From assembly GCA_031292625.1 (NCBI GenBank), contig JARLGU010000029.1, forward strand, positions 1 to 51,116: DNA of 51,116 nucleotides, given 5' to 3'. The notes beneath the pieces were generated by a model. The model saw only the letters and a program-made list of their open reading frames with translations. It did not search any database and was not told the origin of the DNA. Every line of letters begins with the position of its first letter. The stretch's first letter is position 1. Below are positions 1-51,116 of the stretch, one piece after another. Position numbers and translations under genes: made by a program. Origin of the DNA: Capsulimonadaceae bacterium (GTDB taxonomy: Bacteria > Armatimonadota > Armatimonadia > Armatimonadales > Capsulimonadaceae).

Positions 1-1
1 G

Positions 2-1141
2 CAACTATGTTGCGAGCCAAGGAAAGGCTCCTTCAGAATACAAACAACTGCACGTACAGCAGCTTGGATTGTTTTGAGGACAGCCTATCGTGGCTACTCC
101 TTCAATACCTCGGGGCTTGTCCCCGATAGGATGCTTTATTGTATCGTTTTTGCCGCCATCGACTATCACTGCCGTGAGAGGATCCCGATGCGAGGCCTGT
201 ACGCGTTCGCCGCGCTTGCATTTGGTTACTTTTTCGCGTGCAGCGACCGGCGGCGAAGATACCTGGCGGTCCTTCTGGCGTTCTTGCCTTCAGCGGCCTT
301 GATAGCAGCGAACATGCATTTCTTCAACGATATGGGGCATGTCGCGAATTATGTGGATATTATCAGACAAGTCCACCGGGCAGTTCCCCCGTTCGTCGTC
401 TTTTACTCGTATCTTCCCTTCATCTTCTGCTCGGGATATGCGCTGGCGACGGCTTATTCGGACGACAAGCGGCGCTTTGCCGTCTATTGCGTGGTCATCG
501 GTACGTCGGCGGCACTGATAAACAATGACATACTTGGATATAACAATGAGCCATGCCGCTTTATCCCGTATTCGTATCCGCTCGTAAGCATCCTTACGGC
601 AATGGGTTTATGGGAACTATTTCAGGCTGTCCGCAATGCCATTGGAGCGAGGAGGCTAATACTCTCAACCGCATTGGCCGTTAGCGCAGGGTTGCTGCTG
701 CTCGGAGTATGGGCGAACATCGAGATCTACCGTTCGTTCGCCTTCTCGACGACGAAGCCGGTGGATCCTCGTATTCAGCAGTTGGCCGCCGTCTTGGAAC
801 GCAGGTGCACTCACGTTGGCGGCAAGCTTGTTCTTGTCGACTGCGCATATACCAACGGCATTCTCGACGCTCGGGAAGTCGCCGCATACACCGCCGCAAG
901 CTTGATGGACGACTCGGTAAACAATTTCAGCGCGTCGCATGAGTACATTCGCAGAATCATCATCATCCTGCTGCGCCGGAACGATTTAACCGACGCGCTC
1001 TACGTTGCGCGGACTCACAACGTCGGCTACCTCGCGTGCAGTTACAGCATTGCGTCCCCGGATTTTGAGCAAATCAACCAGATACCCGGCGCGGACATCG
1101 TCCTCTACCGAATCGCGCCGGCAAGACCGCCAGGCAGGTAG
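2..1141 (+). CDS. polytopic membrane protein, C-terminal part (5' end outside window)
   Basis: The frame is open from base 2 to the stop at 1141, so this is read as the end of a gene that starts outside the window; an internal TTG at 74 and an ATG near 131 are possible but poorly supported starts. At least four hydrophobic segments are visible, including GLYAFAALAFGYFF, FVVFYSYLPFIFCSGYAL and LILSTALAVSAGLLLLGVW. They are followed by a soluble tail of about 130 residues with no recognised motif. The pattern of several membrane helices followed by an outside domain resembles GT-C-type glycosyltransferases or other envelope polysaccharide proteins, but no signature is visible. The family is not recognised. 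It converges on the minus-strand GH42-like gene only about 45 bases downstream. Confidence 0.55.
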   Translation, partial: QLCCEPRKGSFRIQTTARTAAWIVLRTAYRGYSFNTSGLVPDRMLYCIVFAAIDYHCRERIPMRGLYAFAALAFGYFFACSDRRRRYLAVLLAFLPSAALIAANMHFFNDMGHVANYVDIIRQVHRAVPPFVVFYSYLPFIFCSGYALATAYSDDKRRFAVYCVVIGTSAALINNDILGYNNEPCRFIPYSYPLVSILTAMGLWELFQAVRNAIGARRLILSTALAVSAGLLLLGVWANIEIYRSFAFSTTKPVDPRIQQLAAVLERRCTHVGGKLVLVDCAYTNGILDAREVAAYTAASLMDDSVNNFSASHEYIRRIIIILLRRNDLTDALYVARTHNVGYLACSYSIASPDFEQINQIPGADIVLYRIAPARPPGR

Positions 1142-1186
1142 GCGATCCTTCGACGACGGCGCGCGCCCTACGGCGCATTCCACTGC

Positions 1187-4100
1187 CTACCTGTCAATCC
1201 TTGTTTCACAGCCGAGAAGCACCTGGTCAATCGGCATTCTGGCAAGGGCCTTGGGACCATCCGGAGTGGCCGTCGTCGAATACGGCCAGAGTTCCAGGCG
1301 ATTGGTCTTGCCGAAGAATACGTACGGCGTTAAGTTGATATCGCTGATCGTACCGAACGGATGCAAGTACTGGTTATAAACGATTGGCCGTCCGTTGACT
1401 ACGAGACTGCCCAGCCATTGCTCCGGCGTGCGGATGCGAACGTAGACCGATTTGCCGCGCCACTTTTCGGGAATGTCGCACGACGCGGCGACGTAACGCC
1501 CGGTCAACCGGCCCGGCAGCGTCGCCGAAGGCCCCGGCTTATAGGCGGCGTCGTACACGGTCCAGGGACCGGCAAGATCCACCTGCTGCTCAAGGCTGCC
1601 TTGAGGGTTCAGCCACACGCACCCCGAAAGGCCGCTAAACTCCGGTCCGCCCGTCACCTGTACCGCTATGATGTTCGCGCCGGGATGAACGAGGGCGGTG
1701 ACATCGTAGTTATAGGTCTGGTTCCAAGTCCTTCGAGCGTACGTTGCGGCCTGCTTTCCATTGATCCAAAATACCGCGTTGTCATAGGCAATCGGCCGAT
1801 CGAAGCTGTAGAGGTTGAGTAAGACCTTGCGATTCGACCAGCTCGGCGGAATATTGATTTGCGCCCGGTATAGGCCGATGCCCCTGTAATCGTGCAAGCC
1901 TGGATCGAGCTCGTTCCACGGCCCCCGTCCAATTGTCGCCCATGCGCTGTCCGGGAACTCGGGCAGCCGCCACGCATCCGACTGGCTAAGCTTCCCATCG
2001 CGATCCGCAAGGAAACGCCACGTATCAACAGGGAGCGTCTCCCCAACCTGCCGTGTCGTGGGCGGGACATAGCCGATATCGCCGCCATCGCGCTTTTGCC
2101 AATATTTGACCTTCTCGCCCCACCATACACCTAGGCCGCTCGCAAGATCCGCGCGACGGGAGCCGAAGACGCGCACCTGATATCCGTCGATCGCCACCTG
2201 AGGGATACGCACCATGCCATCGGAATAGGAAAACGGGACGCCTTGCTTCGTTGCCATGTCCCACACTTCGGCCGGCTTAGCGGAGCAAGCATACGCCACC
2301 TCGCCCGTCCACGCGCCCTTCGCGCTGTTATAGGCAATCACCCAATCTTGCAGCCCATTCTTGGTGACGAATTTTCGCGTCCAAATCGCTGGCCTATCAG
2401 CGGAAGCGGTCCGCGCAACCCCCAGGCTGCCGAAGAGCTGGTCGAAAAATCCACGCTCGACATCGGACCTGCTTAGCCAGATGCCGGATTGGTCCTTGCC
2501 ATCGCGCCAGAACGAAGAACCAAGCACGATGACGCGCCCTTTTCCGAGCGGCCGATAGCCGATTGCAACGCTCCCGTCATCCCATAATGCCAGTGCGCGC
2601 GCTTCCGGGACGAATGGCTGCAACCGCAACCCCACCCCCTTGCCGCTGTCTACGCCCTGCCAGTTCACCGCACTGCCGGCTCCGATGAATGTCCGCCCCT
2701 CAAGGCCCCGCATGATCGGCAAATCGCGTGCAAAGGTGACGGTCCCTTTGGCATCGGATGCAAGAACTTTAAAGCCGGTCAAGGACGAGATTGGCCAAGA
2801 ATCCGCGACAAGCGTATCGTGACGTCCGGTGTTATGCATGGCGACAAAAACGCCGCCCGCCTCCACGTATTTGCGTATCGCCTCCAGCGTCGATGGGTCC
2901 ATGACCGTCGAGCCGCAGTCAAACAAGACAGGATAACCGTTCGCTAATCCCTTCGCAAGTTCGCGCTCCGTTGCGTAGGCGTAATCGTAGTGCGCCGACT
3001 GAATCTCTCCACGCCCAATGTCCCAGTCCATCGGCGTCTCGTCGCCCAAACGGGTGGTCGCGACAGAGTGGAACAGCACAATGCCGGGCCGCTCACGCAA
3101 AGCCTTTCCGAACAAGCGAAGAAGCGATTTATGCTGCGTAAACCACCCCGTTTCCCGCTCGCGCTTAATATAGTCGTCGAGGCGGTAATAGAACGAGTGG
3201 CTCGAATCGCCATCGAACATGATCCAGCCGAACTCTCGGTCGAGGTCGGTTCCATGCGCTGTCGCGCTCTCCTCGCTGGTTCCGTAGTAACCCGAAAGAA
3301 ATCCAAGCCCTGCGTTCCACGGGTAGTACCAGGCCTCCCGCCCGGTCATTTCGACGCCGAGGTTGTAGCGCGACGCCAGATCGGCCCCAACATCGCCAAG
3401 CTTATCGATCTCGCCGCCGGAAAGAACGATCGGCCGGTTCGGATCGATCGCGCGCATCTCGCGAAACATCTGATCGTTCTGCCGCGCCATGCCAGACACC
3501 TGCCAGTCGATCGTGTCGACATATTGCGCGTTCCGCAACGCGCCCAGATAAGGATAGAACCGCGGTTCCATAGCCGTCAGAAAGACCGGTCCAAGGATTT
3601 TTCCCTCCGCGCTATCAGATCCAGGCACGCGAAGCACAAGATCGTTGACGCCAGGGCGAAGCAGCTTCGTCACGGCAACTTCAATCGGACCGTAGCCGCT
3701 TCTGCGCGGCTTCACATTGCCAAGATCCGCGCCGTTAAGCCAAACGTGCGCGCCTTCCTTCGAGCGGATATTCAGCGCAACGACGAGATATTTGTCCGAT
3801 GCCTGATTCGCCTCCGCCCAATTCGACGGATCGAAGCTTATACGGTAATACGACGGTCCCCACGGCAGATACGCCTGCTGCTGAGATGGCGGCATCGCGA
3901 CCGGGATCCAACTGGGATCGACGGCAGCGGGCGGATCGACGGAAGCGCTTTCGGCCGCAGGCATCCACTTCCATCCGTCGGCCAGCCGGAACGATTTTTC
4001 GTCGAGGTTACCGTAAAATCCGTTGACATCGGGGAGATGCACGTCCTCCCACGACGTTAGTCTAGCCCCATCGCCGTACCAGCGCTTGCTTAGGTCCGCG

Positions 4101-5137
4101 AGACGATAGCCTCGCACGTTGCGCAGCCACTCCCGGAAACCTTGCTCGCCTGAAGCGGAATAGTCCCAATACTCATCGGTGCGATCGTGAAAAGCCATTT
4201 CGGCGCCGGGGGAGCCGCCATAGGGCATCCATGCGCCAAGCGCCGGGCTGCTGCCATACCGCGCCATGACCGCCCGCATAAATGCTAAGCTCGTCTGGTC
4301 GCGCTGGTTAAGAGTCGTACCCCAACTCTCAAACGATCCGCCAGCGGTTCCGACGCGCCCCCAGGAACCGATCAGCGATGTCGGAGACGGCTCCATTCGG
4401 CAATTGGGATGCTCGTTGTACGCCCAAAGCGGCATTGGACCGCCTGCGACGAAAGCGGGAACCGATATCCCGCCCTCCTTTTCGGCCTGACGAACCTCGT
4501 AGTCGGCCGCGCTCCAATCAACGACGCCGGGAGCCGGATTGTGAAACTCGTACCCGAGCGACTGAAAAGTCGTGCCCGCAATTCCGAACTGCTTCATGAA
4601 GGGCCAGTGAGACGAGAGGCCCGTTTCCGGCAGCGCCGCCATTGCGCCGGTATAGCTTTTTAGAGATCGCAGATCGTAGTAATCGAGGTAGCGCGGATAT
4701 TCGTGTTGCGGCAAATATACGGCGTCCTTCGCCATGAAGCGTGAGTCTGAGCGCAGCGCATCGGAGAGCGCCGAGCTCGTCGACGCCCCGCGCACGGTCA
4801 CCGTAGCGCCAACCCGAACCGCCGCAACGACGCCGTAAGGCTGCCACTCGTGGACGGGAACATTGTGGCCGCCGATAACAAGCGAATCCGTGCGCTTAGC
4901 GTCGCCCGCGTCCCAGAACATGTCCGCGAGAAGCTTGCCCAAAACGGAGTCGGCGTGTGCAACGCTGTCACATCGGAACACGGCAGAGCCCGGCGCAAAA
5001 CTCGCCGCGACATGCCCATAGCCGCGCAGATCGACGTTCTGACCGGCTGCGGCCCGCCCCGCCTGCGCAAGAGCGATTAGGGCGATGAGCCAGGCGCCCA
5101 CGAAGACCGAGCGCCTCATTGACTGACTTGTAATCAT
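1187..5137 (-). CDS. very large exported GH42-like beta-galactosidase-type protein
   Basis: A 1316-residue protein with an N-terminal signal peptide (basic start, then VGAWLIALIALAQAGRAAAG, cleavage near residue 31). Residues about 145-650 look like a GH42/GH14-type TIM barrel: SLGYEFHNPAPGVVDWS, PLWAYNEHPN, and YGGSPGAEMAF with E313 as candidate acid/base. Residues about 650-900 resemble the GH42 trimerisation/glutamine-amidotransferase-like domain (VLFDCGSTVMDPSTLEAI, YVEAGGVFVAMHN). The last about 250 residues contain GH2-like jelly-roll modules (WFWNGKQA-like AVFWINGKQAATY and GANIIAVQVTGG). It probably cleaves beta-linked galactosides or related plant or envelope glycans outside the cytoplasm. 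It is 63 bases downstream of the DUF1559 gene and in the same direction, so probably one transcript. The upstream ribosome site is weak and ATG at 5119 is an alternative start. The exact substrate is unknown. Confidence 0.8.
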   Translation of the reverse strand: MITSQSMRRSVFVGAWLIALIALAQAGRAAAGQNVDLRGYGHVAASFAPGSAVFRCDSVAHADSVLGKLLADMFWDAGDAKRTDSLVIGGHNVPVHEWQPYGVVAAVRVGATVTVRGASTSSALSDALRSDSRFMAKDAVYLPQHEYPRYLDYYDLRSLKSYTGAMAALPETGLSSHWPFMKQFGIAGTTFQSLGYEFHNPAPGVVDWSAADYEVRQAEKEGGISVPAFVAGGPMPLWAYNEHPNCRMEPSPTSLIGSWGRVGTAGGSFESWGTTLNQRDQTSLAFMRAVMARYGSSPALGAWMPYGGSPGAEMAFHDRTDEYWDYSASGEQGFREWLRNVRGYRLADLSKRWYGDGARLTSWEDVHLPDVNGFYGNLDEKSFRLADGWKWMPAAESASVDPPAAVDPSWIPVAMPPSQQQAYLPWGPSYYRISFDPSNWAEANQASDKYLVVALNIRSKEGAHVWLNGADLGNVKPRRSGYGPIEVAVTKLLRPGVNDLVLRVPGSDSAEGKILGPVFLTAMEPRFYPYLGALRNAQYVDTIDWQVSGMARQNDQMFREMRAIDPNRPIVLSGGEIDKLGDVGADLASRYNLGVEMTGREAWYYPWNAGLGFLSGYYGTSEESATAHGTDLDREFGWIMFDGDSSHSFYYRLDDYIKRERETGWFTQHKSLLRLFGKALRERPGIVLFHSVATTRLGDETPMDWDIGRGEIQSAHYDYAYATERELAKGLANGYPVLFDCGSTVMDPSTLEAIRKYVEAGGVFVAMHNTGRHDTLVADSWPISSLTGFKVLASDAKGTVTFARDLPIMRGLEGRTFIGAGSAVNWQGVDSGKGVGLRLQPFVPEARALALWDDGSVAIGYRPLGKGRVIVLGSSFWRDGKDQSGIWLSRSDVERGFFDQLFGSLGVARTASADRPAIWTRKFVTKNGLQDWVIAYNSAKGAWTGEVAYACSAKPAEVWDMATKQGVPFSYSDGMVRIPQVAIDGYQVRVFGSRRADLASGLGVWWGEKVKYWQKRDGGDIGYVPPTTRQVGETLPVDTWRFLADRDGKLSQSDAWRLPEFPDSAWATIGRGPWNELDPGLHDYRGIGLYRAQINIPPSWSNRKVLLNLYSFDRPIAYDNAVFWINGKQAATYARRTWNQTYNYDVTALVHPGANIIAVQVTGGPEFSGLSGCVWLNPQGSLEQQVDLAGPWTVYDAAYKPGPSATLPGRLTGRYVAASCDIPEKWRGKSVYVRIRTPEQWLGSLVVNGRPIVYNQYLHPFGTISDINLTPYVFFGKTNRLELWPYSTTATPDGPKALARMPIDQVLLGCETRIDR

Positions 5138-5200
5138 GGTTACTACGAACCGCTTTCATTCGATTTCTGATTGGCGTGCTGCATTCGCAACCGCCGTCCT

Positions 5201-6025
5201 CTACCACCAATTGAACGTCATCGCATACGTGCTGCCCAAGCTCCCGGTCATCGCGGCCGGCGATGCATTGTAGCAGCCGCCACGATCGATCGTGCTGTCT
5301 CCAGGACAGCCCGTAGCCACCAGAGTTGGCCTCAGCCACTTCACGTGACCGTCGGCCGCAAGGTAATTTGCCCCGCCGCTATGGCGCGCGTAATCCGTAC
5401 CAAGCGTGAAACCAGTCGCCGTTCGCCCCATCGTGTCGGCTGCGATTCCATTCGACGACGGGTCATCAGTCTCGCTCCAACCGTTCGACAAGGCCAGGGT
5501 TGACTCGTTGCCCTTGACCTCGGAAAACATGACAATGATCGATGGCGATTGCAGTTTCGACAGCGGAATAGGAGCCGGGCTTCCGTTCGCGGCATTCGAG
5601 ACGCCGTTGTTCACATTGTAGAAAAAATTAACGTTTAGAGCATACGAAATGACGATGGGTATCAATCCGGCGGATATCTCAGGCGCGGTGCCGCCGTCGC
5701 TTACGGTCAAGTCGTCCGCGCATTGGAATACGGCTTTCGACTTGACGTAGGCGTAAACGGGAGCCGCCCAGCCTTGCCCGTGTCCGCCTCCGGCACTTGC
5801 GCAAGGCAGCATCTCGTCGTAGTCCTGAGCATATTGCAGAATCGCGATGCCAATCTGCTTATTGTTGCTAGCGCACGATGTCTGCCGCGCCTTCTCCCGC
5901 GCGGTCGCGAACACCGGGAACAGTATCGCAGCCAGAATGGCAATAATTGCTATCACAACGAGCAGTTCAATCAGGGTAAATGCTTTGGCATTCACAGACC
6001 TTTTATACGCGCTTAATAGGTGCAT
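5201..6025 (-). CDS. DUF1559-type pseudopilin (prepilin-like secreted protein)
   Basis: A 274-residue protein. The chosen ATG (6023-6025) has a strong GGGGGG/AGGAAG ribosome site just upstream; the longer frame to 6085 adds residues unlike a pilin leader. A class III leader precedes [26 protein letters not shown], read here as the prepilin-peptidase site, the conserved glutamate and a hydrophobic helix. [21 protein letters not shown] and the late H-x-ADGHVKWL signature are typical of DUF1559 proteins abundant in Planctomycetes and Armatimonadota. The protein should be processed by PilD/GspO and assembled into or associated with a type II secretion/type IV pilus-like fibre. It lies between the regulator (23-base gap) and the GH42-like enzyme (63-base gap), which argues for a role in handling the same glycan. 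Function of the family is not established. Confidence 0.9.
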
Positions 6026-6048
6026 CTTCCTACCCCCCTTTTGTATTC

Positions 6049-7296
6049 TTAAGAACAACTTGACGACAACAATGTACTGCCGCACGATGATGCTCGCACA
6101 ATGACGCGGCTTTGCAGGCGAACGCGGCTTGGCAACGATGCGCTCAAGGAGCCAAACGCGAGTTGAGCGGCTTCCGCGCCGAGTTCCTCGAGAGGCGGGC
6201 GCATCGTGGAAAGTCCCAGCGAGCGCGACTTTGGATGGTCGTCAAAGCCGATCAGGGCAAAATCCTGCCCAACCGCCAAGCCCGCCTCGGACGCGGCAGC
6301 GATGACTGCGTGAGCAATCAGATCGTTCGCGGCAATGAGACCGTCGAAGGAAAGGCCTTGCTGGAACAGCTTGCGGGCGGAATCGACGGAAAGCTCATTT
6401 TGCTCCGGCGCATCGTCCACCGCGTCAAGAAACGTCGCGCCAGCCGCCGCGGCGGCATTGCGCGCCCCCCGCAATCGTTCGTCGACCCAGTCCGCATTGT
6501 AAGGCGAGTGAAAAACGATGCGCCGGCATCCGCGAGCGGCAAGGTGTCTTGCCGCCTGATACCCCGCGTCCGCCGAATCGTAGTACGCTATTCGCGCCGG
6601 CCGTTCGTCGAGCGTCGCGCTGATGAGGACGTTGATCGCCTTCAATATGCCGGGATTGGCGAAATAGAGCTCTTGGTAGTGCGTGGCGTTAAAGTAGGCG
6701 ATAACAGCATCAAAACGGCACTCTTGAAGCTCCTCAAGAACCTCTTCAGGACGGCGGACCTCATCCGTGCGCAGAAACGTATTCACAAATCGCGTCGTGC
6801 CGCCGAGCGAACTGACCGCTGCCTCGATCGAACCGAGGATCGTGACCAACATCCTGTTCTCGTCCTCAACGCCCGGCTCTCGGGCGCGAAGGTCCGCCAT
6901 GACGCCGATAACCGCGGTCGTCGGCGCAAACTGGCCATCCCGGCCAAATCCGCCAGCCGTGTTTGCTACGGCGCTCTGATGCCCCGGCAACTTCACATTT
7001 TCGACCAGAAAGTCGATCGCCGCCCCCTGCTTCGCGACGAAGATACCCCGCCGGTCTTCACTGACGAGCAAGCCTTCATCGATCAACTCGCGGACCGCCT
7101 GCTGGACGGTCCCCATCGAAACGCCGTGCAATGCGCCAAGACGCCGCAGGCTCGGGATCATGTTGCCCGGCGCAAGCCGTCCGTCCGCGATTTGGGCGCG
7201 CAGATCGTTGGCGACTTGCGCATAGGCGACCAGAGTTCGTTTATGCGATTTCGGAGCGATTGTCGAAACAGTCAAAGTGCCACCATGCAGTTGCAT
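6049..7296 (-). CDS. GntR-headed, LacI-bodied transcriptional regulator (AraR-like)
   Basis: A 415-residue DNA-binding protein. Residues about 22-95 form a GntR winged helix ([24 protein letters not shown] split over the two recognition helices, then [16 protein letters not shown]). Residues about 125-405 form a LacI/periplasmic-binding-protein-like effector domain ([33 protein letters not shown]). This fusion is the architecture of Bacillus AraR. It is expected to bind an operator in the absence of a sugar and release it on sugar binding. It is the first gene of the cassette with the DUF1559 and GH42-like genes, and a TTGACA-N17-TACTAT promoter lies 19-47 bases upstream of the start codon, so it probably controls its own transcription. 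The predicted leader is too short for a normal ribosome site. Confidence 0.9.
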
Positions 7297-7314
7297 AGAA
7301 TATCGTACAGCAGC

Positions 7315-7343
7315 ATAGTATCACGACAAGCTCCACTTGTCAA
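7315..7343 (-). promoter_or_regulatory. sigma-70-like promoter of the regulator/pseudopilin/GH42 cassette
   Basis: Reading the minus strand, TTGACA (7338-7343) is followed after exactly 17 bases by TACTAT (7315-7320). The predicted transcription start is near 7308, only about a dozen bases before the ATG of the GntR/LacI hybrid regulator. Autoregulation is inferred from the position; no clean operator palindrome was identified. Confidence 0.6.
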
Positions 7344-7468
7344 GTGAAAATTATCGTGAAAAATTATAGTCCACGTAAAATTGAGGGGAACGTACGGCCG
7401 GAGGGACCGGGAAGGCGGGAGCGACGGATCGCGCCATGCGGAGAGTTGCCGACCCGGTCCTTGAGTGA

Positions 7469-8512
7469 CTATTTGATATCCGCGACGCCGCCAGCGAACT
7501 GCGCGACGGCAACCGCTTCCGTTATCCGAATGCCTGCCGCGACCTCGTCCGGCGTAATCAAGTCGGGCGTCTGGTCGCCCCGCACGAGGCGCTGAAAGAT
7601 GTCCCATTGGTATGCGTGGTGAGGGTTAAAGCCCGACAAAACGGCCTGCGCTTTGACTGCGCGCACTCCATCAACCATCATCACGAGCCCCATCTCGCTG
7701 CCGCCCAGATGCGATGTCGGCTGAACAGCGCCGATATTTCGATAGACGGTTCCGCGCTCAAAATTCAGCGTCATCGCATTCCGATAGGAATCGCCGTCGC
7801 CGACGCAGAACGAGGCGAAGATGCTTGCAATGGCGCCGCTCTCGAACAAGATGCTAAGCTGCGCATTGTCCGGCGTGGGCCGTCCGGTACGGATACGCGA
7901 CGAAATAACCTGGATCCGAGCGGCCTTGCCGAACAATCTGACGGCGTCGTTGATCGTGTAGATGCCGATTCGATAGATCGGCGCGACGGGGCAAAGAGCC
8001 GGATCGTCGTACCAGCTTCCGTCCGCCGTTTCAAAGTAGTTGCCCCAAACATCGAACCGCGCGCCGACAGGGCGTCCGAGATCAAACTCGTCTCGCCACT
8101 TTGCAACCTGCGCAAGATCCGGCGTCAAGGTCGCCGACGGCGAGTTAATCGCAACGATCCGTCCTAATTGACGCGCTTCGACAAGTACATCCCGCGCGGC
8201 CTCCGAGCTTATCTCGAATGGCTTCGTAGTCAGCACATGCTTTCCTGCGCGAATGACGGCGCGCACAAGCTCCGCCCGGCCGGCAGGTTTCGTAAACAGA
8301 CCGACGGCTTCGACGCGAGGGTCGGCCAAAACCTGTTCCAAAGACGCGTAGGCGCGGACGCCAAGTTCACGGCCTGCCGCCTCCACGCGCGCGGCATCGA
8401 CGTCGCAAACTCCGGCGAGTTCCAAGAAGGGGCTGCCGGGGCCTCGCAAAATCTGCTCGCAGATCGCCTTGCCAAAATTGAGGCCGACGACGACCAGCTT
8501 AACCTTATCCAT
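7469..8512 (-). CDS. Gfo/Idh/MocA-family NAD(P)-dependent oxidoreductase
   Basis: A 347-residue soluble enzyme. The N-terminal Rossmann fold starts VKLVVVGLNFGKAICEQI and continues with LAGVCDVDAARVEAAGRELG and VEAVGLFTKPAGRAELVRAVI. The usual E-K-P active-site motif appears as LTTKPFEI (TKP), with the lysine kept. The C-terminal alpha/beta sheet domain contains GNYFETADGSWYDDPAL and a late H-x-x-AYQWDIF segment typical of the family. Members oxidise or reduce hydroxyls on sugars, cyclitols or their derivatives; the substrate cannot be read from the sequence. The ATG is preceded by AGGAAAG. It lies upstream of the cassette at 1187-7343 on the same strand, but a separate promoter is predicted for that cassette, so co-transcription is uncertain. 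Confidence 0.88.
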   Translation of the reverse strand: MDKVKLVVVGLNFGKAICEQILRGPGSPFLELAGVCDVDAARVEAAGRELGVRAYASLEQVLADPRVEAVGLFTKPAGRAELVRAVIRAGKHVLTTKPFEISSEAARDVLVEARQLGRIVAINSPSATLTPDLAQVAKWRDEFDLGRPVGARFDVWGNYFETADGSWYDDPALCPVAPIYRIGIYTINDAVRLFGKAARIQVISSRIRTGRPTPDNAQLSILFESGAIASIFASFCVGDGDSYRNAMTLNFERGTVYRNIGAVQPTSHLGGSEMGLVMMVDGVRAVKAQAVLSGFNPHHAYQWDIFQRLVRGDQTPDLITPDEVAAGIRITEAVAVAQFAGGVADIK

Positions 8513-8842
8513 AATACTTTCCTAAGTGCGTGTCTTAAAATCGCGCCGATACACAGGGCGATCGCATCTATTCATATCAACGATTGTCACCGATATTGGC
8601 GCGGTTTCCGGCCGTGAACGACCGTCCTGAGATGTCAAGCCCATCAATGGGGCTGCCGGCTTACAAAATGCAGGCGGTCTGCCGATTAGGCCCGTTCACG
8701 GGCTTTCTCAACACAGGCCGGCCCTTTCAGGACCGGACTCGCGCCGCTGCTAACAGTTATAGATGCGATCGCACTGCGCCGATACAGGGAATCGCAGGCG
8801 TTGCGTCGAACACTCTCCTACACTATCCACGAGCGTACGACA
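8513..8842. other. divergent intergenic region
   Basis: No gene is seen in these 330 bases between the divergent oxidoreductase and esterase genes. A small GCCCG-TTCA-CGGGC hairpin followed by TTTCT lies at 8690-8708. A weak promoter-like pair, TTGCGT-N17-TATCCA (8801-8829), sits just before the esterase start. Confidence 0.4.
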
Positions 8843-9511
8843 ATGCCATTACCTTCCGTATCCTTACCTTACCTTGTTCGCCAACCGTTGTCCATCGAAC
8901 CGGGACGCAAGCCGCCCTTGCTCGTTCTGCTTCACGGCCTTGGCAGCAACGAGGCGGACTTGATGGGCCTCGCGGACCAAATCGATCCTCGATACCTAAT
9001 TGTAAGCATTAGAGCGCCAATCGTCTTGGGCTCTTACGGCTTTGGCTGGTATTCAATCACCGGTCTCCTTGGCAACCTGAAACATAACGAGGTAGAGGCC
9101 GAGGCGGGCCGTTTAGCCGCGGAGAAGGCGATCGAGGAATTGACCGCAGCGTTCGACATCGACAAAGAGCGCGTCTTCCTGATGGGCTTCAGTCAAGGCG
9201 CGGTTATGAGCCTGGGAATTACCCTGATAAAACCACAGCTAATCGCCGGTGCCGTCATCATGAGCGGCGCACTTTTGCCGGCATTCGCCGACCGCGTTCG
9301 AGCCGATCAATCCCGCCGCATCCCAATCCTCGTCGTGCACGGACGATGGGACGAAGTGCTCCCTGTTGACGGCGCGCGCGAAATCCGCGACTTCCTGGCG
9401 ACCCAGTCCGTCGACCTCTCGTATCACGAGTACCCGATGGGACACGAGGTCTCCATCGAGAGCCTGGACGAGGTTACGATTTGGCTCACAAGCGTACTAG
9501 ACGCAACATAA
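8843..9511 (+). CDS. phospholipase/carboxylesterase-family alpha/beta hydrolase
   Basis: A 222-residue cytoplasmic serine hydrolase of the Abhydrolase_2 (carboxylesterase/acyl-protein-thioesterase-like) family. The oxyanion strand LLVLLHGLGSNEADL is at residues 26-40 and the nucleophile elbow GFSQG places the catalytic serine at S117. The acid lies in VVHGRWDEVLPV and the histidine in YPMGHEVS. Length matches the family. The ATG at 8843 was chosen over a TTG at 8801 because the latter adds 14 residues with no family similarity. It should cleave carboxyl esters of small or lipid-like substrates. It stands alone between a divergent oxidoreductase and convergent tpiA, and ends at a strong hairpin. 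Confidence 0.87.
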   Translation: MPLPSVSLPYLVRQPLSIEPGRKPPLLVLLHGLGSNEADLMGLADQIDPRYLIVSIRAPIVLGSYGFGWYSITGLLGNLKHNEVEAEAGRLAAEKAIEELTAAFDIDKERVFLMGFSQGAVMSLGITLIKPQLIAGAVIMSGALLPAFADRVRADQSRRIPILVVHGRWDEVLPVDGAREIRDFLATQSVDLSYHEYPMGHEVSIESLDEVTIWLTSVLDAT

Positions 9512-9522
9512 GCGTCGCCCGT

Positions 9523-9552
9523 TCAGTTCGTGGGCCATCGCCCACGAACTGA
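9523..9552. terminator. long hairpin between convergent esterase and tpiA genes
   Basis: A perfect 13-bp stem (TCAGTTCGTGGGC with its complement) and a 4-base loop lies between the two stop codons. No run of T follows on either strand, so intrinsic termination of the usual type is uncertain; it may terminate both genes or protect their 3' ends. Confidence 0.6.
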
Positions 9553-9572
9553 CACAAGCGCTCAATGCGGAC

Positions 9573-10373
9573 TTACCGGCCGGCCGCGATGATTGCGACG
9601 AAGTCTTTAGCCTTAAGGCTGGCTCCGCCGATTAAGCCGCCATCGATATTCGGCTTCGAAAGGAGCTCTTTGGCATTGTCCGGCTTCATCGATCCGCCGT
9701 ACTGGATGCGCACAGCCTCAGCAGTTCCGGCCCCAAACAGCTTCGCGACGCTCGCGCGAACAACCCCGCAGACGCGGTCCGCTTCATCGGCGCCGCAGAC
9801 TTCTCCGGTGCCAATCGCCCAGACAGGCTCATAGGCGAAGATAATCTTCGCTGCATCCGCCGCCGGGATCCCCGCCAAAGCCCGCTCGGTCTGCCCGCTG
9901 ACGACCGCATCGGTCGTTCCCGCCTTGCGCTCGGCAAGGGTCTCGCCAATGCAGACGATCGGTATGAGACCGGCTGCCAGCGCGGCTTTCGCCTTGCGGT
10001 TGACGGTGGAATCGCTCTCGCCGAACAGGCGCAGCACATCGTCATCAAAATCCGGCTCGGCAACGCCAAAGCGGCCGCGAGTCTCGGAGTGGCCGATGAG
10101 CACATACTGCGCGCCCGCGTCAACCAGGAAGCCGGGGGCGATCTGCGATGTGTACGCGCCGCTTGCCTTCCAGAAAAGATTCTGTGCGCCGACGCCAATC
10201 GACGTACCCTTGAGCTCCTGGGCAACCGGATAAAGCGCGGTAAACGGAGGAACGACGACAACATCGACCGCCGTCTCGCCGCCGGCAAGCGCCTTCAGCT
10301 CCTTGACGAGCGCGATGGCTTCCGGAATCGTCTTATTCATTTTCCAGTTGCCGGCAATGATCTTCTTACGCAT
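9573..10373 (-). CDS. tpiA: triosephosphate isomerase
   Basis: A 266-residue glycolytic enzyme that interconverts dihydroxyacetone phosphate and glyceraldehyde 3-phosphate. All catalytic positions are present: N9 and K11 in GNWKMN, the electrophile H95 in IGHSETR, and the general base E182 in AYEPVWAIGTG; the phosphate-binding YGGS and GGAS loops follow near the C terminus. The ATG is preceded by AAGGAG at good spacing, which excludes a 14-residue longer frame. Between H95 and the conserved FGE-D-x-x-VN segment there is an extra stretch of about 13 residues (VAEPDFDDDVLRL) not found in most TIMs. purA lies upstream in the same direction with about 185 bases between them, including a hairpin. 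Confidence 0.97.
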   Translation of the reverse strand: MRKKIIAGNWKMNKTIPEAIALVKELKALAGGETAVDVVVVPPFTALYPVAQELKGTSIGVGAQNLFWKASGAYTSQIAPGFLVDAGAQYVLIGHSETRGRFGVAEPDFDDDVLRLFGESDSTVNRKAKAALAAGLIPIVCIGETLAERKAGTTDAVVSGQTERALAGIPAADAAKIIFAYEPVWAIGTGEVCGADEADRVCGVVRASVAKLFGAGTAEAVRIQYGGSMKPDNAKELLSKPNIDGGLIGGASLKAKDFVAIIAAGR

Positions 10374-10516
10374 TAATGAAATCTCCTTGATGGTGCATGC
10401 GCACTCTGAACTCATATCGTTCAGGCCCGATGTGGGCCAATGAAAAGCCCGCCGCTTTGGCGGGCCACCGTGAACCGGCCATTGCTACTTGCGAGCAAGC
10501 CGGTGCCGAGCGGTCT

Positions 10517-10549
10517 GCATGCCGCGGAAGAAAATCCCCCGCGGCATGC
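10517..10549 (-). terminator. GC-rich hairpin after purA
   Basis: An 11-bp perfect stem (GCATGCCGCGG and complement) with an 11-base loop lies about 10 bases past the purA stop. As in the esterase/tpiA hairpin there is no T tract. It could end the purA message or separate purA and tpiA expression. Confidence 0.5.
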
Positions 10550-10558
10550 GACGGCCGC

Positions 10559-11869
10559 CTAAGAAAGAGACGGCGAACCGCTGATCTTCTTGGAATAAGG
10601 GCGGAAGATCGTCTGGTCTCGTCGACGACCGACGGAGAGGATTGTCACGGGAACGCCCGCCACCTTCTCGACCGTCTCGACGAATTTCTTGACGTTCTCC
10701 GGCAGTTCGTCGTACGTTTTCGCTTCGGACACGTCGTCTTTCCAGCCCTGAAGCGTTTTGTAAATGGGAGTGCAGCGCGAAAGCCGCTCCTGGTCGCTGG
10801 GAAAATCCTCGATCGATCGGCCATCGAACGAATACTGCATACAGATCTTGACTTCGTCGAAGCCCGACAGGACGTCGAGGTGCATCAACGAAAGGGACGT
10901 CAATCCGTTGACGAGCGAGGCATAGTGAAGAGCAACGCCATCGAGCCACCCGCAACGGCGAGGCCGTCCGGTCGTCGTGCCGTATTCGCGACCGCGCTCG
11001 CGGATCAGGTTGCCCGTATCGTCAAGCAGCTCGGTCGGAAACGCGCCTGCGCCGACACGGGTCGTGTAGGACTTCGCAACGCCGATGATCTGATCGATCT
11101 GCGTCGGCCCCAGCCCCGTTCCGATGGTTGCGCCGCCCGCACTGGGATGCGACGATGTCACGTACGGATACGTCCCGAGATCGATATCGAGCAACGTGCC
11201 CTGCGCGCCTTCGAACAATACGCTCTTGCCGCTCTTTGCCGCTCGCGCGACGACGAGCGCCGTGTCGTCCACGTAGGGCTTCAGGAAGAGAGCGAACTCT
11301 CGATACTGCTCAACAATCTGGTCGGCGACGAGCGGCTCGACTCCGTAGAGCTTCACCAATATCTCGTTTTTAATATCGAGGATTTGCGCGAGACGAACGG
11401 GGAAAATCTTCGGGTCGCAAAAATCGCGCATGCGGATGCCGATTCGCGCGGCTTTGTCCTGATATGCGGGACCGATTCCGCGACCGGTCGTTCCAATCGC
11501 CTTCTCGCCTTTGCGCTTCTCTTCCAGTTGATCGAAGAGGCGATGGTACGGAAGGATCACGTGCGCATTGCCGCTAATCTTTAGATTTGTGCAGGAAACG
11601 CCTCGAGCCTTAAGGCTGGTTAGCTCCTCCACAATCCCGGCCGGATCGATCACAACCCCGTCCGCCACCACGTTCAGCGTATTGCCATTAAGAATGCCAG
11701 CTGGCACGAGATGCAGCTTATATTCCTGATCGCCGACACAAACCGTGTGACCGGCATTGCTGCCGCCACCCCACCGCACGACAAGGTCTTTGTCGTGAGC
11801 GAGACAATCGATGATCTTGCCCTTAGCCTCGTCTCCCCACTGCGCACCCACTACCACCGTATTCGCCAT
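10559..11869 (-). CDS. purA: adenylosuccinate synthetase
   Basis: A 436-residue enzyme that joins IMP and aspartate using GTP in AMP synthesis. The N terminus carries the invariant GQWGDEAKGK-type loop (D13 catalytic, K16/K18 near GTP) and H41 in NAGHTV, both at E. coli numbering. Further signatures are GRGIGPAYQDKAAR, GTYPYVTSS and GRPRRCGWLDGVAL. Length is normal. The start ATG is preceded by a GAGGGAC ribosome site. A TTGACA-N18-TATACT promoter lies about 95-125 bases upstream. The neighbour upstream, a PAS-GAF-ATPase gene, is co-directional but separated by about 250 bases. Confidence 0.97.
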   Translation of the reverse strand: MANTVVVGAQWGDEAKGKIIDCLAHDKDLVVRWGGGSNAGHTVCVGDQEYKLHLVPAGILNGNTLNVVADGVVIDPAGIVEELTSLKARGVSCTNLKISGNAHVILPYHRLFDQLEEKRKGEKAIGTTGRGIGPAYQDKAARIGIRMRDFCDPKIFPVRLAQILDIKNEILVKLYGVEPLVADQIVEQYREFALFLKPYVDDTALVVARAAKSGKSVLFEGAQGTLLDIDLGTYPYVTSSHPSAGGATIGTGLGPTQIDQIIGVAKSYTTRVGAGAFPTELLDDTGNLIRERGREYGTTTGRPRRCGWLDGVALHYASLVNGLTSLSLMHLDVLSGFDEVKICMQYSFDGRSIEDFPSDQERLSRCTPIYKTLQGWKDDVSEAKTYDELPENVKKFVETVEKVAGVPVTILSVGRRRDQTIFRPYSKKISGSPSLS

Positions 11870-11962
11870 GAAAGTCCCTCGTCAAACTATCCGGAACCAA
11901 TCCGTACCTGGCAGCTTTCAGCCGCGCGGCAGTCTGACATATTTCAGAGTTTTTTACGAAAG

Positions 11963-11992
11963 AGTATAGCCCCCTTGGATCTCCAATGTCAA
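11963..11992 (-). promoter_or_regulatory. sigma-70-like promoter of purA
   Basis: On the minus strand TTGACA (11987-11992) and TATACT (11963-11968) are 18 bases apart. This predicts a leader of about 85 bases before the purA ATG at 11869. No riboswitch fold was recognised in the leader. Confidence 0.6.
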
Positions 11993-12122
11993 GGAGGTTG
12001 ACGCGCGCGGAGGAGCCAGCAAGACCAGCCTTACGCCGGCAACGCGGCCATGCGAATCGACCGTTCACACGGCAAGACGCCACAAGCGACAATTGTCGCA
12101 GGGGACTGGAAGTCCACAGCGC

Positions 12123-13598
12123 CTATGAGAACAGGCCTTCGATCTGCGTTATCAAGTTTCCGGCGGGAGGCGCAGGCCCAGTCTCCTGTTCAAGCACGAC
12201 CGTGGTTCCGCTGCTGCCGGTTAGCAGCCAGATCCTATCGACGGTTTCGAGCATCATCTTAAAGCCTTGTCCAAGCGTTCCTGCAGTCGTAAAGCCGCGC
12301 TCAAGAGTTGCCCGGGGAAGCATATCTTCGGCAATTCCGCCGCCGCTATCCTCGACACGGATCTGGATCGCAGCATCCGACCAGGACACCGACGCAAATC
12401 CCGCGCCCGTATGCACAACGGCGTTCATCGCGGCTTCTCCAGACGCCGTGACAAGGTCGTACCGGCGCGTCTTCTCAACGCCCCGCGTCTCGGCAAGCTG
12501 ACGAATCATGTCCCGCAAGTCCGCCAGACCAAAGGTTGTTGTCAGAGAAACGCATCCTTCGTCATTCGGAAGGCGACCGGGCAACTCGCTTGCGCTATTG
12601 CAAAGCCTCAGCTTGCCGTCCGTGACGGACCTTAAGATATCCGCCATCATTACTCGCTGGCGGCGAGATTGCTCCCTCGACGCGTGGACCAGACGCGCGT
12701 TTTCAAACGCGAGCCAACTTCTCTCGGCCAAAGTCTCGATCAAGACGATGTCATTCTCTCTCCACGCGCGCGGCCCCTTGCCATCGTGAACGACGAGGCT
12801 TGCCACGTGCTTACCGTCCCGTATAATGGGAACCAGGACGCTCGCGCGAATGCCGAATGGCTGCTGAACGTCCGCAAACATCTCGCGGGTTCGAGGATCG
12901 TTCTGGCAATCATCGATGACGATCGTTTGCCCGCTTTCCAGGTCGTCGTAGACTGTGCCCGCGCGCCTTCTAAGGTGCGCTCCGACCATTGGCGACGCGC
13001 CGTCGCAGTATTCCTGCTGTATGGACAAGCTTTCGGCGTCTCCCTCGATCGCCGCATAATAACACCGGGACGCGTTAAGATGCCGCCCGAGGGAGGCGAC
13101 CACCAGATTCAGCAAGACCTCAGAATCGGCGCAGGCCCGCATCCGCTCGCCGAGGTCGGCAAGAAAGCTGTGAGCTAACTCGCTGCGCTTGTTCTCGTCG
13201 ATATCGGTAAACGACCCTACGAAACCAACGCATTCGCCATTTTCGTCAAAAATCGGATTTCCGCGTCCCAGAAACCACCGAAACTCGCCATCTCGCCTGC
13301 GCAGCCGAAGTTCAATGGAGATCGCCGCCGCATTTCTATAACATTCATACCAAAGCGATAAAGCGTGCGGCAAGTCATCCGGCGAAATGAAAGGTTCGAG
13401 GGTTTCATGAGGCACTTCGCCCAAGTACGTTTCCCAACCGCCGCTCATAAAGGAGAGTATGCCGGCGGTATCCGACACCCAGAGGAGGTGCGGTATATGG
13501 TTTAGCAAAGCGCGAAAGCGCGTTGGGGAGCCAGCTAAAGCATTTGCAAGATCGCTATCGATCGCGTCAGAGAATAGTCGTTGAACCTCAGCCGTCAT
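12123..13598 (-). CDS. PAS-GAF sensor with RsbW-like histidine-kinase-type ATPase domain
   Basis: A 491-residue cytoplasmic signalling protein. Residues about 20-140 are a PAS domain with PAC tail (LLWVSDTAGILSFMSGGWETYLG, RLRRRDGEFRWFLGRG, GFVGSFTDI). Residues about 145-300 are a GAF domain (SVLVPIIRDGKHVASLVVHDG). Residues about 365-485 are a GHKL ATPase with N box (AAMNAVVHTGAG), G1 box (VEDSGGGIAED) and G2 box (GQGFKMM). There is no DHp helix with a phosphoacceptor histidine and no receiver domain, so it looks more like an anti-sigma/serine-kinase (HATPase_c_2, RsbW-like) output than an autophosphorylating kinase. No partner anti-anti-sigma or sigma factor is adjacent. The ATG at 13598 has GAGAG upstream; a GTG five codons earlier is an alternative. 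Confidence 0.82.
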   Translation of the reverse strand: MTAEVQRLFSDAIDSDLANALAGSPTRFRALLNHIPHLLWVSDTAGILSFMSGGWETYLGEVPHETLEPFISPDDLPHALSLWYECYRNAAAISIELRLRRRDGEFRWFLGRGNPIFDENGECVGFVGSFTDIDENKRSELAHSFLADLGERMRACADSEVLLNLVVASLGRHLNASRCYYAAIEGDAESLSIQQEYCDGASPMVGAHLRRRAGTVYDDLESGQTIVIDDCQNDPRTREMFADVQQPFGIRASVLVPIIRDGKHVASLVVHDGKGPRAWRENDIVLIETLAERSWLAFENARLVHASREQSRRQRVMMADILRSVTDGKLRLCNSASELPGRLPNDEGCVSLTTTFGLADLRDMIRQLAETRGVEKTRRYDLVTASGEAAMNAVVHTGAGFASVSWSDAAIQIRVEDSGGGIAEDMLPRATLERGFTTAGTLGQGFKMMLETVDRIWLLTGSSGTTVVLEQETGPAPPAGNLITQIEGLFS

Positions 13599-13820
13599 TG
13601 ATTTCACTCTCACCGGAAATGGGCGCGCTTCAACGTTAGTATACGCTCAATTTCTACGCGAAACATCCTCAGATGCATACCAGTTAATCAATATTACCGC
13701 AATGCCAACATTGTGTACACATTTATTAATAATCGGCCGCACATGCCTGCAGGAACTTTCCACTAGAAGTTCCGGGTATTGAGCCCTAGCGATGTAAATT
13801 CCAATACAAAGGACGTACCG

Positions 13821-14435
13821 ATGAGACACGCAATGCACGACTATCGAATAATCGTCGTCGCCATCATGGCGGCTTTCCTTATCGCGTCACAGCCAGGCGC
13901 AACCGCTCGCGCCGCAGCTATCAACCACCCGGCTCCCGCATTTTCCTTGCCGAACGCCGCCACCGGCTCAACCATAACGCTCGATTCGCTTAGACGCGGC
14001 AATCATGCCGTCGTCCTGATCTTCATCGCAACGAAGTGCCCGGTCTCCAATGCCTACAACGACCGCATGCAGTCGCTTGCTGCAAACTACGCGGCAAAAG
14101 GGATCGCCTTCGCGGGCATCAATTCAAACCAGACCGAAAGCACCGCGGAAGTTGCCGAACACGCCGCAAATCATAAGTTTACGTTCCCCGTCCTTAAAGA
14201 CGCCGGAAACGTCGTCGCGGATGCCTACGGCGCGCGGCACACGCCAGAGGTGTTCGTCGTTGACTCTAGCGGCGTCCTCGTTTACCACGGACGCATTGAC
14301 GACAGCATGGAAGCGGCTGACGTTCACTCGCGTGATCTCGCGAACACGCTGAATGAAATTCTCGCGGGGCAGCCTGTTGCGACTCCAGAGACGAAGGCTT
14401 TCGGCTGCTCGATCAAGCGTAAGCCGGTCCAATGA
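13821..14435 (+). CDS. exported redoxin (AhpC/TSA-type thioredoxin fold)
   Basis: A 204-residue protein. Residues 1-33 form a signal peptide or anchor (IIVVAIMAAFLIASQPGATA). The mature part has an AhpC/TSA-like fold: APAFSLPNAATGSTITLDSL, then FIATKCPVSNAYNDRM with the single active-site cysteine C73 (CPVS), HTPEVFVVDSSG with the cis-proline, and the terminal GCSIKRK motif whose second cysteine is typical of this subfamily and may resolve C73. It probably reduces peroxides or partner thiols outside the cytoplasm. The ATG is preceded by AAAGGA. Its stop overlaps the start of the next gene (ATGA at 14432), so the two thioredoxin-fold proteins are translationally coupled. Confidence 0.85.
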   Translation: MRHAMHDYRIIVVAIMAAFLIASQPGATARAAAINHPAPAFSLPNAATGSTITLDSLRRGNHAVVLIFIATKCPVSNAYNDRMQSLAANYAAKGIAFAGINSNQTESTAEVAEHAANHKFTFPVLKDAGNVVADAYGARHTPEVFVVDSSGVLVYHGRIDDSMEAADVHSRDLANTLNEILAGQPVATPETKAFGCSIKRKPVQ

Positions 14436-14950
14436 GAAACCGGACGAAAGTGAATCTGTTCGCCCTGTGCACCCTCGTCGCCGTGCTATTGCCAGCGATA
14501 GGGGTGCACGCGGATGCCGCGCCAAAATCGCTGCGTCAAATTAGCGCGGCGCAATTGAAGAACGTAATTGCCTCGCATCGCGGCAGCGTTGTGCTTGTCA
14601 ACTTCTGGGCGACATGGTGCGCCCCGTGCGTTGCCGAGTTTCCATCGCTGGTCAAGCTCTCCAGGGAGCACCGCGATGTGGCATTCGTTGCGGTATCCGC
14701 CGACCAGGGCGAATCGGGGGCCGGGAAGGCGGCGGCATTTGTTGCCGCCCAGCGAGCGGCGTTCCCTTGCTACGTTACCGGCAGCGGCGATCCTTCCGTG
14801 TTCATCAACGCGTTCGATCCGGCGTGGCAAGGAGACCTCCCGAGAACCTATATTTACAACCGGCGCGGCAAGCTCGCGCGGATGTTCGCGGACGAACAGA
14901 GTTACAAGACGTTTGACCAGTCCCTGCGGCGTATCCTGGCATCCCACTGA
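14432..14950 (+). CDS. exported TlpA-like thiol-disulfide oxidoreductase
   Basis: A 172-residue protein with an N-terminal signal peptide (VNLFALCTLVAVLLPAIGVHA) and a thioredoxin fold with the active site WCAPC (C63, C66) in VVLVNFWATWCAPC. A cis-proline loop (LPRTYIYN) follows. These proteins keep cysteines of cytochrome c or other exported proteins reduced. The start ATG overlaps the stop of the upstream redoxin gene by four bases. No cytochrome c maturation genes are visible nearby, so the client is unknown; the coupled redoxin is the best candidate partner. Confidence 0.9.
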   Translation: MRNRTKVNLFALCTLVAVLLPAIGVHADAAPKSLRQISAAQLKNVIASHRGSVVLVNFWATWCAPCVAEFPSLVKLSREHRDVAFVAVSADQGESGAGKAAAFVAAQRAAFPCYVTGSGDPSVFINAFDPAWQGDLPRTYIYNRRGKLARMFADEQSYKTFDQSLRRILASH

Positions 14951-15044
14951 TTGATAGCCGCTTTCGGTATGCAATAATTCTTGAGAGCGGCAAGAAGTCC
15001 ACCCGGCCCTCAAATTCGCCTGCCGCAGTCACATTGCAAAGAAC

Positions 15045-16154
15045 TTGACTGATCGATCGACCAAGCATGCGCCACCACGAGCGCACATCGCTTTAACCTG
15101 GATCGCCCTGATAGCAGCAGGCACACTCGCAGGCGGGGCCTCTCAGTTGGTACGCATGCCTGGCGGTTGGCTGCTCGGACCAATGCTGGTCGCCATACTG
15201 GCGGGTCTCTGTACGCCTGTGCCGCTTCGGGTACCCAATCGCGCGGTGAGAGTGGCGCAAGCGGCAATCGGAATAATCATCGCAAGCACTTTCGACCCTT
15301 CCTCGCTCCCAACCGTTGAAGCAAACTGGCTGCCGATTATTCTGGTCGTTGGAGCGACTCTTGCCGTCAGCGTTGTATCGGGCATCCTGCTCGCCCGCCA
15401 CACTCCGATGGACAAGCAAACGGCAACTCTTGGCACGCTCCCCGGCGGTGCGAGCGGCATGATCGCCATGAGCATAAGCTTGGGCGCGGACACGCGCATC
15501 GTATCGCTGATGCAGTACATGCGCCTCGTCTTTGCCGTTGGCTCGGCGGCGCTTGTCGCGCGCTTCATGATAACGGCCAATGGCGTCCCCCACTCCGCCG
15601 CGCTTCTCGGGGCCGCGACGAGGCAACCGCTATCCGCGACGCTTGCCTCGGCGGCGATTGCGCTGGCGGGCGCATGGATTGGTCCGAGACTTCGCCTGCC
15701 AGCGGCGGCGCTGCTTGGGCCGATGCTTCTTGCCATCGCGGCAAGGGCGACCGGGATCGTTCATCCAGGCTGGCCGATCGGCATCGCGCATGCTGCCTAT
15801 TTGACCATGGGGCTTTACGTCGGCCTGCTCTTCGATCGCACATCGCTCAAGCAGGCCGGACAACTGATGCCTGCGATCTTGGTGAGTACAGCCGCCCTGA
15901 TCGCCGTTTGTGCGGGTACCGGGAAGATTCTTTCAATTGTAACCGGGTGCGATCCGCTTTCCGGTTACCTCGCGACAACGCCCGGAGGGCTCGATTCCAT
16001 CGCAGTCGTCGCGCTCGGCAGCGGCTCGAACATGTCGCTGATTCTGGCCGTGCAAATGATGAGGCTGCTGACCATCGTAATCTTCGGCCCTCTGATGGCC
16101 CGTTGGATTCTAGACCGGGCCGCCAAAAACGCCGCCGATCAAATTGTTCTGTGA
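15045..16154 (+). CDS. AbrB-family (PF05145-type) membrane protein
   Basis: A 369-residue polytopic membrane protein made of two similar halves, each with the glycine-rich block typical of the AbrB duplication family (sometimes misnamed ammonia monooxygenase). Repeat 1 shows MPGGWLLGPMLVAILAG and TLGTLPGGASGMIAMS; repeat 2 shows LPAAALLGPMLLAIAA and LATTPGGLDSIAVVALGSG. About ten hydrophobic helices are seen. The role is unclear; it is probably a transporter-like protein, not the Bacillus transition-state regulator AbrB. The start is a TTG with a weak ribosome site and is uncertain. The isochorismatase-fold gene starts 22 bases after its stop. Confidence 0.8.
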   Translation: MTDRSTKHAPPRAHIALTWIALIAAGTLAGGASQLVRMPGGWLLGPMLVAILAGLCTPVPLRVPNRAVRVAQAAIGIIIASTFDPSSLPTVEANWLPIILVVGATLAVSVVSGILLARHTPMDKQTATLGTLPGGASGMIAMSISLGADTRIVSLMQYMRLVFAVGSAALVARFMITANGVPHSAALLGAATRQPLSATLASAAIALAGAWIGPRLRLPAAALLGPMLLAIAARATGIVHPGWPIGIAHAAYLTMGLYVGLLFDRTSLKQAGQLMPAILVSTAALIAVCAGTGKILSIVTGCDPLSGYLATTPGGLDSIAVVALGSGSNMSLILAVQMMRLLTIVIFGPLMARWILDRAAKNAADQIVL

Positions 16155-16176
16155 CATAATAGAGGTGGAGCATTCT

Positions 16177-16755
16177 ATGAACGAAAACACATTCGCCATC
16201 GATCCATCGAAGACTGCGCTCGTTCTAATTGATCTGCAGCGCGGCATCACCTACCGCGACGTTGCCCCTCGGTCGGGAGCCGAGGTTGTCGCAAACGCAG
16301 TCAAGCTCACCGAGAGGTTCCACGAGCTCAACGCCACGGTCGTGCTTGTGCGCGTCTCGTTCGCCGGCGACGGCGCCGATCGCGTCCACCGCCCAATCGA
16401 CGCGCCTTTGCCACAAGGGACGCCGCCAGATGGATGGGATCAAATCGTCCCCGAGCTTGGCCCCAAATCTGGCGATATCGTCGTGACGAAGCGGCAGTGG
16501 GGCGCGTTCTACGGAACCGATCTCGATCTGCACCTGCGCCGCCGGGGCATTGAAACGCTTGTACTGGGCGGCATTGCTACAAGTATTGGCGTCGAGTCTA
16601 CCGCGCGCGACGCATTCGAGCGAAACTACGGGCTCATTGCCGTCGAGGACGCCATGGCGGACATGAGCGCGGACGCGCACGCGTTCACGATCTCGCATAT
16701 CTTCCCGCGCATATCTCGCGTCCGCTCCACGGCGCAAGTCATCGCCGCAATCTGA
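16177..16755 (+). CDS. isochorismatase-fold hydrolase lacking the catalytic cysteine
   Basis: A 192-residue cytoplasmic protein of the isochorismatase-like superfamily. D19 (LVLIDLQRG) and the lysine in VVTKRQWGAFYGTDLD fit the catalytic positions. The cysteine expected in the IAT-x-x-CVE-type motif is replaced by glycine (GGIATSIGVESTARDAF). In the superfamily, cysteine marks amidases such as nicotinamidase, while isochorismatases of the EntB/PhzD type lack it; a non-amidase reaction is therefore inferred. No siderophore or phenazine genes are nearby. The ATG at 16177 has GAGGTGGAG upstream. It follows the AbrB-type membrane gene closely and converges on the TMTC-like gene with only four bases between stops. 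Confidence 0.85.
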   Translation: MNENTFAIDPSKTALVLIDLQRGITYRDVAPRSGAEVVANAVKLTERFHELNATVVLVRVSFAGDGADRVHRPIDAPLPQGTPPDGWDQIVPELGPKSGDIVVTKRQWGAFYGTDLDLHLRRRGIETLVLGGIATSIGVESTARDAFERNYGLIAVEDAMADMSADAHAFTISHIFPRISRVRSTAQVIAAI

Positions 16756-16759
16756 GGGC

Positions 16760-18661
16760 CTACGGCCGCTCCAGCGCGGCCCGTAGCCTGAGAGCGCCGG
16801 CGTAGCGCGGATCGATGCGTAGTGCGCAAGCGATGCTGCGCGCGGCCTCTGTCCGTCGTCCCTGAAGAAATTGGGCCGCCGCAAGGTTCGTATACCACTC
16901 CGCCTTGGGCGGACCGATCGAGATCGCCTTTGTGAGCGCGCCATCCGCCTCGGCATACCGCCCCTCTTTGATAAGAACGATCCCAGAATTTACGTAGGCC
17001 GACGGCGATGCGGGCTCCGCGGCGATAGCCTTCTCAAACTCCGCAAGCGCTTCAGGAAGCCTTCCCAGGCCCATCAAGGCGCTGCCGAAATCATCGTGAA
17101 GGCCAGGCGCATTGCGGTCCGCCGCACGGACCAGCTCGATCTCCGAAATTGCCTCGCCGTACCGTCCGCACGCGATCAGCGCGTGCGCGAGATGGCTTTG
17201 CGCTTCCACATTGTCAGGATCGATCCTTAAAGCCACGCCGTATTCATCCAGCGCTTCTCGATACCGCCCAGCCTTCGATAGCTCCCCGGCAACATCATAG
17301 TGCGCGACAGCCATTTCCGGACGCAACCGTTCCGCCTGCCGGAAGTCCGCCATCGCAAGATCATCGTGTCCCCGTACGGCCAACCAATTCCCAAGCTGCA
17401 CATACGCCACCGCGCTTTGAGGGTTGACAGTCAGCGCCTGCCGCATGACCGTCCCCGTATTTACCCAAACCCTACACTGCGATTCCGCCGTGAGCGCCAT
17501 CGCAACGAACAATACGGCGCCGAGGAATACCGCCGGCGCGCTTGGAATGCGCTCCAGCTTGCGTAACGAGGCGACGCCTCCCGCAAGCAAGAGAGCGGCG
17601 CCAAGCATCGCGAAGTATCCATACCGATCGGCAACGGTCGAATAGTATTGATAGCGAAACGGAACCAAACCCAACACCGGCAGGAGCGCAACGAGAAACA
17701 CCCCTATCCCGGCCGACGCGTACGGCGCCCGTCGCGCGAGCGCCCACGCAATGCCAACAAGCGCCATTGGGACAATCCACTCAACCCTGCTGAGCGGATC
17801 CGCCAACGCCGCGAGAGGGGTGCGCCCGTAATCGATGCACAATCCAATGGGAACAAATAGCTTGGCAAGATAAAAACAACACGCGTCGCCGGCAACAAGC
17901 GGCCGAAGCCACGGCGCGACGTCGATGGAATCCACCAGCGATTGCTGCGAACGGGTCACCATCAAAACGAGACCGCTCACAACGATCGCGGGCGTCGATT
18001 CCAAAAGGATTGATCGCCAGGAACGGCGATAGACAAGGGCGTCCATTATAGCCGCGATCAAGGGAAGAACCACGGCCGAGGGCTTGGACAGCAAGGCAAG
18101 CACAAAGAACGCGAACGACGCGATGTAATGCGCGGGCAGCCGCTTCTCCCGCACATAGACGAGTAAGCACGCAAGCGAAAACAGCCCGCAGAGCAGACCG
18201 CGCATTTCCGCGATCCAGGCTACCGACTCAACCTGGATCGGATGAATCGCGAACAGGAGAGCGCCGGCGAATGCCGCGATGTCATCGCGTACGATCCTTC
18301 GGAGCAGAACGAGGACGAGGAAAACGTTCGCTATGTGAACCGCAATGGAAGCAACATGGAAAACGCGCGGATTGAGCAGCGCCCCCGTGTCGCTCATCGG
18401 CGTCCCAGACACGCGCGCCGCATCGGCGAGCGCCGCGAACGCCATATAGCTGACCGGTATATAGAGGCCCTTGTACGGATGCAGCCAGAAATGCGCAAGG
18501 TCCGCGAAGGTCACATGTCGCAAGTAGGGATTCGCGAATGTGTGGATTGGGTCGTCCAGCCAGATGAAATCAGACGACGCCATTCTGCCAAAGACAATCA
18601 AGACGAGCAGCATCAAGACAATAGCATGGCGAAGCCACGACTTGGATCTTTGATTGTCCAT
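16760..18661 (-). CDS. TMTC-like membrane protein with C-terminal TPR repeats
   Basis: A 633-residue protein. Residues about 10-400 hold around ten hydrophobic helices and GT-C-like features: an early acidic loop (FIWLDDPIHTFANPYLR), HPIQVESVAWIAEMRG and YYSTVADRYGYFAML. Residues about 410-630 are at least six TPR repeats (YVQLGNWLAVRGHDDLAMADF, ALDEYGVALRIDPDNVEA, ALAEFEKAIAAEPASPSAY). This is the layout of bacterial relatives of eukaryotic TMTC O-mannosyltransferases, so transfer of a sugar from a lipid donor to envelope proteins is possible but unproven. A paralogue is at 34855-36501. It lies 19 bases after the SNF2 gene, probably on the same message. Confidence 0.82.
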   Translation of the reverse strand: MDNQRSKSWLRHAIVLMLLVLIVFGRMASSDFIWLDDPIHTFANPYLRHVTFADLAHFWLHPYKGLYIPVSYMAFAALADAARVSGTPMSDTGALLNPRVFHVASIAVHIANVFLVLVLLRRIVRDDIAAFAGALLFAIHPIQVESVAWIAEMRGLLCGLFSLACLLVYVREKRLPAHYIASFAFFVLALLSKPSAVVLPLIAAIMDALVYRRSWRSILLESTPAIVVSGLVLMVTRSQQSLVDSIDVAPWLRPLVAGDACCFYLAKLFVPIGLCIDYGRTPLAALADPLSRVEWIVPMALVGIAWALARRAPYASAGIGVFLVALLPVLGLVPFRYQYYSTVADRYGYFAMLGAALLLAGGVASLRKLERIPSAPAVFLGAVLFVAMALTAESQCRVWVNTGTVMRQALTVNPQSAVAYVQLGNWLAVRGHDDLAMADFRQAERLRPEMAVAHYDVAGELSKAGRYREALDEYGVALRIDPDNVEAQSHLAHALIACGRYGEAISEIELVRAADRNAPGLHDDFGSALMGLGRLPEALAEFEKAIAAEPASPSAYVNSGIVLIKEGRYAEADGALTKAISIGPPKAEWYTNLAAAQFLQGRRTEAARSIACALRIDPRYAGALRLRAALERP

Positions 18662-18680
18662 AAGAAGCTCTCTGCGGAAA

Positions 18681-21600
18681 TCAATCGAAGAGCACGTTCA
18701 CGTCGTCGCGAGTAAGAGACTTAAAGAAGCCCGTATCGCTCGCAATCACCTGCGTCACGAGTTGTCTCTTCCGATCTTGCAATAACAGCACCTTGTCCTC
18801 GACCGTGTCGCGCACGATAAACTTATAAACGAACACCGGCTTGTCCTGTCCGATGCGGTGGGTCCGGTCCGACGCCTGCATCTCGACGGCAGGGTTCCAC
18901 CACGGATCGACATGCATGACGTAATCGGCGGCCGTGAGGTTCAGGCCGACGCCGCCCGCGCGCAGGCTGATTAGGAGGAACGGAACCGATGCGTCGGTCT
19001 GGAAACGATCGACGACGCTTTGCCGGTCCTTCGTTTGCCCGGTCAGATACTCGTACGCCAACCCGGCCGCATCCAGTTCGGCCTTGATCAGACGCAGCAT
19101 CTGCACGAACTGCGAAAACACGAGGACTTTATGCCCTTCTTCCTGCAAAGTGGAAAGAGTCTCGATCAAGCCCTCGAGTTTCACCGAGCCCACCGTAGTG
19201 TCATGCTCGACAAGCTTTGGGTGGTTTGCGATCTGGCGCAATCGCAGCAGACCTTCAAGAACCTTCATCCGCGCTTTATTCATGCCGCCTTCGTCGATCA
19301 GACCAAGCAACTGGGCGCGATAATGGTTGCGATATTTGTCGTACATCTCCCGCTGCTCGGTGTCCATATCGGCAACGATAAGCCGTTCCGTGCGCGGCGG
19401 AAGCTCCGGCGCAACCTGATCCTTCGTCCTCCGAAGTATGAAAGGAAAAACGAGCTTGCGGAGCGCCGCCGCCGCCGCCGGATCCTGGGCACGCTCGATT
19501 GACCCTGCGTACTCCGACTTAAACTGCTCCAGCGTGCCAAGGAGCCCCGGATTAAGAAAGTCGAATTGCGACCAGAGATCCAGCGTGGAGTTCTCGATCG
19601 GCGTACCGGTAAGCGTGAGACGGTGATCCGCCTTAATCATGCGCGCCGCTTTCGAGATGAGCGCCGCAGGGTTCTTGATCACCTGCGCCTCGTCGAGGAT
19701 GGCATAGCGGAACCGGACTTTGGAGAGGTGCCCGATATCACGCAACATCGTGCCGTAGGTCGTAAGAACGACATCGTTTCCGGCGAGCTTACGGATGTCG
19801 CGGACGCGCGTGCTGTCCGCGTTGATCAGCACCTTAAGCTCTGGCGCGAACCTGTTTGCTTCCCGCTGCCAGTTTACGACGAGCGAACGAGGCACCACGA
19901 CCAGCGCAGGACGCTTGGCTTCCTCCGCGTCGGCCGGATGATGCTTCAGCCAGAGCAGGAACGCAAGCGCCTGGACGGTTTTTCCCAATCCCATATCGTC
20001 GGCCAAGCATCCGCCAAAACCGTACTGCCTTAGGAAATGCAACCAGTCGTAGCCAGCCTTCTGATACGGACGCAGGTCCGCGCAAAGTCCTTCGGGAACG
20101 TCAACCGGCTCGACGTGGTCGAAGCTGCGCAGGCGTGACAGCGCGCCGGAAATGGCTTCATCGTAGCGCGCCGGATCATCCGCGGCAAGGAGTTCGTCGA
20201 GAAGAAGCGCCTGGGTCGTGCGCAGCTTGACGGATTCCTCACCCACCTCCCCAAGGACAAACAACCGCCGATACTGCTCCAACCAATCCTCCGGAAGCTG
20301 TCCATACGTGCCATCCGTCAGTTTGACATACTTTACTTTGTGGCGGATCGCGTTCCGGATCTCCTTAAGGGACGCTTTAACACCATCAAAGTCGACGGAA
20401 AGCTTGACATCGAACCAGTCGATGCCGCTCCCGACGTTGAGCGAAATGTGCGGGCGGCTCCGGTTGACGCGAGCGCTCTTGATCAGCTCCTCGCCGTACA
20501 CCTCGTAGCCGGCTGCCGCCAAAGCGGGGATCCCGTGCATCAAGAACTCAATGACATTCGTGCGCGCCCGAAGAGCCAACTCGCCCGGCTTCTGTCCGCG
20601 CCGCAGACCTTGCTCCAGCAGTCCTGCGTAGGCCTCCGCCTCTCGCTCCGGCTGGCGCACGATTTGAACGAGTTCGTTTGTGCCTGCCTTCCGCCGCACG
20701 CCGCGCCCTGTTGCGTTTGGCGTATAGGTCAGCTCATATTCCCCGTAGGCGAACCTCAGTTCGAGCTGCACCGCGTCCTCGTTTTGCGACAGATAAAGCC
20801 TTGGCGTCGCGGCCGTCTCGAGGATTTCCCAGTGCAAGCTGTCCCCGGACAAGGGGACCCGCTCTGCCAGAGGCGCGAGGTAATTGGCGATGAAGTCGTT
20901 GCGCTCGTCGCTCGGAATCGTAATTCCGGCCGTGTCAAAAATGTCCTCTACGTCCATGCGAGACGTGTCTACGCGCGTAACCACATCGCCGATCATCATC
21001 CAAAGCGGCGATTCGATCATCATTGCTATGTGCCCGTTGTCGGCCCGAATCGCCTTGCCCTCGACCACGATCTCCGGCATCATCGTCAGGTCTCCGTCCG
21101 TTTCGCCGACAACCAGGCCCGGCACAGCGATTTGGTCGGAGATGCGGACGGGACGCAGCGTATTCCGCGCAGGATCAGAGACAAACACGGGAGCGTTGCG
21201 CAACGCCGGAAGGATCTGTCCAAACAAACTTGCACGATCTTTTCCGTAAAGCTGTCCCTTCGTGAAGACTAAGGAGGCTCCCGCCGCAGCGACGAGGTCA
21301 GGGCTCGCGTTGATCAGCCGCGACTGATCGAAGGACGACCTCACCTGACGGAGCGATGCCGGAGCAGGCAGGAAGTCCGCCGGAAACTGTCCGGCCGCGA
21401 TTGCGTCGACAATGTCCGCGGACAACCCTTTCGTCGACGCAAGGTTGACAGCCGGATACCATCCAGAATACAGGTGCCCCAGCACGAAAATGAGGATCTG
21501 GTCGACCTTGGACGTCTTCGCGCGCTGGGCCCGCTGATCAACGAGCTTGTCGATGCGCATCTCCCACGTAACCGGCGGGTTGCGAAACAGCCAGTTGTAC

Positions 21601-21890
21601 ATCGCAAGCGCGCCGGCTACTGCGTGCCGGCACCAGTTCCCCGGGATTCCCTTTCCAACTTCGCATGAGCACGTTGGGATAGCCTCTCCATCTTCGGCGA
21701 TAAACGTCACGTCAAACGGATGAGGCACATCGTACACAGTGAGTTGCACGTGCCGGTGATCTTGCTCAACTCCCTCGAGTTCGCTCCTGAAGTAGAGGGC
21801 TTGTCCTCTCCTGAACTCCCGAACATCGACCAACTTCTTGATTTTGCTCTCAACAAAGTAATCAGCCACCAAAATATTTCGCCGTGCCAT
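18681..21890 (-). CDS. SWIM zinc-finger SNF2-family helicase/translocase
   Basis: A 1069-residue protein. A SWIM zinc finger is at residues 74-89 (C74, C76, C87, H89). A middle region of about 500 residues corresponds to the bacterial SNF2-associated domain. The ATPase core carries Walker A (DDMGLGKTVQ, about 633), DEAQ (about 734), LTGTPIENS, and the second RecA lobe with VFSQFVQML, AGGVGLNLT and QASDRTHRIGQ (about 1005). It is expected to translocate on double-stranded DNA and remodel protein-DNA complexes, perhaps in transcription or repair. The ATG at 21890 is preceded by GGAG; the frame extends seven codons further to 21911 without support. It reads into the TMTC-like gene. Confidence 0.95.
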   Translation of the reverse strand: MARRNILVADYFVESKIKKLVDVREFRRGQALYFRSELEGVEQDHRHVQLTVYDVPHPFDVTFIAEDGEAIPTCSCEVGKGIPGNWCRHAVAGALAMYNWLFRNPPVTWEMRIDKLVDQRAQRAKTSKVDQILIFVLGHLYSGWYPAVNLASTKGLSADIVDAIAAGQFPADFLPAPASLRQVRSSFDQSRLINASPDLVAAAGASLVFTKGQLYGKDRASLFGQILPALRNAPVFVSDPARNTLRPVRISDQIAVPGLVVGETDGDLTMMPEIVVEGKAIRADNGHIAMMIESPLWMMIGDVVTRVDTSRMDVEDIFDTAGITIPSDERNDFIANYLAPLAERVPLSGDSLHWEILETAATPRLYLSQNEDAVQLELRFAYGEYELTYTPNATGRGVRRKAGTNELVQIVRQPEREAEAYAGLLEQGLRRGQKPGELALRARTNVIEFLMHGIPALAAAGYEVYGEELIKSARVNRSRPHISLNVGSGIDWFDVKLSVDFDGVKASLKEIRNAIRHKVKYVKLTDGTYGQLPEDWLEQYRRLFVLGEVGEESVKLRTTQALLLDELLAADDPARYDEAISGALSRLRSFDHVEPVDVPEGLCADLRPYQKAGYDWLHFLRQYGFGGCLADDMGLGKTVQALAFLLWLKHHPADAEEAKRPALVVVPRSLVVNWQREANRFAPELKVLINADSTRVRDIRKLAGNDVVLTTYGTMLRDIGHLSKVRFRYAILDEAQVIKNPAALISKAARMIKADHRLTLTGTPIENSTLDLWSQFDFLNPGLLGTLEQFKSEYAGSIERAQDPAAAAALRKLVFPFILRRTKDQVAPELPPRTERLIVADMDTEQREMYDKYRNHYRAQLLGLIDEGGMNKARMKVLEGLLRLRQIANHPKLVEHDTTVGSVKLEGLIETLSTLQEEGHKVLVFSQFVQMLRLIKAELDAAGLAYEYLTGQTKDRQSVVDRFQTDASVPFLLISLRAGGVGLNLTAADYVMHVDPWWNPAVEMQASDRTHRIGQDKPVFVYKFIVRDTVEDKVLLLQDRKRQLVTQVIASDTGFFKSLTRDDVNVLFD

Positions 21891-22036
21891 AGTTCTCCAG
21901 TTCCGAATCACGTGCTGTCGTAGATCAAACAGAATAAATAGAGTTCATCGTCCAACGCGGAATTCCTGCTTCATTTGTTATCGCGCAGGTATGCTAACGC
22001 GCAAAAATCACGATGGGGAATAACGTGAAACATTGA

Positions 22037-22564
22037 TTAATCGTGGGCTGAAGCGGAGCGCTTTGCGCGTTGCATGTAGTACCAGGCGCGAAAGCCGAAC
22101 AGAAACGACGTGTACACGTTCCCAAATGCTCTGCGCGGAATCAAGTACCGGCTCTCCGGCGTCAGAGTAATCGCTACCGACAAGATGCTTTGCCTGACTG
22201 CTGACACATACTGCCACGGGATCACCGTCTCACCCAAACCTGCCACGGCCAGACATTCAGGGCCAATTGCGATTGACACGGGAGTGGGATCAACGCGGGC
22301 AGCCGCCAGGGGCATGATCAGCTGTTGGCCGACGACGAGCGCGACGCTTGCGACCACTACAACCAGAATGAAGTCGACTACCAAGCACAGCCAGATTATC
22401 CAAGATGCCGAATCCGGCAGCAGCGACGCGATCCAAACGGGCACGATCACGAGCGCGGCGGCAATTCCCAGAACGCGCAACACGAATTGACGGTGTCCTT
22501 TAAGCCAGTCACCCACGGCGCTCCAGATCATATCGCCGGCTGTTAATGTATATGTAACTTCCAT
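22037..22564 (-). CDS. small membrane protein with YcxB-like C-terminal domain
   Basis: A 175-residue protein with two hydrophobic segments near residues 30-48 and 56-80 (VLGIAAALVIVPVWIASLL and LVVDFILVVVVASVALVV). A cytosolic domain with ECLAVAGLGETVIPWQYVSAV and YLIPRRAFGN follows; the IP-R-AF signature is typical of YcxB-like domains. Its function is unknown. It sits between the YprB-like and SNF2 genes on the same strand, with 23 bases to the upstream gene. Confidence 0.7.
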   Translation of the reverse strand: MEVTYTLTAGDMIWSAVGDWLKGHRQFVLRVLGIAAALVIVPVWIASLLPDSASWIIWLCLVVDFILVVVVASVALVVGQQLIMPLAAARVDPTPVSIAIGPECLAVAGLGETVIPWQYVSAVRQSILSVAITLTPESRYLIPRRAFGNVYTSFLFGFRAWYYMQRAKRSASAHD

Positions 22565-22587
22565 GTGCTTGCAGAACCCGCCGTCTC

Positions 22588-23400
22588 CTATGCCGTCGCA
22601 ACAGCCTCATCTAATACCGGAGCGCTTCCAGCAAGAATATCCTCGAAGCCACATGCCGTCCGCAGCCGAGGCAACGAAAACTCAAGTAGCGACACCATGT
22701 TGACGACATCCTCGCGGTTGTAGGCTAGCAACTGGTCCAGCGCTTCTTCGCTGCCTCTTCCGCCTCGGCGGTAAGCCTTCCAAAGCCGCACCGCATCCAG
22801 TCCGTCCAGTCCCTCGGCCTCCGGGACGCGATGAATGTCGAGCTGCTGCTCGATACTCTTGAGACCGCCGCGATAGCCAAGTTTGCGCAAGGCAGGACAA
22901 AGGTCGATGTGCAGCCGCTCCCGGAAGATCCGTTCAAGCACCGGGTATTCGCGACGAAGCATCGGTAAATCGAAGCCCGCGCCAAAGAACGTCACGAATC
23001 CATCGAACCTCTGACAGTCCGCGACGAACTCATCCAGATCGCGCCCCCGAACATAGATGCGGCAATCGAGCCCGTCCGAGAGCCCAATTACCGTCGTCGA
23101 GCCGGGTCCCATGCCGCCGTCTGTTTCGATGTCGAGAAAGCCCAGATGAGTGAAAGTCCGGGCTGCCCTCCAATGTTCCCCTGACGGTAATTCTCGCGCG
23201 AAATACTTCGCATCGTGCGCCTCCAGCGCGGCGACGCTCGCGTCAACCGTCGCCGACAGGCTATCCCGCGTGCGGCGCGACAATCCCAGCGAGCTCGCTT
23301 GCTCACGGTACAGATCCCAGCTTCTTACGCCTTTTTGCCAGAGCGCGCGCTCCGTCGAAAACCCTACCCCTTGCGCATGAATGAATGTAGCGGTCAGCAT
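22588..23400 (-). CDS. YprB-like RNase H-fold (DEDD-type) exonuclease domain protein
   Basis: A 270-residue protein. Residues 1-30 match the YprB start (LTATFIHAQGVGFSTERALW). The RNase H-like domain has FLDIETDGG (first two acidic metal ligands), FVTFFGAGFDLPML and the terminal YNREDVVNMVSLLEF block. The family is probably a 3'-5' exonuclease or structure-specific nuclease working with a DNA helicase. The ATG at 23400 was chosen because the 38 residues upstream to 23514 show no family similarity; an AGGG lies about a dozen bases before it. It is followed on the same strand by the YcxB-like gene and the SNF2 helicase gene, which may be functionally related. Confidence 0.88.
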   Translation of the reverse strand: MLTATFIHAQGVGFSTERALWQKGVRSWDLYREQASSLGLSRRTRDSLSATVDASVAALEAHDAKYFARELPSGEHWRAARTFTHLGFLDIETDGGMGPGSTTVIGLSDGLDCRIYVRGRDLDEFVADCQRFDGFVTFFGAGFDLPMLRREYPVLERIFRERLHIDLCPALRKLGYRGGLKSIEQQLDIHRVPEAEGLDGLDAVRLWKAYRRGGRGSEEALDQLLAYNREDVVNMVSLLEFSLPRLRTACGFEDILAGSAPVLDEAVATA

Positions 23401-23583
23401 AGCAATACGATACCCTAATCGACAGAACGAGCGGCGACTTGAGAGCGTCGTACGCTCCCGCGAATCTAACATAACGCCTTCCCGATAGATCCGGCGGGAA
23501 CCACGTCCAGCCAAAGTTCACGCCCAATTGCTCTCCGCCAACATTTAGGCTCACAGAGAGTGCTGGAATTCCCTTCCAAACGC

Positions 23584-23612
23584 TTGCATTTCGACGAGGC
23601 AGCCGGTATAAT
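23584..23612 (+). promoter_or_regulatory. promoter of the tRNA-Val/tRNA-Phe unit
   Basis: TTGCAT (23584-23589) is followed after 17 bases by a perfect TATAAT (23607-23612), about 100 bases before the first tRNA. Confidence 0.65.
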
Positions 23613-23711
23613 CTACTGCCGTTGGGCGATCGAGCTAAGATCTCGCGCCAAACCTCCAGTCTACGTTAGGAGAGCATCGCTCACTCGTGGAATGGACCGA
23701 ACGGCTCTCGC

Positions 23712-23786
23712 GGGCGGATGGCGCAGTGGTAGCGCGTCTCGTTTACACCGAGGTGGTCGGGGGTTCGAATCCCTCTCCGCCCACCA
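23712..23786 (+). tRNA. tRNA-Val (anticodon TAC)
   Basis: The acceptor stem GGGCGGA/TCCGCCC, the D arm with GGCGCAGTGGTAGCGC, the T arm GGTTCGAATCC and encoded ACCA are all present. The anticodon loop TTTACAC gives TAC, which reads valine codons. It is the first of a two-tRNA unit. Confidence 0.96.
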
Positions 23787-23822
23787 AGATATAGCAGCCA
23801 TTCGGCGCATGAACGTTCATAC

Positions 23823-23898
<76 letters not shown>

Positions 23899-23905
23899 AA
23901 GCAAA

Positions 23906-23938
23906 GCGGGGTGATCATTACGGCACCCCGCCTTTTTA
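23906..23938 (+). terminator. rho-independent terminator of the tRNA unit
   Basis: GCGGGGTG and CACCCCGC form an 8-bp stem with a 10-base loop followed by CTTTTTA. It ends just before the GDPD start codon at 23944. Confidence 0.85.
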
Positions 23939-23943
23939 TACCC

Positions 23944-24654
23944 ATGGCTGACGCAATCAGATATAATCGAATCGCGCATCATGGAGCTGGCGTTCTATGC
24001 CCTCCTGGGAACACGATCGAAGCCATCCACCTGGGCGTCGACGCCGGGGCAGATATGATCGAAATCGACGTCCGAACGACGCGCGACGAAATCCTCGTGC
24101 TCGAACATAACACTTTCCGCCCGTCCGCTGGACGCGATGTTCCCATTAAAGACCTGTCCTTTAGCCAATGGCAACAAATCGCCGAAGAGGAACACAACGC
24201 TCCTGCTCTAGCGACGCTCGAAGCCGCCTTCAATGCCGCAGCCTCGCGCGGGGTCGGCCTGCTTCTCGACATCAAGGACGGCGGCATTGAGAAATTGCTC
24301 GCAAGGCTCATCCGAAAGGTTGGAGCCGATCCGCGAACATTAATGCTCGCGGCGCCATCGGATGCGAGCAAGGTCATCCTCAGATCCCTGGATCCGCGCC
24401 TTCCGATCGCCCATAAGATCGAGCCCAACGACGTCGAATCGTTCTCGCCGAAGATCATCGATACAATCAATACCGAAGGCGTATTCTGGCCTGCTAAGCT
24501 CATCACCAAAGAGCGCGTTGCCCGGCTGATCAAAAAGGAAGTCCTTGTATACGCCGGTCCGGTGTCGGCGTCGCAAGAGATGCGCCGACTGCGCGACGAA
24601 TGCAAAGTCCATGGCGTCGTCACTGAATTCCCCGACGTTCTCGCAACGATCTAG
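23944..24654 (+). CDS. glycerophosphodiester phosphodiesterase-family protein
   Basis: A 236-residue TIM-barrel enzyme of the GDPD family, which splits glycerophosphodiesters into glycerol 3-phosphate and an alcohol. Seen are IAHHGAG (usually HRG), PGNTIEAIHLGVDAGADMIEIDVR with the metal-binding E-x-D, and ILVLEHNTF with the second histidine position. No signal peptide is present, so it is probably cytosolic. The replacement of HRG by HHG is unusual, but the first histidine is kept. The ATG at 23944 sits only a few bases after the tRNA terminator and has no ribosome site; a GTG at 23911 would start inside the terminator and is rejected. The start signals of this gene are therefore unclear. 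Confidence 0.85.
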   Translation: MADAIRYNRIAHHGAGVLCPPGNTIEAIHLGVDAGADMIEIDVRTTRDEILVLEHNTFRPSAGRDVPIKDLSFSQWQQIAEEEHNAPALATLEAAFNAAASRGVGLLLDIKDGGIEKLLARLIRKVGADPRTLMLAAPSDASKVILRSLDPRLPIAHKIEPNDVESFSPKIIDTINTEGVFWPAKLITKERVARLIKKEVLVYAGPVSASQEMRRLRDECKVHGVVTEFPDVLATI

Positions 24655-24708
24655 TCGTTCGCGAGAACCGCACGCTCAATTCGACGCGTCCACCCAGGAG
24701 GCTGCGAC

Positions 24709-25578
24709 GTGAAAGAGTTCCATCTCCCGCTTTTCGATCATTATGGTCAGCCCTGCGAGTTCACCGGTACGCGCACCGGCGACGAACTTCTCGACGGCGC
24801 CCTGGTCGCGGACGGCCGCGAGATCGGCAAGGTGCGACGAGGCATAGCGGCGTTCCCTTCTGCGCACGATGAACGCGAACCCAGCATTCAAGCGTTTGTT
24901 GAAGCGTGCAGAAAAGGGAACTGGATCTCCCACAACTGGCAAAACGAGCAAGACTGCTCTCAGATACCGGGCCGCGCCCGGTTGTGTGATGAACTCTCCG
25001 CAATCGACGGCCCGATCCTCGAAATTGCTGCCGGTCCTGGCGGCGGAAACCTATCGCCAATCCTCCATAGATTCCCTAACGCATCTATCGTCGTCAACGA
25101 TATCCTCACGCCGTTCCTGGAAATCTGGCAGGACCAGCTCGTTTCGATGGGGGTTGGCCCACGGGTATCGTTTGCTGCATTTGATGCCAGGCTATCGCCG
25201 CTCTCAGAAAATTCGCTCAGCGCAATATCGAGCAACGGCGGGTTTTCGAATATCGTAGGCGACAAATCCCAGGCGGTCCGAGAAGCCGTTCGCGTGCTTA
25301 AGCTTGGCGGGCGTTTGTGCATTTCCGAAGGCCTGCTCGACATCGACGAGCTCATTCGCCTGCCAGTCGAACTTCGCGACGATTATCAGCTCGAAATGTG
25401 CCTCGCCAAAACGGGCTGGGGTTCGCTCTTCGAGGAGGCGGGATTGAGGATTATTTGGCACGATACGACACAAGGCCGCGCACTTACTCCCGAAAATGAC
25501 GGCGTCGCGGTAGAAGCGGCGAAGCATGGTGTAACGTTGCACATGCGATTTGAATACGTCATCGCGGAGAAGCCGTAG
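24709..25578 (+). CDS. class I SAM-dependent methyltransferase
   Basis: A 289-residue protein starting with GTG after a perfect AGGAGG at ideal spacing. Residues about 1-55 are a Trm112-like N-terminal region without zinc cysteines. The Rossmann core starts at about 98 with the SAM-binding PILEIAAGPGGGNLSPIL (motif I), then ASIVVNDILTPFLEIW, LSAISSNGGFSNI and REAVRVLKLGGRLCISEGL (motif post-I to VI). The substrate is not evident. It follows the GDPD gene by 54 bases on the same strand and ends before a terminator. Confidence 0.85.
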   Translation: MKEFHLPLFDHYGQPCEFTGTRTGDELLDGALVADGREIGKVRRGIAAFPSAHDEREPSIQAFVEACRKGNWISHNWQNEQDCSQIPGRARLCDELSAIDGPILEIAAGPGGGNLSPILHRFPNASIVVNDILTPFLEIWQDQLVSMGVGPRVSFAAFDARLSPLSENSLSAISSNGGFSNIVGDKSQAVREAVRVLKLGGRLCISEGLLDIDELIRLPVELRDDYQLEMCLAKTGWGSLFEEAGLRIIWHDTTQGRALTPENDGVAVEAAKHGVTLHMRFEYVIAEKP

Positions 25579-25972
25579 CCGACGCCGACCTTAGAGCGTG
25601 TAAGAAATCGAAAGGTCTTGTAAGACGGCTCCCCGGCCGCCGTGGCCGTTTTTGGAAAAGGGCCGTCACAGCGCATTCACTGCTTCACGATGCGCCCTGG
25701 AATCGGCCCCGGGCGGCAAAAGGCCGTACGCGTGTTGACGAGGCATCGGAACTCACCGCCGTGAACGAGGCGCGGGCAAAAAAATGCCCCGGCGGCGGCA
25801 CGAGCCGTCCTGAATCTTTCTCGCAATACGCCAGTTTATTACGCGCACACTTAGGGATCCGCTTCGGAAGGAAGGGGCCCGCGGAGCGGGAAGGTAGGCC
25901 GTTCCCCTTTACAAAAAGGCCGCGCCTTCCATCGAAGACACGGCCTCGTATTTCGTGATCGCTAGCCGATCT
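25579..25972. other. convergent intergenic region
   Basis: About 390 bases between convergent genes. Apart from the terminator at 25634-25653 no gene is seen. A long imperfect GC-rich foldback (AGGCCG near 25917 with CGGCCT near 25943) lies next to the end of the GH42-like gene and may serve its 3' end. Confidence 0.4.
25634..25653 (+). terminator. rho-independent terminator after the methyltransferase gene
   Basis: CGGCC-GCCGT-GGCCG hairpin followed directly by TTTTT. It is short but has the correct stem, loop and T tract. Confidence 0.55.
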
Positions 25973-28900
25973 CTATTCCGATGCCGGCGGGGTTGGCCGG
26001 CGTTCCGGGAGGTCGCCGAGCAATCCATCGAGCGACACGGGGCCGCCGGACTCCGCACTGCGAGCTCGCTGACGGCGGCGATTCCAACGACGCCGGCGCG
26101 ACGGAGTGGTCGCTGCTTCTTGGCCAGATGCGGCTGGATCTTCTATCTTGCCGAGGACTTCTTCCTCGCTCGGCAAGGAGTCGACGTCGTCCGGCATATC
26201 GACGCCTTCAATGATCTGCGCGACTTCGGGGACATCGAGCGCCGAAAGCTGCGGTAGGTCCTGCTGTTCCGAGTATCCGCCGCGCTCCTCTTCGTCGCCG
26301 TTGCCATTCTGCGAGGTCTGATCCTGCCGGTCCCGGTGCGCCTGCATCGACCCGCGAAGCTCGTCGAAGCTCAGCCCCAGTGCCGTACTTAGCTGCGCAA
26401 GGGCGCCATACAAGAAGAAGTGCGTCGAGCGCCCTCGCATGAAGAAGCGGAAGCTGGACGTCTGTTCAGAAACGAGCCGCCGTTCCGTGACGCTGTAGAC
26501 CGCCGACTGTTTGGGCAAGTGCAACGTCCGCAGCCCGGTATAAGGAGCATGGACCATTAAGAGCCCCTCGCCCGCTGCGACGATATCGTCTTGCAAATCG
26601 TAAACGTGCACCCCCGCATACCGGAAAATCCCTCTAAGGAGCTCGCCGGTCAGGTGAGGTTCGCCCACAAAGACAGATCGCCAACCGCCCGCCATGTTGC
26701 GAGCGACGATTGACGGCACGCCGGACTGAATGTACTCGCCGAGAACCATTCCCTGCGGATCGACGCTGGTGTACGAGGGGTTTACCACCTCCTCGGAGCC
26801 CATTCGCTTGCCGCCGTGAAGCCGTTCGATCACCGGATGGCGCTCTTCCGTAAACAGCGTCCCAATCCGTGCATTCCACGGCTGCCTCTTGAGGGCTTGC
26901 CCAACGATCTCGGAAACCTCTTGATGCGTGAGGCCCTTTTCATCGAACAGCCCGGGGGCGTACATCCAGACCAGCGTCTTGCCGGACACCTGAAACCGCT
27001 CGCGAATCGCATGCCGTTCCGCCGTCGTTACGCGCAAGGCGTTCAAGAAAACAAACACCTTCGGATCGGTGGGTACGGACGCCAGATCGCTCTGCAGATA
27101 GTAGCCGACCGATGCTCCCGAGCGGCATAGAAGATCGCGGATCTTCGTAATCAACGCCGCTTGGATCTGCAATCCGTTCCCATCGGCGCGCGCATACGCA
27201 AAGCTCGCCTCATCGACGATCACCGCGACTTCGGGGGCGCTCTCCGTGCTTGCCGCCCGCAGAATATTCGCATATCGCTGCTGTTCCCGGAATTGATCGA
27301 TGTCGCTCCAAATGCTATCGGAGTTGAGCCAGCCCTGGCCCCAAAGATCCATCCAATTGATGCCTGCCCGATGTACGACCGCTGTCAGAGCGTTGCGGCG
27401 ATGGACTGACACCGTGTCCTGAGGCGTCCCGATTTTCGGATTATACGCGTCCTCAGTATCGTCGGCGGCAAGGTGGGTTTTTGTGTCGTCCTCGACGATC
27501 CAGATCTTTCCGTGCAGCCGGATGCTATCGACAGGGCTGCAGAAGGCGCCCGCGCCGCCAGCGGCCCGATTCGAGTACGAGTTCGGTCCGGCCAGGACAT
27601 CCACGGCGGGCGATGCAAGAACCTTATGCAACGATTGGTGGCCCGAATCGTTGCGGTGCGCGAACTCGAACGTATAACCGTACGAGGCTCCGACCAGCAG
27701 CCGCCCATCCGACAGGACCTTCACCGCCTCGGCCAGCCCGACAATCGCTTCGGCAACGATGTCCGACGAGTACGCGTGGTAGTCGGTGTAACGCCTGTCC
27801 TTGGCTCCCGAATAAATGGCGGGCTCGTAGGGCTTATCGGTCCCTCCGGGAGCGGTCCACGCGGGGATCTCGGCGCTATCGAAATCGACGGATCCGTCTC
27901 GCCAAGCCGCCCGGAGAGCGTACACGCTCTGATACTTCTCGTGGAGCCACTGCTGAAAGGCCCGGCGGTTCGGAGCGCTGAAATCGTATCCCGCCTGCGC
28001 ATCGTGGAACCATTCTCCCTTATCGAGATGCAGGCCAACGACGCGATCGCCGCCGAAAGTCGCCGGGTCGGCAAGATGGTGCAAGAGCGCGCCAATGGCG
28101 CCGACGCTGGCGCGCCAGAACTCAGCCGACGCAAAGGAAACATCGCCGTCCGAGCCGTTGGCATATTTAGCCAATTCGCCTGGATGAACGCGAGCCCAGT
28201 AATTCGTCGGCGCGCATTGCAGGCGGAGAATAATGCGCGCGTCCGGATCAGCCTCGATCAGTTGCGTCAATACCTCGTCGGTCCGCGCGAAGGAGCGCTC
28301 GCCATAAGCGTTCTTGAGCGGCAAATACGTGACAGCGGAAAACAGATGAACTCCGATTTGAGACGCTAACCGGATCTGGTTTTCGACAACCTGCGCGTCG
28401 CTCGCCGTTTCCGTGTTGACGAACATGATTTGCGGCTCGGTCTCCGCGCCGTCAATAATGAACTTTCCGTCCGGCAAGCTCAACCGGGCATTCACCCGCA
28501 ACGGGGCGGCTTCCAAGCTCAGCTCCTCGCAAGTCGGAACCAGGCGCGGCGCGCGCCAAAAAGGAGGCGGCACATACTGCGGAAGCGAGAGATCGAATTC
28601 TTCTTTCGCAGGCTGTTCCTCGACCTCCGATTCCGTGAGGGTCCCTTCCTGCTTGACGCCTCGACGACGCCCTCCCCGCCGCGACCGTCGCGGACGGCGG
28701 CCGTCTTGGTCGCCACTCTCGCCGGCATCGGCCGGAGCCGCTGACGCTTCGACGGACTCTTCCTGCCCTTCGGCGACGGCCTCCGCGGTGGAAGCCTCCT
28801 CGCGCTGACCAGCGCCCCTGCGCCCGCCCACGCGACGTCGCCGCAAGCGCCGGCCGGCTTGCTCGTCCTGCGTCGCCTCGCCTTCAACTGGCGGCTGATT

Positions 28901-29404
28901 GTCGGCGCCATCGGCGGCGGGAACGGCCGCTTCGACTTCCGGGGCCGGTCCTGCCTCCTGAGCGCGGCGACCTCCCGTGCGGCGGCGGCGGCGCTCGGGA
29001 TTAGTCGGCTCTAAGCCTTGAACCGGGATTTCCGCTGCGGGAATGGCGTTCTCTTGAGGTGCGATCGGCACGAGACCTTCCAACACCCCACCGAGGACTT
29101 CTTCGATCACAACAGGACCTGGAGGCGCCGAACGCCGACCGCCGCGCCTTAGACGCGGACGGACTTCCTCAGGGGCATCAGCAGGGGACGAATCATTTGT
29201 GGATTGCGGATCCTTGGGGACGCCGGCTTCAGCGGATTCCGCGGAAACCGCGGGCTTGCCGCGACGCCGGGTAGGACGTCTCTTCTTTTCTTCGGCCTCT
29301 ACAATATTAGCGGCATCAACTATTGGCTGGTCGTTCTCCGGCGCGGGCGAAATTCCCGGTTGCGCGGCGGCCCCATCGTCGGCCCGTCGCGGTGCTCTTG
29401 GCAT
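25973..29404 (-). CDS. GH42-like protein with arginine-rich disordered tails
   Basis: A 1143-residue protein with no signal peptide. Residues 1-270 are low-complexity and acidic, broken by five basic islands at about 42-50, 84-91, 138-147, 186-196 and 236-249; four contain GGRR (RLRRGGRR, RRRTGGRR, RRRVGGRR, SRRGGRRR). Residues about 290-660 are a GH42-like TIM barrel: WRAPRLVPTCEEL, QCAPTNYWARVHP, LHLDKGEWFHDAQAGYDFS with E464 as acid/base, RRAFQQWLHEKYQSVYALRAAW, and IWIVEDDTK with E638 as nucleophile candidate. A trimerisation-like domain (about 700-900) and beta domain follow. The last about 100 residues are acidic with a sixth basic island at 1103-1115. Such tails are typical of RNase E or RGG proteins, not glycosidases. 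A consensus promoter lies about 260 bases upstream. Confidence 0.85.
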   Translation of the reverse strand: MPRAPRRADDGAAAQPGISPAPENDQPIVDAANIVEAEEKKRRPTRRRGKPAVSAESAEAGVPKDPQSTNDSSPADAPEEVRPRLRRGGRRSAPPGPVVIEEVLGGVLEGLVPIAPQENAIPAAEIPVQGLEPTNPERRRRRTGGRRAQEAGPAPEVEAAVPAADGADNQPPVEGEATQDEQAGRRLRRRRVGGRRGAGQREEASTAEAVAEGQEESVEASAAPADAGESGDQDGRRPRRSRRGGRRRGVKQEGTLTESEVEEQPAKEEFDLSLPQYVPPPFWRAPRLVPTCEELSLEAAPLRVNARLSLPDGKFIIDGAETEPQIMFVNTETASDAQVVENQIRLASQIGVHLFSAVTYLPLKNAYGERSFARTDEVLTQLIEADPDARIILRLQCAPTNYWARVHPGELAKYANGSDGDVSFASAEFWRASVGAIGALLHHLADPATFGGDRVVGLHLDKGEWFHDAQAGYDFSAPNRRAFQQWLHEKYQSVYALRAAWRDGSVDFDSAEIPAWTAPGGTDKPYEPAIYSGAKDRRYTDYHAYSSDIVAEAIVGLAEAVKVLSDGRLLVGASYGYTFEFAHRNDSGHQSLHKVLASPAVDVLAGPNSYSNRAAGGAGAFCSPVDSIRLHGKIWIVEDDTKTHLAADDTEDAYNPKIGTPQDTVSVHRRNALTAVVHRAGINWMDLWGQGWLNSDSIWSDIDQFREQQRYANILRAASTESAPEVAVIVDEASFAYARADGNGLQIQAALITKIRDLLCRSGASVGYYLQSDLASVPTDPKVFVFLNALRVTTAERHAIRERFQVSGKTLVWMYAPGLFDEKGLTHQEVSEIVGQALKRQPWNARIGTLFTEERHPVIERLHGGKRMGSEEVVNPSYTSVDPQGMVLGEYIQSGVPSIVARNMAGGWRSVFVGEPHLTGELLRGIFRYAGVHVYDLQDDIVAAGEGLLMVHAPYTGLRTLHLPKQSAVYSVTERRLVSEQTSSFRFFMRGRSTHFFLYGALAQLSTALGLSFDELRGSMQAHRDRQDQTSQNGNGDEEERGGYSEQQDLPQLSALDVPEVAQIIEGVDMPDDVDSLPSEEEVLGKIEDPAASGQEAATTPSRRRRWNRRRQRARSAESGGPVSLDGLLGDLPERRPTPPASE

Positions 29405-29661
29405 GCTACTAAGTTCTCCAATTTTTGCCGCCCATGTTGTCGAAGAAAGTTACGAACGATTTCCGTCCCATCCCTTGGGGTAAAGTCGTCTCGTGACGCC
29501 GGCGGCCTCGCTCGTGCATCGGGCGGTTATCGATGCGTCGCTTTCGCGATTGTGCGTTCAGTCGCCGCGGCCGGCCGCAGTAGCGGTAGCCGTCAAATAA
29601 CTCGTATCCTTGCGGTCTCTGGAAGATTACTGAACATCCCGGCCGGGCAGATACTAATTAT
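29405..29661 (-). other. long predicted 5' leader of the arginine-rich GH42-like gene
   Basis: About 250 bases separate the consensus -10 box at 29662 from the ATG at 29404. No gene is seen in it. GC-rich segments around 29500-29580 could fold (for example the GGCCGGCC-containing stretch), but no known riboswitch was recognised. The ribosome site is GGAG about 11 bases before the ATG. Confidence 0.4.
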
Positions 29662-29690
29662 ATTATACAAGAATTGAAGGAGCGTGTCAA
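29662..29690 (-). promoter_or_regulatory. consensus sigma-70 promoter of the arginine-rich GH42-like gene
   Basis: On the minus strand TTGACA (29685-29690) and TATAAT (29662-29667) are separated by exactly 17 bases, a perfect match to the sigma-70 consensus in an AT-rich pocket. Confidence 0.75.
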
Positions 29691-29854
29691 AGGGGTCGCT
29701 CTGATCGATGCAAGGAACTACGCTCATTGGATAAATTAGAGAGTTATTGGCAGTACTTACCGCAAATGAAATTCCGCAAAATCACCAAAATACATCCTCC
29801 GAAAGGCGGATTGCCTTGACGCGGCAGAGAACTAATCTTAGCGCGGCCGGCCCA

Positions 29855-31237
29855 TTATTCGACGTCTGCGCTCGCAAGCGGGATCGGCCCGAAGGCAGGA
29901 AGCCCGCGATCTTCGCCATCAACAATGTTGCAGTACGGATTAACGCCGTAGCCGTAGTACAAATCCAGGGTCTGAAGTAGCGTCAAATCCATGCATGTCC
30001 TGAGCGTGGCTGTATCGTCCGCAAGATCAACACGGTAAGGCCGGCGCTCAATCCCGGTCTTGTCGACCAAGCTAAACCCGCTCGCACGGTCCGCTGCGCG
30101 CAAGGCGTTCTCCACATTCGAGAACTTTACGATAATATCCATGCCCTCATGGATGCTATTCGCCGCCAATGAGAGGCCGCTCACTTTAACCGGCGCCGTT
30201 CCGATGCCGTCGATGAGTGCATGTAAAGCTTTCGCGAGACGGCGTCCCAGCCGATTCTGCCCTTCACCGCTCAGGTGAATGATATCGTCAAGCGGCAGAT
30301 CGATCGCCGTAACCATCGTGACATTCGGGACGATATCGGGAAGATCGTATTGCTGGCGCCGGATTCCATTCCAACCTTCGGAATCTCCCCAGCTATCCGT
30401 AAGCGTTCCGATTTGCACAATCGCAACCGGCAACGCCTCATTGCCAAAATCCCGCCGCATCGCCCCGATGAGCGCCTTCATGCGGTCGGTATAGATCGGA
30501 GATGCGTCGACAGGGCTAGCGTCGGAGCATCCCTGATACCAGAGTATGCCGGCCACGCGCCCCCCATTCTTAGTAACTCTGCGAACCGTTGCGCCATAAA
30601 GACTGTGCCCGCCCTGATCCTTGAGCTCTGGGCTCCATTGGTTCATGCTCGTCCCGCCATGCGCGGACGCGATAAGTCCCTGAGGAACCCCGGTTAGGCG
30701 GTACATCTCCTGCCCGAACGACGGCCCTGGACCGGTTCCTCGCGTGACCAATGGGAGTGGCCGGACGCCATCCCTCAGGTCGGTGTGCACGGGATCGACC
30801 GTGATTGACAGGTCGTTAACCGGATCACGCGCCACATCCCAGTGATCGTCCATGTAGAACGCATGAACCATCGGGTGCGGCGGAAGCGCCTGCAAGATTG
30901 CCCCACACCCTTCCATGTTCGACTGGCCGGCCATCACCCATACATCGCCAACCAGGACATCGGCAAATTCGACGCTGTAACCGCTTGCTTCGATCTCGAT
31001 CATGATCTCGTACGGCCCCCCGATCGGCACGCCGGCGATCTCGCCGCACACGACGCCGTCACCCGCAATGCCCACGATCGCCCTATCAAAGCCCTGTACG
31101 ATCTCGCCGTCGTCATCCCTGACCGTCGCGAGCACATTGCCCTTCGCCGACGACGAGCCCGCGAACGCCGCCGCGCTGACATTCGCCTGGGTCCTCTGCA
31201 AAACCATGTGATCTTGTAAACCGCTATGAATATTCAT
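29855..31237 (-). CDS. sialate O-acetylesterase-like SGNH hydrolase
   Basis: A 460-residue protein of the SASA (DUF303) family. The N-terminal DHMVLQR block is typical of the start of these enzymes. VMAGQSNMEG carries the nucleophile S106, AHGGTSMNQW the oxyanion region, and LPLDDIIHLSGEGQNRLG the aspartate-histidine pair of the triad. It removes O-acetyl groups from sialic acids or from other acetylated sugars such as xylan. No signal peptide is present, unlike many relatives. The ATG at 31237 is preceded by GGAA; a TTG five codons earlier is an alternative. It is downstream of the fucosidase gene and separated from it by a strong terminator. Confidence 0.88.
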   Translation of the reverse strand: MNIHSGLQDHMVLQRTQANVSAAAFAGSSSAKGNVLATVRDDDGEIVQGFDRAIVGIAGDGVVCGEIAGVPIGGPYEIMIEIEASGYSVEFADVLVGDVWVMAGQSNMEGCGAILQALPPHPMVHAFYMDDHWDVARDPVNDLSITVDPVHTDLRDGVRPLPLVTRGTGPGPSFGQEMYRLTGVPQGLIASAHGGTSMNQWSPELKDQGGHSLYGATVRRVTKNGGRVAGILWYQGCSDASPVDASPIYTDRMKALIGAMRRDFGNEALPVAIVQIGTLTDSWGDSEGWNGIRRQQYDLPDIVPNVTMVTAIDLPLDDIIHLSGEGQNRLGRRLAKALHALIDGIGTAPVKVSGLSLAANSIHEGMDIIVKFSNVENALRAADRASGFSLVDKTGIERRPYRVDLADDTATLRTCMDLTLLQTLDLYYGYGVNPYCNIVDGEDRGLPAFGPIPLASADVE

Positions 31238-31284
31238 GCCGAACAGTTCCAATCTAAGAGTGCATCCCGTGCCGGCCAGACGAC

Positions 31285-31330
31285 AAAAAGGCCAGACGGA
31301 CTTTCGAATGCGTTCGAGTCCGCCTGGCCT
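31285..31330 (-). terminator. strong rho-independent terminator after the fucosidase gene
   Basis: On the minus strand a 14-bp stem with one mismatch (AGGCCAGGCGGACT pairing with AGTCCGTCTGGCCT) and a 14-base loop is followed by TTTTT. It lies between the fucosidase stop (31349) and the acetylesterase start (31237). Confidence 0.88.
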
Positions 31331-31348
31331 AATTCCTTCCGCAATGCG

Positions 31349-32641
31349 CTACTTTAAGAAAAGCTCAATAACCGGCGCTGTCACATCGGGCTTCTTCACG
31401 GGGATCTCAAGCGTTATCGTTGCCGCGCTGCGCTCTTCGACCATGGATCCGTAAGCCGCTTCCGGAACGCTGCGCAGAATCTTGATTTCCGACGCGTCGT
31501 TCAGCAACTGCGCGTACTCGATCTTATCGCCGATATTATCGAGGTGAATGTGGCGATACGGCCACGAAAAGACATGCAGGTAAAGCCGTCTGGTAACCGG
31601 GTTGTACGTGTACCGGCAGTCCTCCGGCGCGACAAACTCGTCGGGAGCCTGAGTGCATCCGTAGATCGAACGACTGTGATGATGCATCCATCGGCCAAGC
31701 CCAGCCAAGCGGTCCAAGGCCCTCGCATCGAACTCACCGCGTCCGGTAGGTCCGACATTCAAGAGCATATTGCCGCCTTTGCTCACTGAGTCGACGAGCA
31801 TCTTAACCAGCTGATCGACGCTCTTCCAGCTCTCCTCGTCGCGATGATAGCCCCACGAACCGCTGAGTGTCTGGCACGCTTCCCACACGACTGGCTTTCC
31901 ATTCACGCGCACCCATTCGCGCGGCTGGAACTGTTCAGGCGTCTTCACATCCTGATCGATTTGCAGACGATCGTTAAGAATGATGCCCGGCTGCAAGGAC
32001 CGGATCGTCTTAATAAGGTCTTCGCTCCCCCACTCTTTCTTGCCTTTGCCTTCGTTCCAATCGGAGGGTCCAATGGAAAAGTCGTACCAAAGGATATCCA
32101 CCTTGCCAAAGCGCGTCAGGAGCTCGCGCGTCTGGCCGTGCAGGTATTCGCGGTAAAGCGCCAGGTTCCGCTCTTTGTTCTTTTCACGCTCCGCCAGGTT
32201 GTCACGGTTCGGATGAATGTGGTCGACGGTGTAGTCCGGATGATGCCAGTCGAGCAGGGAATGGTAGAAACCTACCTTCATGCCCTTCTCGCGGAAGGCA
32301 TCGACCATCGGGACGAGTAGATCTCGTCCTGCTGGCGTGTTCGGGGCTTTGTAGTCCGTTAGATCGCTATCCCACAAGCAAAACCCCTCGTGATGCTTCG
32401 TGGTGACAACGAAGTATTTCATGCCAGCGCCGGATGCAGCGCTAGCCCATAGGGCGGGATCGTATAGGTCCGGATCGAATCGCTTGAAGTACTTCTCGTA
32501 CTGCTCATTCGTGATTCGTTCGTGGTGTCTGACCCACTCGTGGCGGGCAGGCAGGGCGTAGAGGCCCCAGTGGATAAACAGACCGAACCGGTCGTGCACG
32601 AACCAATCCGTGTCGCCGTCGGTCTTTGCTGGTTGCAACAT
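31349..32641 (-). CDS. alpha-L-fucosidase, GH29
   Basis: A 430-residue GH29 enzyme that releases alpha-L-fucose from glycans by a retaining mechanism. Seen are RFGLFIHWGLYAL (18-30), FVVTTKHHEGFCLWDS (77-92), DAFREKGMKVGFYHSL and the nucleophile D187 in DILWYDFS. The C-terminal beta-sandwich is shorter than in some members. No signal peptide is visible, suggesting an intracellular enzyme acting on imported oligosaccharides. The ATG at 32641 is preceded by AAGGAG; the frame up to 32710 is not needed. It shares direction with the acetylesterase and the GH42-like gene, making a third glycan locus without a local regulator. Confidence 0.95.
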   Translation of the reverse strand: MLQPAKTDGDTDWFVHDRFGLFIHWGLYALPARHEWVRHHERITNEQYEKYFKRFDPDLYDPALWASAASGAGMKYFVVTTKHHEGFCLWDSDLTDYKAPNTPAGRDLLVPMVDAFREKGMKVGFYHSLLDWHHPDYTVDHIHPNRDNLAEREKNKERNLALYREYLHGQTRELLTRFGKVDILWYDFSIGPSDWNEGKGKKEWGSEDLIKTIRSLQPGIILNDRLQIDQDVKTPEQFQPREWVRVNGKPVVWEACQTLSGSWGYHRDEESWKSVDQLVKMLVDSVSKGGNMLLNVGPTGRGEFDARALDRLAGLGRWMHHHSRSIYGCTQAPDEFVAPEDCRYTYNPVTRRLYLHVFSWPYRHIHLDNIGDKIEYAQLLNDASEIKILRSVPEAAYGSMVEERSAATITLEIPVKKPDVTAPVIELFLK

Positions 32642-32821
32642 AACTCTCTCCTTGTGAGTCTCCATCATGACGCAGCCGCATCGGATCAGTCCATGAAGGA
32701 GACCGGACAATTCATTGGCAAGTGTTCATCAAACTACTTAGAACGTGCCCGTCCCTGTGTTGGGCGCGGACGAATGGAATTCCTCCCACCCACTCCGTCA
32801 AAACTTAAATTCGCGGAAAAA

Positions 32822-33802
32822 TCACAATTCCAACGTACACGGAATATAGCGCTTCCAGACATTGAAACCAACCCGGCCGTAGAAATCAACCAGGACCGTC
32901 CAGTCAATCGCCATACGTGTTGCGCCCGATTTGCGGACCTCTTCGACGCTATAGCTCAAAATGGCAAGGCCGAGCCCGATCTTACGAACTTCCTTCGCGA
33001 TGCCGATCGGCCCAAGTCCGCCGTAGTCAGGCCCCAGGAGGCGCCGCCACGACACCGAGGGACCGATCACCGCGGAATGCTTCGTGAACGTCTGCGCAAA
33101 CCCGATCACGTCCTGCCCGCGCACAGCGATTTTGATGTCCAAAGGGTCGGCTTCCAGCCGGACGCGCGCGGAGGTTACGTCCAGCCAGCCCCGCGAGAAC
33201 TCCGTTTCGATGTGCTTCAGCAACGACGCGACGTCATCTGGAGTACACGCTCGCAGAACGATGCCGTCCGCGGCAAGGCGCTGAATCGTGTCCGCAACCT
33301 CCGGAGCAATCCGGTAGCCCGTCAAATCCCGGCATAGATCCACTGCCCAGCCTTGACTTCGGGTCCAACCGCACGCCTCGAAAAATTGCAGCGTTCCTTC
33401 GTAGATTTCCGGCACTCCGGGGAAAAAATGATGGTAGTCCTGTCCGGTAACCAGCTTCTCGGGTGGGAGCCCAGTCGCCGTCAACCGCCCAGCGAGCGCT
33501 TTTGCCGATGGAGATATAATTCCCCCTACAAACCTCTCCAGCAAGGCGCGGCCAATCCCGCGTCTGCGATAAGCCGGTCGCACCGCAAGGCAGGTCAGGT
33601 TGCCGGGCAATCTGCCGATCGCAAATCCCGCGACAAGATCGCCGTCAAAGGCAATCCAGGATGCAGGGATGAAAGTGCGCTCGGAGCTGTCGATCTTTTG
33701 CTGCCAGAGACGCGCGTCCATTGGGAATTCAGCGCCGATGGCATCGTTCCAGGCTTCGATAACGGCGTTGGCGTACTGCGGACTGTAGGGTTTATATAGC
33801 AT
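32822..33802 (-). CDS. tandem GNAT-fold N-acetyltransferase
   Basis: A 326-residue cytoplasmic protein with two GNAT-like halves. The first (1-150) contains the acetyl-CoA loop VRPAYRRRGIGRALLERF. The second (about 175-326) contains IGFAQTFTKHSAV and IGIAKEVRKIGLGLAILS, where the canonical Q/R-x-x-G-x-G/A loop is weaker, and GRVGFNVWKRY. Only the first half may bind acetyl-CoA well. The acceptor is unknown. There is no ribosome site before the ATG at 33802, so the start is uncertain. It is downstream of the YHS-domain gene with two hairpins between. Confidence 0.85.
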   Translation of the reverse strand: MLYKPYSPQYANAVIEAWNDAIGAEFPMDARLWQQKIDSSERTFIPASWIAFDGDLVAGFAIGRLPGNLTCLAVRPAYRRRGIGRALLERFVGGIISPSAKALAGRLTATGLPPEKLVTGQDYHHFFPGVPEIYEGTLQFFEACGWTRSQGWAVDLCRDLTGYRIAPEVADTIQRLAADGIVLRACTPDDVASLLKHIETEFSRGWLDVTSARVRLEADPLDIKIAVRGQDVIGFAQTFTKHSAVIGPSVSWRRLLGPDYGGLGPIGIAKEVRKIGLGLAILSYSVEEVRKSGATRMAIDWTVLVDFYGRVGFNVWKRYIPCTLEL

Positions 33803-33824
33803 TTCGGAGGTGGTTTCGTTAAAG

Positions 33825-33850
33825 AGGGAGCGCCTTTGTGGACGCTCCCT
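33825..33850 (-). terminator. hairpin upstream of the GNAT gene
   Basis: AGGGAGCG and CGCTCCCT form an 8-bp stem with a 10-base loop, followed on the minus strand by CTTT only. It may end the YHS-gene message or act in the GNAT leader. Confidence 0.35.
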
Positions 33851-33903
33851 AGCAAAAAGTTCTGACGGCCGGCGAGACGATCGTCAAGCTTCGACCTTTG
33901 CGC

Positions 33904-33932
33904 CGTTGGGACGGCAAGGCGCCGTCCCAACG
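33904..33932 (-). terminator. long hairpin directly after the YHS-gene stop codon
   Basis: A perfect 12-bp stem (CGTTGGGACGGC and complement) with a 5-base loop begins two bases past the stop codon at 33935. No T tract follows on either strand. Confidence 0.5.
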
Positions 33933-33934
33933 CA

Positions 33935-34318
33935 TTACATCGAGTGTCCGGCGGGCATTTTCATGCCGGTTGCCGGCGCTGCCTTCGCGGATTTGACATA
34001 CTTGGAGGGTTCAGCGTCAAACTTGGGCTTGCACATAGGGCAGCAGAAGTAGTATTTTTTGCCTTTGTATGTGCTAAACGGCGCGGTTTTCGGATTGGTC
34101 ACGGTCTCTCCCGTAACCGGACAGGTCACTTTGGCAACGACGGCTGCCTTCGCCTTGGCGGTATGTTTGGTCACCGCCGCCTTCGCCTTTACGGTGGTCT
34201 TAACAGCGGCGGGTTTGGCTTTCACCGCACTGGTTGCGGAGGTCGTGTCCGCGGACGCAATTGCGCAGGTTCCCGCAAATACGAAAGCCGCAATAAGCGC
34301 GGAAATGGACTTCGTCAT
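33935..34318 (-). CDS. exported YHS-domain metal-binding protein
   Basis: A 127-residue protein with a signal peptide ([19 protein letters not shown]), a lysine/alanine-rich linker (repeated VKAKAAV and TAKAKAAV units) and a YHS-like domain: [32 protein letters not shown] and DAEPSKYV. The cysteines in CPVTG and FCCPMC and the final MKMPAGHSM fit binding of copper or other soft metals outside the cytoplasm. The ATG at 34318 follows AAGGAG. It diverges from ndk with about 100 bases between start codons. Related proteins accompany copper-export systems, but none is seen here. Confidence 0.85.
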
Positions 34319-34417
34319 GTTTGTCTCCTTGTGGCGGCGACAGCCCGAAGCCATCGCCGAACGTCAGGTATACTTCTACATCCGTATTATAACATCGCAA
34401 GAGGGATTCAACTTCGC

Positions 34418-34822
34418 ATGGAACGTACATTTCTGATGGTCAAGCCGGATGGGGTAGAACGCAAACTCGTCGGCGAGATCATTGCCCGCTTCGAGCGAAA
34501 GGGCTTTACCCTCGTTGCACTCCAAATGCTGACGCCGAGCAAAGAGCTCGCGGAGGCGCATTACGGCGTGCATCGGGACAAGTCGTTCTTCGCAAGCGTC
34601 GTCGCGTTTATTACGTCGGGTCCGGTCGTCGCCATGGTTTGGGAAGGTCCGGATGTCATCAATCTGGCGCGCCGCGTGATCGGCGCAACCAAGCCCGCCG
34701 AGTCGACCGCGGGCACGATCCGCGGCGACTTTGCCAACACCACCGAGCAGAACCTGATCCACGGCAGCGATTCCGCTGAAACGGCGGCGGAAGAGATTCG
34801 CCTCTGGTTCCCTAACCTTTAG
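34418..34822 (+). CDS. ndk: nucleoside diphosphate kinase
   Basis: A 134-residue enzyme that transfers the gamma-phosphate of ATP to nucleoside diphosphates. It starts [15 protein letters not shown] with the invariant K-P-D-G-V, contains RPFF-type and [12 protein letters not shown] segments, [17 protein letters not shown] and the phosphorylated histidine in NLIHGSDS. Length is normal. A much longer open frame exists upstream, overlapping the divergent YHS gene, but it lacks family similarity; GAGGG upstream of the ATG supports 34418. The second TMTC-like gene follows after 32 bases. Confidence 0.97.
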
Positions 34823-34854
34823 CCATCGCTGCAATTGCTCTCAAGGCCATCTCC

Positions 34855-36501
34855 GTGGACGCCGATAATCCGGGAGATGGCCAGCACATTTATCAGGACG
34901 AGAGCATTGTGACCAATTCGTCGCACTCGGAGCCCGCTCTTCCGCAAAACGCGGACGACCCGCCGGCGCAAGGGCGTGATGACCGCGCGACGCCGCTTGC
35001 GGTTTTACTTGCGGCGATCACGTTCTGCCTGTTCGCACGGGTACTCCGCCAAAGCTTTGTCGACTGGGACGACCCCCTCCACGTCCTCGACAACCCCTAC
35101 CTGCATCCAGTAAACGCCTCACATTTGGCGCACTTCTGGACCCATGCCTATTGCAGGCTTTACGTCCCAGTGGCCTACATGTTGTTCAGCGGCCTTGCCG
35201 CCGTCGGCAAGTTGAACGCGCCTATCGTCGACAATACGAATTGGGCGCTCTCCTGCTCGCCCGTCGCATTCCATGCCGCAAGCCTCGTGTTTCATATCGT
35301 CAACGCTCTCCTCGTATACGCCCTCATGCTTCGCATTGTCAAAAACAGCTGGGCGGCGCTCGCTGGCGCGCTCCTGTTTGCTCTCCATCCCATGCAAGTG
35401 GAAGCGGTAGCCTGGATTAGCGAGCTACGCGGCATGCTCAGCGCAACGCTTGCCCTTGGCGCGGTCAACCTTTACTATCGCGCCATTCTCACATCCGCCG
35501 GGCAATCACGGACATTGCGACGCATGCCGTACACGGCTGCACTCGTCCTGTTTACGTTGGCGCTGCTCTCCAAGCCGGCCGTCGTGGCTCTTCCCCTTGC
35601 AATCTGGGCAATGGACCGCTGGATTTTCGGCCAGCGAGCGGCAGACTCTTTGCGACGATTGGCGCCGTGGGCAGTCGTTTGCGCTCCGATCGCTCTCCTG
35701 ACGAGCCGGCTCCAGCCGATGCCTTTGGGAACCGCCGCCCCCTTCTGGCAAAGGCCGTTTGACGCACTCGACGCCATTGGCTTTTACGCGGTGAAATTCG
35801 TTTGTCCTGTACGGCTCGCTACCGATTACGGAAGAACGCCGCATTTCGTCGCAACTCACCCGATCTGCATCGCCTATGTGGCGATCCCGGTTGCAATAGC
35901 GCTCATCGTTTGGCGAACCCGCGGGACGCATCAGGTTTGCGTCGCCGCAACGCTCGTCTCGGTCGCAATGCTTCTGCCGGTAATCGGGTTAACCCCATTC
36001 TATTTCCAGATCATGTCAACGGTCGCCGACCGTTACGTCTACCTCGCAATGCTGGGACCAGCGATCATCGCCGCCTATCTGCTCGCAGCCAAGCCGTGCG
36101 CAAAGACAGGTCTCCCCTTTGCACTTTGGATCCTCCTACTCGCACTGGGGGCAAGTTACCAGGTTCGCGCGTGGGATAATTGCGAGACTCTTTACCGGAA
36201 TGCCATCCTGTCGAATCCGGAGACGTTCTTGATGAGGTATAACTACGGCAACGTCCTCAACCGCGAAGGACGCTATGGCGAAGCGCTGGAGCAATACCGC
36301 GCCGCTTTCGAGCGGAAGCCGGATTATGCGGAAGCCTATTCAGGCGCGGGCAATGCACTCGTACAAATGGGACGAACATCTGAGGCCCGGGGTATGTACA
36401 TCAAGGCGTTGCGCATTGCGCCGCATTATGATGTAGCGCTTCACAACCTCGCAGTCGTCAACGACACGCTCAGCCTACCCCCCGGCTCGACGAAACACTA
36501 G
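34855..36501 (+). CDS. second TMTC-like membrane protein with TPR tail
   Basis: A 548-residue paralogue of the protein at 16760-18661. It has about ten hydrophobic helices, the same acidic loop (FVDWDDPLHVLDNPYLHPV), HPMQVEAVAWISELRGML and MSTVADRYVYLAML, and two clear C-terminal TPR repeats (YNYGNVLNREGRYGEALEQY, GAGNALVQMGRTSEARGMY). The tail is about 150 residues shorter than in the first copy. A lipid-linked-sugar transferase role is inferred from the TMTC resemblance only. The start is uncertain: GTG at 34855 (AAGG upstream) or GTG at 34909. It follows ndk closely and may share its transcript. Confidence 0.8.
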   Translation: MDADNPGDGQHIYQDESIVTNSSHSEPALPQNADDPPAQGRDDRATPLAVLLAAITFCLFARVLRQSFVDWDDPLHVLDNPYLHPVNASHLAHFWTHAYCRLYVPVAYMLFSGLAAVGKLNAPIVDNTNWALSCSPVAFHAASLVFHIVNALLVYALMLRIVKNSWAALAGALLFALHPMQVEAVAWISELRGMLSATLALGAVNLYYRAILTSAGQSRTLRRMPYTAALVLFTLALLSKPAVVALPLAIWAMDRWIFGQRAADSLRRLAPWAVVCAPIALLTSRLQPMPLGTAAPFWQRPFDALDAIGFYAVKFVCPVRLATDYGRTPHFVATHPICIAYVAIPVAIALIVWRTRGTHQVCVAATLVSVAMLLPVIGLTPFYFQIMSTVADRYVYLAMLGPAIIAAYLLAAKPCAKTGLPFALWILLLALGASYQVRAWDNCETLYRNAILSNPETFLMRYNYGNVLNREGRYGEALEQYRAAFERKPDYAEAYSGAGNALVQMGRTSEARGMYIKALRIAPHYDVALHNLAVVNDTLSLPPGSTKH

Positions 36502-36579
36502 CTCAGTTGCCGCAACCAACTCGAATTCACCCAGGTTGGTAGAGATTTTGAGGAATCCGAGAACCCCATGGTCTTGCTC

Positions 36580-36609
36580 TTGCAATGTCGCGCATTCAAC
36601 AGGTATACT
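36580..36609 (+). promoter_or_regulatory. promoter of rpsT
   Basis: TTGCAA (36580-36585) and TATACT (36604-36609) are 18 bases apart, about 40 bases before the rpsT start codon. Confidence 0.6.
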
Positions 36610-36647
36610 GACGCGTTAATTCTCGATTTAGCACAGGAACAGTAACG

Positions 36648-36923
36648 ATGCCCAATATCAAGTCGGTCAAGAAGGATGTCATCCGCTCCCGGAAGCGCCA
36701 CGAGCGCAACATTGCGGCCAAGTCCCATATCAAGACCCTCATCAAAAAAGCCCGCACCGCCATTGACGCGAAGCAGGAAACCGTAGTCGTCGCCGAGTTG
36801 GTGACTGCAGCGATCAGCGCAACGGACCGCGCTGCAAAACGCGGCATCATTCATAAGAATGCCGCCGCACGCCGCAAGTCGCGCCTTGTAAAGCGACAGA
36901 ACGCAGTCGCGGCCGCCGCGTAG
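36648..36923 (+). CDS. rpsT: 30S ribosomal protein S20
   Basis: A 91-residue highly basic, alanine-rich helical protein that binds 16S rRNA in the 30S body. MPNIKSVKKDVIRSRKRHERN, IKTLIKKARTAID and GIIHKNAAARRKSRLVKR are typical of S20. The ATG has AGGAAC upstream and a recognisable promoter just before it. It converges on the group IIC intron relic, whose 3' end lies 12 bases past the rpsT stop. Confidence 0.97.
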   Translation: MPNIKSVKKDVIRSRKRHERNIAAKSHIKTLIKKARTAIDAKQETVVVAELVTAAISATDRAAKRGIIHKNAAARRKSRLVKRQNAVAAAA

Positions 36924-36934
36924 CGTTCATCATT

Positions 36935-37484
36935 ATCGGGTAGGAGGCGGGATCTCCCCGCCGTCCTCCCACACCACCGTATGTACGGTTCCGTACAATA
37001 TGGTTCGTGAGGTCCGCTGAAGGCGCTGCCGCTGTTGCTGCAGTGACACAAGCCACACGCGATCAAAGTTCGATTTGCGGCACGCCTCGTTCCCAATTGA
37101 GGCTGCCGAGTTCCGATGCGGGTCTCCGCCATTCCCAAGGTACCTGAGATCTCACGGATACGCGACCGCGCTCTTCGCCTCGTTGCCCCCAGCTTAAGCT
37201 TCCCAGCCAGCAACGCGCAAAGCGTGCGCGCACGATACCGTCGATCGAGCATTCTCGTTACATTCATCCGCATGGCGGCAATAGCCGCTGCCGCGTCGCT
37301 TCAGTTCCTTGTCCGCGTCATCCACCATAATATTGGACAGCGAGGGTGCACAAAGGCACGACGACAAACGCCCCTCGGGAAATAAGCACGTACCTTCCCT
37401 GCAACCTTGCTCAGGGCCACGAGCCTGTCGAATAGTTTCTGTAAGGAACTTCCACCCTGAAGCAAGTGCGCCCGCCAGGCGCAC
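36935..37484 (-). mobile_element. decayed group IIC intron inserted behind the tRNA-Thr terminator
   Basis: On the minus strand the element starts GTGCGCCTGGCGGGCGCAC, followed by CAGGGTGGAAGTTCC, matching the 5' end of group IIC introns such as that of Oceanobacillus. Bases about 37343-37251 encode a reverse-transcriptase piece, SNIMVDDADKELKRRG, then HADE in place of the YADD active site. The 3' end keeps domain V remnants (GTACATACGGTGGTGTGGGAGG) and domain VI (36935-36972), whose GGGAGGA/TCCTACCC pairing leaves a bulged A (36941) seven bases from the end. Domain V has lost part of its 5' strand. At about 550 bases it retains only a fraction of a full-length intron with its open reading frame. 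It begins exactly after the TTTTTT of a terminator, the known class C target. Confidence 0.8.
37251..37343 (-). pseudogene. reverse transcriptase/maturase fragment of the group IIC intron
   Basis: The only clearly recognisable part is RT domain 5 around the active site: SNIMVDDADKELKRRG and a degenerate YADD box (HADE). Everything before the fingers and after the palm is gone or frame-shifted, so no enzyme can be made. Confidence 0.75.
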
Positions 37485-37514
37485 AAAAAAGAACCCCCAC
37501 GCTCAAAAACGTGG
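37485..37514 (-). terminator. rho-independent terminator of tRNA-Thr
   Basis: CCACG and CGTGG form a 5-bp stem with an 8-base loop, followed on the minus strand by GGGTTC and six T. The group IIC relic begins at the next base. Confidence 0.65.
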
Positions 37515-37534
37515 AGATTATGATCTTAAATCTG

Positions 37535-37609
37535 TGGAGCCGAAGACAGGACTCGAACCCGCGACCCGCTGTTTACAAAACAGCCGCTCTACCACTGAGC
37601 TACTCCGGC
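37535..37609 (-). tRNA. tRNA-Thr (anticodon TGT)
   Basis: Acceptor GCCGGAG/CTTCGGC, D arm AGCTCAGTGGTAGAGC, T arm GGTTCGAGTCC and encoded CCA are present on the minus strand. The anticodon loop TTTGTAA gives TGT. Confidence 0.95.
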
Positions 37610-37711
37610 AAATTTCACCTATTGAAAACTCCCGTTTCCAACCTGTTGACGCTCGAATACTACCCTCCCGGCCCCCCGCTCGTCAAGCCAAATTTCTGGT
37701 AGGTGAAATTT
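37610..37711. repeat. 12-bp inverted repeat around the tRNA-Thr promoter
   Basis: AAATTTCACCTA (37610-37621) and its exact complement TAGGTGAAATTT (37700-37711) bracket the tRNA-Thr promoter region. The left arm touches the first base of the tRNA gene. Confidence 0.6.
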
Positions 37712-37935
37712 ACATAACAGCAAGCGCTGTTTTTGGCCGAATTTGGCACCCAAAGGTCGTTGAATCTGGCTAACAGCATCCCCATCAACCCGCTTCCGGC
37801 GTCCTCGGGGTCTGTCGCTGATCTGCGATAGGCATGCTGTTTCGTTGTGCGGCAAGGTTTGCGCCATTCGCGAAAAACAGCGGAGTCAGGTATTCCGGAC
37901 GGCGTGGAGCTACTCGGTCAAACGAGCCCGCACAA
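37612..37935. other. intergenic stretch between tRNA-Thr and duplicated copy A
   Basis: Beyond the tRNA promoter and the inverted repeat, no gene with support was found in this stretch. Confidence 0.4.
37657..37686 (-). promoter_or_regulatory. candidate promoter of tRNA-Thr
   Basis: On the minus strand TTGACG (37681-37686) and TAGTAT (37657-37662) are 18 bases apart, about 48 bases before the tRNA. Confidence 0.5.
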
Positions 37936-38095
37936 CCCCTCGACGCCGGGCACCCTCCACGCCTCGGCCGCCACCCAGAAGCGCTCCAGGATCTCCGGCC
38001 CGAACCCCACGCCGATCTGCTCTATCGCCTCCCAGACCCAGTCGCGGCGGGCCTCGGTGCGAGTGACGATCAGCACGCGGGCGTGGCGAAAGCCG
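37936..38095 (-). pseudogene. copy A of a duplicated gene remnant
   Basis: The minus strand encodes a protein end, HARVLIVTRTEARRDWVW followed by EAIEQIGVGFGPEILERFW, with no start of a normal gene. The same sequence recurs at 39486-39685; 67 bases (37982-38048) are identical to 39569-39635. The translated end vaguely resembles the C terminus of replication-relaxation-type plasmid proteins (xVLTVT-x-S/T-x-x-R pattern), which is only a guess. The two copies flank the AT-rich gene at 38198-39271. Confidence 0.55.
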
Positions 38096-38197
38096 GTCGC
38101 CGCGACCACGTTGGCGGGATCGGCGATCTGGCCCGAATTCCCGACGATAACTGAGGCGTCTCGGCTACAGCCGGTTCGCCTAGAGCCCTATTGTGCT

Positions 38198-39271
38198 CTA
38201 CTTTACGCCAACAACCTCTAATTCGTGTTGATGCGCCTTAAGAAATTCTGAAAATCGATTTGCCATCCTCACGACGCGCGCTGTTGGAACCTTAGATATA
38301 TGTTTTGGGTCACAATGTTTTTGTAGACTCTCTAATATTCTTTGCTTATCCTCGTCTTTCTCGTACTTTATGTCTTCAATTGCGGCATCAAGACGCCGTT
38401 TCCAGCCCTCTACGCGAAATGTGTTCTCGTACACGAGTATATACGGAATGATAGCTGCCTGAAGCTTGTACTGGCGCGCAAGCTTCGCAAACATAGCGTA
38501 ATGCCTTACGTCTTCGCTATCTGGAGATTCCTCCCCAAGAACTCGCATTCCGTAGTCCTGAATTAACGTAATTATGATCCCAACAGATCTGGTTACAATT
38601 ATCTCGTAGTCCGAAACAATTCTGTCGATTTCGGCACTTAAATCTGCCGCAAAGAAGTTATCTACGATGAGCTCAAGAATAGACTCAAAATCATCACGAT
38701 CACGGATTTTCTGATAATCCTTCAGGACTTCAAGTTGTTCCATAATTGCTGATCGCTCAGATCTGGTAAAACCATCGCCTTTTTCGATCTTGTCTGCGAA
38801 TGCTTTCAATCGGTTGATAGCATTCTCCTTTTCAAAACGAGTTCTCAGGTCGGACAATTGTTCATCAATTTCATGCCTTATGCTCTTTTTTATTTCTTGT
38901 TGACTCAGGTCTGCCTGGCGTTCCATGCTCTTGCGCAATTCCTCTATGATTTCCGCCGAGAGGTTCGCCCTCAATTCGGTCATCAGATTTGCCTTGAGAT
39001 CAGATAAGCTTTTGACTCCCAATAGCCCTAAAACCACGAAGATGACACTAGAAATAGAGAGGTAGACAGGCACTTTCGCATCGATGTCTTTATCAACTTG
39101 ATTCCGTGCAGCGGAAACGATCGAATTGTATAGATCGGTACCAGCCAATCGAACTTCCAGCGACGTGCTGGCAGGAGCGCTTGAGGGCCTCTGGCAGAAG
39201 CCAACAGATGTCACCGTACACAATAACGCAAAGACGAGGATAAGGCTCTTCCTGTTACCCGAATTTAGCAT
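38198..39271 (-). CDS. AT-rich orphan gene: exported/anchored coiled-coil membrane protein
   Basis: A 357-residue protein of unknown family. The ATG at 39271 has a GGAGG ribosome site and starts a signal peptide (ILVFALLCTVTSVGFC). A short outside segment is followed by a membrane helix (VYLSISSVIFVVLGLLGV, about residues 70-87). A long charged region then follows with coiled-coil character: LKANLMTELRANLSAEIIEELR, IKKSIRHEIDEQLSDLRTRFE. A helical C-terminal domain extends to residue 357. Its codon use and base content are clearly more AT-rich than the neighbours, and it is bracketed by two copies of a duplicated sequence, so recent acquisition is likely. No function is assigned; a defence or envelope role cannot be excluded. 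Confidence 0.75.
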   Translation of the reverse strand: MLNSGNRKSLILVFALLCTVTSVGFCQRPSSAPASTSLEVRLAGTDLYNSIVSAARNQVDKDIDAKVPVYLSISSVIFVVLGLLGVKSLSDLKANLMTELRANLSAEIIEELRKSMERQADLSQQEIKKSIRHEIDEQLSDLRTRFEKENAINRLKAFADKIEKGDGFTRSERSAIMEQLEVLKDYQKIRDRDDFESILELIVDNFFAADLSAEIDRIVSDYEIIVTRSVGIIITLIQDYGMRVLGEESPDSEDVRHYAMFAKLARQYKLQAAIIPYILVYENTFRVEGWKRRLDAAIEDIKYEKDEDKQRILESLQKHCDPKHISKVPTARVVRMANRFSEFLKAHQHELEVVGVK

Positions 39272-39485
39272 ATTAGCCTCCAAGCGACTTTTTGATGATC
39301 TACAAGGCGTGAAATCACACGATATATCCTCAATTGACTGCATTTCGCATAACAATTCACGCGTATGTATACATGCCACAAAAAGGCAGTGCTGGCGTAT
39401 CCGTAGATCGGCCGATTTCACGTCTGCGATAATTGCATTAAGTCTTCATAATCGCCTTCTCAAGTCACTATGATGCCATTTCTTG
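39272..39485. other. upstream region of the AT-rich gene
   Basis: About 210 AT-rich bases between the start codon and repeat copy B. No gene and no consensus promoter were recognised. Confidence 0.3.
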
Positions 39486-39685
39486 CAGCCCCTCCACCCC
39501 CGGCACCCGCCACGCCTCAGTCGCCTAGCCCACGATTCTCCAGCACCGCCCGGTCCGCGATCCAGAACCGCTCCAGGATCTCCGGCCCGAACCCCACGCC
39601 GATCTGCTCTATCGCCTCCCAGACCCAGTCGCGGCAGGCGTCGCTGCGCGTGACGACCAGCACGCGGGCGTGGCACAAGCATGTG
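39486..39685 (-). pseudogene. copy B of the duplicated gene remnant
   Basis: It encodes HARVLVVTRSDACRDWVWEA and the same IEQIGVGFGPEILERFW block as copy A. It carries about 40 extra bases giving IADRAVLENRGLGD and then a stop; in another frame the shared AWRVPGVEGL end appears, so copy B is frame-shifted relative to copy A or the reverse. The sequence ends within unrelated DNA on its N-terminal side. Confidence 0.55.
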
Positions 39686-39778
39686 GCGCCGCCCTGTTTG
39701 CGGGACCTGCGAACAGGGCGGCGTAGGCGGGGAGTGTCGGTTCCTTCGGCCAATATCTCTAAGGGCTCGTCACCGAAC

Positions 39779-39836
39779 AACCTTTACATTTTGGCAGTAG
39801 CCACGATCTCGACAGGTCTCGAAAAGTGTAAAGGTT
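39779..39836. repeat. inverted repeat downstream of the 99-codon gene
   Basis: AACCTTTACA (39779-39788) and TGTAAAGGTT (39827-39836) form a 10-bp inverted repeat with a 38-base spacer, just past the stop of the small minus-strand gene at 39868. It could be a 3'-end fold or a protein site. Confidence 0.4.
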
Positions 39837-39867
39837 ATATCGACACGGACACTAAAGGATAGTGGAT

Positions 39868-40167
39868 CTAAGAAAGCTTTTGGCGGATCAGCCCTACAAC
39901 GGCCTTAACGGTCTCCGCTTGAATAGTCTTCGCCCATTCTTTGGCCATCGCGCACCAAAGGTGATTTGCGTTGGAACCGATTCTCTCGGCGACCTTGGCT
40001 CGCCATTCGTGGTGGTCCAATTCCGTTATGGCCGTTTCCAAGCATGGATGGAGATCGCCCGCTTCAATGCCGAACCGTTCGCTAAGTTGTGGCGAGTTGT
40101 GAGCTTTAAGGTCGGCGAATACCTGACGTTCCGGCGCCAGTGTACCGGGCAGCTTTGCGCAGTGCAT
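39868..40167 (-). CDS. hypothetical 99-residue protein coupled to the SEC-C gene
   Basis: The frame starts at an ATG three bases after the SEC-C stop, so it is likely translationally coupled. The product is mixed alpha-helical (LGTLAPERQ-like start, then FGIEAGDLHPCLETAITELDH, VAERIGSNANHLWCAMAKEW) with ordinary soluble composition and no recognised domain. There is no ribosome site. It could be a real small gene or the continuation of a formerly longer one. Confidence 0.5.
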   Translation of the reverse strand: MHCAKLPGTLAPERQVFADLKAHNSPQLSERFGIEAGDLHPCLETAITELDHHEWRAKVAERIGSNANHLWCAMAKEWAKTIQAETVKAVVGLIRQKLS

Positions 40168-40170
40168 GTG

Positions 40171-41151
40171 CTACACGTGCAGAACGACAGCTCTTTCCAA
40201 CAGCTCTGTGCCCTTTACCACAATCGGTGCCCTGAACTTTTCGCCAGGCAGCTTTTTCGCTTCCGCAAGGCCGAAGAATACCGCGAAGCGCTCAATCGTC
40301 CGCAAAGTGTACGCATGCCGGATGTATTCTTCCGGTGTTCCGTAAGCGCGTTCGCGCGCAATCTCCTTCATGACCAGAGGAAACGCCCGCAGGAACGCGC
40401 CTTCGTAAAATTTCTGCGGACGAAACTCGCTTCCGTTGCGATACAGCAGGTACAGAGTGTAGAGCCACGTCCGCCGGATTGTCGGAATCTCAGCCATCGC
40501 ATCGTTGTACGCCCAGTTGAACTCGGTCACGCAGGTCTTCAGAAGCGCTTGGTAGATCTCGCCTTGCCGACCTTTGGCAAGAAGGTCGCGGCACCGCTTA
40601 ATCAGGACATATTTGCCCTTATAGCGCCGAATAAAGCCCGACATCTCCGCCAGAATGCGACACGTGTGCAGTTCCTGATATTCCGGCTCGATGCGGGGTG
40701 ACAGCAGAGGATATCTTTCTGTATCGTAATTCGCAAACGTCGCCTTGACGAACTTCTGCGGAAGGTTTCCAGTCGCGGTCGCCTTCAGGCCATCTTCCCC
40801 GATTGCCTCGGCAAGATGGTTGAACAGCTGCATGACGGGCGCATCGATCGATTCGCCAAGATCGACCGGGAACTCGGCAAGCTCGGGGCTCTCAAATGGA
40901 AGGTCAAGCAGCTTGTGCATCTGCGCCGGCGAGAGCCCGCAGAAGTCGTCGAGGGGGGCGCTGTTTCGCTGCTCCATGTAGGAGCCTAAGAAGCGATTGG
41001 CTTCCTCAAGCGAGGCGAAGTTCTTCCCTTTGAGCAGCTCTCCGACTTCCGAAGATATTCCCGACGCTGAACGGCGCTGCATTCGCTTGTAGCAGCAATC
41101 GCCAAACTTCAGGCCGCTGCCGCAGGGGCATGTATCATCGAGGGTAATCAT
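40171..41151 (-). CDS. SEC-C zinc-motif protein
   Basis: A 326-residue protein. The N terminus is a SEC-C motif (TCPCGSGLKFGDCC, residues 8-21) that binds zinc and is found at the end of SecA and in many accessory proteins. The rest is helical with no recognised domain: LSPAQMHKLLDLPFESPEL, FIRRYKGKYVLIKRCRDLLAKGRQG and FYEGAFLRAFPLVMKEIARE. The ATG at 41151 was chosen because the 54 residues before it look non-coding; no good ribosome site is seen. It lies in the accessory zone with transposon relics on one side, so it may be part of transferred cargo. Confidence 0.75.
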   Translation of the reverse strand: MITLDDTCPCGSGLKFGDCCYKRMQRRSASGISSEVGELLKGKNFASLEEANRFLGSYMEQRNSAPLDDFCGLSPAQMHKLLDLPFESPELAEFPVDLGESIDAPVMQLFNHLAEAIGEDGLKATATGNLPQKFVKATFANYDTERYPLLSPRIEPEYQELHTCRILAEMSGFIRRYKGKYVLIKRCRDLLAKGRQGEIYQALLKTCVTEFNWAYNDAMAEIPTIRRTWLYTLYLLYRNGSEFRPQKFYEGAFLRAFPLVMKEIARERAYGTPEEYIRHAYTLRTIERFAVFFGLAEAKKLPGEKFRAPIVVKGTELLERAVVLHV

Positions 41152-41259
41152 AACGCTATCAGTGTACCGAAAAACGGCGTTCAATATCCAGGCGTTCAGT
41201 ATTGAATAGTCACTGTCGGCCTTCTCATCCGTCCTCGCCCTTTGCGAACTCCACCGGGC

Positions 41260-41590
41260 ACCCCTGCGGCGGACGAGGTCGTCGGCGACCCGCAGCTCTA
41301 CGCCGTGGCGCATCAGGCGCTCCTCTCGGAAAGCGCTCAGATCATGCTTGGGCTGCTTGTCGAAACCTTTGCGCCGAGCGGCCCACTTGTCCTTGGCGGC
41401 GACGAAACCCTCGAACGCCGCCAGGGCTCCCAGATCAGCAAGAAGGGCATCTATCGGGATTCCGCTCCCTCCAGCAAGAGCTTTTTCGTCAGCTCCAGCG
41501 GTCTCAGATGGATCAACTTAATGCTGCTGGCCCCGGTTCCCTTCGCTCAGCGCATCTGGGCGTTGCCGTTTCTTACCGCGACGCAAAACC
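41260..41590 (+). pseudogene. IS701/DDE_5-type transposase fragment
   Basis: A 5'- and 3'-truncated transposase. The recognisable part reads LGLLVETFAPSGPLVLGGDE, with the first catalytic aspartate, then TLERRQGSQISKKGIYRDSA, SSKSFFVSSSGLRWINLMLL and RIWALPFLTA, in the order seen in DDE_5 transposases. The N-terminal about 100 residues and everything after the first third of the catalytic domain are missing. The homology stops near 41580 and a MITE-like element starts at 41621. Confidence 0.75.
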
Positions 41591-41620
41591 TCGTCGTGTG
41601 GGGCATCGCCTCCAGTATTC

Positions 41621-41809
41621 TTAGGACTTTCGCTTTGCGAAGAATACCTAAGCCCCTTGCCCCCTTCCCTTGAAAGGAAGAGGGGAACCAGAGAGGGACG
41701 TCGGCGCACATCTCCTTCTTATGTCTCCCTTTTCAGGGGAGACAGGGGCCCGCGTTAGCGTGAAAGAGAGGTCTCCGGCCTCGGTCATGCGCATAAGCGA
41801 AAGTCCTAA
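41621..41809. mobile_element. 189-bp MITE-like element
   Basis: Perfect 15-bp terminal inverted repeats, TTAGGACTTTCGCTT (41621-41635) and its complement (41795-41809), flank a non-coding core that itself holds hairpins (CCCCTTCC-region 41656-41680, CTCCCTTTTCAGGGGAG near 41727-41745). The base triplet TTC occurs on both sides and may be the target duplication. Confidence 0.5.
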
Positions 41810-42004
41810 TTCTGTTGCGATAGATCGTGTTTTCATTGCCCGCCATGCCCTCCTTTCGCGTTAAGCCGATTAGCTGTAACGGGAGGCGCGCAGGCTGCCA
41901 ATGCGATGCGGCCACGTTTCGGCGATGCCTCCAACGAGAGGCACGGAATTGGGACGAAGGTCCGAAAATTGCGACGATTACGCAGTGAGCAGCACCGCGA
42001 TACC

Positions 42005-42332
42005 GTAAGCGTCCAATAGTGCGCGCATTTTGACGCATGCGGCAATAGGTCATCGTTTCCTCTGGAGGATATTGATGACCGAAAAGTCTTTGCAGTGGCA
42101 AGAGCGATTGGCGGACTGCGCGGGATCCGGGCTGGGCGTTCAGCGCTGGTGCGCTGCCAATCACATTCCCGAGCATCGCTACTACTATTGGCGGCGAAGA
42201 CTGACGAGCGCGGCGCCTCAGCCGGATGCGAGCGATGTCGTATAGTTGGCGATCCCAATCGCCGACGCCGCCAAGCTTACGATCCGCGTTGGCGCAGCCG
42301 TCATCGATGTCGCCCCCGGTGCCGATCCGCAC
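42005..42332 (+). mobile_element. left end of an IS66-family element with broken tnpA
   Basis: GTAAGCG at 42005 matches the usual start of IS66 terminal repeats. The accessory gene tnpA starts at ATG 42075 after GGAGG (MTEKSLQWQERLADCAGSGL) and has the HIPEHRYYYWRRRL block. A TAG at codon 57 replaces a sense codon. The frame continues after the stop with LAIPIADAAKLTIRVGAAVI and then, near 42333, joins unrelated DNA. The C-terminal end of tnpA, tnpB and tnpC are missing, so the element is dead. Confidence 0.8.
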
Positions 42333-42840
42333 TCCTTCTGGCGACGGCTTCGCGACCTGTTCGGCTACGTCGACTTTGGGGCGAGCGCGTACGGCATCAA
42401 CACTTACAACGGCGGCCTTTTCAGCGACGAAGAGAAGCCTTACCTGAAGGATCACAACATCGCGAACGACTTCCTCGCGCCCGCCTTGTATGCGCTCGGA
42501 TACGAGGAGACCAAATCGGGCGTCGCGCCGATCGATTACCGCGATTTGAGCGTCCGGCGCCTGGGAACCCTGTACGAAGGCCTATTGGAGTTCAAGCTTA
42601 ACATCGTCAAGGACGAGCAGTACGTTGTCCGCGAATCTGGCGGGAAGAAGCAATTCGTCCCGATCAGTGTCGCCGCAAAGGCATCCCCGATTAAGAAGTC
42701 GGAAACCATTTTGGAGATCGGCGACGTCTGCTTTGCCGATGACAAGGGCGAACGGAAGCTGAGCGGATCGTATTACACGCCCGAGGACGTGGTTCAATAC
42801 ATCGCCTCGAATACGGTCGCGCCAAAGCTGGCCGACCGGC
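42333..42840 (+). pseudogene. fragment of a type IIG (Eco57I/PglX-like) restriction-modification gene
   Basis: About 170 codons in frame with the end of the IS66 tnpA relic. Matches to Eco57I-type RM/BREX PglX proteins are FWRRLRDLFGYVDFG, YNGGLFSDEEKP, YRDLSVRRLGTLYEGLLEFK and KLSGSYYTPEDVVQYIASNT. The last includes the segment just upstream of the methyltransferase SAM motif. The start of the protein, the methyltransferase core and the target-recognition part are absent; after about 42835 the similarity stops and the frame runs through unrelated DNA. Joined to the tnpA end it makes one long chimeric open frame (42246-42992). Confidence 0.7.
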
Positions 42841-42988
42841 GAGAGCCACCGCGTTCCGTGTCCCGGCCGGCCTCGACGAAACCGGCAAGCATGGCGGGCC
42901 TGCCGTCGCGGAGGCCGACCTGCAGGGCGAAAGTGGCGTCGGGGCGGAGCGTTCGGCGGCTAGAGACCGGTCGCGCGCCCTACAGGCG

Positions 42989-43252
42989 TTAGTGATCGCG
43001 AGAGCACTCTTCGTTGTGGCCGTCAATGATGTACGAAAAGAACTCTTGAAGCTCAGGGCTGCCGCAACGAGTGCATGAGCGATGGTCGCGGAGGCAACCG
43101 AGTTTACCGAGAATGTCGCGCCTGTCCGCGATCGTCGGCTCCGAGCGAAATTCTCTTGGGCCACGCGCGGTGCATGACTCAGGACCGGCATTGAGTTCCG
43201 CGCGGAAGAGGGATTTCCGGTAGGAAATTGCCGATCGGGAGAGCGCGTTTTT
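42989..43252 (-). pseudogene. possible small cysteine-containing protein fragment
   Basis: An open minus-strand frame of about 85 codons without a normal start codon. Its end (CLRDHRSCTRCGSPEL, then FFSYIIDGHNEECSRDH) has a zinc-ribbon-like cysteine spacing and a protein-like composition. It may be the remnant of a gene cut by the rearrangements to the left. The rest of 42840-43411 shows no gene. Confidence 0.3.
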
Positions 43253-43411
43253 CTAAAATGAGAGGGCCGTGCGACCATTTCGAGCCTTTCGCGTACGCAT
43301 AAACAGCGTTTTTGAAAGATCTCACTGAAAGGTGAAGCACACGCAAACAAACGAAATCAGAAGGAAGTTAACGAAATGCGCCAACATTTCAGAAACTTTA
43401 GGATAAAATCT

Positions 43412-43483
43412 TGGGTCGTGCTGGTCTCGAACCAGCGGCCCTCTCATTAAAAGTGAGATGCTCTACCCCTGAGCTAACGACCC
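43412..43483 (-). tRNA. tRNA-Lys (anticodon TTT)
   Basis: Acceptor GGGTCGT/ACGACCC, D arm AGCTCAGGGGTAGAGC and T arm GGTTCGAGACC are present on the minus strand. The loop CTTTTAA gives anticodon TTT. Unlike the other three tRNAs here it does not encode CCA. Confidence 0.94.
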
Positions 43484-43494
43484 AAAGCCGTTCC

Positions 43495-43524
43495 ATTATA
43501 TCCGGCATAGGGGCTGCAAGTCAA
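43495..43524 (-). promoter_or_regulatory. promoter of tRNA-Lys
   Basis: On the minus strand TTGACT (43519-43524) and TATAAT (43495-43500) are 18 bases apart, a dozen bases before the tRNA. Confidence 0.65.
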
Positions 43525-43692
43525 CCGCGATCCGGTTACTGGCGGGGACGTTTAACGGATTGGTTGTTGATAATCGCGGAATCCCGGTCTGCGGCCGTTC
43601 AAAGGCCGCAGAGCCATGCGCTCGTCGTACCACGAAGCGCTCATCGGCAGGTCACGAAACCTGAGATTGCCCCCGCACTGCGTCTGAGATCC

Positions 43693-45720
43693 TCATTGCC
43701 AGAACTGATACGTCGCACTGCCGGTCGCGATGCCCCAAATATTCAACAGACTTCCCTCAATGAACTGACCGAGGATCAAACCGTAAAAGAACGGCAGCCA
43801 CGCCTGATACGTTTTGACGCCACCGTAGCGCAGCATCAGAGATTTCGTCATCCACGCAATCAATATCGGCATCCACACGAAGTTAATCTCAAACGATGAC
43901 GAAACGGCGAATGCGAGAGGATGAAACGGAAAGGCCGCCATGCGGATGCGTAGAAGCTGGAGAAACGCGGCAAACAAAAATCCTACGACCCCTGCAACCA
44001 GCACATGATCGTTTCCGGCCTTGGGGGTCTGCAGCCAACTTGCGAGTCGCGACCAGCTCTCATAACTGTACGCGTGCATTGCAGTAAGCTCCGCTTTGCC
44101 CAGGGCGCCGAACTGATACGACAAATGCAGCATCGCCCACATCGCCGAAAGCGCCCCGACCGCGCCAGCCAAGATCAACACCCAGAACCAGCGCCGCATC
44201 TCTCGCGGAGCGCCGGCGGCATCGGCCATCTTCAACGCCTCGAGCTGCACTGGCATCGGATGACTGCGGTACGCGCGAGTTAGGAAGAAGAACATACTGA
44301 AGGCACCAAGGTCCTGCCCGCGGAGAGCATGCGCGCCCATGACATCCGTAATGATCAGATCCGGCCCCGAGTTGTGCAGATCGTGAATCGGCGTCCCAAG
44401 CTCAGCCCGCATGCGCGTAATCGCGACGGCCAGGCCAAGGTAAATCAGGAAGAACAGAACGGCAAGCCATGGACTGAGGCCGATATAGATCGCAAACCCG
44501 ACAAGCGCAAGAAACGCAACGAACATTCCGATCAAGGCAGTCCGATAGCGAACAGGTTCCGCACTATCGTCAAGCGTGCTTGGCATCCCCAATGCGAGGC
44601 GGAACACCTGGCCGAGGTACTGGCGCGCCAGGTAAATGCTCGAAACGCAGAAGAAGAAATAGGCCCCGAACGATTGGTAGTTGGCATATGGCATCTTATT
44701 GTCGAAATCCCACGCCATCGCCACCACGAAAACGGACTGCAACTTCCAAAAGATGAAGAAGAAGACGAGAGAGAACAAAAAGTCCAGAGGCATCAACATT
44801 CCGAGGCCAATCACGAACGGAAAAAAGGAGATCGGCGTCCTCCCAAGCGCATTCCAGGGCTTCGGATACCCGGTCGCATCCCATTGATAATACGCAAGGC
44901 CATTGCCGCCTGGCGACAATATCGAGGGGATCGCCGGATGGTAGTAACTGATCGAGTTAATGATGTCGATACCAGCAGCCAGTGCAAAGCCAATCCAAAA
45001 GATCCGGCTGCGCATCAAGGGCGGACCGCTTGCGCCATCCCCGAATCCTGATGTTATCTCCAAGGGGAGCCTCACAAGAGGAAAGCTCAGCCTTTCATTG
45101 TCTGCCCACTGTTTGCGCAGTATCGTATTCACGCACTGCATGAGATAGAGGAGCACAACGAGAAACGATGTCCATGCCAAAACTGGCACTGCCCATGATC
45201 GGAGGTGCGCTGTCGTATAGAGAGTCGAGTTGCCCTGGAAGAAGTCCTTAGCGGAGTCCGGGTCCTGCAGGGTCAGCCAATGCGGATAGAGGTTTCCAAA
45301 CAGCGCATTCCAGTGGTTGCTTCCATCGGAGAGATAAACCGGCGCCGCAATCATCGGGATCAGGATCTGGATCATATCGTGTCCGCACAATGCGGTCCCG
45401 ATTCCGAGCATCGAATAGACCAGCAACAACTCACCTTGCGAAAACGCGAGTCGCGGATTTAAGCGCCTAACAGCCGAGTTTATGAGAGTCAAGACCACAA
45501 GCTCGAAGACACAGTTGAAGAATAGCGAAAGCGTCGTCGGATGCGCGGAATATCGAATGATCTCCATGCACACGACCCAGTAAGCGTTTACAGGTAAGAG
45601 CACAATTCCTAAAAGCACCGCTCGCAGGGTTACGGAACTGCGCCGCGCATGCGCCGCCTGCCCCATGTCACTATTCTTATCTGGCGCTCCGCCCAGATCG
45701 TTCGCCTCAACTACGGCCAT
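43693..45720 (-). CDS. large polytopic membrane protein, DUF6785/DUF6784-like
   Basis: A 675-residue integral membrane protein with about 14 hydrophobic helices. The blocks LAFSQGELLLVYSMLGIGTALCGHD, QWADNERLSFPLVRLPLEI and AITRMRAELGTPIHDLHNSG are typical of the OPT-like family annotated DUF6785/DUF6784 in Armatimonadota and Planctomycetes. A transporter role for oligosaccharides or peptides is inferred from the number of helices and the setting at the end of a glycoside hydrolase cassette. The ATG follows GGGAGG. It is 190 bases downstream of the DUF5010-like gene. Confidence 0.8.
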   Translation of the reverse strand: MAVVEANDLGGAPDKNSDMGQAAHARRSSVTLRAVLLGIVLLPVNAYWVVCMEIIRYSAHPTTLSLFFNCVFELVVLTLINSAVRRLNPRLAFSQGELLLVYSMLGIGTALCGHDMIQILIPMIAAPVYLSDGSNHWNALFGNLYPHWLTLQDPDSAKDFFQGNSTLYTTAHLRSWAVPVLAWTSFLVVLLYLMQCVNTILRKQWADNERLSFPLVRLPLEITSGFGDGASGPPLMRSRIFWIGFALAAGIDIINSISYYHPAIPSILSPGGNGLAYYQWDATGYPKPWNALGRTPISFFPFVIGLGMLMPLDFLFSLVFFFIFWKLQSVFVVAMAWDFDNKMPYANYQSFGAYFFFCVSSIYLARQYLGQVFRLALGMPSTLDDSAEPVRYRTALIGMFVAFLALVGFAIYIGLSPWLAVLFFLIYLGLAVAITRMRAELGTPIHDLHNSGPDLIITDVMGAHALRGQDLGAFSMFFFLTRAYRSHPMPVQLEALKMADAAGAPREMRRWFWVLILAGAVGALSAMWAMLHLSYQFGALGKAELTAMHAYSYESWSRLASWLQTPKAGNDHVLVAGVVGFLFAAFLQLLRIRMAAFPFHPLAFAVSSSFEINFVWMPILIAWMTKSLMLRYGGVKTYQAWLPFFYGLILGQFIEGSLLNIWGIATGSATYQFWQ

Positions 45721-45910
45721 CTAATCCTCCCGTTGTTGCAATAACTGCAAATCGCCCACATTCAGCGACCACGCAACGAATGCTCGGTCCTATTCTAACA
45801 AACTCTGCACATTATTCGCGCTGAACACCCGCATATCCTTCCGAAAAGCAAACAGTACATTTCGTTTGACCGCTATTTATTTTCGTTAGACTGCAATCCG
45901 GCCGAAATGT

Positions 45911-48607
45911 TCATTGCGCAAGCCGCTCTCGTGATGCGGCAATTTTCGCGCGGTAGTTGAAGCGGCCGTCAGGCGCTGCGTCGCCGTTGAGCGTGAAGTC
46001 GTCTGCGCAGGGCTTTGACGATAGGCAGTTGTCCGCCCACTTGAAATCGATAAAGACGGGTTTCTTGCCGCCGATGGCTGAGTAGGGGACGCGGATCTCC
46101 ATCTCGCTTCCGCTATACCGGCACGAGACTGCAGCGGGTTTTTCCCAGGCATAGGCGTTGCCTTTGCACCTCTCGACGTACGCAGTTGTCCCAGTTGGAT
46201 GAATGCGGTTGATCACGTAATCATAGCCGAGCCAACCCGTTTTGTAGTTTCCGTCGATGTTAAGGAAGAGCAGCATCCAGTTGTTGCCGGTAGGCTTCGT
46301 TATTGCGTTACGGGTCCGCGCATAAAAGTACGCGGCCGTACTGTCGTAGCAAACCTTCGCGGAGATTATATTGTTGCGGCCGGTATTGTTCGTATAGTGT
46401 ACGTTGCCGTTGCCGTCGAAATCGCGGTGCGCCTCCCCCCCGATTTCGTGGCGAAATTCCGGTCTGACATCCTTCCACTGATCGAAGCGGCCATTTATCG
46501 CGATAGTGCGAGGCGAAACCGCCGGGAGCGGGCGGACGCCTTTGTAGCGGCGGATGAACGACACCATTTGATAGTAGTAGTCGTCGCCGTGCCCACCCCT
46601 CATCGGTTCGATGTCGCGGCTATGTTCCTCGTCGAACTCGTCCATCCATCCCAGCTTATCGCCAGGTTTACGGTTCCAGTCAAAGCGCCACGCGCCATCG
46701 CGCTGGAAACATCCTGAGGCGACCCACTCGTTCCAACCCGTAATAAAGATCACCTTCGGATCTTTTTGCAGCGCGTATTCGAATTGCTCGGCGAAGTTGC
46801 GTCCTTTGTTCACAGCTCCGGCCGATGTATCCCAGGAGCCGAGAGCATAGCTTCGCCCAAGCGATTTCGGGTTCGACATCACATCCAAATGCCCATCGGC
46901 CGCATTTTGCGCGACGCCGACGGACATCTGCTCGTTTTCCCCTCGATCGTTCTTGAAGACGTGCTGAGGATACACCTCCAGCCACGACCACATATTGGAC
47001 TTCGTGGGGCCGCGAAAGTAGTCAGCCTGTGGCGCACGAAACGTGAACGCGGCCTTAAGGGCCGCGTTCGCGCCGGTGGACGACGCGCCGTAAAACAATT
47101 CGCGAGAGCCGACCGATGCGTCGGAAGGCGCGCCGCTCACGAACGCACGGCAGCCGCCAATAGACTTATTGATGCTCCACCACCCAACCGTGCCGACCGG
47201 CTCGCTCAGTTCGAGGTAGTAATCTCCGGCGGGAAGGACGGACTTGGTCGCAATGCCTCGCCACTCATTGTCGATAATATTATCCAGCCGCTCTTGGGCC
47301 AAAATGCGCCCTTTCGCATCGCCCTCGCGCAGCGTTAGGGTCGCGCCAGAGCCGGTTGTGTTCCAGGTTGGAAAGTGTCCGCCAACATGGTCGAACGCGG
47401 CGCCCGCGTGAAACGTCGCCCCCAGCGTAATTCCAGAATCCAGCCGGCAGGGAACCTCCTTGAGCTCTATGTCTACGACGTCAAACTCCGCGACCACGCC
47501 GCCAGCTGCGCTCAAGCGCAGCGAACGCCCACCGGCGGCCGTTTCCGACCGCCCTCCGTCGACGAAAGCATGTTGCCCATCGAAAGCCACCGCAGAACTC
47601 CACCAGCCGACCTCGCCGGCCGGGTCGCTTAGCTCAATGTAGTAATCTCCGGCCGGAGCTGGTGAAGACATGGTCACGCCGCGCCACAGGTTGTCGACGA
47701 TGTTTGTGAGTCGCTCTTTCGCCACGACTTTGCCGCCCGGTCCCTGTTCGCGCAGAGTCAACGTGGCGGCGGAGTTTGTCGAATTCCATGTCGGTAGACT
47801 CACCTCCGCCGTCTCGAACGGCTTATCGGCATGGAACGTCACGCCGAGGGTTCTTCCAGTTTCGAGCTTTGCCGGGACGCGGTTCGAGCCCTGCGCCTCG
47901 ATTCGATATTCGACGCCTGCAGCCTTCTCGTCGGCTAAAATAAGCGGCTTGCCATCGCGCCGGTACCAATGGTCGGAGTATAGCCCCGGCTTGTACAGGT
48001 CATTGTATAACTCGTTCACTGTCGATGCCGGATCCCCGAACGGACACAGAAAAGCAACCTTTGGCGTGCGCCCGCCGTCAACATTGATCCTGTCATATTC
48101 GCTGAGCATCGCCATATAGACTGGCCGGTACGTCTCCTTATTGGAATTGTCGAAAATGACGGCGTCGACACCAGCGTCCGTCAGCATCTGGGCGTGCTTG
48201 CGAACGACATACGGATCCTCGTCGCGATAGTATCCCAACATTGGCTCGCCCCAATAGTGCAGTGCGGCAAGCGGCCCCCAGGCCGGACTTTCTGGATGAG
48301 TCAGCGCATCCGGCGCCGTCGCCAGGATCTTCGTGATGTCATACGGTCCGCATTTCGTTCCGTAGCCGTGCCAGAGGAATCCGAAAATCGCAACCTGTCG
48401 ATCCGCGCGCGGCGGTCCGACTTGTTCATAGGTCGGCAATGCGCGCCCGAGCGCGTCGACGCCCACCCATGTGTCCGAGTACGTGTCCCAGACAGGCGTC
48501 GCGGACGACGCCAGGGCAGGCGCGTGAGGAAACGCCAGGAGAACCGCAACCACGGCGATGGCAACTGCAAGTCTCCGTCCTACAAAGTGTTCTATCGTCA
48601 AAATCAT
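45911..48607 (-). CDS. exported DUF5010/GH99-like glycosidase with tandem inserted modules
   Basis: An 898-residue protein with a signal peptide (LAVAIAVVAVLLAFPHAPALA, cleavage near 33). The TIM barrel begins at about 65 (IFGFLWHGYGTKCGPYD, EPMLGYYRDEDPYVV, AGVDAVIFDNSN) and ends with FITGWNEW, where E627 is the likely catalytic residue. Between them, at 246-352 and 387-492, two copies of a jelly-roll-like module interrupt the barrel (LPTWNSTNSAATLTLRE and FPTWNTTGSGATLTLRE; both end with PAGDYY-ELS and VGWW). The C terminus (about 705-890) is a CBM9-like domain (INGRFDQWKDVRPEF, MEIRVPYSAIGGKKPVF). It probably attacks alpha-mannan or similar glycans outside the cell. The ATG has GAGG upstream. 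Confidence 0.82.
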   Translation of the reverse strand: MILTIEHFVGRRLAVAIAVVAVLLAFPHAPALASSATPVWDTYSDTWVGVDALGRALPTYEQVGPPRADRQVAIFGFLWHGYGTKCGPYDITKILATAPDALTHPESPAWGPLAALHYWGEPMLGYYRDEDPYVVRKHAQMLTDAGVDAVIFDNSNKETYRPVYMAMLSEYDRINVDGGRTPKVAFLCPFGDPASTVNELYNDLYKPGLYSDHWYRRDGKPLILADEKAAGVEYRIEAQGSNRVPAKLETGRTLGVTFHADKPFETAEVSLPTWNSTNSAATLTLREQGPGGKVVAKERLTNIVDNLWRGVTMSSPAPAGDYYIELSDPAGEVGWWSSAVAFDGQHAFVDGGRSETAAGGRSLRLSAAGGVVAEFDVVDIELKEVPCRLDSGITLGATFHAGAAFDHVGGHFPTWNTTGSGATLTLREGDAKGRILAQERLDNIIDNEWRGIATKSVLPAGDYYLELSEPVGTVGWWSINKSIGGCRAFVSGAPSDASVGSRELFYGASSTGANAALKAAFTFRAPQADYFRGPTKSNMWSWLEVYPQHVFKNDRGENEQMSVGVAQNAADGHLDVMSNPKSLGRSYALGSWDTSAGAVNKGRNFAEQFEYALQKDPKVIFITGWNEWVASGCFQRDGAWRFDWNRKPGDKLGWMDEFDEEHSRDIEPMRGGHGDDYYYQMVSFIRRYKGVRPLPAVSPRTIAINGRFDQWKDVRPEFRHEIGGEAHRDFDGNGNVHYTNNTGRNNIISAKVCYDSTAAYFYARTRNAITKPTGNNWMLLFLNIDGNYKTGWLGYDYVINRIHPTGTTAYVERCKGNAYAWEKPAAVSCRYSGSEMEIRVPYSAIGGKKPVFIDFKWADNCLSSKPCADDFTLNGDAAPDGRFNYRAKIAASRERLAQ

Positions 48608-48688
48608 CGTAATATATCCTCGCTATGGTTGATTAGACGGTCCGGTGGAAGTCGATCCTCAGGTGTGGGAGCGTGTTCCACTTGATGT

Positions 48689-49450
48689 CTAATAGGGATA
48701 GAAATATGCCGGCCATCCAGGCGACGTCGAAACCTGTGTACCGTAGCGCACCTGGCCTCCGGTGAGCCACTTCACGTGTCCGTCGCAAAGAAGGTAGTTC
48801 GCAGCCGTCCCATGCCTCGGCGCAATTCCGTCATCCGCGGTGTACGTTGCCTGCGGAACATCGTGGGTGACGCCAAATGCCAGATGGACGACCGGCGATT
48901 TGCCTGGCGCGCAATTACAACTGGCCGGAAGATCGCCCGGAGCGCATACCAAGGCATTGTCCGCAATGGCCGCAGGCGAACGAAGCTGGCCCGAAGCCTC
49001 CAGTGGATCCGCTAGATTCACACAAGCCCCCTGGACCTCGGTGAGAAGAACTGTTACGCTGGCCGAATTGATCTTTGCCAACGGAATGGTCCAAAGATAG
49101 CCGTTAATGGCGTAAGATACGGGAGTTCCTCCTCCCGCCGCCACGGTCAGGTCGTCGGGGCACTCATACAAAGCGCTGCTTTTGACGAATGGATATAGTT
49201 CTCCGGCCCAGCCCATCCCCCCAAACGCGCTCGTCCAAAGCTGGACGCCGCAGGGAAACATCTCGTCATAGTCCTGTTGGTATTGAAGCAGCCCCAGTCC
49301 GAGCTGCTTCATGTTGTTGGCGCACGTGGTCTGCCGGGCCTTTTCCCTTGCGGTGGCGAATACGGGAAACAGGATAGCGGCGAGAATCGCTATAATAGCT
49401 ATAACTACTAATAGCTCTATTAATGTGAAAGCTTTGGTGACTTTAGGCAT
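48689..49450 (-). CDS. DUF1559-type pseudopilin (second copy)
   Basis: A 253-residue protein with a short prepilin leader followed by [20 protein letters not shown], which is nearly identical to the leader and helix of the protein at 5201-6025. CANNMKQLGLGLLQYQQDYDE and the closing HGTAANYLLCDGHVKWL are DUF1559 signatures. The middle differs strongly from the first copy and contains extra cysteines (CECP-like YECPDDL, PASCNCAPG). It lies 31 bases after the LacI stop and 81 bases before the glycosidase start, so a common message is likely. Confidence 0.9.
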   Translation of the reverse strand: MPKVTKAFTLIELLVVIAIIAILAAILFPVFATAREKARQTTCANNMKQLGLGLLQYQQDYDEMFPCGVQLWTSAFGGMGWAGELYPFVKSSALYECPDDLTVAAGGGTPVSYAINGYLWTIPLAKINSASVTVLLTEVQGACVNLADPLEASGQLRSPAAIADNALVCAPGDLPASCNCAPGKSPVVHLAFGVTHDVPQATYTADDGIAPRHGTAANYLLCDGHVKWLTGGQVRYGTQVSTSPGWPAYFYPY

Positions 49451-49481
49451 TTCTCAATGAGTCCTTTCCTTCGAAGGCGCG

Positions 49482-50513
49482 TTATGTTGTGCCGCCGAAG
49501 TGGATATGGGTCGGCAAAACAAGTTGCTGCGCCGGAACCGGCTCAATGCCGGTGAGGCGCCGCACAAGAAACTCGATCGCGATTTCGCACATTCGGCGAA
49601 CCGGTAGAACGATTGTAGTAAGGGTCTCCGACAAATACAGACCTTCTTCGAGACCATCGCTGCCCGCTACGGCGACATCTTGCGGGACGCGCAATCCTCC
49701 CGCTTTAAGACCTTCGCGAAGACCAAGCGCGACGAGATCGCTGTAACAAAACACCGCATCGGGCCTGTCTTGTTCTGGGAGAGCCGCGAGCTCAAGGCCA
49801 GTCGCAAAGCCATCGGGCCTGCGTCCTCCCACTGCGGCCTTGAGATTTCCGCCGCGCAATTCCACGAGCGAAACCATTCGAGGCGCAACGCCTGCTTCTG
49901 CGCACGCCTCAAGGTAGCCGCTTGCCCGGTCGTCCTCTTGCTGTCTGACGGCTTCGCCCTCCGCATAGGGTCTTGCGTATGCAATCCTTCGGCGCCCGCG
50001 CTCCAGCAGGTGCTTCACCATTTCCTTAGCGCCGCCAAAGCGATCGATCGCGACGAAGTCGGCCCCATCCGTCCGCGGATATCCCATGTACACAACAGGA
50101 TCGGCGCTTATAAGTAAGTGCTCTACCGTTGTAGCGGGTTGCGCCCACATTAAGATGCCGTCCAACGGCCACCCGTGAAATCTGCTCTGCGCCCCGGGAG
50201 GCCGACTGAACCCGATGGTATCGGCGATAACCTGGTAACCCGCATCGAATGCAATCACCTCGGCCGTTTCGAGCATGTCGGCGAAGATCGGGTTACGGAT
50301 ATCCTCGATGACGATTCCGATGATTTTCGCGTTGCGCGCCTGCAAGCTTCTGGCAAATCGATTGGGTTCGTAACCCAGTTCGATAGCAGCCTGCCGGACT
50401 CGCTCCTGTGTCCGCAATGCGATCTGTCCGGCGGCCTTTCCGTTGAGGACGCAAGAGACCGTGGTAACGGATACCCCGGACTTCTCGGCGACATGTTTAA
50501 GCGACGTTCGCAT
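49482..50513 (-). CDS. LacI-family transcriptional regulator
   Basis: A 343-residue regulator. Residues 1-60 contain the LacI helix-turn-helix and hinge (LKHVAEKSGVSVTTVSCVLN, ELGYEPNRFARSLQ). The sugar-binding body has IIGIVIEDIRNPIFADMLE, DGILMWAQPATTVEHLL, RRRIAYARPYAEG and PDAVFCYSDLVALGL. The ATG at 50513 begins at the expected LacI start; the open frame upstream to 50987 overlaps the rRNA leader and 16S gene and is rejected. A perfect TTGACA-N17-TATAAT promoter sits just upstream. It heads the cassette with the DUF1559, DUF5010-like and DUF6785-like genes, and should repress it until a sugar is bound. Confidence 0.95.
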   Translation of the reverse strand: MRTSLKHVAEKSGVSVTTVSCVLNGKAAGQIALRTQERVRQAAIELGYEPNRFARSLQARNAKIIGIVIEDIRNPIFADMLETAEVIAFDAGYQVIADTIGFSRPPGAQSRFHGWPLDGILMWAQPATTVEHLLISADPVVYMGYPRTDGADFVAIDRFGGAKEMVKHLLERGRRRIAYARPYAEGEAVRQQEDDRASGYLEACAEAGVAPRMVSLVELRGGNLKAAVGGRRPDGFATGLELAALPEQDRPDAVFCYSDLVALGLREGLKAGGLRVPQDVAVAGSDGLEEGLYLSETLTTIVLPVRRMCEIAIEFLVRRLTGIEPVPAQQLVLPTHIHFGGTT

Positions 50514-50544
50514 AGTTAAAAGTCGGACCAGTAACGTTTCAGGG

Positions 50545-50573
50545 ATTATATCATCGATGAAAACGAATGTCAA
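50545..50573 (-). promoter_or_regulatory. consensus promoter of the LacI/pseudopilin/glycosidase cassette
   Basis: On the minus strand TTGACA (50568-50573) and TATAAT (50545-50550) are exactly 17 bases apart. A GAAACGTTAC stretch just downstream resembles half of a LacI-type operator, suggesting autoregulation. Confidence 0.75.
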
Positions 50574-50741
50574 TCGAAATTTCGCGAGACGTTCCTTGAA
50601 CCCACCGATACCAACCTGTGGCGGCGACTTTTTCCGTCGAGATGCCCCCTGGCAGGTCTGGCAACTGGGCGATTGGGACGGCCCCAAGCCCCCGCGATTG
50701 CCTGCCTCTAAAAATAACTCGAACATATTTGCCTCCAGCTG

Positions 50742-50770
50742 TTGACATCGGAGTCGGGGGACGGTATCAT
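50742..50770 (+). promoter_or_regulatory. rRNA operon promoter
   Basis: TTGACA (50742-50747) and TATCAT (50765-50770) are 17 bases apart, about 215 bases before the 16S gene. This predicts a leader of about 205 bases. Confidence 0.75.
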
Positions 50771-50814
50771 AGATCCCGCTGCCACGCCAAAGAGCGTTGG
50801 AAACACCAGCTTCC

Positions 50815-50835
50815 AGCACCTTGAAAGCTAAATAC
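50815..50835 (+). promoter_or_regulatory. boxA-like antitermination element in the rRNA leader
   Basis: CACCTTGAAAGCTAAAT resembles the boxA-type CTTTGAAAACTNAA sequence of rRNA leaders. It is in the expected place, about 45 bases downstream of the promoter. Confidence 0.4.
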
Positions 50836-50955
50836 GAGAAGGTTTTGAGAACTTGTGAGCGCGTACCATAATTGGTACAAACGGACAAAGAGCCAGTTGC
50901 GAAACTACAAATTGGGACCGTCCTACGGGACGAGTTGCCACCACTCTCTAGAAGT

Positions 50956-50977
50956 CCCTTACGCCTCGGCGTGAGGG
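50956..50977 (+). other. hairpin in the leader just before 16S rRNA
   Basis: CCCTTACGC and GCGTGAGGG form a 9-bp stem seven bases before the 16S start, probably a leader fold linked to processing. Confidence 0.4.
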
Positions 50978-50983
50978 CTCCAT

Positions 50984-51116
50984 TCATGGAGAGTTTGATC
51001 CTGGCTCAGGACGAACGCTTGCGGCGTGCCTAAGAAATGCAAGTCGAACGGGGGCTTCGGCCCTAGTGGCGAACGGTCGCGTAACACGTGGGCAACCTGC
51101 CCTGAAGCGGGGGACA
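50984..51116 (+). rRNA. 16S ribosomal RNA, 5' end (partial)
   Basis: The universal AGAGTTTGATCCTGGCTCAG block starts at 50990 and is followed by GACGAACGCTTGCGGCGTGC and AATGCAAGTCGAACGGG. The gene runs past the window edge. The 5' end is placed by analogy with E. coli, about six bases before AGAGTTTGATC. The sequence fits Armatimonadota, judged from memory only. Confidence 0.95.

Follow-up and report, generated by a model that had tools for sequence, protein, structure and literature searches.

Why does a protein built around the core of a sugar-cleaving enzyme carry long, charged tails that resemble RNA-binding regions? The question is posed by one gene in a 51,116-nucleotide stretch of a Capsulimonadaceae genome (hereafter the window), which a first-pass annotation had read as a GH42-like glycosidase with RNA-binding-type tails and no signal peptide. 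The coordinates given for it are exact, and the gene lies on the minus strand:

25973..29404, minus strand: open reading frame of the tailed GH42-like protein, 1143 amino acids (from the frame, its translation and orthologues)
29416..29419, minus strand: ribosome-binding site GGAG, 12–15 nt upstream of the ATG with 11 nt between

The window sequence places the ATG at 29404, and most orthologues have an SD-like site ahead of the corresponding ATG. The first 70 amino acids hold no hydrophobic segment, in agreement with the annotated absence of a signal peptide. Three objections to the tail had been raised in advance, and each was looked for. A true start near residue 270 is refuted; start and GGAG site both stand upstream of the tail. 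A frameshift artefact is likewise refuted, the tail being in frame and under selection. Nor is the tail missing from orthologues, since at least three N-terminal islands occur in 74 of the 78 whose N side is complete. Comparison of close pairs gave a third-position excess and a dN/dS of 0.23–0.44 for the N tail, as against 0.01–0.09 for the core; the tail is therefore translated and constrained, more loosely than the core. That a sequencing, frameshift or start-site artefact explains the protein is practically out of the question: the same architecture recurs in more than 70 independent assemblies, some of which are complete genomes in one contig, the tail is under purifying selection, and a ribosome-binding site precedes the start. 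The ribosome-binding site, the dN/dS values, the shuffles described below and the orthologue survey rule out frameshift, wrong-start and chance readings of the tail, and the tailed reading frame is confirmed as real.

Outside the core, the protein consists of basic islands set among acidic linkers, with the following elements read from the sequence:

28538..29404, minus strand: N-terminal polyampholyte tail, residues 1–289, predicted to be disordered; supported by composition and orthologues (dN/dS 0.2–0.4 in close pairs)
29255..29287, minus strand: basic island 1, KKRRPTRRRGK, residues 40–50
29132..29161, minus strand: basic island 2, RPRLRRGGRR, residues 82–91
28964..28993, minus strand: basic island 3, RRRRRTGGRR, residues 138–147
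28817..28852, minus strand: basic island 4, RRLRRRRVGGRR, residues 185–196
28652..28699, minus strand: basic island 5, RRPRRSRRGGRRRGVK, residues 236–251
26099..26371, minus strand: acidic C-terminal linker, residues 1012–1102, with 23 D/E and 5 K/R
26060..26098, minus strand: C-terminal basic island RRRRWNRRRQRAR, residues 1103–1115, found in 79 of 82 orthologues
25985..26041, minus strand: C-terminal motif PVSLDGLLGDLPERRPTPP, residues 1122–1140, conserved within family f1 (rows L001 and L005–L009)

Residue positions bear out the five N-terminal islands of the first-pass annotation, with net charges of +6 to +10, and the presence of GGRR in four of them (residues 88, 144, 193 and 244). A short extra basic run, RAPRR (residues 3–7), opens the protein. 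The acidic linkers were also correctly described; those of the N tail are 31–46 residues long and contain 7–11 D/E and 0–3 K/R each. A sixth island does follow an acidic linker near the C terminus. Two measures needed adjustment: the N tail is long, as claimed, but reaches to about residue 289 rather than 270, and the islands are regularly spaced, with starts 42–56 rather than 40–55 residues apart. Disorder of the tail is predicted from composition only.

Could such tails be generic solubility or entropic appendages with no specific ligand, the product of biased, GC-rich sequence? Their aligned letters diverge fast and their dN/dS exceeds that of the core, as this explanation would have it. 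However, clustering of K/R in the N tail exceeded that in 1000 of 1000 shuffles (variance 4.14; shuffle mean 1.28, maximum 2.39), and a test of 12 orthologues gave K/R blockiness much higher than in shuffles for 11. Basic blocks are kept across families and are fewer, yet present, in L142, from a lysine-rich genome of 1.5 Mb; the C-terminal motifs are conserved; and a census of the host genome found no CGN-coded RRGGRR in frames of more than 250 amino acids other than that of island 5. We therefore regard generic tails as very improbable. A tail family common to other host proteins was ruled out as well, as neither the tail search nor the RRGGRR census found a related tail elsewhere in the host proteome.

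The tailed gene is found in nearly every genome of a large part of the phylum, as a rule in a single copy, and genomes of 1.5 Mb are no exception. A core profile gave strong matches in 180 of 291 phylum genomes, a number that includes some paralogue matches in other families. The tailed group comprises 11 families (f1, f2, f5, f9, f14, f24, f25 and f27–f30). Among the 84 orthologues read for the tail survey, N tails hold 2–9 basic blocks in acidic linkers, and most have RGG/RRGG-type or plain arginine-run cores, not GRP-type. In L140 (f14, a single-contig genome), about 77 residues of open frame precede the core, so that either the N tail is shortened or the start is broken. Besides its single tailed copy, the host genome encodes two secreted-type paralogues; paralogues lack tails and most have a signal-peptide-like start. 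In the tree, 48 tailed proteins form one clade (support 0.973), apart from 11 paralogues, and the branching of tailed proteins follows taxonomy. The tailed orthologue is thus vertically inherited, and its core is followed by an acidic linker and a block rich in arginine. A literature search found no papers on a tailed GH42-like family.

The core and its catalytic-type residues are located as follows:

26393..28489, minus strand: GH42-like core, residues 306–1004 (Pfam PF02449; GH42 beta-galactosidases in the PDB)
28013..28015, minus strand: E464, acid/base-type glutamate, in 81 of 84 aligned orthologues and lost in f14 pseudoenzymes
27491..27493, minus strand: E638, nucleophile-type glutamate, in 82 of 84 aligned orthologues and lost in f14 pseudoenzymes

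The window protein matches Pfam Glyco_hydro_42 weakly (18.6–19.8 bits; the cut-off is 21). Matches to the GH42 family were obtained for 12 of 15 orthologues (best E 3.9e-9), and a profile of 15 orthologues matched GH42 beta-galactosidases only when searched against the PDB. Residue E638 lies on a later barrel strand, a place that comes from alignment, not structure. The Asn-Glu acid/base motif of GH42 does not occur in the tailed family; in nearly all members, the residue before the acid/base glutamate is glycine (RGEW, HGEW or KGEW). AlphaFold models, built on alignments of 3–4 rows, had pLDDT values of 37 and 29 and were unusable. A PADLOC match to Cas11d over the barrel (2.3e-5) was taken as spurious. 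The conservation of both glutamates upholds the GH42-like core with E464 and E638 that the first-pass annotation described. Its term glycosidase suits most members and fails for those orthologues that have lost both residues.

These losses are seen in f14. Ten orthologues (L025, L146 and L197–L204) lack Glu464, with N, R, S, G, P or I in its place, and nine of the ten (the exception is L203) also lack Glu638, where L, M or D is found; L144, another f14 member, has Gln464. Each pseudoenzyme that was re-searched is the sole match at 1e-60 or better in its genome. The pseudoenzymes retain their tails, most have a C-linker motif like FDVPIMRLDEW, and they end in FRKRD or a close variant. Pairs of them give a dN/dS of 0.01–0.03 for the core and about 0.02 for the C tail, values obtained with dS near saturation. 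They fall mostly in one clade, and a Dollo count gives two losses; more are possible because L205 keeps Glu638 and belongs to the genus of L200.

Catalysis is therefore probably not the whole of the conserved role. Most likely, catalysis is dispensable in some lineages and retained in most. A protein so strictly conserved after its catalytic residues have gone may be a nucleic-acid-linked scaffold. A rather unlikely alternative is that the protein is an active cytosolic glycosidase for which catalysis is selected; the tails would only localise it (to the nucleoid, to ribosomes, to polyphosphate or to an anionic glycan), and the catalytically dead copies in f14 would represent secondary, lineage-specific repurposing. 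The near-universal glutamates and the low core dN/dS speak for this alternative, and the neighbours of the window gene fit it too: genes for a SASA carbohydrate esterase and an alpha-L-fucosidase lie just upstream on the same strand (window 29855–32710). Yet these neighbours are not conserved across orthologues, and a conserved sugar operon was rejected for that reason. In at least ten f14 genomes the gene has been retained after loss of catalytic glutamates, and it persists in genomes of 1.5 Mb, which also weighs against selection for catalysis.

Short motifs at the C terminus form a further conserved element. The protein terminates in an [FW]R motif in 25 of 25 f14, 5 of 6 f27 and 5 of 7 f28 sequences, and its hydrophobic version recurs in f14 tails (19 observed, 3.2 expected). 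In f1, the conserved short motif of the tail is of the LLPGLPPRR type. The f14 pseudoenzymes keep a private C-terminal motif, FRKR[DE], under strong purifying selection together with core and tails. A search of 11 genomes found no other plausible gene ending in FRKR[DE]-stop, and the idea of a C-terminal tag common to several proteins was rejected.

Gene neighbourhood suggests a link to RNA. The tailed gene is followed directly by era, in the same orientation, in most f14 loci, in all five f27 loci with downstream sequence and in the single f29 locus. The gap is usually −4 to +6 nt, and the tailed gene is translationally coupled to era in these three families. Era is a ribosome-assembly GTPase, and the product encoded here carries 50S ribosome-binding GTPase and KH domains. 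FRKR[DE] is kept in L131 and L136, where era is not downstream, so the motif is not only an era ribosome site. In f24, an MtaB-like tRNA-modification gene (Radical_SAM and UPF0004) follows the tailed gene in 6 of 10 loci. Adjacency to era is limited to f14, f27 and f29; it is absent from the window's own family, which has no conserved neighbour of the tailed gene. Neighbours of era are often ribosome-assembly genes, but unrelated metabolic genes recur there too (PMC10582724), and the era context is thus suggestive only. An HAD phosphatase gene often precedes the tailed gene in f14, f28 and f30. A 73-aa protein is often coupled to it in f9, and also in L087 (f24). In L044, L087, L095, L096 and L100 (cluster 13), a protein of 71–114 aa is tightly coupled downstream; the one tested (L087) has no Pfam match. 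Elsewhere in the window, an 898-aa reading frame at 45911–48607 has no Pfam match and adjoins a DUF6785/DUF6784 membrane protein gene at 43693–45720.

We tentatively favour a cytosolic GH42-like barrel that serves as a multivalent RNA-linked scaffold, its catalysis dispensable in some lineages. Judged from sequence and context, the basic blocks would bind RNA, with rRNA or ribosomal particles as the most likely targets, and the acidic linkers would hold the blocks in an extended state. Oligomerisation of the core, as in GH42 trimers, may multiply the tails, and each C-terminal short motif may dock one partner. In members with both glutamates, the barrel may still be able to sense a sugar ligand or cleave it; binding, rather than catalysis, would be the universal function. 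The first-pass label of an RNA-binding-type tail gains from the analogy with RNase E and from the era and MtaB-like contexts. Binding by arginine blocks extends beyond RNA to DNA and other polyanions, and such ligands are possible for these tails too. A tether to an envelope polymer, also proposed in the first-pass annotation, is unlikely because the window protein has no visible export signal.

A nucleoid or DNA-binding protein, with the islands as minor-groove hooks and the barrel as an architectural or metabolite-sensing module, would account for the arginine- and lysine-rich blocks and for the three AT-hook-like RGRGRPRK repeats in the N tail of L206 (f14). We consider it improbable, given that the usual tail cores are not GRP-type and that the recurrent operon partners act on RNA. 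The RNA-linked scaffold can be extended to a bolder and rather unlikely proposal: a core scaffold, specific to the phylum, for ribosome assembly or RNA metabolism, whose hub is the barrel, live or dead, whose arms for RNA and partners are the RNase-E-like tails, and which works with Era; it could replace the missing long tail of a short RNase E/G. Were an RNA-linked scaffold real, a cytosolic glycoside hydrolase fold would be wired into RNA biology, in the core gene set of several families of a little-studied phylum. Because dead copies occur naturally and are under strong selection, the choice between enzyme and scaffold is directly testable.

How does the protein compare with known systems? 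Its core can be aligned to the N-terminal portion of the barrel of GH42 beta-galactosidases (PF02449; PDB 4UCF and 4OIF), and its catalytic-type glutamates are at matching places. It differs in that the window protein is below the Pfam cut-off, glycine replaces asparagine before the acid/base glutamate, and the tailed proteins are intracellular, with long charged tails and some catalytically dead members. Paralogues from the same phylum (L002, L003, L026, L029 and L032) share a homologous core, about 28–33% identical to the query core, whereas their N termini are signal-peptide-like and they have no basic tails. With RGG/RG-box proteins, the tails share four GGRR cores among arginine blocks with acidic spacers; unlike those proteins, they have no dense tandem RGG, since GGRR occurs at the four listed positions only, the islands are 40–56 residues apart, and most families are glycine-poor. 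As in rnc-era type operons, the upstream gene is translationally coupled to era (PMC10582724), but the partner is a GH42-like protein, not RNase III or YbeY.

The closest parallel to the tails is the noncatalytic region (C-terminal half) of RNase E, a long polyampholyte, disordered and vertically inherited, in which RNA-binding blocks rich in arginine occur together with short linear motifs (PMC4435900; PMC11964227). In P. aeruginosa RNase E, the arginine-rich motifs bind RNA and drive foci (PMC11964227). The tailed proteins have a comparable charge-blocked region with arginine-rich islands, conserved in orthologues (its disorder judged from composition), as well as short conserved linear motifs ([FW]R in f14, f27 and f28; the LLPGLPPRR type in f1). 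Unlike RNase E, the window protein has no RNase_E_G catalytic domain (PF10150), and tails flank a sugar-enzyme core on both sides. A separate, short RNase E/G gene (575–775 aa) was present in 8 of 8 genomes tested. In L194, a long acidic stretch is inserted into the N-terminal part of the host RNase E/G, with the basic run RPQRRPMRGRGYRRQ after it. On sequence grounds, the tails may work like the RNase E noncatalytic region in a protein that is not itself an RNase E; scaffold tails of the RNase E type may thus have arisen a second time, on an unrelated enzyme.
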